Made by a program: the position numbers and the translations under genes
Part shown: positions 1 through 64,000 of the stretch, in pieces
Numbering within the stretch: position 1 is the first letter of the stretch
How the letters are laid out: each line of letters begins with the position of its first letter
Assembly (NCBI GenBank): GCA_902522115.1
Contig: CABYUV010000004.1
Coordinates: 1 to 64,000 of the forward strand
Reading direction: 5' to 3'
Origin: an uncultured Pelagibacteraceae bacterium
Lineage (GTDB): Bacteria > Pseudomonadota > Alphaproteobacteria > Pelagibacterales > Pelagibacteraceae
DNA: 64,000 bases
Notes under the pieces: generated by a model
The model's database searches: none
The model's input: only the letters and a program-made list of their open reading frames with translations
What the model was told of the DNA's origin: nothing

Positions 1-1187
1 AATTTAGGATCTTGAGTAGCAACACCAACTGGGCAACGTCCTGTATGGCAGTGATAACATTCACCTGCTTTTACACCCATCTCCTTTTCAAAGTCAGCTT
101 CTGGGATGTCCTTATTACAATTCAATGCAATCATTGATCCAGTACCAATAGCGATTGCATCAGCTCCTAGAGCTAAAGCCTTAGCCATGTCTGCACCATC
201 TCTTACTCCACCAGCATAAATTAATGTTACTTTTCCAGTTTTACCAACATCGTCGATAGCTCTTCTCGCTTCTCTAATTGCAGCTATACCTGGAATTCCA
301 GTGTTTGCAGCAGCGATATGTGGGCCAGCTCCAGTAGATCCTTCCATTCCATCTAAGTAAATAGAGTCAGGATCGCATTTTGCAGCCATACGCACATCAT
401 CATAAACTTTAGATGCACCTAATTTTAATTGTATTGGCACTTTATTTTTTGTTAATTGTCTTAGCTCTTCTACTTTTAAAGCTAAATCATCTGGACCTAA
501 CCAGTCAGGGTGTCTAGCTGGAGATCTTTGGTCAATACCAGATGGTAATGATCTCATCTCTGCAACTTGGTCAGTAACTTTTTGACCCATTAAATGTCCA
601 CCCATTCCAACTTTTTGACCTTGTCCAATAAATACCTCAATACCATCAGCCAATTGTGCGTGATGTGGGTTAAAACCATATCTTGATTGAATACATTGGT
701 AATACCATTTTTCAGAATATCTTCTTTCATCAGGTATCATTCCGCCTTCACCTGAACATGTAGCACTACCTGCCATAGTTGCTCCTCTTGCTAAAGCAGT
801 TTTTGCTTCATAAGATAGAGCACCAAAACTCATTCCCGTAATATAAACTGGAATATCTAACTCAATTGGATTTTCACATCTAGGACCTATTACAGTCTTT
901 GTTTCACATTTCTCTCTGTAACCTTCAATTACAAACCTAGTTAGTGTTCCAGGTAAGAAAACTAAATCATCAAAAGTAGGAATTTTTTTCATTAATGCCA
1001 TTCCACGCATTCTGTATCTTCCTAATTGAGCTTTTATATGAATGTCGTCTATTACTTCAGGAGTGAAGATAGCATTATGTCCTAATAAACTTTTATTTCT
1101 TTTACCTTCTTCGTGCGCGTGGACATCTGCTTTCCCACCAACCCCTTTTCCATTTTTTTTAATTTTTTTACTTTTTTTCCTAGGCAT
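1..1187 (-). CDS. mgsC: Glutamate synthase large-subunit FMN-domain protein, N-methylglutamate synthase subunit C / GlxD-like (3' end truncated by window edge)
   Basis: Reverse-strand ORF open to the window edge; my translation begins MPRKKSKKIKKNGKGVGGKADVHAHEEG and contains ITGMSFGALSYEAKTALARGA, GEGGMIPDERRY, LKLGASKVYDDVRMAAKCDPDSIYLDGMEGSTGAGP and GECYHCHTGRCPVGVATQDP, typical of the GltB FMN/Fe-S region. TAATG overlap with the upstream gene. Confidence 0.85.
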   Translation of the reverse strand, partial: MPRKKSKKIKKNGKGVGGKADVHAHEEGKRNKSLLGHNAIFTPEVIDDIHIKAQLGRYRMRGMALMKKIPTFDDLVFLPGTLTRFVIEGYREKCETKTVIGPRCENPIELDIPVYITGMSFGALSYEAKTALARGATMAGSATCSGEGGMIPDERRYSEKWYYQCIQSRYGFNPHHAQLADGIEVFIGQGQKVGMGGHLMGQKVTDQVAEMRSLPSGIDQRSPARHPDWLGPDDLALKVEELRQLTKNKVPIQLKLGASKVYDDVRMAAKCDPDSIYLDGMEGSTGAGPHIAAANTGIPGIAAIREARRAIDDVGKTGKVTLIYAGGVRDGADMAKALALGADAIAIGTGSMIALNCNKDIPEADFEKEMGVKAGECYHCHTGRCPVGVATQDPK

Positions 1188-2041
1188 TAAATTGCTCCCT
1201 TCTTCTCTGTAGGTTCCAAATTATCGTAATTCCAAAGTTTTTTACCTGCTACAATTTTTTTCATTTTACTCACATCGAAATTTTCACCTATTTCAGCAAC
1301 CTTTAATTTTCTTTTGAGCCAATCTTGGTCATTTGATGTTAATTCCGAATCTACAGCATCACTACCATACGAGCCAATTTCTCCACCTACGAAAATTGTC
1401 CCATCATACATAGAGTCACCTAGGTTGATTCCAACATCTCCCAGGATAATTATTCTCCCTCTTTGCATCATAAAACCTGTGAATGCCCCTGCATCTCCAC
1501 CAATAATGATAGTTCCACCTTTCATGTCAATACCGGTTCTGGCACCAACACTACCTTTACAAATTAAATCTCCACCTCTAATTGCCGCACCAAAACATGA
1601 TCCAGCATTTTTTTCAATTACAACTTTACCAGCCATTAAGTTTTCTGCACATGACCATCCAACTCTTCCGTTAATTCTGACTATTGGACCATCACAAGAA
1701 CCCATTCCAAAGTATCCTAAACTTCCTTCAAAAATTAAATTCAGTTTATTTAAAATACCAACTCCAAGACTGTGTTTACCTTGTGGGTTTTTAATAACTA
1801 TTGTTCCATACCCTTGACTCATTAAGTTATCAATTTCCTTATTAGCTTCAGGAGCTGTCATGTCTTTAACATCAAGCTCAGTTCTTTTATTAAAATCTAC
1901 ATCGTACGTGCCAAAGTAATAAAAGTTTTCTGCTTCATCAGGATTAAAGAATTTTTGTTGAGTTCTTCCTGTTAATACCTCAGTGTGCATACCCATCGAT
2001 TGGGCCTTGGATTTTTTTGACACAGTTTTTAGATTTGCCAT
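1187..2041 (-). CDS. mgsB: GXGXG (glutamate synthase alpha-subunit C-terminal) domain protein, MgsB/GlxC-like
   Basis: Repeated GG/G-x-G beta-helix motifs (GKVVIEKNAGSCFGAAIRGGDLICKGSVGARTGIDMKGGTIIIGGDAGAFTGFMMQRGRIIILGDVG); position between a GATase class II gene and a GltB FMN-domain gene. Confidence 0.85.
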   Translation of the reverse strand: MANLKTVSKKSKAQSMGMHTEVLTGRTQQKFFNPDEAENFYYFGTYDVDFNKRTELDVKDMTAPEANKEIDNLMSQGYGTIVIKNPQGKHSLGVGILNKLNLIFEGSLGYFGMGSCDGPIVRINGRVGWSCAENLMAGKVVIEKNAGSCFGAAIRGGDLICKGSVGARTGIDMKGGTIIIGGDAGAFTGFMMQRGRIIILGDVGINLGDSMYDGTIFVGGEIGSYGSDAVDSELTSNDQDWLKRKLKVAEIGENFDVSKMKKIVAGKKLWNYDNLEPTEKKGAI

Positions 2042-2973
2042 ACTTTAACCTCCCCATCAAATGGATCATATGTATCAATTTCTTGTGGTAACACAGACCT
2101 AATTGCAATTTCCTCTGATCCCATTGCTACTAAATCATCAGACTCATACAAAACCAAAGGTTTTGCAGCCATTGTATCTTTAGCCATACCTAATGAGTCT
2201 TTAGTTGCAACAAAGTATGTGAAAACCCCATCAAGACCAGTTAATGACTCTTTCATTCCTTCTTCTAAAGTTGCTCCATGTCTCATTTTTTCTGCGATAT
2301 AAACTGCAATTAATTCTGAGTCACATTCAGACATAAATCTCATTCCCTTGTTTTCTAAAACTCTTCTGTTATTCCAATAATTAGTTAATTGTCCATTATG
2401 AACTACAGACACATCACTAAATGGATAGCCCCAGAAAGGGTGAGCAGATTTAATATCAACACCTGATTCAGTTGCCATTCTAGCATGACCGATTGCATGT
2501 GTTCCAACTACTTTATCTAAACTATATCTGTCACATACCATTTTAGCATTTCCAAGATCTTTAATTACCTCTAAAGATTTTCCCATAGATAAAATTTCTA
2601 CACCTGGAATACTTTCTATCCTCTGTGAAAAGTCTAACAAATCTTTTGTATCATAATCAATCTCATATCTTAGTGAGTAAGGAAGAGTTCTCTCTTCTTT
2701 AACCACTTTAGCTCCCATCTCAGCCAGAGTTTCGTCTACAATTTTTTTTCTTTCATCGTAAACAGACACATCTTCCATAACTGATGAACTTCCTTCACCT
2801 ACGTTTTCTCCAACTTTAAAACGCATAATGAAATTTTTACCATCTGTATCTCCATACAAAGCGTAACCTGTAGAGTCCTCTCCTCGATGTTTTAATGCTT
2901 GGAGCATCCCTTGTAGTTCACTTCCAACATTTGAAGATTTTCCTCTATGAATTAAACCTGCTATTCCACACAT
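2029..2973 (-). CDS. mgsA: Class II glutamine amidotransferase, MgsA/GlxB-like
   Basis: N-terminal MCGIAGLIHRG (Ntn Cys2), GHARMATESGVDIKSAHPF, VVHNGQLTNYWNNR. Confidence 0.85.
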   Translation of the reverse strand: MCGIAGLIHRGKSSNVGSELQGMLQALKHRGEDSTGYALYGDTDGKNFIMRFKVGENVGEGSSSVMEDVSVYDERKKIVDETLAEMGAKVVKEERTLPYSLRYEIDYDTKDLLDFSQRIESIPGVEILSMGKSLEVIKDLGNAKMVCDRYSLDKVVGTHAIGHARMATESGVDIKSAHPFWGYPFSDVSVVHNGQLTNYWNNRRVLENKGMRFMSECDSELIAVYIAEKMRHGATLEEGMKESLTGLDGVFTYFVATKDSLGMAKDTMAAKPLVLYESDDLVAMGSEEIAIRSVLPQEIDTYDPFDGEVKVWQI

Positions 2974-3005
2974 ATATTTATACCCTTTCTATCTATTTCT
3001 GTAAC

Positions 3006-4481
3006 CTACGGTAGACAATCAAGATAAGTATCCAGATCCCATTGTGTTGTTGCACCAAGAAATCTTTCCCACTCATCATTTTTATACCAATGAAAAACTT
3101 TATACATTTCATCTGGCATTGCAGATTTGATGACTTCATCCTCAGCCAGTCTATCTAAAGCTTCACCCAAACTTAATGGAAGTTTTTTAACATCTTTACC
3201 AGCTTTTTGAGCTTCGTAAATATTTCTAGATTCTGGAGCCGCTGGTTTCATTTTCTTACTTATACCCTCATCGCAAGCTTTTAACAAAGCAGCACCTAAT
3301 AAGTAAGGATTATGCATCGAGTCTACTGATCTGTATTCAAATCTTCCTGGAGCAGAAACTCTTAGACCACAAGTTCTGTTTTGATATCCCCAATCAGCAT
3401 AAACAGGAGCCCAAAATCCTTGATCCCATAATCTTCTATAAGAGTTTACTGTAGAAGATCCAAGAGCTGTTAATGCAGGTAAGTGCTTCATGATACCTGC
3501 AATTGATTGCAAACCAATTTTACCTGGTAATTGCATATCTTTCGTGTCAGGCATGAAAGTGTTAGTCCCACCTTCAACATAACTAAAAACTTCTTCAACA
3601 CCCGGCAGGGTTTTATTTCCAAGTTTGTTTAGTTTAATTTTTCCACCTTTCCATAAAGACATATTTGTATGACAACCACTTGCAGAAACACCCATAAATG
3701 GTTTTGTCATAAAGCAAGCTATTAAATTATGTTCTCTTGCAACTTGAGCACAAATTTGTCTGTAGGTTGATAATCTATCTGCGTTCCTTAAAACGTTATC
3801 ATAGGTCCAATTTAATTCTAATTGACCCGGCGCATCTTCATGGTCTCCTTGAATCATATCAAGACCCATTGCTTTAGCGTACTCAATAACCTTCATAAAC
3901 ACTGGTCTCAATGATTCAAATTGATCAATATGATAACAGAATGGTTTGGAGAAACCCTTTCCTGTTGGTGTACCATCTTCATTTTTTGTTAACCACATCA
4001 TTTCAGGTTCTGTACCAACTCTTAGTTCTAGACCATGTTTTTTCTTAAATTCATCCATGAAAATTCTGAGATTTCCTCTGCAATCTGATGTTAAATGACC
4101 ACCTGGATTTTTTCTTTCCTCTCTGTTTCTAAAGCAAGTTACAAATACCCTTCCAACTCTCTTATCCCATGGTAATTGAACAAAAGTTTCAGGATCTGGT
4201 ATACCGACAAGTTCCATAGCTTCAGGACCATATCCAATATAATTATTATGACGATCTAAGAATAAGTTTGCTGTAGCTCCGTAAACTAATTGAAACCCTT
4301 TTTCTGCAGTTCTTTCCCAATGATCTGCAGGAATACCTTTACCAACAACCCTACCTGTTACAGAAATGAATTGATAATAAATATATGTGATGCCAAGTTC
4401 GTTAATTTTTTCTCTGACTTTTTTAACTAATTTTGCTCTACCTGGCTGATTAACATGTTTCTCTAGATCTGTCATTTTCAC
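3006..4481 (-). CDS. Glutamine synthetase family protein (GlnT / gamma-glutamylmethylamide synthetase-like)
   Basis: GS motifs: GTEPEMMWL, GDHEDAPGQLELNW, GCHTNMSLWKGG, NSYRRLWDQGFWAP, RFEYRSVDSMHNPYL; immediately upstream of mgsABC-like genes. Substrate (methylamine versus ammonia or another amine) not decidable from sequence reading. Confidence 0.8.
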   Translation of the reverse strand: MKMTDLEKHVNQPGRAKLVKKVREKINELGITYIYYQFISVTGRVVGKGIPADHWERTAEKGFQLVYGATANLFLDRHNNYIGYGPEAMELVGIPDPETFVQLPWDKRVGRVFVTCFRNREERKNPGGHLTSDCRGNLRIFMDEFKKKHGLELRVGTEPEMMWLTKNEDGTPTGKGFSKPFCYHIDQFESLRPVFMKVIEYAKAMGLDMIQGDHEDAPGQLELNWTYDNVLRNADRLSTYRQICAQVAREHNLIACFMTKPFMGVSASGCHTNMSLWKGGKIKLNKLGNKTLPGVEEVFSYVEGGTNTFMPDTKDMQLPGKIGLQSIAGIMKHLPALTALGSSTVNSYRRLWDQGFWAPVYADWGYQNRTCGLRVSAPGRFEYRSVDSMHNPYLLGAALLKACDEGISKKMKPAAPESRNIYEAQKAGKDVKKLPLSLGEALDRLAEDEVIKSAMPDEMYKVFHWYKNDEWERFLGATTQWDLDTYLDCLP

Positions 4482-4544
4482 CCCTCAATGAATTTAATTT
4501 ATTCAAACGTAGCTGAAAAATTTATTTGTGTCTAGGCTTAGAGT

Positions 4545-5873
4545 CTAGCTCCAAGGAAACGGACTGTTCGAAGTAGGGTGAAGTTCTCCCTTCTCGTAAC
4601 GGTTGAATCTAAATGGTTTTAACAAATCACTTTCAGTACCAAGAATTTCTTTTGCAACAAGCTCACCAACACCAATCATCTTGTATCCATGGTTTGCATC
4701 TGCAATCATGTAAACGTTTTCAAAAAACCTATCAAAGATTGGAAAAGAGTCTGGCGTCATGCATCCAAGACCACCCGATGGTCCTTTTCTATACAAATCA
4801 GATTTACCTTCAAATCTTTTTTGACAATGAGCTAAAGCTGAACACCACATTTCACTAAATGCATCAGTTGTTTGATACTCAGGAGATTCAATTCCATAAG
4901 GATCAACATTAACTTGATCAAAATGTTTTTTGACTATGTATGGTGAGGTTCCACCTTGAACACCTAATCCATCTATGTCAGGTTTATAATAAATTCCCCA
5001 AATTTTATCAGTTAATAATTTTTTAGTTTTGTCTGAATATAACGGAGCTGTCGAGTCTACATGAACTACAGGTGGTTGTTTTCCATCATTTGTTTTTAAA
5101 AAATCTGGTTCAACACCAATAACACCTTCTTGTAACATCCAGTATGTCCACATGTCAGTCTCATGCATTTTTCCATCTTTGCCTTTTATGCTTGCTGTTT
5201 TAGGTAATTCCAACATGTTCCAAAAATCTCTTGCCCAAGGTCCTGCTCCAATAACAACTTGTTCACATTCAATTATGCCTTTGTCCGTTTCTACTCCTGT
5301 AACAGCTTGACTGTTACTTCCTTTTTTAAATCCTGTTACCTTTACACCTTTCATCACTTGAACACCATTTGATGTAGATTTACTCTCAAGTGCTTTAATT
5401 GAATCTTTGTTAAATGCGTATCCACCTTTTTTTTCATGAAGTACAGAAGTGATACCTTGTGCCTGCCAATCATCAAAAATATCCTTCATGTAATTTGAAC
5501 AATCTTTTTCACCTTCTATGAAGACTGACTCGTATCCAATAGCTTTTTGTTGTTCATAAATAGTTGCAACATCTTCATGCATTACCTCAGGTGATATTTG
5601 CATATAACCAACTGGGTTATATTTAAATGCTTTAGGATCGCTCTCCCATACAGAAACTGAGTGAGCCATTAACTCTCTCATTGCTGGTTGAAAATAATTA
5701 TTCCTTACAACACCGCAGGCAATTCCACTTGCACCAGCTGCAGTATCTTTTTTTTCTAATACAATTATGTCACCAGGATTTTTGTATGTTTCAGAAAGTT
5801 TCCAAGCAGTACTTAGTCCGTGAATTCCACCACCGATGATAACTACTTTTGCTTTCGAAGGTAATGTCGTCAT
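4545..5873 (-). CDS. FAD-dependent oxidoreductase (DAO/sarcosine oxidase beta-like family)
   Basis: N-terminal VVIIGGGIHGLSTAWKLSE dinucleotide-binding motif, VIGAGPWAR, GGLGCMTPDSFPIFDRFFENVYMIADANHGYKMIGVGE. Confidence 0.8.
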   Translation of the reverse strand: MTTLPSKAKVVIIGGGIHGLSTAWKLSETYKNPGDIIVLEKKDTAAGASGIACGVVRNNYFQPAMRELMAHSVSVWESDPKAFKYNPVGYMQISPEVMHEDVATIYEQQKAIGYESVFIEGEKDCSNYMKDIFDDWQAQGITSVLHEKKGGYAFNKDSIKALESKSTSNGVQVMKGVKVTGFKKGSNSQAVTGVETDKGIIECEQVVIGAGPWARDFWNMLELPKTASIKGKDGKMHETDMWTYWMLQEGVIGVEPDFLKTNDGKQPPVVHVDSTAPLYSDKTKKLLTDKIWGIYYKPDIDGLGVQGGTSPYIVKKHFDQVNVDPYGIESPEYQTTDAFSEMWCSALAHCQKRFEGKSDLYRKGPSGGLGCMTPDSFPIFDRFFENVYMIADANHGYKMIGVGELVAKEILGTESDLLKPFRFNRYEKGELHPTSNSPFPWS

Positions 5874-5974
5874 GTCAAAACATTATTTTTTGGCAGAGGT
5901 AATTAATATAATTATTTATAGAACTAAAATTTATATATAAAAAATAGATACTTCGATTTTATTTAAAAATTTGG

Positions 5975-6325
5975 CTAATAATTTATGTTTTTTAGAGTAA
6001 TTAAATAATCATTGAACTCTTTAATAAAAGACTCACTTGGCATTATATTTTTAATTCTCTGATCAGTTGAAGTTTTTTCAAGCCTAAAGAATCCTTTTTC
6101 ACAAGCCTCTGTAATTATTAAAGCAGATTTAGGTCTAGAAGTTTTAAAAAGTTTTGTCTTTAATTCCTCTACTGATAATTTTTTATCTTCTTTATAAGCA
6201 GACATTACCAATAACATCATATGATAATGTGAAGGCGATTTTCTAAAAAAATAATTACTTGACGTATGAGATTGTCTCATTTGATCTTCCCAAAAATCTA
6301 AGAGTGTTTTTTTTTCTTTGGGCAT
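5975..6325 (-). CDS. Small winged-helix-like protein, possible transcriptional regulator
   Basis: 116 aa; SVEELKTKLFKTSRPKSALIITEACEKGFFRLEKTSTDQRIKNIMPSESF reads like a MarR-type wHTH plus wing; sits directly upstream of tdm on the opposite side of the GS operon, same strand. Confidence 0.45.
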   Translation of the reverse strand: MPKEKKTLLDFWEDQMRQSHTSSNYFFRKSPSHYHMMLLVMSAYKEDKKLSVEELKTKLFKTSRPKSALIITEACEKGFFRLEKTSTDQRIKNIMPSESFIKEFNDYLITLKNINY

Positions 6326-6334
6326 GATTTTTCT

Positions 6335-8674
6335 TTATGCTCTAACTCTTGACTTTGTTGGATCATAGAATGGAAATCCAACTACCTTTGCACTAATTCG
6401 TTTTTGGTGTCCGTCTATTTTTCCAACTTCTACCTCTGTTCCAATTTCAGAATACTGTAAATCAATTCTACACAAAGCAATATTTTTGTTTAAGGTTGAT
6501 GATAAACATCCACTAGTAACTATACCTACTTGTGATCTACCTATGTGCACACAGTCTCCATGACCTGCAATTTCTTTCCCTATAAGTTCTAGCCCAACAA
6601 GTTTTTTTTGTGGATTGGCTTTTCTTTTAATTAATTCCTCTTTACCAATAAAGTCCTCTTCTTTTGTTTTTAAAGGTACCGCAAAACCTATGCCAGCTTC
6701 AAAAGGATCTTGTTGTCCATCGAATTCATTTCCAAATAAAATTAATCCTGCTTCGATTCTAAGTTTATCTAAGGCAGCAAATCCTGCTGGTATCAAACCA
6801 TCATCCTTTCCAGCTTCCATTAACTTATCCCAAACTGCAGGAGCATGTTTTGGATGACACCATATTTCAAAACCAAGTTCACCAGTATAACCAGTTCTTG
6901 ATACAATCAGAGGAATTCCTTGTAATTCTTCTATTCTACAAATGCTAAATCTAAACCAGCCTAATTCATCTATCGATGGTTGAGTAGGCGGTGTAAAAAT
7001 AATTTTTTTTAAGATATCTCTACTTTTGGGACCTTGCAAAGAGACATTACTAATTTGATCTGTAGAATTTTTAATATGGGCATTGAAATTTTTTTTCTTA
7101 GCAATTTCTTTTAACCACTCTCCTGCATACTCATCACCACAAATCCATCTAAAACCTGTTTCACTTAATCTTAATAGAGTTCCATCATCAAACATCATTC
7201 CATTTTCATAGCACATTGCTGAATAAACCACCTGACCTACAGAAAGTTTTTTTATATTTCTTGTAAGTGTGTAATTCATTAATTCCTCCGCATCAGGGCC
7301 GAGTATTTCAAATTTTCTTAATGATGATAAATCTATTAATACAGCATTATTTCTGCAGGCATTGTATTCATTAACCAAACCATGTTTGGTATAATCGTTC
7401 GGTAACCAAAAACCTCTAGCATCAACAAAGTTCCTAGTTAGTTTTGATGTTCTTTCGTAAAATCCTGAATTTCTAGTTAATTTTTTTTCTGAGTCTGTTT
7501 TCATTCGGAAAGCAAATGATTTACTGAATTCTTTATTTTTATCATACGTTCTAACAAAAATATCAGTAGGTTTCCATGAATTACAAGCATCAATATCACT
7601 AGGACAAGCAGTTGTACCAATTATTAAATCCTTTAAAGCTCTAAACATTACATAGTCTCCAGGTCTAGAATAAGACTCGTCAGATATAACAGAATTTAAA
7701 CCGGCAGCAGAAGTATTAAAGAAAAGATTTATTGCATGCCAACCTTTTTGCTTCTGTACTCCAAATTTTGACATACTTTCAGTCAAATTATCTGAACAGT
7801 TTGGATGTCCAAAATATCCTGCATCTTCATAATATTTTGAAGTACATGCTAGATTAAAAGTATCATGTTTACCCACTGTATCTCTTATAACTTCAACAAG
7901 AGGCTCATGGTCTGTATCATAAAATTTAGAATGTAATCCAGGTCCAGGAAAAGTGTTTCCCATAAATGTTCTTGTAGTTTGCCAGTCCAATCCTTTTTCA
8001 ACTCCTTTTTCTAATTTTCTTGTATCAAATGCCACAAAGTCGGAACACTGTCTTCCAGTTGGACTTATTATCTGTATATAATCTCCTTCTTTTACCTGGT
8101 AAGATATAGAAGTTTCTTTATTTATATTTTCTTCATATAAAGGTTCATAGACAGGATCTGGTATCACATTTAATTCTTTATCATTTACAATTTGTGATCG
8201 CTTAATAAAAATTGTTAGATCACTTGGAGGGTTTTGATTTGTTACATCCATATCCTCACTAGGTGCAGCGAAAATAGCATAACACTTGTCTTTTGATTTT
8301 AATTTAAAGCTCTCTCCTGCTTTAGTATCTAAATCAAATATGATTGAAGATTTTGAGTCTGAGATATTTAAGTTTCTTTTTTTTAATTGGTGATTTGTTG
8401 CTAATATTGTCTCATCTTTACCATTAAGAATAGATCTAATAAAATTTTTATCATTGTTTGACTTAAGATTTAAAATTCCAACATCAGATTTACCATCTTT
8501 GTTAAAACAAATAATTTCACAGATTTGATTACCTTCATTATTAATAATTTCTAATTCATCATCTGGAAAAATTTGAAAAGCAGTAAGAGCACCACCATTC
8601 ACAACATGTCGCTCAACTCCAGGTGGTAAAATATTTAGTCCAGGATTTTTAATATCTTTGCTTGTACCCAACAT
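6335..8674 (-). CDS. tdm: Trimethylamine N-oxide demethylase Tdm (DUF1989-type Zn domain + GcvT/THF domain)
   Basis: N-terminal PPGVERHVVNGGALTAFQIFPDDELEIINNEGNQ; Zn-type motif C-x12-H-x2-C (CTSKYYEDAGYFGHPNC) followed 64 residues later by C (TTAC), matching my recollection of the Methylocella Tdm Zn ligand spacing (C263/H276/C279/C343); C-terminal GcvT domain (GYTGELGFEIW, GLIPAGFAALDKLRIEAG). Confidence 0.9.
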   Translation of the reverse strand: MLGTSKDIKNPGLNILPPGVERHVVNGGALTAFQIFPDDELEIINNEGNQICEIICFNKDGKSDVGILNLKSNNDKNFIRSILNGKDETILATNHQLKKRNLNISDSKSSIIFDLDTKAGESFKLKSKDKCYAIFAAPSEDMDVTNQNPPSDLTIFIKRSQIVNDKELNVIPDPVYEPLYEENINKETSISYQVKEGDYIQIISPTGRQCSDFVAFDTRKLEKGVEKGLDWQTTRTFMGNTFPGPGLHSKFYDTDHEPLVEVIRDTVGKHDTFNLACTSKYYEDAGYFGHPNCSDNLTESMSKFGVQKQKGWHAINLFFNTSAAGLNSVISDESYSRPGDYVMFRALKDLIIGTTACPSDIDACNSWKPTDIFVRTYDKNKEFSKSFAFRMKTDSEKKLTRNSGFYERTSKLTRNFVDARGFWLPNDYTKHGLVNEYNACRNNAVLIDLSSLRKFEILGPDAEELMNYTLTRNIKKLSVGQVVYSAMCYENGMMFDDGTLLRLSETGFRWICGDEYAGEWLKEIAKKKNFNAHIKNSTDQISNVSLQGPKSRDILKKIIFTPPTQPSIDELGWFRFSICRIEELQGIPLIVSRTGYTGELGFEIWCHPKHAPAVWDKLMEAGKDDGLIPAGFAALDKLRIEAGLILFGNEFDGQQDPFEAGIGFAVPLKTKEEDFIGKEELIKRKANPQKKLVGLELIGKEIAGHGDCVHIGRSQVGIVTSGCLSSTLNKNIALCRIDLQYSEIGTEVEVGKIDGHQKRISAKVVGFPFYDPTKSRVRA

Positions 8675-8758
8675 AAACTGCGATAATTTAATTTTCTATT
8701 GTGACCATATTATAATCAAAACGAGTTGACTATAACTTTAAATAGGAACATACTTTCG

Positions 8759-8776
8759 TAATTAATATATTAATTA
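8759..8776. promoter_or_regulatory. 18-bp perfect palindrome TAATTAATATATTAATTA in the tdm/tmoX divergent intergenic region
   Basis: Read directly; 13 bp upstream of the tmoX start codon. Possible operator, but AT-rich so low specificity. Confidence 0.3.
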
Positions 8777-8789
8777 TAGAGGGGTATAT

Positions 8790-9737
8790 ATGAAAAAAAT
8801 AATATCATTACTATCTGCTCTAGTTATTTCTGTAGTGAGTTTTGCAGGAATTTCTAATGCCGATAGCAAAAAACCTATCGTAATCCCAACTCATAACTGG
8901 TCAAGCCAAATTGTTATGGCTTATGTTATTGGTGGAATTTTCGAAAGTATGGGTAATAACGTTACATATGCTGAGGGTGTAGACTCACAAGCAGTTTACG
9001 AGTCAATCAGACAGGGCGATGTAACTATATCACATGAAGTTTGGGAGTCTGCATTTGGTAAGTCTTTCGACACTGCTAGAGACAAGGGTGGTTTGTTAGA
9101 CTGGGGAGATCACGAGGCAAGAACTCTTGAAGATATGGGATATCCAAACTGGGTTGTTGAAAAAGGATTATGTCCAGGTTTACCAGATTGGACAGCTTTA
9201 AAAAATCCAGATTGTGCAAAAAACTTTACAACACCTGACTCTCCAGATGGAAAAGGAAGAATGTTGGAAGGTCCACAAACTTGGCATGGTGACTTAATTC
9301 CTCAAAGAATTGATGCGTTAGGTTTAGGTGACTTGTGGTGGGTAAAATTTGCAGGAGGTGCTGATGCACTTTGGGCAGAATTAAAAGCAGCTGAAAAAGA
9401 AGGAAGAGGAACAATTATATTCAACTGGACACCAAACTTTACAGATGGTGCTGGTTTTACATTTATTGATTTTCCTCCATACACAGCAGGTTGCAGACCA
9501 GCAGACGGTGGAGATGGTAAATGCGGTTCTCCTGATGGATACTTGAAAAAAGCAGTTCATGAGGATTTTCCAAAAACACATCCTAAGGCAGCAGCAGCTT
9601 TCAAGAAAATGTCATTTTCTACAAGTCAAATTGGAGCTATGGCGGCTTTAGTTGACGTTGATGGTATGACACACCAAGATGCAGCTAAAAAATGGTTAGC
9701 TGATAATGAGTCAACTTGGAAAGCTTTTGTAAAATAA
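8790..9737 (+). CDS. tmoX: Glycine betaine/TMAO-type ABC transporter substrate-binding protein (TmoX-like)
   Basis: Signal peptide MKKIISLLSALVISVVSFAGISNA; OpuAC-like body (PIVIPTHNWSSQIVMAYVIGGIFESMG...WTPNFTDGAGFTFIDFPPYTAGC); divergent from tdm and upstream of ATPase and permease genes. Confidence 0.8.
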   Translation: MKKIISLLSALVISVVSFAGISNADSKKPIVIPTHNWSSQIVMAYVIGGIFESMGNNVTYAEGVDSQAVYESIRQGDVTISHEVWESAFGKSFDTARDKGGLLDWGDHEARTLEDMGYPNWVVEKGLCPGLPDWTALKNPDCAKNFTTPDSPDGKGRMLEGPQTWHGDLIPQRIDALGLGDLWWVKFAGGADALWAELKAAEKEGRGTIIFNWTPNFTDGAGFTFIDFPPYTAGCRPADGGDGKCGSPDGYLKKAVHEDFPKTHPKAAAAFKKMSFSTSQIGAMAALVDVDGMTHQDAAKKWLADNESTWKAFVK

Positions 9738-9762
9738 GGATTATTAAAAAAGTTAAAAATTT

Positions 9763-9798
9763 AAATCTCCCCCATTTATTTGGGGGGGATTTTTTTTT
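9763..9798 (+). terminator. Rho-independent terminator-like hairpin after tmoX
   Basis: AAATCTCCCCC-ATTTATTT-GGGGGGGATTT followed by a T run (to about 9798). Confidence 0.75.
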
Positions 9799-9823
9799 AG
9801 TTAATTTTGTGTAAAATACATCT

Positions 9824-10201
9824 ATGAAAAAATTTCTTCTTATATTTCTTTTTAGCTTTCTAGTAATTTCATCAGTATTTGCTCGAAGTACAGGTTGTAA
9901 AGAAGGCAACTGTGAAAACGGATATGGGAAGTGGATTTATACAGATAAAACTACATATGAAGGAGAATGGGTTGGTACAAAAAAAAATGGTAAAGGGGTC
10001 GAAACTTGGCCAAATGGCTACATCTATAAAGGAGAATTTAAAAATAGTGAATGGAGTGGAGTAGGAACTCTATTTTTTCCAGATGGATCTACATATGAAG
10101 GAGAGTGGGCAAATGGTTTTATGAACGGAAAAGGAACTTTCACCTGGTCTAATGGAAAACAAAAAACTGGAACTTGGCTGAACGGAAAATTACAAGAATA
10201 A
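9824..10201 (+). CDS. Secreted MORN-repeat protein
   Basis: Signal peptide MKKFLLIFLFSFLVISSVFA; repeats YEGEWVGTKKNGKG, YKGEFKNSEWSGVG, YEGEWANGFMNGKG, KTGTWLNGK. Confidence 0.8.
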   Translation: MKKFLLIFLFSFLVISSVFARSTGCKEGNCENGYGKWIYTDKTTYEGEWVGTKKNGKGVETWPNGYIYKGEFKNSEWSGVGTLFFPDGSTYEGEWANGFMNGKGTFTWSNGKQKTGTWLNGKLQE

Positions 10202-10752
10202 TGTCAAAAGAAAATTATTTTAACAAGTTAAAAGAATTACCTCAGGACTTAAGACAATTTATAGGTTTAATTTTAATAACATTAATCATTATTTTATCTT
10301 TTACTATTTTAAATGGATTGTTTGGACAAGGGGATGACTTAGTTAAAAGAATGAAATTAGAAGAAGAAAGAATTGCTGAAGAAAAAAAACTTAGTGCCCT
10401 TATTTCAAAACTTCCATCTGGAATTCTAGTCACCTTTGATGGGACAGATCACCATAAATTGACTGATGAGATATATGAACAAGTTTGTAAAGCTACAAAA
10501 CTAATTCCACAGCGTGCAATTATGGGGGCAAATTTTTTAAATCATAGAGCGCATGAAATTTACACTATAAATGGAAACAAAATTGATGAAACATTTGTAG
10601 AATGGGACCAAGAAAAAGGTAGATGTTTAGCAGGTTTTACTGTCAGTGGAAATAATGTTGGAGTGGATGAAAGTATAACAGTAAGTGGTGAGGCATTAAG
10701 TTTTTTAAGCACAGGAATTGATACAAGAGTTTATTTTATAAAAAATTTTTAA
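10201..10752 (+). CDS. Membrane-anchored protein of unknown function
   Basis: Start ATG overlaps the stop of the MORN gene (TAATG); N-terminal hydrophobic segment FIGLILITLIIILSFTILNGLFG. Confidence 0.6.
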   Translation: MSKENYFNKLKELPQDLRQFIGLILITLIIILSFTILNGLFGQGDDLVKRMKLEEERIAEEKKLSALISKLPSGILVTFDGTDHHKLTDEIYEQVCKATKLIPQRAIMGANFLNHRAHEIYTINGNKIDETFVEWDQEKGRCLAGFTVSGNNVGVDESITVSGEALSFLSTGIDTRVYFIKNF

Positions 10753-10814
10753 TGAGGAGGAACAATTATTACGATTTTAATTTATATAAATATCGTATAA
10801 CTTTATAAAAATTT

Positions 10815-11843
10815 ATGTCTGATGCAGTAATTAAATGCGAGTCGGTTTATAAAATTTTTGGTGAAAATGCCAAAAAAATGCTTCAAGAGGCAAACGGCAA
10901 TGTAGACGCAAAAACTTTTCAAGATAACGGGTGTATAGTTGGAGTGAATAATGCTTCTTTTGAAGTTGCAAAAGGAGAAATGCTGGTTGTCATGGGCTTA
11001 TCTGGATCAGGCAAGTCAACATTACTAAGATGTATTTCAAGATTAACAGATGCAACAGGTGGAAAAATTTTTATTGAAGGTCAGGATTTATTACAATTAA
11101 ATAATAAAGAACTTATTGATCTTAGAAGAAATAAAATGGGGATGGTTTTTCAGAGTTTTGCATTACTCCCTCACAAAACTGTTGTAGAAAATATCGCTTT
11201 TCCACTTCAAATAAAAGGAATTAAAGTTGAAGAAAGTATTGGTAAAGCAATGGAGATGGTTAAGCTGGTTGGTCTTGATGGAAGAGAAAATTATTTTCCA
11301 AGAGAACTTTCTGGAGGACAGCAACAAAGAGTTGGTATAGCAAGGTCTCTTGCTGTGGAGCCAGATATATGGTTTTTAGACGAACCATTTTCAGCACTAG
11401 ATCCTTTGATTAGAAAAGAAATGCAAGACGAATTTTTAAGGCTTCAAGAGCAATTAAAAAAAACAATTATGTTTATAACCCATGATTTTGATGAAGCTTT
11501 GAAACTTGCTGATCGTATTGCAATTATGAAAGATGGTTTAATAGAACAATTAGATACTCCTGCTAAGATTGTTTTAAATCCAGCAACAGAATATGTAAGA
11601 AAATTTACTGAAGAAGTGCCAAGAGAAAAAGTTTTATTAATAGAGGATGTTATGGATAAATCTACAGATAGTGTGGGTGATTTAAAGGTTTTAAAAGATG
11701 AGGTGATAGAAAATGTTGCTGAAAAAATTCTTACTCAGGAAAAAACAGTAGGTGTTATCGATGATAAAAATAATTTAATTGGTTCAATCAATCCCTCAAG
11801 AATAATTAACACAGTTTTTGGTGGAAGAAGAAACGGAAATTAA
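10815..11843 (+). CDS. tmoW: Glycine betaine/TMAO ABC transporter ATP-binding protein (TmoW/ProV-like)
   Basis: Walker A GLSGSGKSTLL, signature LSGGQQQR, Walker B DIWFLDEPFSALDP, C-terminal CBS-like region. Confidence 0.85.
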   Translation: MSDAVIKCESVYKIFGENAKKMLQEANGNVDAKTFQDNGCIVGVNNASFEVAKGEMLVVMGLSGSGKSTLLRCISRLTDATGGKIFIEGQDLLQLNNKELIDLRRNKMGMVFQSFALLPHKTVVENIAFPLQIKGIKVEESIGKAMEMVKLVGLDGRENYFPRELSGGQQQRVGIARSLAVEPDIWFLDEPFSALDPLIRKEMQDEFLRLQEQLKKTIMFITHDFDEALKLADRIAIMKDGLIEQLDTPAKIVLNPATEYVRKFTEEVPREKVLLIEDVMDKSTDSVGDLKVLKDEVIENVAEKILTQEKTVGVIDDKNNLIGSINPSRIINTVFGGRRNGN

Positions 11844-11845
11844 TT

Positions 11846-13999
11846 ATGGAAATTTTAAAGAAATATCCAAAATTATTTCAATGGTTATTTTTATTACTTG
11901 TTTTTTTTGGTTTATGTTTTGCAATTGATGTTCCCGAAACATATAAATTTATAAGAGGTCAAGCAGAATTTGTTAAGGATCCAAATCAAAGTACATACGT
12001 TTTTCTTGGTAAAGAGGTAAGATATTACGCCTTTGATGTATTTTGGAGGCTACCTCCATTATTAGGATGGCTACCTATTTGGATTAACGATTCATTATTT
12101 TTTTTAATGAATGAGTGGATGCCATTAGAGTTTTGGAATGAAGATACTCAAGAATTTAAAACTCGACCTTTATTATTAGAAGTAAGTAGAAAATTAACGT
12201 TTTTTATGACTTTTTTAATTGAATTGATAAGAGAAATTTTAATAGGTGGCATAAATACAATAGTTACATTTACAGGTTGGGATTGGATTAGCGACAATCC
12301 TTGGGCAGAATTGCCTGGTTTACCTTGGACAATAGTTACAGCAGGAGCAGTATTGCTTAGCTATCATTTAAGTGGAAGAGGCCTTGCTTTATTTGCAGGT
12401 TTAACCATGGTTTATATTTCTATATTTGGCCAATGGAAACCATCAATGCAAACCCTTTCTTTTATTTTGGTTGCTGCACCTTTGTCATTTATGTTTGGTT
12501 TAGGTTTAGGTATTGCAGCATTTAGAAATAAGCGTGTTGAGAAAGCATTGTATCCAATTCTTTTAGTTATGCAAACCATGCCACAATATGCAGTTTTAGT
12601 TCCTGCAATGGTTTTGTTTGGAGTTGGTGATCATGCTGCGGTTATCATCACGATGGTAGTTGCAATTCCACCAATGATATTATTAACCATATTAGGTTTA
12701 AGAGCAGTTCCTCCAGAGGTTATAGAAGCAGGAAAAATGAGCGGATGCAACAATTGGCAATTAATGTTCAAAGTTTTAATTCCAACAGCTAGAAGAGATA
12801 TTTTGATTGGTGTAAACCAAGTTATAATGGTTTGTTTTTCTATGGCTGTTATTTCGGCTTTTATAGCTGCAAAAGGCTTGGGATATAATTTACTTTTAGC
12901 ATTAAATAGACTTGATATTGGTCTGGCCTTAGAAGCTGGTTTGTGCATCAGTTTAATTGCAATACTTTTAGATAAAATGTCATTGGCTTGGGCCAATAAA
13001 CAAGAGGATTATTTTGGTAATCTAACTTTTATACAAAGAAATAAGAATATTTTATTTTTTCTTGGAACAGTAATTGTTGGTATTGTACTTGCATATATAG
13101 GAACTTATTTATTTAAAGGAACTCATAATTACTTATTTGAGGTTCCACATAATAAGGGTATTTCAACAGCTGATTTTTGGAACAGAGGAGTTGATTGGAT
13201 ATTTGATACTTTTTTTGTTTATATTAAAGCATTTAATACATGGTTAATTCAAGATGTCCTTCAACCAATGAGAGCTATGTATTTAAGAATGCCTGCTATA
13301 GCTACTATAGTTTTAGTTGTAGGAGCAGGATATTTAATCGGTGGAATTCGTTCTGCTTTAATTGTGTGTGGATTAACATTATTTATAGCATTAAGTCCTT
13401 GGTGGGATAGAGCTTTAGTTACAACATATATGGCAACTTTTGGAGTAATTGTGTCCTGTACTATCGGTTTTATAGTAGGAACTCTAAGTTTTCAAAACAA
13501 GCATTCAGCAAGTTTTATGCTAGGAGTTTGTGATATTTTTCAAACATTCCCTTCATTTGTTTATTTAATTCCTGTTATGATGTTATTTGGAATAACAGAT
13601 ACATCTGTTTTGATAGCTGTAATTGTCTATGCAACAATCCCTGCAACTAGATACACAATAGAAGGACTTAGAAGTGTTCCAGCAGGTCTACACGATGCAG
13701 CTACAATGTCTGGGGTTAATAAATTTCAAAGATTAACTAAAATAGAATTTCCACTAGCCTTCCCACATATGATGCTTGGTATAAACCAAACAATAGTTTT
13801 TGCGTTATTTATGGTAATTATTGGAGCTTTTATAGGGACAGAAGATTTAGGACAATATATTTTAAAAGCTTTATCTGATAAAAATGGAGCAGGAATTGGA
13901 CTAACGCTCGGTGTTTGCGTTGCATTCATAGCTTTAATATTTGATAATCTGATAAGAAGTTGGGTAGAAAAAAGAAAAAAACATCTTGGCATAGCTTAG
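11846..13999 (+). CDS. tmoV: Tandem-duplicated ABC permease (two BPD domains in one polypeptide; TmoV/ProW-like)
   Basis: 717 aa with two EAA-like loops: EAGKMSGCNNWQLMFKVLIPTARRDILIGVNQVIM and DAATMSGVNKFQRLTKIEFPLAFPHMMLGINQTIV. Confidence 0.85.
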   Translation: MEILKKYPKLFQWLFLLLVFFGLCFAIDVPETYKFIRGQAEFVKDPNQSTYVFLGKEVRYYAFDVFWRLPPLLGWLPIWINDSLFFLMNEWMPLEFWNEDTQEFKTRPLLLEVSRKLTFFMTFLIELIREILIGGINTIVTFTGWDWISDNPWAELPGLPWTIVTAGAVLLSYHLSGRGLALFAGLTMVYISIFGQWKPSMQTLSFILVAAPLSFMFGLGLGIAAFRNKRVEKALYPILLVMQTMPQYAVLVPAMVLFGVGDHAAVIITMVVAIPPMILLTILGLRAVPPEVIEAGKMSGCNNWQLMFKVLIPTARRDILIGVNQVIMVCFSMAVISAFIAAKGLGYNLLLALNRLDIGLALEAGLCISLIAILLDKMSLAWANKQEDYFGNLTFIQRNKNILFFLGTVIVGIVLAYIGTYLFKGTHNYLFEVPHNKGISTADFWNRGVDWIFDTFFVYIKAFNTWLIQDVLQPMRAMYLRMPAIATIVLVVGAGYLIGGIRSALIVCGLTLFIALSPWWDRALVTTYMATFGVIVSCTIGFIVGTLSFQNKHSASFMLGVCDIFQTFPSFVYLIPVMMLFGITDTSVLIAVIVYATIPATRYTIEGLRSVPAGLHDAATMSGVNKFQRLTKIEFPLAFPHMMLGINQTIVFALFMVIIGAFIGTEDLGQYILKALSDKNGAGIGLTLGVCVAFIALIFDNLIRSWVEKRKKHLGIA

Positions 14000-14003
14000 T
14001 ATT

Positions 14004-15482
14004 TTGAAAAAATTTATCGTCTCCATAGATCAAGGAACAACCTCATCAAGAGTAGTTTTGTTTGATACCAAAGGTAACATTCAATTTATTTCGCAATATG
14101 AATTTAAGCAATACTTTCCAAGAAATGGATGGGTCGAACATAATCCAAATGAAATTTGGTTGACAACAATTAAAGCATTAAAACAAGTAATTAAAAAAGC
14201 TATAAGTTTGAAAGGACAAATACTTACGATTGGAATAACAAATCAAAGAGAAACTACAATTTTGTGGAATAAAAAAAATGGAAAACCTATTTATAATGCA
14301 ATCGTTTGGCAAGATAGAAGAACCCAAGAATATTGTAAATTTCTAAAGAATAAAAATTACGAAAATACTTTTAGAAAAAAAACAGGTTTATTTATAGATC
14401 CTTATTTTTCCGCCACTAAAATAAAATGGATTTTAAATAATGTAAAAATTTCTAAAAGATTACTTAATTCAAATAATTTATTATTTGGCACGGTAGACAC
14501 CTTCTTAATCTGGAAATTGACTAAAGGCAAACATCATTTAACTGAAGCTACAAATGCAAGTAGAACTATGTTATTTAATATAAATAATAATAAATGGGAT
14601 AATGAAATTTTACAGAAATTAAAAATTCCAAAGAGTATTTTGCCAGAGGTAAAGAATTCTGCAGATAACTTTGGAAAAACAGACAAGAAAGTTGTAGGAA
14701 AAGAAATACCCATTTCAGCTGTTTTAGGAGACCAACAAGCAGCTGCTGTAGGACAAGCTTGTTTTGAAAAAGGATCTATTAAAAGCACTTATGGTACTGG
14801 CGCTTTTATTATAATGAACACAGGATCAAAAAAAATTAATTCAAAAAATAAGTTATTAACTACAATTTGTTATAGATTGAACAATAAAAATACCTATGCT
14901 CTTGAAGGTTCTATTTTCATTGCTGGAGCAGGGGTACAGTGGTTAAGGGACAAAATAAAATTAATAAACAATGCTTATGAAACTGAAAAAATTGCCAAAT
15001 TAACAAAAAGCAATAATGAGGTTTATATTGTACCAGCTTTTAGTGGAATAGGCGCTCCTTATTGGAGACCTGATGCAAGAGGATTGATAACAGGAATTAC
15101 AAGAGATACAGATTGGAAAAATTTAGTTAGAGCAACAGTCGAGTCAGTTGCTTATCAAAGTTATGATTTATTTTATTCAATGAATAAAGATGGTTTAAAA
15201 CCTAGAATAGTAAAAATTGATGGTGGTATGGTTGCTAATAATTGGTTTTCACAATTTTTGGCAGATGTAATTAATTTAAAAGTAATTCGACCCAAAGTCT
15301 TAGAAACGACTGCTCTCGGAGCTGCTTTGTTTGCAGGATATCAAATAGGAGAATTCAAATCATTAAATCAGATAAAAAACACGTGGAAAAAAGATAAAGC
15401 TTTTAAGCCAAAAATTAATAAAAAACTTAGAAATCATATATTGCATGGTTGGAAGCAAGCAATTAAAAAAACCTTAGCATAA
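14004..15482 (+). CDS. glpK: Glycerol kinase (TTG start)
   Basis: FIVSIDQGTTSSRVVLFD, NAIVWQDRRT, DGGMVANNWFSQFLADVINLKV, ETTALGAALFAG. Confidence 0.93.
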   Translation: MKKFIVSIDQGTTSSRVVLFDTKGNIQFISQYEFKQYFPRNGWVEHNPNEIWLTTIKALKQVIKKAISLKGQILTIGITNQRETTILWNKKNGKPIYNAIVWQDRRTQEYCKFLKNKNYENTFRKKTGLFIDPYFSATKIKWILNNVKISKRLLNSNNLLFGTVDTFLIWKLTKGKHHLTEATNASRTMLFNINNNKWDNEILQKLKIPKSILPEVKNSADNFGKTDKKVVGKEIPISAVLGDQQAAAVGQACFEKGSIKSTYGTGAFIIMNTGSKKINSKNKLLTTICYRLNNKNTYALEGSIFIAGAGVQWLRDKIKLINNAYETEKIAKLTKSNNEVYIVPAFSGIGAPYWRPDARGLITGITRDTDWKNLVRATVESVAYQSYDLFYSMNKDGLKPRIVKIDGGMVANNWFSQFLADVINLKVIRPKVLETTALGAALFAGYQIGEFKSLNQIKNTWKKDKAFKPKINKKLRNHILHGWKQAIKKTLA

Positions 15483-15490
15483 AGATAAAA

Positions 15491-16447
15491 ATGAAAAAAA
15501 TATTAATTATTGGTGCGGGAGCTATGGGATCTGCTTTCTCAATACCTTTGCTAGATAATGGTCACTCAGTTATGTTAACAGAGCCATACAATTTTAAATT
15601 ATTACAAAAATTAAACTCAAAAAAAAAATTTCATCCATTATTAAATATAAATTTACCAAAAAAATTGAAAATAATTAAGTTTTCAAGTGATATTTTTAAT
15701 CGTAACTGGGACTTAATTGTGATTGCTGTAAGTTCTATAGGGATAGACTTAATTGGAAAAAATCTATCAAAAGTTAAAAATAAGTCTCCTATTTTGGTAT
15801 TAACAAAAGGTCTTAAATTAAAAGATGGAAGCTTAATTTCAATGTCTAGCTTATTAGCAAATTATAATAAGAATTTAAATATTTCAGTTTTGAAAGGTCC
15901 ATGTTTAGCAAATGAACTAGCTAAAAAAATAAAAAGCTTCACTGTAGTTGCAAATAAAAATATTAATATCGCAAAAAAAATTGGAAAATTAATTTCGACA
16001 AATTATTACCAAACCGAATTTAGTAGAGATGTAAGTGGAGTTGAATTTTTATCTGCTATAAAAAATATTTACTCTATGATAATTGGGGCTGGACAATGGC
16101 ACAATACATCTTCAGCATTATTTAAAAAATCAATAGATGAAATGAAATATCTTTCAAATTATTTTAAGGGTAAAAAAGAAACTGTTTACGGTTTGGCAGG
16201 TTTAGGAGATTTATACGTAAGTGCAATGGGGGGAAGAAATAGTAAAATGGGAGAGTACCTTGGAAAAGGCTATACTTTTACCCAAGCGAAGAAAAAGTTT
16301 ATGAAAAATGACACAATAGAAGGAAGTGATTTAGCAAGAGAAATTGCTCCTTTTGTATTTAGAAAAATTAATAAAAGAAAAATTCCTTTAATGATCTCTT
16401 TATTAGAGGCAATTGTTAAAAATAAAAAATTAAAAATTAAATATTAA
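15491..16447 (+). CDS. gpsA: Glycerol-3-phosphate dehydrogenase [NAD(P)+]
   Basis: IIGAGAMGSAFSIPLLDNGHSVMLTE, KGLKLKDG, GLAGLGDLYVSAMGGRNSKMGEYLGKG. Confidence 0.9.
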   Translation: MKKILIIGAGAMGSAFSIPLLDNGHSVMLTEPYNFKLLQKLNSKKKFHPLLNINLPKKLKIIKFSSDIFNRNWDLIVIAVSSIGIDLIGKNLSKVKNKSPILVLTKGLKLKDGSLISMSSLLANYNKNLNISVLKGPCLANELAKKIKSFTVVANKNINIAKKIGKLISTNYYQTEFSRDVSGVEFLSAIKNIYSMIIGAGQWHNTSSALFKKSIDEMKYLSNYFKGKKETVYGLAGLGDLYVSAMGGRNSKMGEYLGKGYTFTQAKKKFMKNDTIEGSDLAREIAPFVFRKINKRKIPLMISLLEAIVKNKKLKIKY

Positions 16448-16451
16448 TTTT

Positions 16452-17783
16452 TTATTTATTTAAAAAAGTTTCCATAGAGTCATCCATTGCTGTTGCCCAA
16501 GGCGTATGATGAATTGGTGCAACTGATCCAGTCACAGGAGATGAAAACGATTTATTTCTATAAGTTAGAATATTCTCTACTTTATGATGTTCCCATTCTT
16601 TGAAATGTTTTCTGATTAATTCAAAATCAATTTTAGGATAATCAGACATATCATGAAGTTCTTTTGTATATTCTGTTTGAAAATCAATCATTTGATCAGG
16701 ATTTTCTAATTTTTCCTCCATCGATACCCACTTATTAATGTCTTTATCTATTTCTTCATTACTAGGCATTTTTATTTTATCCATGATTACATCTCTTGCG
16801 TACCATGCTTGACAATCAAACATATTAAAAGTGTGAAATTGATCCTGCATACCTAAATATAAAAGCTTATGATTATCTTGCCATACAACACCTTTATAAA
16901 GTTTTGGAGGATATAATCTGTTATGTGTTTTTAATTTTAAACTTTCATCTAAAAAAGGAAAATGATGCAGATATCCAGTACACAAAATGACTACATCAGC
17001 ATTTTGCTCTGTTCCATCTTTAAATATAGCTTTTTTTCCATCTAATTTGCTTAAATAATGTACTTCTTTCATGCCATCCGGCCATTTAAAACCCATAGGA
17101 TTATGCCTGTAACCAATTGTTACGCTTTTAGCACCGTATTTATTACATTGCAGAGCTACATCTTCAGCAGAATAACTGCTACCCAAAACAATTACATCTT
17201 TTCCTCTAAATTCTTCTGCATCTCTGAAATCATGTGAATGCATTATTCTTCCAGGGAAAGAGTTCATTCCTTTATATTCAGGAACAAAAGGTACAGAAAA
17301 ATGTCCTGTGCTGACCACCAAATAATCAAAAGTATCACTTAAAATTTTGTTGTTAACTTTATCTTGATAGCTAATCTCAAACTTGTCATTTTTATATACA
17401 GTATTTGTGACCCTAGTATTAAATTTAATTTTGCTTTTTATATTACCTTTACTAACTCTTCCCAAAATATAATTTTGAAGGACCTCTCTTGGTGGAAAAG
17501 ATGGAATTGGCTTTCCAAAATGTTCATCAAAAGAATAATCAGCAAATTCTAAACATTCTTTAGGTCCATTAGACCATAGGTATCTATACATACTGTTGGG
17601 AATAGGATCTCCATATTGATCTGAACCAGTCCTCCAGTTGTAGTTCCATAAACCACCCCAACTTTCTTGTTTCTCAAAGCAAACTATTTCAGGAATTTTT
17701 TCTCCATTTTTTTCTAAATGCTCAAATGCTCTTAAAATTGAAAGTCCGCATGGACCAGCGCCAATGATTGCTACTTTTGACAT
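16452..17783 (-). CDS. tmm: Trimethylamine monooxygenase Tmm (flavin-containing monooxygenase)
   Basis: FAD motif IIGAGPCGLSILRAFE, NADPH motif VLGSSYSAEDVALQ, FMO signature FPGRIMHSHDFRD; C-terminal THHTPWATAMDDSMETF-like ending. Start reassigned from the ORF-track TTG/ATG upstream to ATG at 17783 (MSKVAIIG). Confidence 0.9.
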   Translation of the reverse strand: MSKVAIIGAGPCGLSILRAFEHLEKNGEKIPEIVCFEKQESWGGLWNYNWRTGSDQYGDPIPNSMYRYLWSNGPKECLEFADYSFDEHFGKPIPSFPPREVLQNYILGRVSKGNIKSKIKFNTRVTNTVYKNDKFEISYQDKVNNKILSDTFDYLVVSTGHFSVPFVPEYKGMNSFPGRIMHSHDFRDAEEFRGKDVIVLGSSYSAEDVALQCNKYGAKSVTIGYRHNPMGFKWPDGMKEVHYLSKLDGKKAIFKDGTEQNADVVILCTGYLHHFPFLDESLKLKTHNRLYPPKLYKGVVWQDNHKLLYLGMQDQFHTFNMFDCQAWYARDVIMDKIKMPSNEEIDKDINKWVSMEEKLENPDQMIDFQTEYTKELHDMSDYPKIDFELIRKHFKEWEHHKVENILTYRNKSFSSPVTGSVAPIHHTPWATAMDDSMETFLNK

Positions 17784-17860
17784 AGAATTTTTCCTATCAT
17801 TAATAAATATATAAATATATCTTAATACCAATTTTAAAAAAAATAAAATTATATTTTGTT

Positions 17861-19021
17861 ATGGGTTTTAATTGGAATTATCCAACCACTATGTGGATAG
17901 GAGAAAATAGAATTGAAGATTTACCCTTAGCCTGTAAAGAGTTAAATATTTCAAATCCATTATTTGTAACTGACAAAGATTTAATTAACTTAGATTTAAT
18001 AAAAAATATAAAATCAAGATTAAAAAAAAGTTTTAAAAATTTAGCTACCTTTTCTAATTTTACGGGAAATCCAATTGGAGAAAATGTTGAAGAGGGTGTT
18101 AAAGTTTATAGTGCCTCGGACTGTGATGGTGTAATAGCTTTAGGAGGAGGAAGTGGTTTAGATGTTGGAAAAGCTATAGCATTTATGTGTAATCAATCTC
18201 GTCCGTTATGGGATTTTGAAGACATTGGTGATTATTGGACAAGAGCAAATAGCTCTAAAATTTCGAAAATTATTGCAATTCCAACTACTGCTGGAACTGG
18301 ATCCGAAACTGGAAGAGCGTCTGCAATTATAAATAAAAAAACAGGTGCAAAAAAAATTATTTTTCACCCAAAAATGTTACCTTCGATTGTGATTTTAGAT
18401 CCTTTACTTACTTTAGATTTATCTCCAAGATTAACAGCAGCGACTGGAATGGATGCACTAGCTCATAATTTAGAGGCGTTTTGTGCACCAGGATACCATC
18501 CAATGGCTGATGGTATGGCAATAGAAGGAATGAAGTTAATTAAAAAATCTTTAATTAAAGCATTTAAAAATGGAAAAGATATCAATGCAAGAATGGATTT
18601 ACTTTCTGCAGCTTCAATGGGTTCTACTGCATTTCAGAAAGGACTGGGAGCTATTCATTCATTGAGCCACCCTGTAAATGGTAAGTTTAATGTTCATCAT
18701 GGCTTATCAAACGCAATATTTATGCCTTATGTTTTAACATTTAATAAACCCTCAATTGAAAATAAAATAATATCAATATGTGATTATTTAAATTTAGATA
18801 AAAGTTTTAAGAGTTTTTTAAATTGGATTTTAGAATTAAGAAATAATTTAAATATTCCCCACAAATTATCAGACGTAATGGATTGTAATAATATTGATTT
18901 AGATGAACTTTCCTTAATGGCATTTGAAGATCCATCAACAGGAGGAAATCCTAAAAAATTAAGTCAAAATGATCTTAAAGAAATGTATATAAAAAGCATT
19001 TCTGGAGAATTATTTTTATGA
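17861..19021 (+). CDS. Iron-containing alcohol dehydrogenase
   Basis: GGGSGLDVGKAIAFM, PTTAGTGSETGRAS, ATGMDALAHNLEAFCAPGYHP, HSLSHPVNGKFNVHHGLSNAIFMP. Confidence 0.88.
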   Translation: MGFNWNYPTTMWIGENRIEDLPLACKELNISNPLFVTDKDLINLDLIKNIKSRLKKSFKNLATFSNFTGNPIGENVEEGVKVYSASDCDGVIALGGGSGLDVGKAIAFMCNQSRPLWDFEDIGDYWTRANSSKISKIIAIPTTAGTGSETGRASAIINKKTGAKKIIFHPKMLPSIVILDPLLTLDLSPRLTAATGMDALAHNLEAFCAPGYHPMADGMAIEGMKLIKKSLIKAFKNGKDINARMDLLSAASMGSTAFQKGLGAIHSLSHPVNGKFNVHHGLSNAIFMPYVLTFNKPSIENKIISICDYLNLDKSFKSFLNWILELRNNLNIPHKLSDVMDCNNIDLDELSLMAFEDPSTGGNPKKLSQNDLKEMYIKSISGELFL

Positions 19022-19806
19022 AAAAAATATTGATAGTAGAAGGAAATTTGCGAGAAGAAAATCAAAGTTTTTCTGCAGCCGGAATTCAAACACATACAGA
19101 AAGTTTAAAAGATAGTTTGGCGTATTTTACAGATAAATTAGAAACCCATGTTGTTAATCCTTCTTCAGATGAAAATATCAATAAAAATATTGATGCACTT
19201 GAAAGCTACAATGGTCTTATTTGGGGAGGAAGTAGTTTAAACATTTATAACAATACTCTAGAAATAAAAAGACAAATTGATTTTATGAAAGAGTGTCAGA
19301 AAAAAATAAAAAAAATTTTAGCAATATGCTGGGGAATGCAAGTAGCTGTGACTGCAGCCGGAGGGGAAGTAAAAAAAGCGACAAAAGGATCTCATAAAGG
19401 TATTGCATCAAATATAGAAATTAATGAAAATGGTTTAAACCATCCACTTTATAAAAATAAAGATCAAATATTTAATACACCAGCGTTTAATTTTGATGAA
19501 GTAATTACAATGCCTGAAAATTCTACCTTATTAGCTTCAAATCCAATAAACAATGTTCAAGGATTAAACTTTAGTGTTGGAGATTGTGATATTTGGGGAT
19601 TACAGTATCATCCCGAAATTACTTACAATAAAATGATCAATTTAATTATTTTTAGAAAAAAACGATTGTTAGAAAGAGGAGCTTTTAAAGATCAAAATGA
19701 GATCGATAGCCACATCAATCATATTGAAAGAGAAAATAAAAAATTAGATAAAATTTCAAGAATGAGAGAATTAGAAAATTGGCTAAATTATCTTAATTTA
19801 GAATAA
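19018..19806 (+). CDS. Class I glutamine amidotransferase-like protein
   Basis: Nucleophile elbow [28 protein letters not shown] His/Glu; overlaps upstream Fe-ADH by 4 bp (ATGA). Confidence 0.8.
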
Positions 19807-21480
19807 TCCTTCAATCTCACCCTTATCATTTAAATTTATAGAGTCAGCAGCAGGAACTCTTGGAAGACCTGGCATAGTCATGATTTCACCACATACAACA
19901 ACTATAAATTCAGCACCAGAAGAAAGTCTTACTTCTCGCACAGGTAAAACATGACCTGTCGGAGCACCTTTTAAATTTGGATCTGTTGAAAAACTATATT
20001 GTGTTTTTGCAATACAAACAGGTAATTTTCCATAACCCTTTTCTTCAAATTCTTTTAGTTGTTGTCTTACTTTTGTATCTGCCACAACCTCTGAGGCACT
20101 ATACATTTCTTGAGCAATTTTTTCAATTTTTTTGAATAATGGTAGATCATCTTCATATAAAAATTTGAACGTATCTTTTTTATCGTCACAAATGTCTGCA
20201 ACATTTTTAGCCAGTTCAATAGTTCCTTCACTTCCATTTGACCAATGAGTGCATTTAGAAGCTTTCACTCCTTGTGTTTCACAAAAATCTAATAAGGTTT
20301 TCATTTCATCCTCTGTATCAGTAATAAAATGATTAACTGCAACTGTAACAGGTAATCCGAATTTTCTAATATTATTGATGTGTCTTCGTAAATTCACTAA
20401 TCCATCTTTTAACGCTGATACATTTTCTTTTTTTAAATCTTCTCTATTAACTCCTCCATGCATTTTAAGTGCTCTAATGGTTGCAACAATAACTACACAG
20501 TCTGGTTTAAGTCCTGATTTTCTACATTTAATATTTAAAAATTTTTCAGCTCCTAAATCCGCTCCAAATCCTGCTTCTGTTACAACATAGTCAGATAATT
20601 TTAGACCTGCTTTTGTTGCGATCACAGAATTACATCCGTGGGCTATATTTGCAAAAGGGCCACCGTGAATTATTGCTGGGTTATTTTCTAAAGTTTGAGT
20701 TACATTTGGTCTTATTGCTTCTTTAAGCAAAACAGTCATTGGACCTTGTGCATTTAAATCTTTTGCATAAATCGATTGTTTATCTCTAGTATATCCAATC
20801 GTAATATTACCAATTCTATTTTCTAAATCTTTTAAGTCTGTAGCTAAACAAAAAATAGCCATTAATTCAGATGCAACAGTTATGTCAAAACTATCTTGTC
20901 TTGGATAACCATTGGCTACTCCTCCAAGATCAACAATTATTGATCTTAAGGATCTATCGTTCATATCCATTACTCTTCTCCAAACAACTCTTCTAACGTC
21001 AATGTTAAGTTTGTTACCCCAATAGATATGATTATCAATTAATGCAGACAATAAATTATGAGCAGATGTAATAGCATGAAAGTCACCAGTAAAATGAAGA
21101 TTTATTTGTTCCATCGGTACTACCTGTGCATAACCACCCCCAGCAGCCCCTCCTTTCATTCCAAAAGAAGGTCCAAGGCTTGGTTCTCTTAAACAGACAA
21201 TAGATTTTTTTCCGATTTTATTTAAACCGTCATTTAAACCAACTGAAGTTGTGGTTTTGCCTTCACCTGCTGGTGTAGGGGTAATTGCAGTAACTAAAAT
21301 TAGTTTGCCATTTTCTTTTTTAAGAGTTTTTAAATATTCCAGATTTATTTTAGCTATATGTCTACCCATTGGACTAAAAGCAAAATTTTCATCTGGCACA
21401 CCTACTTTTGATAGAATGTCTTTTATGGGTTGCATCTTAGCTTCTCGAGCTATTTGAATGTCAGATTTTACTTCAGCCAT
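19798..21480 (-). CDS. fhs: Formate-tetrahydrofolate ligase
   Basis: [83 protein letters not shown]. Confidence 0.97.
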
Positions 21481-21610
21481 AAATAATCAAATAAATTTAA
21501 AGTTTTTTTATCTGTGACTTCTTATCCTTTTTTGATATTTTTGGAAACTTCTAAAAAATATATATAAAAAAAATAAGCACTATTTAAATTGATTGTTATA
21601 AAATTATGTA

Positions 21611-22867
21611 ATGCAAAAATATTCTATATTTAACTTAGTTAAAAACGCTTTTTCAAACCATGAAAATTGGGAATTGGCCTGGAAAGACCCAACACCAAAA
21701 GAAGAATATGACGTTGTAATTATAGGTGGTGGAGGCCATGGATTAGCTACAGCCTATTATTTAGCCAAAGAACACAGCATTACCAATGTAGCAATTATTG
21801 AAAAAGGTTGGATAGGTGGTGGAAACGTTGGACGTAATACTACGATAATTAGATCAAATTACATGCATGATGAAAATGGTCTTTTCAGCGAGTTCGGAAT
21901 GGATTTATGGAGAAAGATGAGTCAAGATTTAAACTACAACGTAATGTTTTCTCCAAGAGGAATAATTAACCTTGCACATTCAGATGCTCAAATGAATGCA
22001 TATGCTCGAAGAGGAAATTCAATGAGATTAAATGGAATTGATGCAGTTTTACTTAATAGAGAGCAAGTAAAAGAAATAATTCCAATGGCTGATTTTTCTG
22101 AAAATGTAAGGTTTCCTATTTTTGGAGGATTAATGCAGCCAAGTGCTGGTACTGCAAGACATGATGCAGTTGCTTGGGGGTATGCGCGTCAAGCAGACTC
22201 TATGGGTGTAGACATAATTCAAAACTGTGAGGTAACAGGTTTCGATGTTGCGGCGGGTAAAATAAAAGGAATAAGAACCTCAAGAGGAAATATTAAAGCT
22301 AAAAAGGTTGGTATATGTGTTGCTGGAAGCACAAATATTTTAGCAGAAAAATTAAACATGACTTTACCAATAGAAACTCATTTACTTCAAGCATGTGTTT
22401 CTGAACCAGTAAAACCAGTTTTAGATAATGTAGTTACGTTTGGTGCAGGACATTTTTATGTGAGTCAATCAGACAAAGGTGAGATGGTAATGGGTGGTGA
22501 TCTTGATGGTTATAATAGTTACGCTCAAAGAGGAAATCTACCAACATTGCAACATGTATTAACTGAAGGAATAGCAATGATGCCGTTTTTAAGTAAATTA
22601 AAAATGCTTAGGACATGGGGCGGTATTATGGATATGTCAATGGATGGATCACCTATAATTGACAAAACACACATTGAAGGTTTGTATTTAAATTGTGGAT
22701 GGTGTTATGGGGGATTTAAAGCTACACCTGCTTCGGGTTGGACGTTTGCTCATACGATTGCACAAGATAGAGTTCATGAATTAAACGCTGGTTATAGTTT
22801 AAATAGATTTAGTACGGGAAATCTTATTGATGAAAAAGGGCTTGGTACTAAAACTTGGATATCTTAA
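21611..22867 (+). CDS. soxB: Sarcosine oxidase beta subunit / N-methylglutamate dehydrogenase subunit A-like
   Basis: 418 aa; YDVVIIGGGGHGLATAYYLAKEHSITNVAIIEKGWIGGGNVGRNTTIIRSNY; GWCYGGFKATPASGWTFAHTIA; first of a B-D-A-G ordered set. Confidence 0.9.
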   Translation: MQKYSIFNLVKNAFSNHENWELAWKDPTPKEEYDVVIIGGGGHGLATAYYLAKEHSITNVAIIEKGWIGGGNVGRNTTIIRSNYMHDENGLFSEFGMDLWRKMSQDLNYNVMFSPRGIINLAHSDAQMNAYARRGNSMRLNGIDAVLLNREQVKEIIPMADFSENVRFPIFGGLMQPSAGTARHDAVAWGYARQADSMGVDIIQNCEVTGFDVAAGKIKGIRTSRGNIKAKKVGICVAGSTNILAEKLNMTLPIETHLLQACVSEPVKPVLDNVVTFGAGHFYVSQSDKGEMVMGGDLDGYNSYAQRGNLPTLQHVLTEGIAMMPFLSKLKMLRTWGGIMDMSMDGSPIIDKTHIEGLYLNCGWCYGGFKATPASGWTFAHTIAQDRVHELNAGYSLNRFSTGNLIDEKGLGTKTWIS

Positions 22868-23137
22868 ATGCTTTATATAAATTGCCCACACTGTGGAATG
22901 AGATCACAAAATGAATTTTCATATGGTGGAGATGCGAGTGTAAAAAGACCAGAGTTGAACAAAGAAGTGTCTGACCAAGAGTGGGATGATTTTGTGTATA
23001 ACAGAAAAAGTTTAAGAGGAAAACATTTAGAGTTGTGGCAACATATTTCTGGATGTAGACAATGGATAAAAGTTGAGAGAGATACTGCAACGCATGAAAT
23101 TTTCAGGACTTTCAAAGCTGATGAGGAAGTTGCTTAA
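22868..23137 (+). CDS. soxD: Sarcosine oxidase delta subunit / NMG dehydrogenase subunit B-like
   Basis: 89 aa Zn-type small subunit: INCPHCGMRSQNEFSYGGDA...WQHISGCRQWIKVERDTATHEI. Confidence 0.9.
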   Translation: MLYINCPHCGMRSQNEFSYGGDASVKRPELNKEVSDQEWDDFVYNRKSLRGKHLELWQHISGCRQWIKVERDTATHEIFRTFKADEEVA

Positions 23138-26133
23138 TGACCCAAGCTTTTAGAATTGGAAATGGTGGATTAGTAAATAGGGATAAAAAATTATCTTTTA
23201 AATTTAATGGTAAAACTTACTTTGGCTATGAAGGTGATACGTTGGCATCAGCTTTATTGGCGAATGGAGTTCATTTAGTAGGGAGAAGTTTTAAGTACCA
23301 TAGACCTAGAGGTTTCTTTGGTGCAGGAGTTGATGAACCATATGCAATAGTTCAGCTTTATAGAAATGGTGAAACCGAGCCTAATATTAAAGCTACAGAA
23401 CAGGAACTTTTTGAAGGTTTGGAAGCAAAAAGTGTTAATTGTTGGCCAAGTGTAAATTTTGATATTGGTGCAATAAATAATTTTTTAAAAATTTTCTTAC
23501 CAGCAGGATTTTACTATAAAACATTTATGTGGCCAAAAAGTTTTTGGTATAGACTTTATGAACCATTTATTAGAAAAGCTGCTGGTTTAGGTGTTGCTTC
23601 AACAAAACATGATAACGAGAGGTATGAGCATAAATATGAATACTGTGATTTACTTATTGCAGGGTCTGGGCCCTCAGGATTATCTAGTGCATACGCTGCT
23701 GCAAAAAATGGAGCAAGAGTAATTCTTGCTGAAGATAAACCAAGATTTGGTGGATCTTTACTAACAAGTGATGTCAATATTGGAAATCAATCTGGAAAAG
23801 ATTGGGCTGATGGAATAATAGCTGAACTCAAAACCATGCCAAATGTAGTTGTGAAAAATAGATCTCAAATTTTTGGATATTATGATCATAACATGCTTGT
23901 GATGTCAGAAAAGGTTAGTGATCATCTTCCAAAAACAAAAAAATATCATCCTAACAAAAGACTTTGGTACATAAGAGCAAAAGAGGTGTTAATATCATCA
24001 GGATCAATTGAGAGACCAATAGTTTTTGGTAATAATGATACACCTGGAGTTATGCTATCATCTGCTGCAAAAGAGTATTTAAAAGTTTATGGAGTACTTG
24101 TTGGAAAAAACCCTTTGATATTTACAAATAATGATAGTGGATATGAGACAGCAATTGAATTTAAAAAACATGGAGTTGATCCAATTGTTTTAGATTCAAG
24201 AAAACACTCCACATCAGAAATAATTGACGAGGCAAAAAATTTAGGAATTAATATTAAAAATTCATATGTTGTAGTTGCAGCGCAAGGTTATAAAAAAGTA
24301 AAATCTGCTGAAATTGCAAGCATTTCAGATGATAAAAAACAACTTGGCAAAATAGAAAGCATAAATTGTGATTGTATATGTGTATCTGGTTTTTGGACAC
24401 CAACAATTCACTTAGCCTCCCAATCAGGAAATAAAACAGAGTTTAAAGAAGAAATTGATGCTTTTATTCCTGGTCAATCAAAACAAAATGAAACTACTTT
24501 AGGTGCAGCTAATGGAGTATTTTCGCTTGAAGAAACTTTAAAAACTTCCTTTGCTACAGGTAGTGAGTTGTCAAAAAAAATTACTGAAAATGATAACGAG
24601 ATAGCTATTCCAAATGTTGTTGAAAAGAAATCTTCTCAGCATGATAAATTTTGGTGTGTTCCATTACCAAAAGGTAAAAATTATAAAAGATTTCTGGATT
24701 TTCAAAATGATGTTGCGGTATCTGATGTGGAAATAGCTTTGAGAGAAGGATATAGATCAATTGAACATGTCAAAAGATATACCACTCTAGGTATGGCAAC
24801 AGACCAAGGTAAAACAAGTAATTTAAACGGTCTTCAGCTTGTTTCTGAAATTGAAAATAAAGTAGTTCCAGCCGTTGGTCATACTACTTTCAGACCACCT
24901 TATACCCCTGTTTCTATTGGTGCGATAGTGGGAAGAGAGGTCGGAAAGCATTCAAAACCAACAAGAAAATCTCCAATGCATTTATGGCATAAAAAAAATA
25001 ATGCAGTTTTTGTTGATGCAGGTGTTTGGTTAAGACCTAGGTATTATAAAAAGGGAAATGAAACTTTATTTGAGGCATCTAAAAGAGAGGCTAAAAATGT
25101 AAGAAACAATGTTGGAGTTTGTGACGTAACTACTTTAGGAAAAATTGATGTTAAAGGTCCTGATGCAGCTGAGCTTTTAAATAGAGTTTACACTAATGCA
25201 TGGTTAAAACTACCAGTTGGCAAAGCTAGATACGGAGTAATGTTAAGAGAGGATGGAATTGTAATGGATGATGGTACTACAACAAGAATTTCTGAAAACC
25301 ATTATCATATGACAACAACTACAGCGCAGGCAGCAAATGTTCTCTCACATTTGGAGTATTATTTACAATTAGTTTGGCCCGAACTAGATGTAAATGTAGT
25401 TTCAACTACAGAGCAATGGGCAGGAGCAGCCATCGCTGGACCAAAATCAAGAGATTTATTACAAAAATTATTTCCAAATTCAGATGTATCAAATGATGGC
25501 TTGCCATTCATGGGTTATATGGAGGGAAATTTATTTGGTATTAAAGCAAAAATATTTAGAATTTCATTCTCAGGAGAGCTTGCTTATGAAGTAAATGTTG
25601 AATCTGATCATGGAAATTTTATGTGGGAAAAAATTATAGAAGTTGGTAAGGAGTTTAATATTCAACCATATGGAACAGAAGCATTATCTACTCTTAGAAT
25701 TGAAATGGGACATGTTGCTGGATCGGAACTTGATGGCAGAACAATTCCATATGATAATGCTTTAGAGGGTCTTGTTAGTAAAAAGAAAGATTTTATTGGA
25801 AAAAGATCATTACAACGATCTGCATTTACTGCTGAAAATAGACAAAGAATAGTAGGAGTAGTTCCGTTAGATAAACAAACAAGTATCCCAGAAGGCTCTC
25901 ATTTAGTTAAAGATGATAAAGCACCCTTACCAAATCCAAAATTAGGACATATCTCTGCCTCATGTTGGAGTGTTGAATATGATAATCCTTTTTCTTTAGC
26001 AATTTTAAAAGATGGAAAAAATATGATTGGTCAAAAGCTTTTTGCGATGTCACCACTTAAAAATAAAGTAATACCAGTTGAGATAGTTTCATCACATTAT
26101 GTAGATCCGAAGGGTGAAAGAGTAAGATCATGA
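23137..26133 (+). CDS. soxA: Sarcosine oxidase alpha subunit / NMG dehydrogenase subunit C-like (with GcvT domain)
   Basis: 998 aa; [56 protein letters not shown]-terminal GcvT ([27 protein letters not shown]). Confidence 0.92.
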
Positions 26134-26717
26134 CATTAATTTCAGCTTTATCAAACGTTCATGTAAAAGGTCAATTTGGAGACTATGAAGGTAAAAATGA
26201 AAATGATTTATTAAAAATATCTGAAACAAAAAATTTATTAATTGTTCAAATAGTTCAGTACAAAAAATCTTTAGTTTTATTTGATAGTCTTGATATTGAT
26301 GGTTTAAAATTAAAAAATGAACCTTTAACAGTAGTGTTTAATGAAACAACAAGGATCATGTGGAATGGACCAAAAAACTGGCTTTTAGTCTCAACAAAAA
26401 AAGATTTACTTAAAGAGATTTTAGATAATTTTAAAGAAACAGACTTTGCTATTACTGATTTATCGCACTCAAGGGCAATCATTGAAATTGAGGGAAAAGA
26501 TACAATAGAAGTTTTGAAAAAAGGATGTCCATTCAATTTCAATACATTAGAAAAAAATAATTCAATAAATTCAACTTACAATGGAATAGCTTTCACTGTT
26601 GATAAGCTAGATGATAATCCAAATAAAGTGAGATTATTTTCTTTAAGAAGTTTTGGGGAATCTTTGTATCACTCTATTACAGACGCATCTCTAGAGTTCG
26701 GCTTTAAAACTTTATAA
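26130..26717 (+). CDS. soxG: Sarcosine oxidase gamma subunit / NMG dehydrogenase subunit D-like
   Basis: Position after soxA (4-bp overlap), length 195 aa, [35 protein letters not shown] end. Confidence 0.82.
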
Positions 26718-26731
26718 GATCTTCAATATTC

Positions 26732-27584
26732 TTAATCTCTGGTTGCAATATAAACTCCTATAGAGGTTATTAGAAATCCTATTAAATCTAAGGTAGTTAA
26801 ACTTTCATTTAAAAAAAGCCAGGCCATAAAAGCAGACGTTGCTGGAATTAAAAAAAATATAGAAACTGTTTTGCTTGCAGAGTTGTTTTGTATTAAATAC
26901 ATCAATATTGTAAACGCACCAAATGATACCAAAAATATTTGATGGCTCATTGCAATTATAAATGTTTGAGAAAAATCAATATATGGATCAACAAAAAAAA
27001 TAATTATTAACAAATGAAATGCACAACCACCAATAGCTTGATTCATATTACTTACAGATAAAGGCAAGTTGTTACTTAATTTCTTTTGCCACAAAGTAGA
27101 AAATGTGATTGCTAACAATGCAATTATAGTCGCAATTAATCCTGCTGTTGGTATTTTTGAGCCTAAATCAAAACCCAACACAAGTCCCGCTCCTACAAAT
27201 CCCAACAAAACACCAATCCATTGTTTTGCCGATACTTTTTCGTTTAAGATTGGACCGCTTAATGCATTTGTGAGAACTGGTTGAAGAGTAACAATTAACG
27301 CTGCTATTGCTGTAGGCATGCCTATTGAAATTGAATAAAAGACACCACCAAGATAAAAACCATGAAATAAGATACCGCTAAAGAAGGATTCAAAAAAATT
27401 TTTCTTATTAACTAAAATTTTTTGTTTTGAGTAAATAGAAAACAAAAAAAAAACCTATAGCTACTAAAGCAAATCTAAAAGCTAGAGCTGCAAATGGATC
27501 ACTGTTGTCTATAATAGGCTTGGTTGTTATGAAAGCAGAAGACCACAGAAGTATAAATATGAAAGGAAATATTTTAATCATCAT
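26732..27584 (-). pseudogene. EamA/DMT-family transporter interrupted by a 1-nt frameshift in a 10-nt homopolymer
   Basis: Downstream frame (ORF 26732..27445) has DMT transmembrane repeats; upstream frame reads MMIKIFPFIFILLWSSAFITTKPIIDNSDPFAALAFRFALVAIGFFF. The frames join exactly if one base is removed from the A10 (plus strand) run at 27444-27453. Confidence 0.75.
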
Positions 27585-27684
27585 GTTTAATAAACAAATA
27601 AATTAAATAAAATCAAACTAATCAGTACCTATAATGAAAAAATTACCTATGGTAATGAAATAACAAATCACCTAAAGTTCGATC

Positions 27685-28071
27685 ATGAATTTAAGATTAC
27701 TTAGAATTTTAACGATTATAATGTCTTTTTTCTTTTTGACAGGTTTTTTACCTATTCTTTCGTTTGTTGGTCCAGGTGTAACATTTCTTTCCTCAGGTAA
27801 CGTTTATAAAGCAAGTGCACAATTCATAATTAATAAGAAATTAGAAAAAGAAACCGGCAAAAATTCTTTAATATTAATTAAAGAAACGTTAGTGGATGAA
27901 ACAAATAAAAAAATTAAAATTAATTCTTTTGATGAAGACTTTAGACAATTAGTGGAAAGAAGAATTAAAATGACTAGACAAATACTGGATAATCAAAATT
28001 TACAAAAATTACTTAAAAAACGAATTGAGGTTACAAGATCAATACTTGATTTAAATAACACTACTCAATAA
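27685..28071 (+). CDS. Small membrane protein of unknown function
   Basis: 128 aa; hydrophobic N-terminus; C-terminal imperfect repeat LVERRIKMTRQILDNQNL / LLKKRIEVTRSILDLNN. Confidence 0.5.
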   Translation: MNLRLLRILTIIMSFFFLTGFLPILSFVGPGVTFLSSGNVYKASAQFIINKKLEKETGKNSLILIKETLVDETNKKIKINSFDEDFRQLVERRIKMTRQILDNQNLQKLLKKRIEVTRSILDLNNTTQ

Positions 28072-28501
28072 TATTTAGATATATCAAATCTTCTTGATTA
28101 GTTTCTTTGCACCACATTTCATAGCTTTCACAAACTCTCCACAAGTGATCAAAAGCTCTCTGTGAAATTTCTAGTGGAAAATGGCTCTTAGTATAATAAA
28201 GCTTGGGTATCTTCATTAAAAATTTTACCATAGAGTCTTTTTGAAGCTCTAAGAGTCTTAAAGTTTCTTCATTAACTTTTTTTTTAGTTATATTGTCTAT
28301 AAATTTATTATTTTTAAGTTCTAAAAACCATTTATCATGAAATTTTCCAGAACTTAAAATGTCATATTCCTTTGTAGTCATGAAAATCTCAAAAGCTTGA
28401 ATATTATTGATTTCAGGATTTTGTTTTTTTATTTCAATTATATTTGAATAAACAAATTCAGCTGCTCTTAACACATATGGCTTTTCAGACTTGTTAGACA
28501 T
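28061..28501 (-). CDS. Hypothetical protein
   Basis: 146-aa ORF, codon use like neighbours; no motif recognised; convergent 11-bp overlap with the upstream plus-strand ORF. Confidence 0.5.
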   Translation of the reverse strand: MSNKSEKPYVLRAAEFVYSNIIEIKKQNPEINNIQAFEIFMTTKEYDILSSGKFHDKWFLELKNNKFIDNITKKKVNEETLRLLELQKDSMVKFLMKIPKLYYTKSHFPLEISQRAFDHLWRVCESYEMWCKETNQEDLIYLNIIE

Positions 28502-28504
28502 AAA

Positions 28505-29251
28505 TTAATTTTTATGCTTAACCATAGCTGAATGAGCTAAAATTAAGTTAGGATCTAAAAATATTTTTGAGGATTTTACGTTTTCAAATGATTTGAATGC
28601 AAAAATTGCAATAGGAAGCTCTGTACAACCTAAAATAATTTTTTTACATCTCATTTTAATTAAGGAATTAATTGCAGGTTTAATTGCTTTTGCAGCGGCT
28701 TTCACATTTCCCATTTTAACTAATTTAATAGCTTTATTAACTGATAATTTTTGTATTTTTTGAGATGGATGCATTAATTGATAATGTTTGTCGAAAAATT
28801 TTTTATAAACCCCGGTTTTAAGAGTACCCTCAGTTGCAAGGAGACCAACTTTAGAGTTTTTTTTACATTTTTTTTTAGTAAATTTTAAAACTTCTTTTGG
28901 CATATTAATTATTGGAATTTTGATTTTATTTTGTAAATCATCAAACCAATAATGGGCTGTATTACAAGGTATTACTATAAATTTACATTTATTCTTTTCT
29001 AGAAGTTTGCAACCTTTAAGCAAACTCTTTAAAACTTTGTTATATTTTTCTTTACTTTTCTTATTTGTAGATTTATTTGAAAGATTTTTAGTTTGAGAAC
29101 CTATAGACTCAGGCCTACCTGGAATATTTGATTTGTTATAAAGTAAAAATAGTGGATACTCTTGATCAATCTTTCCTCTATTTAGAACCGCAAGCTTGTT
29201 ACAAAAATCAAGACCAGCTTGAGTTCCCATTCCACCTAAAATCCCAATCAT
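28505..29251 (-). CDS. Aspartate/glutamate racemase family protein
   Basis: MIGILGGMGTQAGLDF; paired cysteines FIVIPCNTAHYWF and IILGCTELPIAI. Confidence 0.85.
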   Translation of the reverse strand: MIGILGGMGTQAGLDFCNKLAVLNRGKIDQEYPLFLLYNKSNIPGRPESIGSQTKNLSNKSTNKKSKEKYNKVLKSLLKGCKLLEKNKCKFIVIPCNTAHYWFDDLQNKIKIPIINMPKEVLKFTKKKCKKNSKVGLLATEGTLKTGVYKKFFDKHYQLMHPSQKIQKLSVNKAIKLVKMGNVKAAAKAIKPAINSLIKMRCKKIILGCTELPIAIFAFKSFENVKSSKIFLDPNLILAHSAMVKHKN

Positions 29252-29388
29252 ATTTTGATTAATTTATAAATTTTTTATTTAATTTTTATACTTAATAATT
29301 GTGTTTAAAGTTAGTTTTTAAATAAGGAATTGGCTGAATATTTAGTTGTTATTACAAATTAAATTTTCAGCCAATAGGAAGTGTGAAA

Positions 29389-29595
29389 TTATGCAGTTTT
29401 TAAGTTAACTGCTGAAGGACCTTTAGGACCATCTTCAACATCGAAAGTCAAAGCTTGACCCTCATCTAAACCGTTCATACCAGCATCTCTTACTGCTGAA
29501 ACATGTACAAACACATCTTTTTCTTTATCTTCTCTTTCAATAAAACCAAAACCTTTGGTTGGATTGAACCATTTTACTTTACCTTGTAGACTCAT
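29389..29595 (-). CDS. cspA: Cold shock protein (CspA family)
   Basis: 68 aa; [31 protein letters not shown]. Confidence 0.95.
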
Positions 29596-29711
29596 ATTTA
29601 TCTTCTTACTTTTTGTTATATTTAATTATTACTTATAATTAAGTAATATTGGCTTTCTTTAGATTTTATTGGGTTTTGTCAACAAAATAGATCAACTATT
29701 GAAATAATTTT

Positions 29712-30179
29712 TTAAATATCATCAATAAGCATAGTTAAATAAACAGAATTAATGTCTTCTTTGTAGTGTGCAAAAGGTTCGCATATAGTAAAACCAGTTT
29801 TTTTGAAAAGTTTTCTTGCTGGTATAAAAAAATCACTTGCTCCTGTTTCAATACTTAATCTTTTTATGTTAAGCTTTTTAGCTTCGTTGATTAAATGATT
29901 AATTACGTTGGTCCCGTATCCTTGATTTCTAAAATCATCATGAATTCTTATAGATTTAAATTCTCCATGTTCTTTATCTAAAAATTTTAAAGCACCACAA
30001 CCGATCAGTTTTTCATCTTTCCATAAACTCCAAAATTTAATTGATGGTACTTTTAAACCAGGAATATCTAAGACGTGAGCACTTCCTTCTGGGGACGCAG
30101 CTCTAAGCTCAATAAAATGTTTGCTCAGAAGCTCATTAACTTTTGGATTATCAAAATTACCTTCTATTGAATTTAACAT
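29712..30179 (-). CDS. GNAT family N-acetyltransferase
   Basis: FKSIRIHDDFRNQGYGTNVINHLINEAKKLNIKRLSIETG acetyl-CoA binding motif. Confidence 0.88.
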   Translation of the reverse strand: MLNSIEGNFDNPKVNELLSKHFIELRAASPEGSAHVLDIPGLKVPSIKFWSLWKDEKLIGCGALKFLDKEHGEFKSIRIHDDFRNQGYGTNVINHLINEAKKLNIKRLSIETGASDFFIPARKLFKKTGFTICEPFAHYKEDINSVYLTMLIDDI

Positions 30180-31226
30180 TTATATTAAAGTCGTGATATG
30201 ACCCATTTTTCTTTTTTCTTTTATATCTTTTTTTAAATAATCAAAGAAAAACTCATTTTCATTAAATTTTTGCATTTTTCTAAAATGGTTAATTTGATCG
30301 CCAAGCAAATTCATCATTTTAGCATTAGATATTTTTTTTAAAGGAATTTGTTCTAAACCGCACACAGCTCTAACATGATTTTCAAATTGACTCACATTAA
30401 AAGCATTTATTGTAAGATGTCCTGAGTTATGTACTCTAGGTGCAATCTCATTAACATAAAGATTATCATTTCTATCAATAAAAAATTCTACACATAAAGT
30501 TCCTACATATTTAAGTTCTTCAGCAATTAAGATTGCCCAATCTTTAGATTGATTAAAAATTTTTTCATTAATTTCAGCAGGTATTTTTGAATATTTTAAA
30601 ATTTGATCTTCGTGAGTGTTTTCTATTGGTTCATAAATTTCATATTTATTATTACTAAACCTCGTAATAATAATTGAAATCTCTTTTTTTAACTTTACAA
30701 GTTTTTCAAGAATATATCCTTTTGAAAAATCTATATTCAATGAATTAAGTTCATTACTTGATTTAATTGGATATTGACCTTTGCCATCATAACCAAGTGT
30801 TGTTGTTTTTAATATTCCTGGCAAGAAGTCTTCTAAAGCATCTATTTCAGATTTTTTTTCAATCGAAACATATCTGGTTGTTCTAATATTCAATTTATTA
30901 ATAAAATCTTTTTCAGCCAATCGATGTTGAATTAATCTGTTAACAGAAGGTTTTGGTAAAACAGGTTTAAATTTGTTAATTTCATTTAATGTTTCAAATG
31001 GAATATTTTCAAATTCATAAGTTAATACATCAATCTGATTTATAAATTCTGATATTTTTTCTTTATCTTCATAATTTCCAGTAACAAATTGATTACTAAA
31101 ATTTTGTGCTGGTGCATCTATGTCATCAGAAAAAACAACAGTTTTAACATTTAGCTTTTTAGCTGCTATTGCTAGCATACTTCCAAGTTGACCACCTCCA
31201 ATAATACCAAGAGTAATTTCTGACAT
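30180..31226 (-). CDS. purK: N5-carboxyaminoimidazole ribonucleotide synthase
   Basis: ATP-grasp; LGIIGGGQLGSMLAIAA, ILKTTTLGYDGKGQY, EIAPRVHNSGHLTINA. Confidence 0.93.
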   Translation of the reverse strand: MSEITLGIIGGGQLGSMLAIAAKKLNVKTVVFSDDIDAPAQNFSNQFVTGNYEDKEKISEFINQIDVLTYEFENIPFETLNEINKFKPVLPKPSVNRLIQHRLAEKDFINKLNIRTTRYVSIEKKSEIDALEDFLPGILKTTTLGYDGKGQYPIKSSNELNSLNIDFSKGYILEKLVKLKKEISIIITRFSNNKYEIYEPIENTHEDQILKYSKIPAEINEKIFNQSKDWAILIAEELKYVGTLCVEFFIDRNDNLYVNEIAPRVHNSGHLTINAFNVSQFENHVRAVCGLEQIPLKKISNAKMMNLLGDQINHFRKMQKFNENEFFFDYLKKDIKEKRKMGHITTLI

Positions 31227-31227
31227 T

Positions 31228-31731
31228 TTATTTTGGAGATTTCTTTACAGATTTAGTTTGTGATCTTCTAAAATTTTTAAGCTTTTTTTGAACATTTAAA
31301 TTATTATTAGCAATTATTGCTGCAGCCAATAAAGCAGCATTAATGGCTCCGTCCTCTCCTATAGCAAGTGTTCCTACAGGTATTCCTTTAGGCATTTGTG
31401 CAATTGATAACAAACTATCTAAGCCTTTAAGTTTTTTACTTTCAATTGGAACACCAAGTACTGGCAAATGTGTAAGTGCTGATATCATACCTGGAAGATG
31501 AGCAGATCCTCCAGCACCTGCAATTATTACTCCTATATGATTTTGCTCAACTTTTGCAGCATATTCATACATTCTTTTAGGAGTTCTGTGAGCAGATATA
31601 ATTTTTGTTTCAAATGAAACTCCAATTTTTTTTAGGGTTTTTTCGGCCAGTTTCATTACTTTATAGTCAGATTGACTTCCCATTATAATTGAAACTTTTA
31701 ATTTACTATTTTTTTTCATGAAAATGATCAA
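31228..31731 (-). CDS. purE: N5-carboxyaminoimidazole ribonucleotide mutase
   Basis: IIMGSQSDYKVM, ISAHRTPKRMYEYA, IAGAGGSAHLPGMISALTHLPVLGVP. Confidence 0.95.
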   Translation of the reverse strand: MIIFMKKNSKLKVSIIMGSQSDYKVMKLAEKTLKKIGVSFETKIISAHRTPKRMYEYAAKVEQNHIGVIIAGAGGSAHLPGMISALTHLPVLGVPIESKKLKGLDSLLSIAQMPKGIPVGTLAIGEDGAINAALLAAAIIANNNLNVQKKLKNFRRSQTKSVKKSPK

Positions 31732-31811
31732 TCTGTTTATTTCAAAATTAACTTAAAATTTCAATAAAATTAATAGTATTTAAATACATATTGATTAGAG
31801 TTAAGCATACT

Positions 31812-32777
31812 ATGAATTATAAAATCGATAATCTGCAATATTGCAATTGGTCTAGAAAAATTTTTGAGATTAATAGATCTGCTGGCTTAGATGCAGTCCA
31901 CGTTACCATTGTTTATCATGAAGATTTTGATGAATTGCAACTCGAAATAAAAAAATGGGAAAAACTGTTTCATGAGAACTCTGATTTAATTTTTCCTGGC
32001 AAAAGTTATAGAGACATTGATAAAGCTAATAAAGAAAACAAAACCGCAATATATTTTGGATTTCAGAATTGTTCACCAATTGAAGATGACATAAAGCTTG
32101 TTGAAAAGGTTCATCAATTAGGATGTAGATTTATGCAACTTACTTATAATAACCAATCTTTGCTAGCAACAGGCTGTTACGAAAAAGAAGATAGTGGAGT
32201 CACAAATTTTGGACGTGAAGTTATAAGAGAAATGAATAGAGTTGGCCTTGTGATCGATATGTCACATTCTGCAGAAAAAAGCACTCTAGATGCAATTGAG
32301 TTAAGTGAAAAACCAATAGTAATTACTCACGCTAATCCTTCTTTTTGGCATCCAGCTAAAAGAAATAAATCTTCAGAATTATTAAAAATTTTAAGTGATA
32401 GTGGTGGTATGTTAGGGCTATCATTATACCCTCATCATTTGAAAGATAATACAAATTGTAGTTTAGATAGTTTTTGTGAAATGGTTGCAAAAACGATTGA
32501 AATTATGGATGTAACAAAAATAGGAATAGGATCTGATCTTTGTTTAGATCATCCAGACACAGTTGTTGAATGGATGAGAAATGGATCTTGGTCTAAAAGT
32601 AAAAATTTTGGTGAAGGCTCAAAAAAAAAACCAGGTTTTCCAAAACAACCCGATTGGTTTCTTGATGCAAGAGGGTTCTCCAATATTGAAAAAGGACTTA
32701 AAAAAGTAGGTTTTTCAGATACCGAGACACATGGAATACTTGGAAATAACTGGTACAATTTTTATAAATCAATTTAA
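31812..32777 (+). CDS. Membrane dipeptidase (peptidase M19)-like, of the type seen in glycine-betaine catabolic loci
   Basis: IDNLQYCNWSRKIFEINRSAGLDAVHVTIVYHEDF, FGFQNCSPIEDD, VIDMSHSAEKSTLDAI, VITHANP, IGIGSDLCLD. Start placed at ATG 31812 rather than the upstream TTG. Confidence 0.8.
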   Translation: MNYKIDNLQYCNWSRKIFEINRSAGLDAVHVTIVYHEDFDELQLEIKKWEKLFHENSDLIFPGKSYRDIDKANKENKTAIYFGFQNCSPIEDDIKLVEKVHQLGCRFMQLTYNNQSLLATGCYEKEDSGVTNFGREVIREMNRVGLVIDMSHSAEKSTLDAIELSEKPIVITHANPSFWHPAKRNKSSELLKILSDSGGMLGLSLYPHHLKDNTNCSLDSFCEMVAKTIEIMDVTKIGIGSDLCLDHPDTVVEWMRNGSWSKSKNFGEGSKKKPGFPKQPDWFLDARGFSNIEKGLKKVGFSDTETHGILGNNWYNFYKSI

Positions 32778-32779
32778 TT

Positions 32780-34441
32780 ATGAAAGTTGAATTAAGAGAC
32801 CCAAACAAGATAATGAAATTATCAAGGCTAGGATCATTTCATCAATCAAAATTATCTTTTTTAAGAAGTTTCCTTAATGAATTTAAAGAATGGGAATATA
32901 AAAGAGATTTATTTAACTTAAATGAAAATGGTATTGGAGAAGCTGTTTATTCATTTAAAAAAAGTAAAAGGGTTTATTCTTTAATTTGTTTTGCAAATGA
33001 GATTAAAGATGAAGAAAGATCAGATAGAGTTATCGCTACAAAATGGGATGCAGCATTCACATTACATGATGGAGTTCCCACAAAAAAAGACATTGAAAGA
33101 TTAAAAAATGAAGTTCCAAAACAAGAGGTTGGCAGACTTTCTTATAAAGAATTAACTTTATCTAGAGCAAACAAATCAGTAAGAATTTATAATCACGTAG
33201 TTGAAAGTTTGAGCAAAGGTCAGCAGCCAGATTTAAACTTATTATCAAAAGTAGGTTATTTATATAGAACTACGGCAGTATATGGCTCGGGTAAATTTGG
33301 TCTTGCAGATCGGTTTAGAATTAAAAATCGTAAAGAAATTAATGGTCCATTTAGATTAGAAATGATGTTGGTTTATTTGGTTAGACAGTTTACTTTTGAT
33401 CAAGTTAATCATGTTGCTTATCATAAAAATCCAAAGACAGCTGTTAAGTTAGATGATAATATTTGTAAAAATTTGGGAATTGGTAATTCCACAGGTCTAG
33501 GTATGGCTCCTTTTATAGTTAATCACCCAACTCTACTTAATAATTGGATTTTAAGTAGAGAAAGGGCGCTTAAAAAAATTAGACAAATTAAAGATGTAAA
33601 AAGTCAAGATAGAAATTTGTTTATAGATTGTGTAAAAAAGTCATTAAGAAATGTTACAAGTTGGAATACTGATAGCGAATATCAACAAAAAAAAATTTCT
33701 TCGTTATTAAAGGATGTTGAAAAATTCTTAAATTTTATAGATAAAGATTTTAATTTTGAGACTGAATATCCTTTTAATAAAATATATCAATGGTTAGAGG
33801 ATAATACTTGCGAGGAATGTATTGAATACATTGTTTCAATAATGATGGAACCATATAACGATATTGTAAATCCTTTAGTAAAAGAAATGAGCTCAGATGA
33901 AGAAAAATATTTTAATATCCCAACATATAGAAAAGTTGAAGAATTACGGAATATCATTGAAGCAAAGTATCCTAATATTCTAGATATTAATTTTGAGGAA
34001 AAAGAAAATAATAAAAACTTTTGGTTTATTTCAAAAAATAAAGAAGAGCCTAGATTAGCTGATCGTTTTGAAGAGCATGGATCTGAATTAGAACAGCCTT
34101 TAGCAATAGCGAGAGACATAAAAAAACTTTATGACAAATTATTAGTCTCAAAAAATAGTTTAACTATTGCAGAGTTTTTAACATCAAATTCTGAATTAAG
34201 ACATGTTGTAAGGAGAGCGTTCATTGTGGAAAAATTTCCTTATTCAGAAATACAAGATAATACAATTGGCAAAGATTTAATACCAATTGATATGCTCAGA
34301 TTGAAATTGTCTTTTTTTGGGGCATTAAAATTTGATCCACGATCTGACAAATGGTTAAGAATTTGTATGTTCCAAGGAGCTCCACTTCCAAATGAGCTAA
34401 AAAATTATGATGAGCATTGGGTATATAAAACCAATATTTAA
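32780..34441 (+). CDS. Conserved-looking protein of unknown function (553 aa)
   Basis: Long ORF starting 2 nt after the M19 stop; no domain recognised by eye. Confidence 0.75.
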   Translation: MKVELRDPNKIMKLSRLGSFHQSKLSFLRSFLNEFKEWEYKRDLFNLNENGIGEAVYSFKKSKRVYSLICFANEIKDEERSDRVIATKWDAAFTLHDGVPTKKDIERLKNEVPKQEVGRLSYKELTLSRANKSVRIYNHVVESLSKGQQPDLNLLSKVGYLYRTTAVYGSGKFGLADRFRIKNRKEINGPFRLEMMLVYLVRQFTFDQVNHVAYHKNPKTAVKLDDNICKNLGIGNSTGLGMAPFIVNHPTLLNNWILSRERALKKIRQIKDVKSQDRNLFIDCVKKSLRNVTSWNTDSEYQQKKISSLLKDVEKFLNFIDKDFNFETEYPFNKIYQWLEDNTCEECIEYIVSIMMEPYNDIVNPLVKEMSSDEEKYFNIPTYRKVEELRNIIEAKYPNILDINFEEKENNKNFWFISKNKEEPRLADRFEEHGSELEQPLAIARDIKKLYDKLLVSKNSLTIAEFLTSNSELRHVVRRAFIVEKFPYSEIQDNTIGKDLIPIDMLRLKLSFFGALKFDPRSDKWLRICMFQGAPLPNELKNYDEHWVYKTNI

Positions 34442-34443
34442 TA

Positions 34444-35052
34444 ATGAAATCACTGAGTGAAATTGAAACTACCGTAAAAAGAGCATCAAAAGCAGTAGGA
34501 TATTCTTGGGGAGTTTCTGAGGAAACAGGAAAAAGTATAAGGTTGTTAGAGCTATTTGGTTTACCGGGTATTAAGCACATTAATGAATATTTTAGTGAAA
34601 AAAATAAAACCAAATTTGAAAATTTAAATTTAATTAGTGAAAATAACTCTTCATCAAAGCCTTATTGTCCAATTAATTTAGGAGTAAGTTTTTTAGATCA
34701 AATAAATGTTTTAGAAAATTTAAAAAAAATTGAATTTAAAAATGTTGCTTATCCAATTATTTTTATTTCTTTCATAAGTCGTTCATCAGAAATTATTGGG
34801 AAAAAAATCTATGTGAAAATAGACGAAAAAAAAATTTTACTAAATTTAAATGTAAATATTAGTTCAAATTTTATCTATCAAGAATTTCCAAAGATAGCGA
34901 ATGCAATTGAGGTTAATCTACTTGAAAATGAAGACAATTTTACAGATGATGAATGGAATAATTTATACAAGTTATCTGAAGATACTTTTGTTGAAGAAAG
35001 TGATAGTTTAAAAGAGGGTGCAGCAGGTGCTGGTTTAACAGATAATGATTGA
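34444..35052 (+). CDS. DUF3726-like protein of unknown function
   Basis: SLSEIETTVKRASKAVGYSWGVSEETGKSIRLLELFGLPG N-terminus and KEGAAGAGLTDND C-terminus; family name from recollection. Confidence 0.65.
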   Translation: MKSLSEIETTVKRASKAVGYSWGVSEETGKSIRLLELFGLPGIKHINEYFSEKNKTKFENLNLISENNSSSKPYCPINLGVSFLDQINVLENLKKIEFKNVAYPIIFISFISRSSEIIGKKIYVKIDEKKILLNLNVNISSNFIYQEFPKIANAIEVNLLENEDNFTDDEWNNLYKLSEDTFVEESDSLKEGAAGAGLTDND

Positions 35053-35212
35053 TGAAAATGAAGATAAAAACCTTAAGGTAGATACCGAAGAATTAAATAA
35101 TATTTGTGACGAATGCAAACAGGAGGACGAAAGTGTTAGTCAAAATTTGATACTTACTGGATTTAAATTATGTAAATCTTGTAGATTATCAAAAACTATT
35201 TTTCCACTTTAA
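35045..35212 (+). CDS. 55-aa CxxC-x18-CxxC zinc-knuckle-like protein
   Basis: Not in the ORF track. ATG overlaps the stop of the DUF3726-like gene; MIDENEDKNLKVDTEELNNICDECKQEDESVSQNLILTGFKLCKSCRLSKTIFPL. Confidence 0.65.
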   Translation: MIDENEDKNLKVDTEELNNICDECKQEDESVSQNLILTGFKLCKSCRLSKTIFPL

Positions 35213-35754
35213 CTAATTTGACTAACAGGTAGCATATTCATTCTGCTCATAACGAATGAAATAGATAAAAAAGCAATAATTAAAAATGATAAAAGTATTA
35301 TTCCAAAGGATTTAAAATTAGATTTTAAACTCAATACTTGTTTAGTTGAAATTATTAAACCTGCAAAAATCCAAAACTGGGTAAGAAAAATTATTGGTAT
35401 CATTAAATCTGGTGTCACAGCAAAAAATCTTAGCAAACCTGGTGCATGCGCAAAACCAACCGCTGTTAATACTTTTTTGAAAGAAACTTTGGTTTGCTTA
35501 TCAGGAAATAATTTTACCCCAATTACAAAAATAAAAATTGCCCATATTAGCCAAGTAACTATTGCAGTTAAACCAGACATCGCGATAGCAGTTTTAATTA
35601 TAGTATTTGCAGCTACTGCTCCAGCGATACCATCCAGTATCATTATAATCCCAGCAAAGTATATTGATGCTTCCCCAAAATTTTTATTATCCGAATAAAG
35701 GGTTTTGTCTAATTTTATTGACTTAAAAATTATATTTAAAAATTCAGCAAACAT
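35209..35754 (-). CDS. Yip1-like multi-pass membrane protein
   Basis: Several hydrophobic helices; VGFAHAPGLLRFFAV segment. Confidence 0.6.
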   Translation of the reverse strand: MFAEFLNIIFKSIKLDKTLYSDNKNFGEASIYFAGIIMILDGIAGAVAANTIIKTAIAMSGLTAIVTWLIWAIFIFVIGVKLFPDKQTKVSFKKVLTAVGFAHAPGLLRFFAVTPDLMIPIIFLTQFWIFAGLIISTKQVLSLKSNFKSFGIILLSFLIIAFLSISFVMSRMNMLPVSQIS

Positions 35755-35864
35755 TAATTTTTTTTATTTTTATTATTTTGAGCTCTATAAGAAACAATTA
35801 ATGGAAATATTATTAAAGCAATAGCGATGATAATGCAAACTGCTATTAGAAAACTTTTAGTCAT
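35754..35864 (-). CDS. 36-aa single-TM small protein
   Basis: MTKSFLIAVCIIIAIALIIFPLIVSYRAQNNKNKKN; TAATG overlap with the Yip1-like start. Below the ORF-track length cutoff. Confidence 0.45.
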   Translation of the reverse strand: MTKSFLIAVCIIIAIALIIFPLIVSYRAQNNKNKKN

Positions 35865-35875
35865 TAAAATTGAAA

Positions 35876-35899
35876 AGGGGAGCTTAAATTAGCTCCCCT
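35876..35899 (-). terminator. Hairpin terminator downstream of the GcvT-like gene
   Basis: Perfect 9-bp stem AGGGGAGCT-TAAATT-AGCTCCCCT, 10 nt past the stop; T-rich tract follows on the minus strand. Confidence 0.75.
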
Positions 35900-35908
35900 A
35901 ATTAAATT

Positions 35909-37267
35909 TTAGCCTTTTACAACTTCTCTAGTATTTGCGTTGAAAGACTCTTTGAACGGAATATCCACAACTACAGCATCTACAGGTGTTCCTGGAGTAT
36001 CTGAGTATTTTTCTGGAAGATGAACTTTAAACTTAGTCCCAACTTTATTTTTTGGAAATCCATTAGGGTTTAAAGTTCCATCAAACGGAACGTATCCCAT
36101 AGCAATATTGGTTTTCTTTTCCGGATGCCACCATGGCGAAGTAAGAAATCCAACTGGGTCTCCACCATTTTCTGGTGATACTAGCCAAAAGTCTGGTGCA
36201 TAATCGTCAATTGGTTTACCGCCTAACTCCATTCCAACTAATTGAAGTTTATAGGGTTTTTTTCCAGCCTTTATGTCTGCTCCCATTTTCTCCAAAGCAG
36301 CTTTACCAACATAATCAGCTTTTTTATTCCATTCACCTTTACCAGATAATGAAACTTGATAACCTAAATTACATTGAAAAGGATTATGTTGTTGATCCAT
36401 GTCTTGTCCCCAAGAAAGAATACCTGCTTGTATTCTTCTATGGTGTGCAGGTGCAATAACCATCAATTTATGTTTTTTTCCTGCATCTAATACTGCATTC
36501 CACATATCTTCAGCATATAAAGTTGCATTTCTTAAATAAATCTCATAACCAGCTTCTCCTGAAAAACCAGATTGAGAAATTACACAACTTCTTCCCCCAA
36601 CTGTTGCTTCTGCTAACCCATAGAAAGGCATATTATCAAAATCAACTTGGTCACCACAAAGATCTTGCATTAATGCTTTTGATTTAGGACCTTGAATTTG
36701 TACTGGACATGCATCTATTTCCTCAATTGTACAATTAAATCTTCCATCTGCATTTACACCTTGTAAATACATTCCAATATCAGAATCTGACAATGAAAAC
36801 CAAAATTCATCTTCTGAAATTCTTAAAAGAATTGGATCATTTAAAACTCCACCGTAAGCATTACATAATATTACATATCTTGCTCTCATAGGAGAAATTT
36901 TTGTTGCATCTCTAGTGATAACGTAGTCAGTAAATTTTTCTGCATCTGGACCTTTAACTCTTATTTGTCTTTCAACAGCTACATTCCACATTGTTACGTG
37001 GTTAACGATTGCATCGTACTCAACCATTGCTCCACCATCTTCAGGTTTTACGTAACCTCTTGGGTGATAAATTCGATTGTATACAGTTGCTCTCCAACAA
37101 CCTGCCTGCATTGATAAATGCCAATAAGGTGATTTTCTCACCCTTGTTGAAATTAATAATTCAACTTTAGTTGGCCCACTTTGTCTTAAATTATATGGTA
37201 CTTCTCTGTCTGATTGATCAACAGAGGTAACATGTTGTACTTTAGTATAGTCAAATTCTTTAGACAT
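35909..37267 (-). CDS. GcvT-family THF-dependent methyltransferase, substrate unknown (DmdA-like fold, not canonical DmdA length)
   Basis: 452 aa; RQIRVKGPDAEKFTDYVITRD, VQIQGPKSKALMQDL, QSGFSGEAGYEIYLR, IAPAHHRRIQAGILSWGQDMD; paired with a MetF-like gene. Confidence 0.75.
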   Translation of the reverse strand: MSKEFDYTKVQHVTSVDQSDREVPYNLRQSGPTKVELLISTRVRKSPYWHLSMQAGCWRATVYNRIYHPRGYVKPEDGGAMVEYDAIVNHVTMWNVAVERQIRVKGPDAEKFTDYVITRDATKISPMRARYVILCNAYGGVLNDPILLRISEDEFWFSLSDSDIGMYLQGVNADGRFNCTIEEIDACPVQIQGPKSKALMQDLCGDQVDFDNMPFYGLAEATVGGRSCVISQSGFSGEAGYEIYLRNATLYAEDMWNAVLDAGKKHKLMVIAPAHHRRIQAGILSWGQDMDQQHNPFQCNLGYQVSLSGKGEWNKKADYVGKAALEKMGADIKAGKKPYKLQLVGMELGGKPIDDYAPDFWLVSPENGGDPVGFLTSPWWHPEKKTNIAMGYVPFDGTLNPNGFPKNKVGTKFKVHLPEKYSDTPGTPVDAVVVDIPFKESFNANTREVVKG

Positions 37268-37988
37268 AACTATTCTCCTTCAACCACTTGTTAGTTTCCT
37301 TCAAGCCGCCGAATGTATAAATGTGGAAGTTATCAGTATGCGATTTAACTTTCCCAATTAAATCATTAGGGTCTTTAGGTTTCAATAAATCTAATGCCTT
37401 AGTAAAATTAGATTTAAGAAAGTTAATGGAATTTTTTGCCCCTACAATATTAGCAAACTTAATTAAGCTAGATATTTTTAAAGGTCCAGTAATTCCCACA
37501 TGCACTGGTACGCTTTGTTTAGAAATAAAGTCTATAATAGGCTGAGGATCTAGCAACCATTGAGTTACGATGTAGTCAGCATAAGGCTTTTTATCTATCA
37601 TAGCTTTTTCTAAATCTGAGTCGGATATATCAGGACTCCCCTCGGGATGTCCAGCAATTCCTATTTTCATTTTTTCAAAATAACCTGTCTCTAAAAGTTG
37701 AAATGAACTATCAAATTTACCTGCTGGCTCTCTTCCACCTCCAATAATTAAAGCTTGCTTTACTCCTCCATCTTTGCACCTAGAAATGTAATCTTTTAGT
37801 TCTTTTTCATCATGCATTGATCTAGCAGGGAAATGAGGTACAGGGTTAAATCCTTTTTTTACAAGCTCAACTGCTTTATCAGCAGTCTCTCTGTAATCAC
37901 CTCCAGGTAGCATTGTAATGTATATGTCTGACAATGCTGGGACTGCATCTACCTCAGTTTTAGGTCCTATTTCTAATGAAAAATTCAT
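37260..37988 (-). CDS. Short methylenetetrahydrofolate reductase (MetF)-like protein
   Basis: SLEIGPKTEVDAVPAL, HFPARSMHDEKELKDYI, IIGGGREPAG, IGIAGHPEGSPD, VTQWLLDPQPIIDFI, VHVGITGPLKISSLIKFA; 242 aa, shorter than typical MetF; overlaps the GcvT-like gene. Confidence 0.75.
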   Translation of the reverse strand: MNFSLEIGPKTEVDAVPALSDIYITMLPGGDYRETADKAVELVKKGFNPVPHFPARSMHDEKELKDYISRCKDGGVKQALIIGGGREPAGKFDSSFQLLETGYFEKMKIGIAGHPEGSPDISDSDLEKAMIDKKPYADYIVTQWLLDPQPIIDFISKQSVPVHVGITGPLKISSLIKFANIVGAKNSINFLKSNFTKALDLLKPKDPNDLIGKVKSHTDNFHIYTFGGLKETNKWLKENSYV

Positions 37989-38044
37989 AATGAAATCTTT
38001 ATTTATTTTGAGATATGAGTCTAGAAAATTCGATTGAGACTAAT

Positions 38045-38932
38045 TTACTTTTTTAACTGACCTCTGTGCTTTTGAATTCTTTGTCCGTACTGCTGAGTTA
38101 CCCTATCAAAAATAATCGCTAGAGCTACAATTGCTAAACCATTCATCATTCCAAGTGCTAAGTATTGGTTTGAAATAGCTTGTAAAATTGGCACTCCTAA
38201 ACCTTTTACACCTATCATAGATGCTATTACGACCATAGCTAAAGCCATCATGATTGTCTGATTAATTCCAGCAAAAATAGTTGGTAAAGAAAGTGGAATC
38301 TGAACTGATCTTAATTTTTGCATTGGTGTTGCTCCGAAAGCTTCACTAGCTTCAAGGGTTTCTTTGTCAACTTCACGAATTCCTAGGTTAGTTAATCTGA
38401 CGATTGGAGGTAGAGCATAAATACAAACTGCTAAGAGTCCTGGAACTTTACCAATACCAAGGAGCATAATTATTGGAATTAAATACACAAAGCTTGGAAT
38501 TGTTTGCATCATATCTAAAACTGGTAAAATTGCTTTTTCTGCTCTCGCTGATTTTGACATTAAAACCCCAATTGGAATTCCCACAACAATACAAACTAAA
38601 GTAGAAACAGAAATAATTGCAACTGTAGCCATACAATTTTTCCACATTCCAAAGTAGCCAATTACCAAGAAACAAACCACTGTACCAATTACAAGCTTAA
38701 CACTTCTTGATCCAATCCAAGCCAATATAGCAAACATACCAATTACTAAAGGCCATGGGCTATTTACTAATAATTTTTCTAACCAAATTAAAAAATGTAA
38801 CAGTGGATCAAAAAAACCTTCAATACCATCACCATACGCTCTAGAAAATTCTTTGAAACTAGAGTCAATTCCTTTTTTAAGCTCTCTAAGAGCCGTTCTA
38901 TCCATTACAGGAATTTTATTAAAGAAGTCCAT
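38045..38932 (-). CDS. proW: ProW-type glycine betaine/proline ABC permease
   Basis: EASEAFGATPMQKLRSVQIPLSLPTIFAGINQTIMMALAMVVIASMIGVKGLG EAA loop; QTIPSFVYLIPIIMLLGIGKVPG. Confidence 0.88.
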   Translation of the reverse strand: MDFFNKIPVMDRTALRELKKGIDSSFKEFSRAYGDGIEGFFDPLLHFLIWLEKLLVNSPWPLVIGMFAILAWIGSRSVKLVIGTVVCFLVIGYFGMWKNCMATVAIISVSTLVCIVVGIPIGVLMSKSARAEKAILPVLDMMQTIPSFVYLIPIIMLLGIGKVPGLLAVCIYALPPIVRLTNLGIREVDKETLEASEAFGATPMQKLRSVQIPLSLPTIFAGINQTIMMALAMVVIASMIGVKGLGVPILQAISNQYLALGMMNGLAIVALAIIFDRVTQQYGQRIQKHRGQLKK

Positions 38933-38944
38933 AATTTTTATTAA

Positions 38945-38970
38945 ATCAAACCCGCCGAAGCGGGTTTGAT
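38945..38970 (-). terminator. Intercistronic 11-bp perfect hairpin with UUCG tetraloop between SBP and permease genes
   Basis: On the minus strand ATCAAACCCGC-TTCG-GCGGGTTTGAT; lies between the SBP stop (38982) and permease start (38932). Followed by only a weak T-rich stretch. Confidence 0.75.
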
Positions 38971-38981
38971 AATATTTTTAA

Positions 38982-40016
38982 TTAAAGTGCTTTTTTGATT
39001 TTTTTTGCAGCATCACTTGAAACCCATTTACTCCAAACGCTCTCTTGAGTTTTAAGGAATTCAATTGCAGCATCAGCACCTTCTGCTTGGTTTTCACCCA
39101 TCCAAACTAACATACCGTTCATAACTGGACCTGGGTATGTTCTCTTCTTAAAGTATTCCATACCAGCACTTCCAGCTGTATTTTTGAAATTATCAGTTAC
39201 GACTGTGTAAACTTCAGATTTTGTCCATGAAGTTGCTTTAGGGTCTCCACATTCTTGTTCTGGTAAAACTATACATTTATCCCAGTTATCTTTTCCACCC
39301 CAAGCTCCCATATCTACAGCTCTCATATCATATTTACCAATGATAGCTGTTGGTGACCAATAATAACCAAACCAGTTTTCACCTCGCTCAGCAGCTTTAG
39401 CAATTGAACCATCTAATCCTGCAGCAGAACCTGTTTCAACAATAGCCCAACCTTTTGCTTCCATGTCAAAAGCTTTGTAAAGATTTCTATTACTTAGCTC
39501 ACAGTTCCAACCTGGAGGACAAATATGAAAACCACCTTTTGATGGATCTTCTGGATGAGGAAACAGATCTGGTCTTGCTAAAATTGCTTCAGCAGTTGTT
39601 AGCTCTGGATGTTTTTTAAGTGTGTGAGGTAATACCCACCAACCTTCACCCAAACCAGTAATTGGCGCTTTGTTAAGTGAGTGCATTTTACCTTCATCAA
39701 CAGCTTTATTCAAAGCGATGATAGCAGCGTTAGCCCAAAACTCTGGAGCAACATCTGGCTCACCTTTTTCTTGCATTGATGTAAATGTAGGCATTGTAGC
39801 ACCAGGCACTAATTCTACTGAACATCCATAACCTTCTTCTAATATGATCTTGTCAACTTCAGCCATAAAGTTTGCTGAAGCCCAGTTCATATTAGCAATT
39901 GTTATATTTCCACAAGCTGCATTCGCAACACTTCCAAAGGAAGTAAGACCAAACACAACAGCTAGTGAAAGAAGTATTCTTTTAATCTTCATTATATCTC
40001 CCAACATTTGATTCAT
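38982..40016 (-). CDS. proX: Glycine betaine/proline-type ABC substrate-binding protein (likely start at 39992, MKIKRILLSL)
   Basis: Signal peptide MKIKRILLSLAVVFGLTSFGSVANA; ITIANMNWASANFMAEVDKIILEEGYGCSVELVPGATMPTFTSMQEKGEPDVAPEFW. Confidence 0.82.
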   Translation of the reverse strand: MNQMLGDIMKIKRILLSLAVVFGLTSFGSVANAACGNITIANMNWASANFMAEVDKIILEEGYGCSVELVPGATMPTFTSMQEKGEPDVAPEFWANAAIIALNKAVDEGKMHSLNKAPITGLGEGWWVLPHTLKKHPELTTAEAILARPDLFPHPEDPSKGGFHICPPGWNCELSNRNLYKAFDMEAKGWAIVETGSAAGLDGSIAKAAERGENWFGYYWSPTAIIGKYDMRAVDMGAWGGKDNWDKCIVLPEQECGDPKATSWTKSEVYTVVTDNFKNTAGSAGMEYFKKRTYPGPVMNGMLVWMGENQAEGADAAIEFLKTQESVWSKWVSSDAAKKIKKAL

Positions 40017-40264
40017 TTAAAAGTTAAATTGAACATATTGAGCATAATAATGCAAATTTAATTCAACTATTGGTTGCAGTAAAATTGTCTTTAACTGACC
40101 AAAATTTTTGTTTAGAGTTTTAGTATGATTTTTTCTGCAAATTTTTTTTTCAAAGAATTTGTTTATATTTTAAATTGCAAAACTGTTTTTCAACAAATCA
40201 TAATTAGAGAAAGATAATTTTAAGCCTCGATTAATTTTTTAATTAATTAAAAAAAAGGAGGTTT

Positions 40265-41452
40265 ATGAATTTAAATAAAAAATTATCAGACATCTTAGAT
40301 CCCAATAAAATAGAAGTTGTTAAAAATCCTATAGAGAAAGCTCATGGATTACCTAACGAATGTTATTTGAATAATGATTATTTAGAGTTTGAAAAAGAAA
40401 AAATATTTAAAAATAATTGGACTATGATTGGGGTTGCAAGCTCTGTACCAAATCCAGGCGATGCAAAACCTTTTAATCTTTTAGGAATACCAATACTAAT
40501 AGTTAGAAACAAAGAGAATGAAGTAAAAGTTTTTCATAATGTTTGTAGTCATAGAGGTTTCAAATTAGTTGATCAGGAATGTAAATTAAAAAATGTAATA
40601 AGATGCCCTTATCATTCTTGGTCCTATGATTTTAATGGAAAATTAACTGTTACTCCACATATAGGAGGACTAGGAAAACATGAGGTTAAAGGGTTCGATA
40701 AAAACAAGAGTAACTTAAAAGAAATTAAATCAAATATTTGGATGGATTTAATTTTTATTAATATTAATTCTAATGCAAAACCATTTGAAGATTTTATTAA
40801 ACCTCTAGAGGATAGATGGTCTAAGTTTATTTCTAAAAAAGATCAAAAATTAATAAGACATTCGACTGATAACGGATATTTTAATATGACAGTAAATAGT
40901 AATTGGAAATTTGCAATTGAGAATTATTGTGAAAGTTATCATTTGCCGTGGATACATCCAGAACTAAATAAAGTTTCAAATATTTCAGATCACTATCATA
41001 TTGAAGATGAGAATTTAAATTTTTCAGGACAAGGAAGTAATAAATATTCACAACAGTTTGATGGAAACATTAAATTTAAATGCTTTCCCAACTGGCCTAC
41101 TGAACTTTCTGAAAAATCTGAATATGTATCATTATATCCAAACGTAATGTTAGGAATACATATTGATCATTTCTATGCATTTTGGTTAGAGCCAATTTCT
41201 AACAATCAAACTAAAGAACATTTTGAATTATATTATGTTGGAGAGGAAAGTGCCTCTAGTGATGAGTTTAAAGACATAAGAGAAAAAAATTTTGCATTTT
41301 GGCAAGAAGTCATGAATGAAGATGTAACTGCAATAGAAGGAATGCAAAACGGGCGAAATTCTCCAGCTTATAATGGTGGGAATTTTTCACCTGTAATGGA
41401 TACTCCTACTTTGATGTTTCATAAGTGGGTTGCAACCAATTTAACTAAATGA
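40265..41452 (+). CDS. Rieske non-heme iron oxygenase alpha subunit (GbcA/stachydrine-demethylase type)
   Basis: Rieske CSHRGFKLVDQECKLKNVIRCPYHSW; mononuclear Fe motif ENYCESYHLPWIHPEL. Confidence 0.88.
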   Translation: MNLNKKLSDILDPNKIEVVKNPIEKAHGLPNECYLNNDYLEFEKEKIFKNNWTMIGVASSVPNPGDAKPFNLLGIPILIVRNKENEVKVFHNVCSHRGFKLVDQECKLKNVIRCPYHSWSYDFNGKLTVTPHIGGLGKHEVKGFDKNKSNLKEIKSNIWMDLIFININSNAKPFEDFIKPLEDRWSKFISKKDQKLIRHSTDNGYFNMTVNSNWKFAIENYCESYHLPWIHPELNKVSNISDHYHIEDENLNFSGQGSNKYSQQFDGNIKFKCFPNWPTELSEKSEYVSLYPNVMLGIHIDHFYAFWLEPISNNQTKEHFELYYVGEESASSDEFKDIREKNFAFWQEVMNEDVTAIEGMQNGRNSPAYNGGNFSPVMDTPTLMFHKWVATNLTK

Positions 41453-41463
41453 GAGGGTAAATT

Positions 41464-42504
41464 ATGAAAAAAGATCTTATTACAAGATTAAATGAAGGTC
41501 CAATAATGTGTGCAGAAGGCTATCTTTTTGCAATGGAAAGAAGGGGTTATCTTTCAGCAGGTCCATTTGTTCCAGAAGTTGTTATGGAACATCCTGAGGT
41601 AGTAACTCAATTACATCGAGAATTTATTAGAGCAGGTTCAGATGTTGTTCAAGCATTTACTTATTACGGTCATAGAGAAAAGCTTCGAATAATTGGTAAA
41701 GAACATTTGTTAGAACCAATGCAAAAAGGCGCTCTTAAAATTGCAAAAGATGCTGCAGCTGAGTTTAAAGATTTAGATCTTATGGTTTGTGGAGATGTGG
41801 CAAACACAAATGTATTTGATCCAGGAGATCCTAATACTCACAAACAATGTCAACAAATGTACGAAGAGCAAATTGCTTGGGCAAAAGAAGCTGGTGTTGA
41901 CTTTGTTATTGCCGAAACAATAAGTTGGACTGATGAAATGAAAATTGCATTAAAAGCAATTAAAGAAGCTGGACTCATTGCGGTATGCAATTTTGCAATT
42001 CCTAGAGGAGATAAAACTAGAGAAGGTCATAGTGCTGAGGATGCATGTAAAATGATGGAAGATCTTGGTGCTGATGTTGTTGGGTTAAATTGTTACAGAG
42101 GACCCGAGATGACAATGAAACTTTTAAAAAAAGTTAGAGACAAAGTTTCATGTCATGTATCAGGGCTTCCAGTTCCTTACAGAACTACAGAAGAAGAACC
42201 TGGGTTTTTAAATATTACTGATCATGGTTGTGATTGTATTCCTGGTGGAAATGCATTTCCAGTTGCTTTAGACAACTTATTTTGTAACAGATTTGAAATG
42301 GCAGAATTTGCAAAAGATTGTGTTCATAATAAAATAAATTTTATTGGTATATGTTGTGGTGCTGAAGCTCATCATGTCAGAGAAATGTCTGTTGCAATTG
42401 GTAAAAAACCAATTTCAATGAAATATATGCCTGATATGAGCAAACATTTTCACCATGGAACAGATAAATCTCTTAAAAAAGTAAATAAGGAGATCAAATA
42501 CTAA
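41464..42504 (+). CDS. bhmT: Betaine-homocysteine S-methyltransferase-like
   Basis: GSDVVQAFTYYGHREKL, VGLNCYRGP, and C-terminal IGICCGAEAHHVREM Zn-type cysteines. Confidence 0.87.
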   Translation: MKKDLITRLNEGPIMCAEGYLFAMERRGYLSAGPFVPEVVMEHPEVVTQLHREFIRAGSDVVQAFTYYGHREKLRIIGKEHLLEPMQKGALKIAKDAAAEFKDLDLMVCGDVANTNVFDPGDPNTHKQCQQMYEEQIAWAKEAGVDFVIAETISWTDEMKIALKAIKEAGLIAVCNFAIPRGDKTREGHSAEDACKMMEDLGADVVGLNCYRGPEMTMKLLKKVRDKVSCHVSGLPVPYRTTEEEPGFLNITDHGCDCIPGGNAFPVALDNLFCNRFEMAEFAKDCVHNKINFIGICCGAEAHHVREMSVAIGKKPISMKYMPDMSKHFHHGTDKSLKKVNKEIKY

Positions 42505-42512
42505 TAATAAAT

Positions 42513-43595
42513 ATGAAGAGAAAAACTTTTTTTGATTCTAGAGACAAATATTTATCATTTGTAAACTCAACTAATGAAAAATCAAAAATTGCTTTTTATT
42601 TATTAAAAAAAATAGAAAAAATCAGTACTCGGTCACCAATTTTTAACGTTTTAGACGCGGGTACTGGTGAGGGAACAATTATATCTACTTTTTTGTCAGG
42701 CCTGCATAAATATCTGCCAAATAAACCTATATTTATTGTAGGTAAAGAAATAAGTATCGATGATATTAATGTGCTTCTAAGTTTTTTAGGGGATAGATTT
42801 GCTGAACATAAAACTTTAATTTTTAATATTACTAATTGTAGCTATAAAGATCTAAATAACTCTACATCTGACAATGTAAAATTTGAAAAATTAGAATTAG
42901 TTGGAAAAAAAGGTATTGATTTTACTAAGATCTTAATGAGTTTAAGTCCTTATATTAGAAAAAATTGGAAATTATCTTTTAATAACAAAAATGGTTCAAT
43001 TAAACCCAAGTCAAAAATTTTTTTGACTATTTACAGAAAAGATCAAAAAAAAAAATTAAAAGACTTTATACCCAGAAATATAAGTGAAATTCCAAAAAAA
43101 TATGATTTTATTATTGCATCTCAATGTTTTAAGCTTCGGTCTCCTTTAACTCAGACTGTAAAAAATGTTATTAAACCTCTTTTATCTTTGCTAAATTTTA
43201 AAGGAAAAATGTTCCTTATATACTCATCAGGAAAGGATTTTACAGGATCATTTCTCAAATATTACTATCCAAGGAATGGTTTTTATAAAAATTCAGAACC
43301 CAAAAAATTAATATCTCAAATAAAAAAAAATATAGAAAAAGATAAATTTAAAATAAAACTAGAAAAACTAAAATATACATTCAATAATTTATCTATCAAT
43401 TTGAAGGAATTCTCACTAAATAATATTTTTTCTGTCTGGAATGCAATTAACTATGTGGGACAAGTTTCTGAAATAGAGCAAAAAAAAGTTTCATTTACTA
43501 AAAAAAATATAAATATTCTTCAAAAGAGATTGTCCAAATTAAAAAATATTTATTTTGAAAACAATATTGTAAATTTTGAAAAAGAAAGGTTATAA
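42513..43595 (+). CDS. Putative SAM-dependent methyltransferase-like protein, poorly conserved and lysine-rich
   Basis: NVLDAGTGEGTIISTFL motif-I-like; between bhmT and a DMGDH-like gene. Confidence 0.5.
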   Translation: MKRKTFFDSRDKYLSFVNSTNEKSKIAFYLLKKIEKISTRSPIFNVLDAGTGEGTIISTFLSGLHKYLPNKPIFIVGKEISIDDINVLLSFLGDRFAEHKTLIFNITNCSYKDLNNSTSDNVKFEKLELVGKKGIDFTKILMSLSPYIRKNWKLSFNNKNGSIKPKSKIFLTIYRKDQKKKLKDFIPRNISEIPKKYDFIIASQCFKLRSPLTQTVKNVIKPLLSLLNFKGKMFLIYSSGKDFTGSFLKYYYPRNGFYKNSEPKKLISQIKKNIEKDKFKIKLEKLKYTFNNLSINLKEFSLNNIFSVWNAINYVGQVSEIEQKKVSFTKKNINILQKRLSKLKNIYFENNIVNFEKERL

Positions 43596-43603
43596 ATAAA
43601 TTT

Positions 43604-46009
43604 ATGGAGAAAAATGCCAAAGTTGTAATCATAGGTGGTGGTGTGGTGGGTTGTTCTATTCTTTACCATTTATCTAAATTTGGATTAAAGGATTGCATTT
43701 TACTTGAGAGAAATGAACTTACCTCAGGATCGTCTTGGCACGCAGCGGGAAATGTTCACGTTATTTCATCTGACCCTAATATCTCTAGGATGATGGCTTA
43801 TACAATAGGCTTGTATAAAGAAATAGAAAAAGAGTCAGGTCATTCTGTAGGATTTAAACCTAGTGGAGGTTTTTATTTAGCTTCAAATGACGTGTGGGCT
43901 GATTATTTAAAGAGAGAAAGATCAAAAGCAAGATATATGGGGCTTGACCAAGAATTTATTTCTTTAGAGGAAGTTAAAAAGAAAAATCCTCTAATTGATC
44001 CATCTAGATATTTGTTGGCCTTATGGGATCCTATCGATGGTGAAGTTGATCCTTCAGGAGTTACTTATGCTTTTGCAAAAGCTGCAAAAGTTCATGGTGG
44101 AAAATATTACACTCACACTGTCGTAAAAGATACGAAACAAAAAGAAGATGGAACTTGGGATGTCTTTACCGAAAAAGGAAATATAAATGCTGAAATAGTA
44201 ATAAATGCAGGAGGACTTTGGGCAAGAGAAGTTGGTCAACTAGCTGGGCTTAATCTTCCAGTTCAACCAATGGAGCATCATTATTTGATCACTGAACCTA
44301 TTCCAGAAATTGAAGCAATGGGTGACCAAAGATTACCAATTGGAACAGATTTTGAGGGAAATATTTACTTTAGACAAGAAGGAAAAGGAATGTTGCTTGG
44401 AACTTATGAGCCAAAATCAACTCCTTGGAAAGTTGAAGGCACACCAATGAATTTTGGACATGAGTTACTAGAGCCAAAGTTAGATAACATTGAAGATAGA
44501 TTGGCAATTGGGTTTGAGAGAATGCCAGCATTAGAGCGGGCAGGAATAAAAAATATAGTTAATGGACCTTTTACTTTTGGTCCAGATGGAAGCCCTCTTA
44601 TTGGTCCAGTACCAGGAATGAAAAATTATTGGGTTGCTGTTGGTGTTATGGCTGGATTTTGCCAAGGCGGCGGTGTTGGAAAATGTATAGCAGAATGGAT
44701 TATTGACGGAGAACCATCAATTGACGTTTGGGCAATGGATGTTGCAAGATTTGGAGATTATGCATCACCTCAATATGGAACAATAAAATCCTCAGAAAAT
44801 TATGAGCGAAGATTTATTATGACTTTTCCAAACGAAACTTTACCAAAGGGAAGAAAACAAAAAACTACTGCACTGTATGATCGTTTTGTAAATCAAGGTG
44901 CTGTTATGGGAGATAGCTTTGGATTAGAAAATGTTTTGTGGTTTGCAAATAATAAAGAAGATGCTCATGAAGAACCTACTATTAAAAGATCAAGATCACA
45001 TGACTATGTTTCAAAAGAAGTTATTAATGTAAGAGAAAATGTTGGTTTAATCGAAGTTGCCAACTTTTCAAAACACGAATTCAAAGGTCCTGATGCTAGA
45101 AAATTTTTAGATCACATAATGGCTGGAAGACTTCCAAAACCAGGAAGAATATCTTTATCTCCAATGTTGTCTTATAGAGGAAAATTATGTGGTGATTTAA
45201 CGGTTGCTTGTTTAGATGAAAATGAATTTATGGTATTTGGTTCTGGAGCTGCTCAAGAAATGCATAGACGTTGGTTTGAGAGTCACATAGATAAATTTAA
45301 TTTAAGTTATTCTAATAGATCTGATGAGTATCATGGTTTGTCTATTGCAGGACCAAATTCAAGGAAAGTTTTGGAAAAAATTGTAAGAGATGATGTTTCA
45401 AATGAAAAATTTAAGTTTAGAGATTCTAGAAGAATGTTTGTTGGTGGAGTTCCAGCTATAATAAATAGAATTTCATTTACTGGCGAACTCGGTTATGAAA
45501 TTTATGTAGCACCTCACTATCAACTAAAACTTTATGAAGAATTAATGGAAGCTGGAAAAGAATTTAATGTTAAACCTTTTGGTGGAAGAGCATTAATGTC
45601 AATGAGGTTGGAGAAAAATTGGGGTGCTTGGACTTTAGATTATAGACCTGATTTTACTGCAAAAGAGACAGGCTTAGATGCTTTTATAAATTGGGACAAA
45701 GAGTTTATTGGTAAAGAAAGTGCACAAAAGGAAAATTCTTCAAATAAACTCGTACCATTAATTGTTGAAACAAATGAAATTGATGTAACAAATAATGAAG
45801 CCGTCTTGAATGGAGATCAAAGTATTGGCTATGTAACTTCAGGTGGGTTTGCTCATTTTGTAAACAAAAGTGTAGCGTTTACTTTTGTTGATCAAAAAAA
45901 AATTAAATCTGAAAATAAAATTCAAGTAGAGATAAATGGAGATTTATTTAATTGTTCAATTATTAAAGAACCACTTTATGATCCAAGTGGTCAAAAAATG
46001 AGAAGCTAA
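43604..46009 (+). CDS. Dimethylglycine/sarcosine dehydrogenase-like FAD oxidoreductase-GcvT fusion (copy 1)
   Basis: 801 aa; VVIIGGGVVGCSILYHLSKFGLKDCILLERNELTSGSSWHAAG (HAAG flavinylation-type motif), C-terminal GcvT ISFTGELGYEIYV, FGGRALMSMRLEKNWG. Confidence 0.9.
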   Translation: MEKNAKVVIIGGGVVGCSILYHLSKFGLKDCILLERNELTSGSSWHAAGNVHVISSDPNISRMMAYTIGLYKEIEKESGHSVGFKPSGGFYLASNDVWADYLKRERSKARYMGLDQEFISLEEVKKKNPLIDPSRYLLALWDPIDGEVDPSGVTYAFAKAAKVHGGKYYTHTVVKDTKQKEDGTWDVFTEKGNINAEIVINAGGLWAREVGQLAGLNLPVQPMEHHYLITEPIPEIEAMGDQRLPIGTDFEGNIYFRQEGKGMLLGTYEPKSTPWKVEGTPMNFGHELLEPKLDNIEDRLAIGFERMPALERAGIKNIVNGPFTFGPDGSPLIGPVPGMKNYWVAVGVMAGFCQGGGVGKCIAEWIIDGEPSIDVWAMDVARFGDYASPQYGTIKSSENYERRFIMTFPNETLPKGRKQKTTALYDRFVNQGAVMGDSFGLENVLWFANNKEDAHEEPTIKRSRSHDYVSKEVINVRENVGLIEVANFSKHEFKGPDARKFLDHIMAGRLPKPGRISLSPMLSYRGKLCGDLTVACLDENEFMVFGSGAAQEMHRRWFESHIDKFNLSYSNRSDEYHGLSIAGPNSRKVLEKIVRDDVSNEKFKFRDSRRMFVGGVPAIINRISFTGELGYEIYVAPHYQLKLYEELMEAGKEFNVKPFGGRALMSMRLEKNWGAWTLDYRPDFTAKETGLDAFINWDKEFIGKESAQKENSSNKLVPLIVETNEIDVTNNEAVLNGDQSIGYVTSGGFAHFVNKSVAFTFVDQKKIKSENKIQVEINGDLFNCSIIKEPLYDPSGQKMRS

Positions 46010-46635
46010 TGGCTCAAAAAGATGTAGGAAACAAAATTCCAATTTATAAACTTAAAACCACAGATGAAGTTATGAAGTACTACGATGAGTGGGGAGACAA
46101 AGATAAATATAATAAAGACATGGTTGATTGGAACTATACTGGACCCAAAGAAACCGCTGAAATATTTAATAAATATGAGAAAAATAAAGATACTTTAATT
46201 TTTGATGCTGGATGTGGAACAGGTTTAGTGGGATTGGAGCTTGAAAAATATAGTTTTAAAAATTTTCATGGAGCTGATTTATCTCAAACTTTATTAGACA
46301 CTGTACCAAAAGATCTTTATCAAAAATTAGTAAAGGTTGATTTAAATAAACCAATAGAAGTTGAGGACAACTTTTATGGTGGAGTTATGTGTGTTGGAAC
46401 ATTTACTTTTGGGCATGTAAAACCAAATGCATTAGATGAATTTATAAGATTAACAAAACCAGGTGGTTTAATTTGTTTCACAATTAATGAAGGAATTCAT
46501 GAAGAGTATGGTTTTGATAAAAAAATTGATATACTCAAAGAAAGCAAGAAGTGGGAAGAAGTAGAATTTTTTAAATCCGACTATATTGCAAGCAAAGATG
46601 TTAACGCATGGTTAGGTTTGTATAGAGTATTATGA
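46009..46635 (+). CDS. Class I SAM-dependent methyltransferase
   Basis: LIFDAGCGTGLVGLELEKYSFKNFHGADLS; VMCVGTFTFGHVKPNALDEFIRLTKPGG. Confidence 0.82.
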   Translation: MAQKDVGNKIPIYKLKTTDEVMKYYDEWGDKDKYNKDMVDWNYTGPKETAEIFNKYEKNKDTLIFDAGCGTGLVGLELEKYSFKNFHGADLSQTLLDTVPKDLYQKLVKVDLNKPIEVEDNFYGGVMCVGTFTFGHVKPNALDEFIRLTKPGGLICFTINEGIHEEYGFDKKIDILKESKKWEEVEFFKSDYIASKDVNAWLGLYRVL

Positions 46636-47867
46636 GGTTTAGTAGAAAAATAGCTCCTGAGATAAAACCAAGACAAAATTTTATTACTAAAAAAAGATTA
46701 AGAGAAGATGAAATTGATTTTGATAAGTTAAGATCATATCGTTTAGATAGGGTTAGAAAAGAATTAGTAAAAAACAATTTAGAAGCTTGTATTCTATTTG
46801 ATCCAGTGAATGTTCGTTATGCTTTAGATACTGTAAATATGAGTGTTTATAATATGCATAATTTAACAAGATATTGTTTTGTACCGGTCAATGGACCAAC
46901 AATTCTTTATGAGTATTTTAATTGTGAAATATTATCGAAGCATTTAAATCTAATTGACGAAATCAGACCTGCAATCACATGGGATTATTTTAGCAATGGA
47001 GATCAAGCAAATTTACAATTATCAAAATGGATAAATGAAGTTAAAGATTTATCAAAAAATTATTTTAAAACTAAAAAAATTGCAATCGATGTTTTAAATG
47101 GTCCTGCGGTTACAGCTTTAAATAAAGAAGGAATTGAAGTTGTAGATGCAAAATTAATTTTAGAACAAGCAAGAGTAATAAAATCACCTGATGAATTAAC
47201 CTGTATGAAAGCAGCAATAGAAGTTGCAGAAAAAGGTGTATCAAAAATGAGATCAGATCTTAAACCAGGAATGACTGAAGATGAATTATGGTCAATTTTA
47301 CATAAAACGAATATTGAAAATGGAGGTGAGTGGATTGAGTGTAGGATTTTATCTTCTGGTGAAAGAACAAATCCATGGATGCAAGAAAGCAGTAATAAAG
47401 TTATACAACAGGGAGAAATTGTTGCATTTGATACAGATATGGTTGGTCCATATGGATACTGTGCTGATATATCAAGGGCCTTTGTAGTTGGACATAAATT
47501 TAATGATGAGCAAAAAAAACTATATTCAATGGCTAGAAATCAAATTGATCATAATTTTAGATTAATAAAACCAGGAATGAGTTTTAAAGAATTTATAAAA
47601 AAATCTTGGGTTTTGCCTGATGAATATTATGGAAATAGGTATTCATGTATGGTTCATGGAATTGGTTTGTGTGATGAGTGGCCCCAAATAAGATATCCAA
47701 CTGATGGTGGAGAAGAAGGTGGAACTTTTGAAAAGAATATGACAATCACACTAGAGAGTTATATTGGTAAAGTTGGTGGTAAAGAAGGTGTAAAACTTGA
47801 ACAACAGTATCTTGTTGGTGAAAATGGACTTGAATTAATGTCCCATCATCCGTTAGAAGATATTTAA
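46632..47867 (+). CDS. dddP: M24 metallopeptidase-fold protein, DMSP lyase DddP-like
   Basis: Strong resemblance (from memory) to Roseobacter DddP: YRLDRVRKEL...CILFDPVNVRYALDTVNM, GGEWIECRILSSGERTNPWMQE, AFDTDMVGPYGYCADISR, YSCMVHGIGLCDEWP, LESYIG..KLEQQ; residues equivalent to DddP metal ligands and the Tyr/Asp catalytic pair are present. Confidence 0.62.
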   Translation: MRFSRKIAPEIKPRQNFITKKRLREDEIDFDKLRSYRLDRVRKELVKNNLEACILFDPVNVRYALDTVNMSVYNMHNLTRYCFVPVNGPTILYEYFNCEILSKHLNLIDEIRPAITWDYFSNGDQANLQLSKWINEVKDLSKNYFKTKKIAIDVLNGPAVTALNKEGIEVVDAKLILEQARVIKSPDELTCMKAAIEVAEKGVSKMRSDLKPGMTEDELWSILHKTNIENGGEWIECRILSSGERTNPWMQESSNKVIQQGEIVAFDTDMVGPYGYCADISRAFVVGHKFNDEQKKLYSMARNQIDHNFRLIKPGMSFKEFIKKSWVLPDEYYGNRYSCMVHGIGLCDEWPQIRYPTDGGEEGGTFEKNMTITLESYIGKVGGKEGVKLEQQYLVGENGLELMSHHPLEDI

Positions 47868-48277
47868 TGAAAATTATTTTAGTAATGGGTTTGCCTGGAG
47901 CTGGTAAAACAACTCTAGCAAATGAAATGGCACCACTATTAAATGCAAAAAGACTGAATGCAGACGAAGTAAGAAAAGCTGCAAACGATTGGGATTTTTC
48001 TGAAGAGGGAAGAGTAAGACAGGCAAAAAGAATGGCTGAGGCAGCTTTAAAATTAAAAGCAGATGGTCATTATGTGATTGCAGATTTTATTGCACCAACT
48101 CCCGAAGCAAGAAGTTTGTTTCCAGCAGATTTTAGAGTGTGGGTAGACACGATTAAAGAAGGAAGATTTGAAGATACTAATTCAATGTTTGTAAATCCTA
48201 AAAATTTTGATTTTCATGTAACAACTCAGGATGCAAAAAATTGGGCACCAAAAATAATAGAGGAGATAAAAAAATGA
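47867..48277 (+). CDS. P-loop kinase, adenylylsulfate-kinase (CysC)-like
   Basis: VMGLPGAGKTTLANEMAPLLNAKRLNADEVRKAANDWDFSEEGRVRQAKRM...VIADFIAPTPEARSLFPADFRVWVD. Confidence 0.75.
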   Translation: MKIILVMGLPGAGKTTLANEMAPLLNAKRLNADEVRKAANDWDFSEEGRVRQAKRMAEAALKLKADGHYVIADFIAPTPEARSLFPADFRVWVDTIKEGRFEDTNSMFVNPKNFDFHVTTQDAKNWAPKIIEEIKK

Positions 48278-48648
48278 CGTATAAATGGGATAACAAAAAA
48301 CCAACAGCGCAAATGTTAGGAAGATGGCAACCTTTTCACGATGGACATTATACTTTGTTTAAAGAAATTATTAAAAAAACAGGACAAGTTTGTATTCAAA
48401 TTAGAGATGTGCAAGGTGTAGATGATAATCCTTTTGATTTTGATACAGTAAAAAAAAACATTGAAGACAGATTAAATCCTGAATTTCAAGAACAATTTAA
48501 AATTATGTTGGTACCTAATATTACAAATATTTGTTATGGTAGGGGAGTTGGATATAAGATTGAGGAAATAGTTTTGGATGAAGAAACTCAAAAAATATCA
48601 GCTACCAAGATAAGAGCGAAAATGAGAGAAGAGGGAAAGTTAAAATAA
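48274..48648 (+). CDS. HxGH-type nucleotidyltransferase (cytidylyltransferase-like)
   Basis: MLGRWQPFHDGHYTLFKEI and ISATKIRAKM; ATGA overlap with the kinase gene (start placed at 48274). Confidence 0.78.
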   Translation: MTYKWDNKKPTAQMLGRWQPFHDGHYTLFKEIIKKTGQVCIQIRDVQGVDDNPFDFDTVKKNIEDRLNPEFQEQFKIMLVPNITNICYGRGVGYKIEEIVLDEETQKISATKIRAKMREEGKLK

Positions 48649-48654
48649 AATTAA

Positions 48655-49506
48655 ATGAACGATAGACTTAAGACTATTGTAGATTTAGAAAAATATCCAA
48701 TACACGATTTAAATTCACCAATAATTAAAAATCTAGTTAAAAAATGTAAAGAAGAACTGGATCAACATAGTTGTTCAACAATTCCAAATTTTATTTTACC
48801 TAAATCACTTAAGGTAATGAATGTTGAGTTAGAAAAACAATTAGATGAAGTTTATATGTCTAAAGAGAGTATAAATGCTTACTTATATGCAAAAGATGAT
48901 CCTTCATTACCAAATGATCATCCAAAAAGAACCTTTATGAATAGATACAATGGCTATTTGAATTCAGATTGTTTTCCAAAAGACTCCGAAATGAAATATC
49001 TATACGAAACTGAGGAACTTTTAAAATTTGTATCTGCTTGTTTAGGTATTTCTCCTATTTACAGATGGGCAGATCCTTTAGCGTGTCATGCTTATAATGT
49101 TATGAAACCAGATGGAGTACTCCCATGGCATTTTGATAGTTGTGAATTTACGCTTAGTTTAATGATCCAAAAACCTGAGAAGGGTGGTATATTTGAGTAC
49201 TGTCCAAATATTAGAGAACCAGGAAATGAAAATTTTGAGGAAGTTCAAAAAGTTATAGCAGGAGACAGAACTAGAGTAAGACAATTAAAATTAGAGCCAG
49301 GGGATTTACAAATATTTAAAGGTAGATTTACTTTGCACAGAGTAACAAAGGTTGAAGGCCAAAAATCAAGATATATGTGTATTCCAGCTTATGTTTTAGA
49401 CCCATGGAGAGTAAACACTCCAGAACATTCCAAAGCTATTTATGGCAAAGTTTTACCAATTCATATAGAAAGAAATCAGGCTAGATCCGATGGATTAACT
49501 GATTAA
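48655..49506 (+). CDS. 2OG-Fe(II) oxygenase-like (HalD/ArpA-type) protein
   Basis: LPWHFDSCEFTLSLMIQKPEKGGIFEYCPNIR (HxD) ... PGDLQIFKGRFTLHRVTKVEGQKSRYM (H...R) facial-triad arrangement. Confidence 0.7.
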   Translation: MNDRLKTIVDLEKYPIHDLNSPIIKNLVKKCKEELDQHSCSTIPNFILPKSLKVMNVELEKQLDEVYMSKESINAYLYAKDDPSLPNDHPKRTFMNRYNGYLNSDCFPKDSEMKYLYETEELLKFVSACLGISPIYRWADPLACHAYNVMKPDGVLPWHFDSCEFTLSLMIQKPEKGGIFEYCPNIREPGNENFEEVQKVIAGDRTRVRQLKLEPGDLQIFKGRFTLHRVTKVEGQKSRYMCIPAYVLDPWRVNTPEHSKAIYGKVLPIHIERNQARSDGLTD

Positions 49507-50286
49507 ATGACTAGTAACATTAAAATTAAAAAAATTAACAACGAAGTTTCATCAATTATCATTGCTGAACCAAAAACGTATAATTCTTTATCATTCAAGA
49601 ATCTTTCAGATTTATTAAAGGCATTAAAAAAATTAGATACTGATAAAAAAGTTAAAGTAATAATCTTAGAGGGTGCAGGCAAAGGATTTAGCGCAGGACA
49701 CAATTTAAAAGAAGTTAGAGGTTTAAAAAAGAGAGGTAAATATTTAAAATTATTTAATCTTTGTTCAAAAGTAATGCTTCAAATTGTTGAAGGTAGAAAA
49801 CCTGTAATTGCTAAAGTTCATGGAGCTGCATTTGCAGCAGGTTGTCAATTAGTTGCAAGTTGTGATTTAGCATACAGTACTAAAGATGCATTATTTGCTA
49901 CTCCAGGTGTAAATATCGGTTTATTTTGTAGTACACCAATGGTTGCTGTAAGCAGAAAAATAAATCGAAAACCAATGATGAAAATGCTTTTAACTGGAGA
50001 ACCTATAAAAGCAAATTATGCAAAAGAAATAGGATTAATAAATGATTATTTTTCAAAATCAAAATTAAATAATGAAGTATTAAGGGTGGCAAACAAAATT
50101 GCCTCAAAATCTAATTTGACAATTAAAATTGGAAAACAAGCTTTTTACAAACAATTAGAAATGCCTTTAAATAAAGCTTATGCTTATACAAGCAAAATGA
50201 TGACCCTTAACATGATGGCAATGGATGCTAAAGAAGGAATTTCTGCTTTTTTAGAAAAAAGAAAACCAAATTGGAAAAATAAATGA
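49507..50286 (+). CDS. Enoyl-CoA hydratase/isomerase family protein, ECHDC3-like
   Basis: GAGKGFSAGHNLKEV, KVHGAAFAAGCQLVASCDLAYSTKDALFATPGVNIGLFCSTPMVA. Confidence 0.85.
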   Translation: MTSNIKIKKINNEVSSIIIAEPKTYNSLSFKNLSDLLKALKKLDTDKKVKVIILEGAGKGFSAGHNLKEVRGLKKRGKYLKLFNLCSKVMLQIVEGRKPVIAKVHGAAFAAGCQLVASCDLAYSTKDALFATPGVNIGLFCSTPMVAVSRKINRKPMMKMLLTGEPIKANYAKEIGLINDYFSKSKLNNEVLRVANKIASKSNLTIKIGKQAFYKQLEMPLNKAYAYTSKMMTLNMMAMDAKEGISAFLEKRKPNWKNK

Positions 50287-50468
50287 TGAAAAAGAATATT
50301 TTAATATTCTTTTTTGTTATTATTGGTGCATTAGTAATTTATAATTTTAAAGATCATAATCAAAAAAGAGCGATTGAGGCATGTGTGGCTGGAACTAAAA
50401 CATTGGAAAAACCAATGACTGCTTCTGAAGCTAGAATATTTTGTGAGAAACAGATTAAAAATAATTAA
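50283..50468 (+). CDS. 61-aa single-TM small protein
   Basis: MMKKNILIFFFVIIGALVIYNFKDHN...; start and stop overlap flanking genes (ATGA / TAATG). Confidence 0.6.
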   Translation: MMKKNILIFFFVIIGALVIYNFKDHNQKRAIEACVAGTKTLEKPMTASEARIFCEKQIKNN

Positions 50469-50902
50469 TGAGTGATATTAAGGAAATTCTCTCAAAATAT
50501 AAGACTATTGCTATGGTAGGAGTAAGCAATGATTCTTCTAAAGCATCAACTATTGTAATGAAATACATGCAAGAATATGGATATAAAGTTTATCCAGTTA
50601 ACCCCAGAGCTGAGGGTCAAAAAATTTTAGGGCAAGAGGTTTTTGCTAAAATATCAGATATTAAAGATCCAATTGATATCGTAGATGTTTTTAGACCATC
50701 TAAAGAAGTTTATGCCATAGCAGAGGATACAATTAAAATTGGGGCTAAAGTTTTATGGTTACAGCTTGGTATACGAGACGAAAAAGCAAAAGAATTGATG
50801 GAAAAAAATGGTATTAAGTATGTAGAAAACAAATGTACTAAAATGGAATATCAAAAGTATTTTTTGAAAGTTAGACAGGCGTTTCCAGTTTTGAGTGACT
50901 AA
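50468..50902 (+). CDS. CoA-binding domain protein (YccU-like)
   Basis: YKTIAMVGVSNDSSKASTIVMKYMQEYGYKVYPVNPRAEGQKILGQEVFAKISDI; IVDVFRPSKEV; KCTKMEYQK. Confidence 0.87.
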   Translation: MSDIKEILSKYKTIAMVGVSNDSSKASTIVMKYMQEYGYKVYPVNPRAEGQKILGQEVFAKISDIKDPIDIVDVFRPSKEVYAIAEDTIKIGAKVLWLQLGIRDEKAKELMEKNGIKYVENKCTKMEYQKYFLKVRQAFPVLSD

Positions 50903-52512
50903 TGAACAGAGTAATTAAGTTTTTAGATAGTACTTTTTTAGACTTAGGTCGACAATTTAAGTGGACTTACTTGCCACCATTAATGGTATATATGGCTGCA
51001 GGTATATCTGGTTTAACAGGTATAGTTGGCACGTTCTTTGTAAAAGATTATTTGAATTTGTCTGCTGCATTTCTTGCAGGCCTAGGTTTTTGGGCAGGTA
51101 TTCCTTGGGCATTAAAAATGCCACTAGGTCATCTAGTAGATCTTATTTGGGAAAGAAAAAATTATATGGTCTACTTTGGTGCAACTTTAATTGCTTTAAG
51201 TTTACTAATTATGTATGGGCTGATTATTCATACAGAGGAAATGTCTCAAGTTTTTTCTGTAGAGACTTGGTTTGTTATTAGTGTGATTTTGGCTCCTGTT
51301 GGTTATGTAGTTCAGGATGTAGTAGCTGATGCTATGACTGTCGAAGCTGTTCCTTTAGTTAATGAAACTGGAAGTGATTATTCCAAAGATCAAATAAAAA
51401 TAATGCATACAACAATGCAAACGCTTGGAAGGTTTGCTATTATTGGCGGTACAGTACTTGTTGCATTAGTTAATGTAATATTGTTTAGAGATGTGGAAAG
51501 CCTTGAGCAGGCCGATAAGATAAATTTATATGGAACTATCTATATTTATGCTCTTGTAATACCTTTAGTTTCTATACTAGGTGTAATTTTAGCAAATTAT
51601 TTAAGACATAAAAAAATACAAACTTTAAAATCTAAAGGTCTAGAATTTAAAGATGAAAGAGGTAACGAAAAAACAAAAATAAATTGGTGGATATTAGGAG
51701 GAAGTTTAGTTTTTGTTATTTTCACATTGTCTATTGGTTCCTTTAAGGTTCCGTTTGCACAAGAAATTGTATTTATTGGCTCAGTCATAATCATTTTGTT
51801 TTTAATGTTTAAACTTATTAAGGAATTACCTCAGGAACTAAGATTAACAATTGTAGGTACAGCAGTAATTATTTTTGTATTTAGAGCCATGCCAGGTCCT
51901 GGACCAGGATTAACTTGGTTTGAAATTGATGAGCTTGGATTTAATGAACAATTTTTTTCTATTTTATCACTACTAGCATCAATTTTAACATTAGCTGGTA
52001 TTGTTTTATTAAGACCTTTTATGGCAAATAATTCAATTGCTAAAATAATTGTAGTTTTAAGTATTGCGGGTGCTATTTTGTTTTTACCAAGTGTTGGAAT
52101 GTATTATGGTTTTCATAACTGGACAGCTTCGTTAACAGGTGGAGTTGTTGATGCTAAGTTTATTGCATTAATTAATACAGCGTTGGAGTCTCCGCTTGGC
52201 CAAGTATCAATGATACCTCTATTAGCTTGGATAGCAAAAAATGCTCCAGCACATTTAAAGGCAACTTTTTTTGCAGTTTTTGCATCGTTTACAAATCTTG
52301 CATTATCAGCAAGTGCATTAGGCACAAAGTATTTAAATGAAATATTTACAGTTACCAGAGAAGTAAAAGATAAAGTTTCTGGTGAAATACAAACAACAGC
52401 AGATTATTCTGAACTTGGAATACTGTTAATTTTTGTAACACTTTTAACATTAATTCTTCCAATTTTATTTGTATTTATAATTAATAATAGTAAATACAAA
52501 ACTACTGAATAA
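50902..52512 (+). CDS. MFS-type transporter, possibly BT1 (folate/biopterin)-like
   Basis: About 12 hydrophobic segments; PVGYVVQDVVADAMTVEAVPL, FFVKDYLNLSAAFLAGLGFWAGIPWALKMPLGHLVD. Confidence 0.65.
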   Translation: MNRVIKFLDSTFLDLGRQFKWTYLPPLMVYMAAGISGLTGIVGTFFVKDYLNLSAAFLAGLGFWAGIPWALKMPLGHLVDLIWERKNYMVYFGATLIALSLLIMYGLIIHTEEMSQVFSVETWFVISVILAPVGYVVQDVVADAMTVEAVPLVNETGSDYSKDQIKIMHTTMQTLGRFAIIGGTVLVALVNVILFRDVESLEQADKINLYGTIYIYALVIPLVSILGVILANYLRHKKIQTLKSKGLEFKDERGNEKTKINWWILGGSLVFVIFTLSIGSFKVPFAQEIVFIGSVIIILFLMFKLIKELPQELRLTIVGTAVIIFVFRAMPGPGPGLTWFEIDELGFNEQFFSILSLLASILTLAGIVLLRPFMANNSIAKIIVVLSIAGAILFLPSVGMYYGFHNWTASLTGGVVDAKFIALINTALESPLGQVSMIPLLAWIAKNAPAHLKATFFAVFASFTNLALSASALGTKYLNEIFTVTREVKDKVSGEIQTTADYSELGILLIFVTLLTLILPILFVFIINNSKYKTTE

Positions 52513-52524
52513 AAATTTAATACA

Positions 52525-53094
52525 ATGAAAAAAATTTTCTTAGTGTATGGGCACTACAATGACAATTCATTTAATGCAGCAATTCGAGATGAATTCGTTA
52601 AGCAATCAAAAGTAAATGGAAATCAGGTAGATGTTGTTGATTTATATAAAGAGAAATTTAATCCTGTTTTTGCCGGTGAAGAACCTGATCAAGAAGTTTT
52701 AGATCATAGAAAAAGAATCGAAGAAAGCGATACAATTGTTTTAATTGCTCCAATTTGGAATTTTAGAATGCCAGCAATAGTTGAAGGTTGGATAGATAAA
52801 GTTTTAGCCCCACCTTGGGCGTTTAGATTTAAGCAGTTGGTTGGAAATTATGGTTATCCAATTGGAAACTTAAAAGATAAAAAGGCTATAATATTCTGCA
52901 CTTATGGTTCACCAAGATTAGCAATTACAACTTTTTTTTTAAACTTACCAATTAGAAGATTAAAAAGAGGAGTATTTCATATGTGTGGCATATATAACAT
53001 TGTCTATAGAAGATATTTTGCAGTACCCTTTGTTAGTGATGCAAAGAGACAAGAATTTTTGAATGATGTTAGAAAAACCGCTAATAATCTTTAA
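52525..53094 (+). CDS. NAD(P)H oxidoreductase, flavodoxin-fold (NQO-like)
   Basis: KIFLVYGHYNDNSFNAAIRDEFV; VLIAPIWNFRMPAIVEGWIDKVLAPPWAFRF. Confidence 0.83.
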   Translation: MKKIFLVYGHYNDNSFNAAIRDEFVKQSKVNGNQVDVVDLYKEKFNPVFAGEEPDQEVLDHRKRIEESDTIVLIAPIWNFRMPAIVEGWIDKVLAPPWAFRFKQLVGNYGYPIGNLKDKKAIIFCTYGSPRLAITTFFLNLPIRRLKRGVFHMCGIYNIVYRRYFAVPFVSDAKRQEFLNDVRKTANNL

Positions 53095-53539
53095 AGCTGT
53101 AATCTTATATTTTTTCTTTATCTCATTTTCTTACGCTGAATTATTAAGCCCCAATAGCACTATAAGCCCAAAAGAAGTTATTAAAATTCAATTGAGTGGG
53201 CTTCAACAAAATGATCTTGAATATAAAGATAGCGGCATTGAACAAACTTGGAAATTTGCTCACCCAAATAATAAGAGAGTAACAGGACCATTAAGCAACT
53301 TTAAGATGATGATAAAAAGCGACTCCTACGCGATGATGATTAACCACCTAAGTCACACAATCACTGAACTTGGAAGTAGTGACAAATGGGCTCAATTTGA
53401 AGTTATTATTCTTGATAAGGATAAAATTTATCACAAATTCAATTGGCAAGTCGAAAAGTATATTTCTGAGGGAACTTTGAAAGACTGTTGGTTAACCACA
53501 ATGGTATCTAGCCCAATCCCTCTGGGAAGCTCAATTTGA
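53063..53539 (+). CDS. DUF4864-like secreted protein
   Basis: Signal-peptide-like N-terminus; VIKIQLSGLQQNDLEYKDSGIEQTWKFAHPNNKRVTGPLSNFKMMIKS; overlaps the previous gene. Confidence 0.6.
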   Translation: MMLEKPLIIFKAVILYFFFISFSYAELLSPNSTISPKEVIKIQLSGLQQNDLEYKDSGIEQTWKFAHPNNKRVTGPLSNFKMMIKSDSYAMMINHLSHTITELGSSDKWAQFEVIILDKDKIYHKFNWQVEKYISEGTLKDCWLTTMVSSPIPLGSSI

Positions 53540-53596
53540 TTGTCCACATATACATTTTTGTTTCGTAACAATTAAAAATTTAGTAGGAATCGCAGA

Positions 53597-56029
53597 ATGA
53601 AAACAAAAACTAAAGTTGTAGTAGTTGGTGGAGGAGTTGTAGGGGTAAGTGCCCTTTATCATTTAGCAAAAAAGGGTTGGTCTGATGTTGTTCTAGTTGA
53701 AAGAAAAGAGTTAACTTCGGGATCTACTTGGCACGCAGCAGGTTTGTTGCCTTTATTTAATATGAGTTACTCTGTTGGACAACTTCATAAATATGCGGTT
53801 AATCTTTACAAAACATTAGAGGAAGAAACTGGAAAAAATGTTGGCTTTAGTGTTGTTTCAAATATTCGTCTAGCAAGCACAAAAGATAGAATGGATGAGT
53901 ACCATCAATACGCAGGCGTCGCTCGAACTATCGGAGTAGATGTTAAATTTTTGAAACCAGAACAAGTAAAAGAAATTTGGCCATTATGTCATACAGATGA
54001 TTTAGTTGGCGCAATACAACACCCTGAAGATGGGTATATTCAACCAGCAGATTTAACACAAGCATTAGCCACAGGTGCAAGAAATAGAGGAGCAGAAATT
54101 TATAGAAACACAACTGTCCTATCAATGAGGCAAACTAAAGATGGATGGATTGTGGAAACAGATAAGGGATCAATAGAGTGCACACATGTTATTTCTTGTT
54201 CTGGAAATTTTGCGAGACAAACAGGTGAAATGGTAGGATTAGATATTCCAGTAATACCTGTTGAACATCAATACATTGTTACAGAACCACATCCTGCAAT
54301 TCAAAAAAGAAAAAAAGATGGATTACCAGAAATGGGAGTCTTAAGAGATAGTGACAGCAGATGGTATATGAGGGAAGAAGCTGGAGGATTGATTTTAGGT
54401 CCTTATGAAGATGGAGCACCAGCTTGTTATGTAGAAGGTCCATCAAAAAATTCAGAATATGAATTATTTCAAGAAGACTTAGACAGATTAGCTCCACACA
54501 TTGAAGGTGCAATTCACAGAGTGCCTGCGTTTGGAGAAGTTGGAGTAAAGAAAGTTTACAATGGAGCAATCTGTTATACTCCTGATGGAAATCCAATTGT
54601 TGGTCCTGCATGGGGACTTAAAAATTTTTGGATTAATGAAGGACATAGTTTTGGAATAACAGCAGCAGGTGGTGCTGGCTGGCAATTAGCAGAGTGGATC
54701 GTTGATGGTGAACCTACAATAGATATGCTAGGAGTTGAACCAAGACGTTATGGAAACTATGCAACTAAATCTTACTTGAAAGCAAAAAATGAAGAAGCTT
54801 ATAGCCACGTATTTATTGTTCACTATCCAGATGAAGAAAGACCAGCAGCAAGACCATTAAGAACAGCCCCTTGTTATGAAAGAATGAAAAATTTAGGAGC
54901 AGTTTTTGGTCAGAAATTTGGTTGGGAAAGACCTAATTTTTTTGCAACTGATGGAATGGAGCAAAAAGATGATTGGTCATTTAGAAGATCAAAATGGTTT
55001 GATGCAATTAAAAAGGAATGTCAAAATGTAAAAGAGAATGTGGGTCTTTTAGATATGACTGCGTTTGCAAAATGTAGAATTAGGGGACCCAAAGCAGAGG
55101 AATTTTTAGATTATTTAGTTGCAAATAAACTTCCAAAAAAAATTGGAAGGATAAATCTATGTCATGCTTTGAACACTAAGGGTGGAGTGCATTCAGAGTT
55201 TACCATAATGAAAGAAGCAGAAAATAGTTATTATCTAGTTTCTGCTGGAGCAAATTTAAGATTAGACCATGATTGGATACAAAAATGGATGCCAGATGAT
55301 GGATCTGTAATATTTGAAGATCTAACAAATAGTACAGGAGTTCTGGTAGTAGCTGGTCCAAAAGCAAGACAATTAATGCAAAAGGTTTCAACAGACGATT
55401 TTTCTAATGAAAATTTCAAATGGTTGACTGCTAAAAATGTTAATATTGGATATGCTCCAGTAAATGCTATGAGAGTAAACTTTGTGGGTGAGCTTGGTTG
55501 GGAACTACATCATCCAATTGAATATCAAAACCACATTTTTGATAAATTAATGGAAGCAGGAAAAGATTTAGGAATTAAACCTTTTGGAATTAGAGCAATG
55601 AATAGTTTAAGAGTCGAAAAATCTTATAAACTAGTTGGCACAGAATTATCAATTGAATACTCACCATACGAGTCTGGTCTTGATAGATTTGTTCATCCAA
55701 ATAAAGGAAACTTTATTGGTTTAGAGGCACTTAATAAATGGAGAGAAAAAGGTTTTGATAATAAATTAGTTACTTTAGAGGTTCATAATACTAAAGACGC
55801 AGATGTGCTTGGAAATAACCCAATTTTTAAAGATGGAAAAGTTGTTGGAAGAGCAACCGGAGGTGAATTTGGTTTTAGATTAGATAAATCAATAGCACTC
55901 GCGATGGTTAAACCAGATTGTTCAAATGTGGGCGACAAATTACAAGTTGATATATTAGGTGAAATGTACGACGCTACCGTCTTAGATGAGAGTCCATACG
56001 ATTCAGAAAATAATTTATTGAGAGCTTAA
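53597..56029 (+). CDS. Dimethylglycine/sarcosine dehydrogenase-like FAD oxidoreductase-GcvT fusion (copy 2)
   Basis: 810 aa; [48 protein letters not shown]; GcvT C-terminus [30 protein letters not shown]. Confidence 0.92.
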
Positions 56030-56778
56030 TGAAAATTTTAGTAGCTGTAAAAAGGGTTATTGATTACAACGTTCAAATAAGAGTTAAAGAAGACGGAACG
56101 GGTGTAGTTACTGACAACGTTAAAATGTCAACCAATCCCCCTGATGATAATGCAATAGAAGAGGCTGTAAAAATTAAAGAGGCAGGCAAAGCTACAGAAG
56201 TAGTTGCTGTAACTGTGGGGGAAGAAAAAGCTCAAGAAACAGTTAGGAAAGCTTTAGCGGTTGGTGCGGACAGAGGTATTCATGTGAAAGTCGATGGAAT
56301 TTTAGAACCACTCGCTGTTTCAAAAATTTTACAAAAAATAGTTGATAAAGAAAAACCAGATTTAGTATTTATGGGAAAACAAGCAATTGATGATGATTGT
56401 AATCAAACAGGCCAAATGTTGAGTGCTTTATTAAATTGGCCACAAGCAACATTTGCCTCTAAGATTGATGTTAAAGATAATAAATTAGAAGTAACTAGAG
56501 AAATAGATGAAGGTCTTGAAACAATTGAAATAAATGTTCCAGCTATTGTAACTTGTGATCTTAGGCTGAATGAACCAAGATATGCATCACTACCAAATAT
56601 AATGAAGGCTAAGAAAAAACCTATAGAGGAAATTGCTGCTTCTGATTTAGGCGTAGATGTATCACCAAGATTAGAACAATTAAAAGTAGAGGAACCTCCA
56701 AAAAGAAAAGCAGGTATAAAAGTAGCAAATGTTGCTGAATTAGTTCAAAAGTTAAAAAATGAGGCGAAGGTAATTTAA
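56029..56778 (+). CDS. etfB: Electron transfer flavoprotein beta subunit
   Basis: [59 protein letters not shown]. Confidence 0.97.
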
Positions 56779-57731
56779 TGGCAGTTTTACTTATAGCGGA
56801 ACACAATAATAAAGAATTAAGACCATTTACTCTTAATGCAGCTACAGCAGCATCTCAAATTGATTCAGATGTTCATGCTGTAATTATTGGTCAAAATTCT
56901 GGAGATGCTGCAAAACAATTATCTGAACTTCCAGTAGTAAAAAAAGTATTGAGTGTAGAAGGAGCTCACTATGAAAACTTCACAGCAGAAAATTTTGCTC
57001 CAGTGATTGTTAAACTAGCAGAAAATTATTCTCACATTGTTTGTTCAGCAAATACATTTGGAAAAAATTTGATGCCACGAATTGCAGCTCATCTTGACAC
57101 ATCTCAAGTAAGTGACATCATTAAAGTAATATCACCAGATACTTTTTTAAGACCAATTTATGCTGGTAACGCTTTTGCAACAATTAAGAGTAATGATGCT
57201 AAAAAGTGCGTTACAATCAGGCCCACTTCTTTCGATCCATGTGAGAGTACAGGTGGATCAGCCCCAATTGAAAAAGTGGATGCTAGTGAAGAGTTTTCAA
57301 ATACAAAATTTATCAAAAGAGAAGAAATAAAATCTGATCGACCTGAACTTGGAACAGCAAGAATTGTTGTATCAGGTGGCAGAGGAATGCAAAGTGGGGA
57401 TAATTTTAAATTAATTACAGAAATTGCTGACAAACTAGGTGCAGCAATTGGAGCATCAAGAGCAGCAGTAGATGCTGGATACATAAGTAATGATCATCAA
57501 GTAGGTCAAACAGGAAAAGTAGTGGTGCCAGATCTATATATCGCCGTCGGAATTTCAGGTGCCATTCAGCATTTAGCAGGAATGAAGGAAAGTAAAGTTA
57601 TAGTTGCAATTAATAAAGATGGTGAAGCGCCAATTTTTAGTGTTGCAGATTATGGACTTGAAGCTGATTTATTTGAGGCACTGCCTCAGTTCATGGAAGA
57701 GCTGAACAAATTAAACACTATACAAAAATAA
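56778..57731 (+). CDS. etfA: Electron transfer flavoprotein alpha subunit
   Basis: [63 protein letters not shown]. Confidence 0.97.
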
Positions 57732-57754
57732 TCCTTACAGTTAAAAACTAGAGT

Positions 57755-59374
57755 ATGTATAGAGAATCGATGGAATATGATGTTGTAATCATTGGTGGAG
57801 GACCATCAGGATTATCAACTGCAATAAAGTTAAAACAATTAGATCCAAATCTAAATGTTTGTTTATTAGAAAAAGCATCGGAGATTGGAGCTCATATTTT
57901 AAGTGGAAATGTATTTGAAACGCGTGCTCTAGATGAATTACTACCAAATTGGAGAGAATTAAATTCTCCAATCAAAACAAAAGTAACTAAAGAAAAATTT
58001 TTATTTTTAGGAAAAACCAAATCTTTAAGTTGGCCAACTTGGCTCCTACCTGCGGTGCAACAAAATCATAAAAATTATATTATTAGTCTTGCAAATTTAT
58101 GTAGATGGCTTGCTGAACAAGCTGAAAATTTAGGTGTAGAAATCTTTCCAGGATTTCCAGCAAGTGAAATTTTATATAACGAAGATGGATCTGTTAAAGG
58201 TGTTGCAACTCAAGATATGGGTATAGATAAAGATGGTAATAAAAAAGATAGTTTTGAACCAGGTATTGAGCTTTTAGGTAAAGTAACTGTTTTTGCCGAA
58301 GGGTGCAGAGGTCATTTAGGAAAACAATTGATTGAAAAATTTGAATTAAATAAAGGTAAAAATCCTCAACAATATGGAATTGGTTTTAAAGAAATATGGG
58401 AAATAGAGGATAAAAATCACGAAGAAGGGTTAGTTATGCATACAGCTGGATGGCCATTAGATAACAATACATATGGTGGTAGTTTTATGTATCATGCAGA
58501 AAATAAACAAGTTTTTCTGGGTTATGTAATTGGTCTAGATTACAAAAATCCACATTTATCACCTTATGATGAATTTCAGAGGTTTAAAACACATCCAGCA
58601 ATAAAAAAAATTATAGAAGGTGGAAAAAGAATTTCTTACGGTGCAAGGGCTTTAATTGAAGGTGGATTTCAAAGTTTGCCAAAAATGTTTATGCCCGGAG
58701 CTTTGTTAGTTGGTTGTGATGCTGGAACTTTAAATATGCCAAAAATTAAAGGTTCTCATACAGCGATGAAAAGTGGGATTATTGCAGCCGAAACTATTAA
58801 TGAGTACTTAAAAGAAAACAAAGATTTATCTATTTATGAGGATAAATTTAAAAATAGTTGGTTACATAAAGAGCTTTATGAAGCTCGGAATGTGAAACCT
58901 AGTTTTAGCTGGGGATTAATTTTAGGAATAATTTTCACAGGTATAGATCAAATTTTATTTAGAGGAAAACTTCCTTTTACTCTTAAACATAAACATGCTG
59001 ATCATGAAACATTAAAACCTGCAAACCAAATGCCCAAAATAGATTATCCAAAATATGACAATGTAATTACTTTTGACAAAACAAGTTCAGTGTATTTAAC
59101 AGGAACTAATCATGCAGACAATCAGCCGGTTCATTTAAAACTTAAAGATCCTGATTTACCAATAAATTATACTTTAGAAAAATTTGATGAACCTGCTCAA
59201 AGATATTGTCCTGCAGGTGTGTATGAAGTTCAAAAAGAAAATGATGTAAATAAATTTGTTATCAATTCTCAAAATTGTATTCATTGTAAAACTTGTGATA
59301 TTAAAGAACCTTCTCAAAATATAACTTGGGTTACACCAGAAGGAAGTGGTGGTCCAAGATATGGAAACATGTAA
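57755..59374 (+). CDS. Electron transfer flavoprotein-ubiquinone oxidoreductase
   Basis: YDVVIIGGGPSGLSTAIKLKQ; 4Fe-4S ligands RYCPAGVYEV...NCIHCKTCDIKEPSQNITWVTPEGSGGPRY. Confidence 0.95.
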   Translation: MYRESMEYDVVIIGGGPSGLSTAIKLKQLDPNLNVCLLEKASEIGAHILSGNVFETRALDELLPNWRELNSPIKTKVTKEKFLFLGKTKSLSWPTWLLPAVQQNHKNYIISLANLCRWLAEQAENLGVEIFPGFPASEILYNEDGSVKGVATQDMGIDKDGNKKDSFEPGIELLGKVTVFAEGCRGHLGKQLIEKFELNKGKNPQQYGIGFKEIWEIEDKNHEEGLVMHTAGWPLDNNTYGGSFMYHAENKQVFLGYVIGLDYKNPHLSPYDEFQRFKTHPAIKKIIEGGKRISYGARALIEGGFQSLPKMFMPGALLVGCDAGTLNMPKIKGSHTAMKSGIIAAETINEYLKENKDLSIYEDKFKNSWLHKELYEARNVKPSFSWGLILGIIFTGIDQILFRGKLPFTLKHKHADHETLKPANQMPKIDYPKYDNVITFDKTSSVYLTGTNHADNQPVHLKLKDPDLPINYTLEKFDEPAQRYCPAGVYEVQKENDVNKFVINSQNCIHCKTCDIKEPSQNITWVTPEGSGGPRYGNM

Positions 59375-59749
59375 TTAAGATAAATCTATTGCAAACTTTT
59401 TTAAAGTTTCAATAGGTACATATTTAAGAGTATTTTCGTGAGTTCTTTTCAAAAATATTGGACATCCTTTACCGGCTTCAACCGCTCTTGCATACCAACT
59501 AGCACACAAACACCATCCATCTCCATCTTTTAAACCTGGAAACCCAAATTCAGGATGTGGAGTAATTAAATCGTTACCTGCTTCTTTCATCCACTCTAAG
59601 CATTCGGTAGTAACTTTAGCACAAACTGTATGAAGTCCATGATCATTCTCGTCAGTATTACAACAACCATCGCGAAACCATCCCGTTAAAGGATCATTTG
59701 AACATTCTTCCAAGTCCTCACCCAAGACATTTTTTTGTTTTTCACTCAT
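59375..59749 (-). CDS. DUF2237 family protein
   Basis: GEDLEECSNDPLTGWFRDGCCNTDENDHGLHTVCAKVT, DGWCLCASWYARAVEAGKGCPIFLKRTHE. Confidence 0.88.
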   Translation of the reverse strand: MSEKQKNVLGEDLEECSNDPLTGWFRDGCCNTDENDHGLHTVCAKVTTECLEWMKEAGNDLITPHPEFGFPGLKDGDGWCLCASWYARAVEAGKGCPIFLKRTHENTLKYVPIETLKKFAIDLS

Positions 59750-60217
59750 TTAAATTTTTGTTGGATTTGGTTGTCCTTTATAAACTTCTTCTGGATCAAA
59801 TTTTTTTTCTTTTTCAAGAAATTTCATTTCAACTTTTCTTCCATTATCAATTGGCCCCATTGGAATTGATCTGTAAAAACATGATCTATATCCTACATGA
59901 CAGCTAGCCCCATCACCTATATCAACTGTTAACCAAATAGAGTCCTGGTCATCATCAATTCTAATTTCAGTAACCTTTTGGGTAAATCCACTTGTTTTAC
60001 CTTTATGCCAAATAGCTTTTCTAGATCTGCTATAATAATGTGCTTCTTTAGTTTCAATTGTTCTTTTCAGAGCTTCAACATTCATGTATCCGTGCATTAA
60101 AATATCTTTTGTTTTTGAGCACATGGTAATCACAGGAATCAATCCATCATTATCAAACTTAGGTGAAAGAAGATTTCCTTCCTCAATATCATAGATATTT
60201 TCTCTTTTTTTGAACAT
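59750..60217 (-). CDS. hisI: Phosphoribosyl-AMP cyclohydrolase-like (HisI)
   Basis: LIPVITMCSKTKDILMHGYMNVEALKRTIETKEAHYYSRSRKAIWHKGKTSGFTQKV, GASCHVGYRSCFYR. Confidence 0.9.
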   Translation of the reverse strand: MFKKRENIYDIEEGNLLSPKFDNDGLIPVITMCSKTKDILMHGYMNVEALKRTIETKEAHYYSRSRKAIWHKGKTSGFTQKVTEIRIDDDQDSIWLTVDIGDGASCHVGYRSCFYRSIPMGPIDNGRKVEMKFLEKEKKFDPEEVYKGQPNPTKI

Positions 60218-60294
60218 ACGGGGTGATTATTTAGCACATATCTAAATATATTAAATATTTTTAAATTGAGGTATTTACTGTATAAAAAGTCGCT

Positions 60295-60915
60295 ATGAAA
60301 TTAGTAAAAGACACAGACAACAATAATTTAGAGACAAAAAAGATTTCTGATAAAGAAGCAGAGGAAGCTATCAGAACAATTTTGTCATGGATGGGAGAAG
60401 ATCCAAAAAGAGAGGGACTGTTGGAAACACCCAAAAGAGTTATAAAAGCATTTAAAGAATATTTTCAAGGTTATAATGAGGACGCAAAAAAAGTATTAGA
60501 TAAAACTTTTGGTGATGTAGAAGGTTATAGCGATATGGTGGTTCAAAAAAATATTTCAGTGCAAAGTCATTGTGAGCATCATATGGCTCCAATTATTGGA
60601 AAAGCACATGTTGCTTATATACCAAATGAGAGAGTTGTGGGATTGAGTAAAATTGCAAGAGTAGTTGAAATATTTTCAAAAAGATTACAAACACAAGAGA
60701 GATTAACAGTTCAGATAGCAAACAGCTTAATGGAAGCGTTAGATGCAAAAGGCGTAGCTGTTACAATAGATTCAACTCATCAGTGTATGACTATGAGGGG
60801 TATAAAAAAAGAACAAGCAACAACTGTAACTAATTTTTACTTAGGTCAATTCAAAGAAGATTTGAGTTATCAAAATAGATATTTACGATTTATCAGCACT
60901 GAGTTAAAAGACTAG
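60295..60915 (+). CDS. folE: GTP cyclohydrolase I
   Basis: EDPKREGLLETPKRVIKAFKEYFQGY, SHCEHHMAPIIGKAHVAYIPNERVVGLSKIARVV, HQCMTMRGIKK. Confidence 0.96.
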   Translation: MKLVKDTDNNNLETKKISDKEAEEAIRTILSWMGEDPKREGLLETPKRVIKAFKEYFQGYNEDAKKVLDKTFGDVEGYSDMVVQKNISVQSHCEHHMAPIIGKAHVAYIPNERVVGLSKIARVVEIFSKRLQTQERLTVQIANSLMEALDAKGVAVTIDSTHQCMTMRGIKKEQATTVTNFYLGQFKEDLSYQNRYLRFISTELKD

Positions 60916-60916
60916 T

Positions 60917-61918
60917 GTGTCTGATCAATTCAAAGCACTGATTTTAAATCAAGAAGGTGAAAACTTCTCACGTGAAGTTAAATCAATTGATAAAAGTTTT
61001 TTAAAGCATGGAGATGTAATTGTAAAAGTCGATTATTCTGACCTTAATTTTAAAGATGGAATGATTTTAAAAAATGGTGGACGATTAGTTAAAGAATTTC
61101 CACATATTCCAGGGATAGATTTTTCAGGAAAAGTAATTGAAAGTGAAAATTCAAAATTTAAAGAAGGAGATGAGGTAATTTTAACTGGATTTAGAGTTGG
61201 AGAAATATTTTTTGGAGGATATTCACAAATTGCAAAAGTAAATGCAGATTTTTTAGTTAAAAAACCTGATAGCTTAACAAGTAAACAAGCTATGATTTTA
61301 GGTACAGCAGGTTTTACTTCGTTAATGAGTGCTTTCGCAATTCAAGCGAGGGAAAGTATTTTATTGGGAGAAAAAATAAATGATGTTTTGGTAACAGGTG
61401 CAACAGGAGGAGTTGGAAGTGTAGCAATTATGGCTTTAACTAAAATGGGATACAACGTTTCTGCTGTAACTGGTAAAGACTCAAAATCAGATTATTTAAA
61501 ATCATTGGGTGCGAAAAACGTTATAAATAGGGCTGAATTTGACAAAGATCCACGACCAATAGACAAAGGTCTATGGGATGGAGTAGTAGACACAGTTGGT
61601 GGAAAAATTTTGGCAAATGCAATTGCTCAAACAAAATCAAATGGGATAATATCAGTGTGCGGAAATGCAAACAGTAATGAACTTAATACAAATTTATTAC
61701 CGTTTATGTTGAGAGGTATTAAAGTTTGGGGCATAGACTCTGCTAATTGTAGTATAAAAAGAAGAGGTTTCATTTGGGGAGAAGCAAAAAATTTAATTGA
61801 TTTTGATTTATTGGAAAAATCGGTTTTAACAGTAAGTTTGGAGGAATTGATTGAGACTTATCCTAAAATTTTAAAAGGTGAAATTTCTGGAAGAGTATTA
61901 GTTGATTTAAATAAATAA
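60917..61918 (+). CDS. acuI: Zn-independent MDR quinone oxidoreductase, YhdH/AcuI (acrylyl-CoA reductase)-like (GTG start)
   Basis: VDYSDLNFKDGMILKNGGRLVKEFPHIPGIDFSGKVIES, VTGATGGVGSVAIMALTKMGYNVSAVTGK. Confidence 0.8.
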   Translation: MSDQFKALILNQEGENFSREVKSIDKSFLKHGDVIVKVDYSDLNFKDGMILKNGGRLVKEFPHIPGIDFSGKVIESENSKFKEGDEVILTGFRVGEIFFGGYSQIAKVNADFLVKKPDSLTSKQAMILGTAGFTSLMSAFAIQARESILLGEKINDVLVTGATGGVGSVAIMALTKMGYNVSAVTGKDSKSDYLKSLGAKNVINRAEFDKDPRPIDKGLWDGVVDTVGGKILANAIAQTKSNGIISVCGNANSNELNTNLLPFMLRGIKVWGIDSANCSIKRRGFIWGEAKNLIDFDLLEKSVLTVSLEELIETYPKILKGEISGRVLVDLNK

Positions 61919-62805
61919 TGGATTGGGATAAATTAAAAATTTTTCATGCTGTAGCTGAAGCAGGTAGCTTCACAAACGCTACTATTAATTTGAATCTAAG
62001 TCAATCTGCTATAAGTAGACAAATTCAATCTTTAGAACAAGATTTAAAAGTTCAATTATTTGAAAGACATGCAAGAGGATTAACTCTTACAGAGAATGGA
62101 GAGTATGTCTTTAAAACAGCTCACGAGGTTATTACAAAACTTAAAGAAGTTGAAACATCACTGGGTGATCAAAAAAGTAAACCTTCAGGAAAATTAACTA
62201 TTACGACTGTGAGAAGTTTTGGTACTCACTGGTTAACACCAAGAATTCAAGAATTTATGAGGCTAAATCCAGAAATTGAGATTGAGCTTGTTTTCGATGA
62301 TAAAGAGTTAGATTTAAGCACTCGGCAAGCAGATATTGGAATTTTCATGAGAAGACCAAAACAACTTAATTATATTCAAAAAAAATTAGTGGATATTAAA
62401 TATTATATTTATGGGTCAAGTAAATACTTGGAAAAAAACGGTATGCCCAAAACAGTTAATGATTTAAATAAACACAAATTTATTTCATTTGGAAAAGGAG
62501 CACCTTCACCAGTCTACAATCCTGATTGGGCTTTAAAAATTGGAATGCATGATGGAAAGAAAAGAAAATCAATTATGAAAGTAAATAGTGTAAGTGGATT
62601 ACTATATGGCGTTGAGTCTGGTGTAGGATTAGCTGCACTACCAGAATATTTGGTATCTAATTCTACAAACATAATCAAAGTCCTACCTAAAGTAGAGGGA
62701 CCAATAACTGAGGCACACTTCGTATACCCTCAATCACTCAAAAATACAGCTAGGGTCCAAGCTTTCAGAAACTTCCTATTCAGTAAAATAGGCGACTGGA
62801 AGTAA
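61918..62805 (+). CDS. LysR-family transcriptional regulator
   Basis: WDKLKIFHAVAEAGSFTNATINLNLSQSAISRQIQSLEQDLKVQLFERHARGLTLTENGE. Confidence 0.93.
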   Translation: MDWDKLKIFHAVAEAGSFTNATINLNLSQSAISRQIQSLEQDLKVQLFERHARGLTLTENGEYVFKTAHEVITKLKEVETSLGDQKSKPSGKLTITTVRSFGTHWLTPRIQEFMRLNPEIEIELVFDDKELDLSTRQADIGIFMRRPKQLNYIQKKLVDIKYYIYGSSKYLEKNGMPKTVNDLNKHKFISFGKGAPSPVYNPDWALKIGMHDGKKRKSIMKVNSVSGLLYGVESGVGLAALPEYLVSNSTNIIKVLPKVEGPITEAHFVYPQSLKNTARVQAFRNFLFSKIGDWK

Positions 62806-62877
62806 GAATTTAGCAAAAACATATCCAAATAATACTTGTAAATTGCGACATTATATGCGATTGATAATCATTCGCAT

Positions 62878-62892
62878 TGAGAATAATTCTCA
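62878..62892. promoter_or_regulatory. Fur-like 7-1-7 palindrome TGAGAATAATTCTCA
   Basis: Perfect inverted repeat, 34 bp upstream of an iron-type SBP; adjacent TGATAATCATTCGCA resembles a second half-conserved site. Confidence 0.6.
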
Positions 62893-62926
62893 TTCGCAAA
62901 CAATTTAGGGTAAAGATAAGGACAAA

Positions 62927-63955
62927 ATGAAAAAAGTAACACTTTTGGCATTATTTGCATCTTTAATAGTTTCATCTTTTGTAACTGCTAATGAGGTAAA
63001 TATTTTCAATGCCAGACACTATAAAGCTGATAACGAACTTTATAGCAAATTTACTGAAAAAACTGGAATTAAAGTAAATTTAATAAACGGAAAAGCTGGT
63101 GCATTAGAAAAAAGAATTATCGAGGAGGGTGCTGACTCTTTAGCAGATCTTTATATTACTGCTGACGCAGGTAGATGTGGAGCATTTAAGGCTAAAGGAA
63201 TGACACAAAGTGGTCTAGTGTCTCCAACAATTAAATCATCAGTCCCAAAAAGTTTTAGAACTACACACTGGGTTGGAGTAGCTAAAAGAGCTAGAATAAT
63301 TTATTACTCACCAGAGAGAGTAACTGGAGCTGAATTATCAGGACTTACTTACGAAGGCTTAGCTGATCCAAAATGGAAAGGCAGATTAGTAATTAGAAAA
63401 TCAAGTAATATTTATAATAAGTCACTTGTAGCTTCATTAATTGAAAATAATGGCAAGAAGGCCGCTGCAGAATGGTCTAAAGGAGTGGTTGCAAATATGG
63501 CAAGAACACCAAAAGGAAATGATAGAGCCCAAATTATGGCAGTTGCAGCCGGAGAAGCTGATATCGCTGTAGCAAATACTTATTACTTAGCACTTATGTT
63601 ATCTGGCAACAAAGGAGCAGAACAACAAGCTGCTGCAAAAAAAGTCAAAGCATTTTTTCCTAATCAAAATGACAGAGGAACACACATGAATATTAGTTGT
63701 GCAGCTTTAGTTAAAGGAGCACCTAATAAAGCAAATGCAATTGCACTTGTAGACTTCTTGTTATCACCAGAAGCTCAGGAACATTTTACAAACAATACTT
63801 TTGAGTTTCCAATGATAGCGGGTGTATCTCCAAATCCATTAGTAGTAAATAATTTAGGATTAGATTTTAAACAGGATCTAACAACCAAAGTTTCAAGCTA
63901 TGGAAAAAATCAAGCTGCTGCATTAGAAGTAATGACAGCTGCTGGATGGAAGTAA
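62927..63955 (+). CDS. Fe(III) ABC transporter substrate-binding protein (FbpA/FutA-like)
   Basis: Signal peptide MKKVTLLALFASLIVSSFVTA; NEVNIFNARHYKADNELYSKFTEKTGIKVNLINGKAGALEKRI; ADIAVANTYYLALML; FFPNQNDRGTHMNISCAAL. Confidence 0.9.
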   Translation: MKKVTLLALFASLIVSSFVTANEVNIFNARHYKADNELYSKFTEKTGIKVNLINGKAGALEKRIIEEGADSLADLYITADAGRCGAFKAKGMTQSGLVSPTIKSSVPKSFRTTHWVGVAKRARIIYYSPERVTGAELSGLTYEGLADPKWKGRLVIRKSSNIYNKSLVASLIENNGKKAAAEWSKGVVANMARTPKGNDRAQIMAVAAGEADIAVANTYYLALMLSGNKGAEQQAAAKKVKAFFPNQNDRGTHMNISCAALVKGAPNKANAIALVDFLLSPEAQEHFTNNTFEFPMIAGVSPNPLVVNNLGLDFKQDLTTKVSSYGKNQAAALEVMTAAGWK

Positions 63956-63962
63956 GGAAACA

Positions 63963-64000
63963 GTGAGAAAAAATTTATTTAATTTTAATTTAGACATTTC
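63963..64000 (+). CDS. Start of a downstream gene, probably the cognate iron ABC permease (truncated by window edge)
   Basis: GTG AGA AAA AAT TTA TTT AAT... open to the edge; assignment rests only on position after an SBP. Confidence 0.3.
   Translation, partial: MRKNLFNFNLDI

Follow-up and report, generated by a model that had tools for sequence, protein, structure and literature searches.

What do four adjoining plus-strand genes of a SAR11 bacterium do, and do they do it together? The genes were found in a window (the whole stretch of 64,000 nucleotides that was analysed) of a Pelagibacteraceae assembly of 1.18 Mb, 87% complete. The sequence-only reading had described them as a self-contained operon made up of a metallo-dipeptidase of family M19, a 553-aa protein (P553), a DUF3726-like protein and a mini-protein with a zinc knuckle, and had placed all four as partners in the turnover of a small N-acyl, peptidyl or methylated-amine-derived compound. 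The four frames, their junctions (twice 2 nt, then an overlap of 8 nt) and the minus-strand orientation of both flanking genes were all found as described (Table 1), except that the downstream flanking protein, which had been called Yip1-like, gave no significant match in Pfam. All four frames are genuine genes. The first three are kept across Proteobacteria, and the fourth is kept within Pelagibacter with a median dN/dS of about 0.05.

Table 1. Positions of the four genes of the block and of the two flanking genes in the window
Feature	Position	Strand	Remarks
M19-family amidohydrolase, 2i5g subtype	31812..32777	+	ATG start; Pfam PF01244, E 1.4e-68
P553, 553 aa	32780..34441	+	conserved family, without Pfam, NCBIfam or PDB match
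DUF3726 protein, 202 aa	34444..35052	+	PF12525, E 2.1e-21
55-aa mini-protein, CxxC-x18-CxxC zinc knuckle	35045..35212	+	restricted to Pelagibacter
purE-like flanking gene	31228..31731	-	identified from sequence, no HMM
181-aa membrane-like protein	35209..35754	-	4 nt shared with the end of the mini-gene

The comparison of gene neighbourhoods covered 75 alpha-, beta- and gammaproteobacterial loci; in 69 of them the M19 gene was located close to the P553 gene, and in 67 it also had the same orientation. The loci are partly non-independent, with several from one genome or from closely related species; among the loci without M19, some are divergent and some are ended by a contig edge. The DUF3726 gene is usually present, in most loci after that of P553. 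The expected co-localisation was thus observed, in agreement with the view of the block as a conserved functional unit. In many loci the M19 and P553 genes are separated by a gap of about 1.7-2.2 kb, which is occupied by a BCCT transporter gene. Over 81 loci the recurrent neighbours were ALDH (41), Ldh_2 (30), LysR (29), BCCT (19), a glycine-betaine-type ABC permease (13) and RidA (11). The gene order is LysR, ALDH, M19, BCCT, P553 and DUF3726 in gammaproteobacteria, with RidA up- or downstream; LysR, ALDH, M19, (BCCT), P553 and DUF3726 in roseobacters, often followed by Ldh_2; and LysR, ALDH, M19, P553, DUF3726, Ldh and a glycine-betaine-type ABC transporter in rhizobia. Phaeobacter inhibens DSM 17395 carries LysR-ALDH-M19-P553-DUF3726 as PGA1_RS18995-19015. 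In Phaeobacter porticola and Shinella, the operon includes Ldh together with a BCCT or a glycine-betaine ABC transporter, and adjoins genes for an HTH/GlxA-family regulator and for a tetramer of sarcosine-oxidase/Mgd type, a label under which Mgd and sarcosine oxidase are not distinguished.

These neighbours (betaine-type transporters, ALDH, Ldh_2 and RidA) agree with the early suspicion of a link to methylated-amine or betaine metabolism. The description as self-contained had to be dropped, since the fuller operons elsewhere carry ALDH, LysR, Ldh_2, RidA and transporter genes together with M19, P553 and DUF3726. The window points the same way, with methylated-amine genes around the block: GcvT-like, MTHFR-like, ProW-like permease, Rieske and dimethylglycine-dehydrogenase-like genes are located downstream. 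Upstream by about 5-10 kb are soxB (21611) and soxA (23137). The minus strand at 35909-38932 encodes a 452-aa protein resembling GcvT/DmdA, a short one resembling MTHFR and a permease of the ProW type, a trio that possibly forms a THF-linked demethylation unit.

The M19 protein matches its Pfam family over residues 17-317, and its nearest solved relative is 2i5g (annotated 'amidohydrolase', E 6.7e-58), which we take to be a Pseudomonas protein of the PA5396 type. In renal dipeptidase, the metal ligands are an H-x-D pair, a bridging Glu and two His, in addition to a catalytic Asp. Of these, H152, H173 and D242 were invariant in 70 of 70 M19 homologues, while the N-terminal H-x-D was absent and the bridging-Glu position was occupied by Gln (Q85) in all 70, so that a complete dinuclear metal site was not found in this protein. 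As judged from the aligned residues, one metal site is lost in the 2i5g-type subtype, and the protein is likely a mononuclear amidohydrolase. The loss of H-x-D and of the bridging Glu makes a classical dinuclear dipeptidase unlikely, against the assignment of an ordinary metallo-dipeptidase from which the analysis started. The significant M19 Pfam and renal-dipeptidase matches would still suit a true dipeptidase of D-amino-acid, dehydro or N-acyl dipeptides with accessory neighbours, but both the altered ligands and the betaine transporters in the operons speak against this alternative, which is very highly improbable. A literal peptide-degradation unit was considered and set aside. Instead of peptides, the M19 protein is proposed to hydrolyse an N-methyl intermediate that arises by ring opening, at an amide or N-formyl group.

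The DUF3726 protein is a member of its family, with 76 bits against a cutoff of 22.1. A gammaproteobacterial homologue matched both DUF3726 (E 5.4e-11) and, over its N-terminal 135 residues, Ldh_2 (E 4.8e-9; 36.2 bits, slightly below the cutoff of 38.8). The direct alignment of DUF3726 with Ldh_2 by hhalign gave a probability of 81% over the N-terminal 59 columns. When the AlphaFold2 model (pLDDT 81) was used for Foldseek, the best matches were mostly Ldh_2 enzymes, with probabilities up to 0.93 at E about 0.06 or worse, the alignment covering only part of the Ldh_2 fold. On these three agreeing lines, DUF3726 is probably a truncated Ldh_2-type (type-2 malate/lactate dehydrogenase) fold. The N-terminal sequence and the fold are common to DUF3726 and the Ldh_2 enzymes (malate/lactate, ureidoglycolate and piperideine-2-carboxylate reductases), but DUF3726 proteins are about 170-255 aa long against about 330, and the protein of the window, with 202 aa, is not a full-length NAD(P)-binding Ldh_2 enzyme. 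Full Ldh_2 genes often come after the DUF3726 genes. The C-terminal tail AGAGLTDND is well conserved and, being modelled as disordered by AlphaFold2, is probably so in the protein, a combination that suggests a docking or active-site tail. We consider the DUF3726 protein as a putative partner subunit of P553. In the literature accessible to the search, no work on DUF3726 was found.

The partners of M19 had been said to have no recognisable function; this holds for P553, and is no longer correct in part for DUF3726, with its look of a truncated Ldh_2-type protein. Neither the single P553 protein nor a family of 31 relatives gave a significant match in Pfam, NCBIfam or PDB. Isolated weak matches of single family members were judged to be due to chance, as was the best PDB match of the family profile, a coiled region of V-ATPase subunit C (E 0.06). 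The AlphaFold2 model, built from a shallow alignment of SAR11 sequences only (mean column identity 96%), reached a mean pLDDT of 47, and Foldseek on this model gave nothing meaningful; no fold is therefore claimed.

P553 was detected in 138 of 197 Pelagibacterales genomes, in 39 of 289 genomes sampled at class level and in 29 of 399 sampled at phylum level, some of the last being outside the class. Plasmid-borne copies of Vibrio, Pseudomonas, Caballeronia and Variovorax are among the matches, and no relatives were found in the viral contigs and phages searched; a viral or mobile origin of the block was considered and set aside. The wide distribution, the very strong conservation in SAR11 and the presence of RidA in gammaproteobacterial and class II operons (see below) could be explained by a metabolite-repair or stress unit, a kind of RidA-like damage control tied to no one carbon source. 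The pathway-type neighbours, the transporters and the LysR regulators favour catabolism instead, and P553 is missing from about 30% of Pelagibacterales and from about 87% of the class sample; we regard such a unit as highly unlikely.

In the alignment of the 31 relatives, about 45 residues are invariant and two classes can be separated. Class I is marked by the motifs SDRVIA, RTTAVYG and NSTGLGMAPF, and class II by GRIIG, MRNTGLDGNGTFG and NGSALGL; the class II proteins are 23-29% identical to the protein of the window. The class II operon consists of IclR, P553-II, a half-Ldh_2-like protein of about 235 aa, M19 and an ABC transporter, in several cases with RidA and GabT/SSADH-type genes, and is carried by S. 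meliloti pSymB, Variovorax, Alloyangia and Neorhizobium. The class II substrate probably differs from that of class I. Conservation of the M19, P553 and DUF3726-type triad in both classes speaks for a unit at the physical or biochemical level. The S. meliloti pSymB operon as a trigonelline locus was ruled out as sufficient, since removal of pSymA abolishes growth on trigonelline (PMC4207669). Several SAR11 copies of P553 contained a single in-frame stop within the part that was matched, which may be the natural end of the frame in the aligned tail or, in some, a real pseudogene. In Pseudomonas sp. MPC6, a conjugative plasmid carries the P553 region beside a second BCCT gene and an oxidoreductase set of Rieske, ALDH and FAD type, as a mobile betaine-degradation island.

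The set of betaine-type transporters, RidA, Ldh_2, ALDH and amidohydrolase, together with the adjacent N-methyl amino acid oxidase, fits the conversion of an N-methylated betaine into an N-methyl amino acid, and a catabolic module of the betaine type is likely. Within this frame, ALDH, amidohydrolase and an imine reductase would by analogy fit a route from an N-methylpyridinium compound to N-methylglutamate. With chances slightly better than even, we interpret the block (M19, P553 and DUF3726) as the SAR11 version of the core of a widespread proteobacterial module for an imported N-methylated betaine of algae, which would most probably be homarine (N-methylpicolinate). As the best single substrate homarine has about an even chance, being preferred from the reported activity of Mgd in homarine catabolism (PMC13390433) and from the fast drawdown of homarine by Ruegeria pomeroyi (PMC12817926). 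The same kind of module might serve another quaternary or N-methylated compound, brought in by BCCT or ProXWV-like systems; examples are carnitine/butyrobetaine, proline betaine, dimethylglycine and other pyridinium compounds. Several neighbours suit this alternative: BCCT and betaine ABC transporters, TauD dioxygenase, acyl-CoA dehydrogenase, MTTB and GcvT/DMGDH-type demethylases near various copies, and the GabT/SSADH-type genes of class II operons. The TauD, MTTB and acyl-CoA neighbours are sporadic, however, whereas LysR-ALDH-M19-P553-DUF3726-Ldh_2 is recurrent in alphaproteobacteria, as is its RidA version in gammaproteobacteria, and the Mgd-like tetramer with its AraC/GlxA regulator alongside suggests that the product is an N-methyl amino acid, so that another substrate for the module as a whole is rather unlikely. 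Since MTTB, an AMP-binding enzyme and TauD are betaine genes located near some P553 loci, the substrates may differ among copies, and from the GabT/SSADH-type genes of class II in Sinorhizobium and others, the core may not be specific to homarine.

For the homarine module, we infer the substrate, all of the activities and the order of the steps, the last from trigonelline degradation, as follows. Homarine would be imported by the BCCT or ProXWV-like transporter, and its N-methylpyridinium ring would be opened at C5-C6 by P553 and DUF3726 to yield an N-formyl semialdehyde. The semialdehyde would be oxidised by the aldehyde dehydrogenase, the N-formyl or amide bond would be cleaved by the mononuclear M19 protein (deformylation), and RidA and Ldh_2 would process the resulting enamine/imine to N-methylglutamate, from which the Mgd/sarcosine-oxidase-type tetramer would take off the methyl group. 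P553 is proposed as the key enzyme, responsible with DUF3726 for ring opening or activation. No classical oxygenase was consistently present in the operons, which speaks against the route, as ring opening would then fall to two proteins without assigned activity. Tentatively, and at somewhat less than an even chance, the pair may represent an unrecognised type of ring-opening enzyme for N-methylpyridinium compounds, composed of a core without assigned fold or cofactor and a truncated Ldh_2-type partner. Most SAR11 would carry it, and the members of a second class, in Rhizobiales, Variovorax and Alloyangia, would act on a different N-compound. Shinella and Sinorhizobium sp. RAC02 each have a purU gene (formyltetrahydrofolate deformylase) within their P553 region (L256:16545-17429, L252:15551-16432), where it would fit formyl release.

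Trigonelline degradation, as encoded by Acinetobacter tgn, involves an N-methylpyridinium betaine, N-formyl intermediates, an ALDH step and a two-component flavin monooxygenase. The first three are in common with the proposed route; to our knowledge, P553, DUF3726 and M19 are not among the tgn genes. The Pseudomonas dimethylglycine (dgc) locus, which presumably holds an M19 protein of the 2i5g subtype, shares this subtype in the catabolism of a methylated glycine, and we know of no P553 or DUF3726 in it. For homarine, a conserved pathway has been reported (Ferrer-Gonzalez et al. 2026, Nat Microbiol 11:1531, cited in PMC13390433). Its operon is reportedly spread over alpha- and gammaproteobacteria from marine and other environments, as is the present module, and a tie to Mgd and N-methylglutamate would be common to both. 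In R. pomeroyi, the AraC-type regulator TmaR adjoins mgdABCD (PMC13390433), an arrangement that the tetramer and HTH/GlxA regulator of P. porticola and Shinella may parallel. The published operon may be the same as the present one; if so, the pathway is already published, and the fold link of DUF3726, the altered metal site of M19, the class II operons and the Pelagibacter mini-gene remain as new points. The name of that operon is reportedly homABCDER; read as a regulator with five other genes, it would agree with a set of LysR and five more. Unlike the presumed hom operon, the SAR11 block has no regulator, transporter or ALDH in cis and carries the mini-gene in addition.

The SAR11 operon is thus without regulator and ALDH. 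In the genome of the window (87% complete), the best relative of the operon ALDH reaches 37%, so that a close orthologue is missing, and no RidA of the operon type was matched; both points weigh against the homarine reading. The single Ldh_2 relative (38%) is encoded on a separate contig, where its neighbours are an ABC-3-type transporter and a Fur-family gene and not a betaine operon. A sister SAR11 family retains ALDH and Ldh_2 beside the block, which indicates that the Pelagibacter arrangement is a reduced one. In SAR11, the nearest ALDH and Ldh_2 relatives are thus encoded outside the operon, elsewhere in the genome. The presence of the block in about 70% of the sampled Pelagibacterales suggests a substrate common in marine dissolved organic nitrogen. 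Two protein families without assignment in public databases gain a candidate link to a betaine pathway, so that cultured roseobacters and Vibrio can be used for a direct test of what they do, and metagenomes can be screened with them as marker genes.

The mini-gene was detected downstream of P553 in 112 loci, in every one of which P553 is at least 68% identical to that of the window, and in none of the loci with a more divergent P553. Being confined to Pelagibacter, its product does not stand as the equal partner that had been proposed. It is a real gene of this genus, the core of the protein having a median dN/dS of 0.053 over 92 distinct sequences, indicating strong purifying selection, and a role as an assembly or metal factor is possible.
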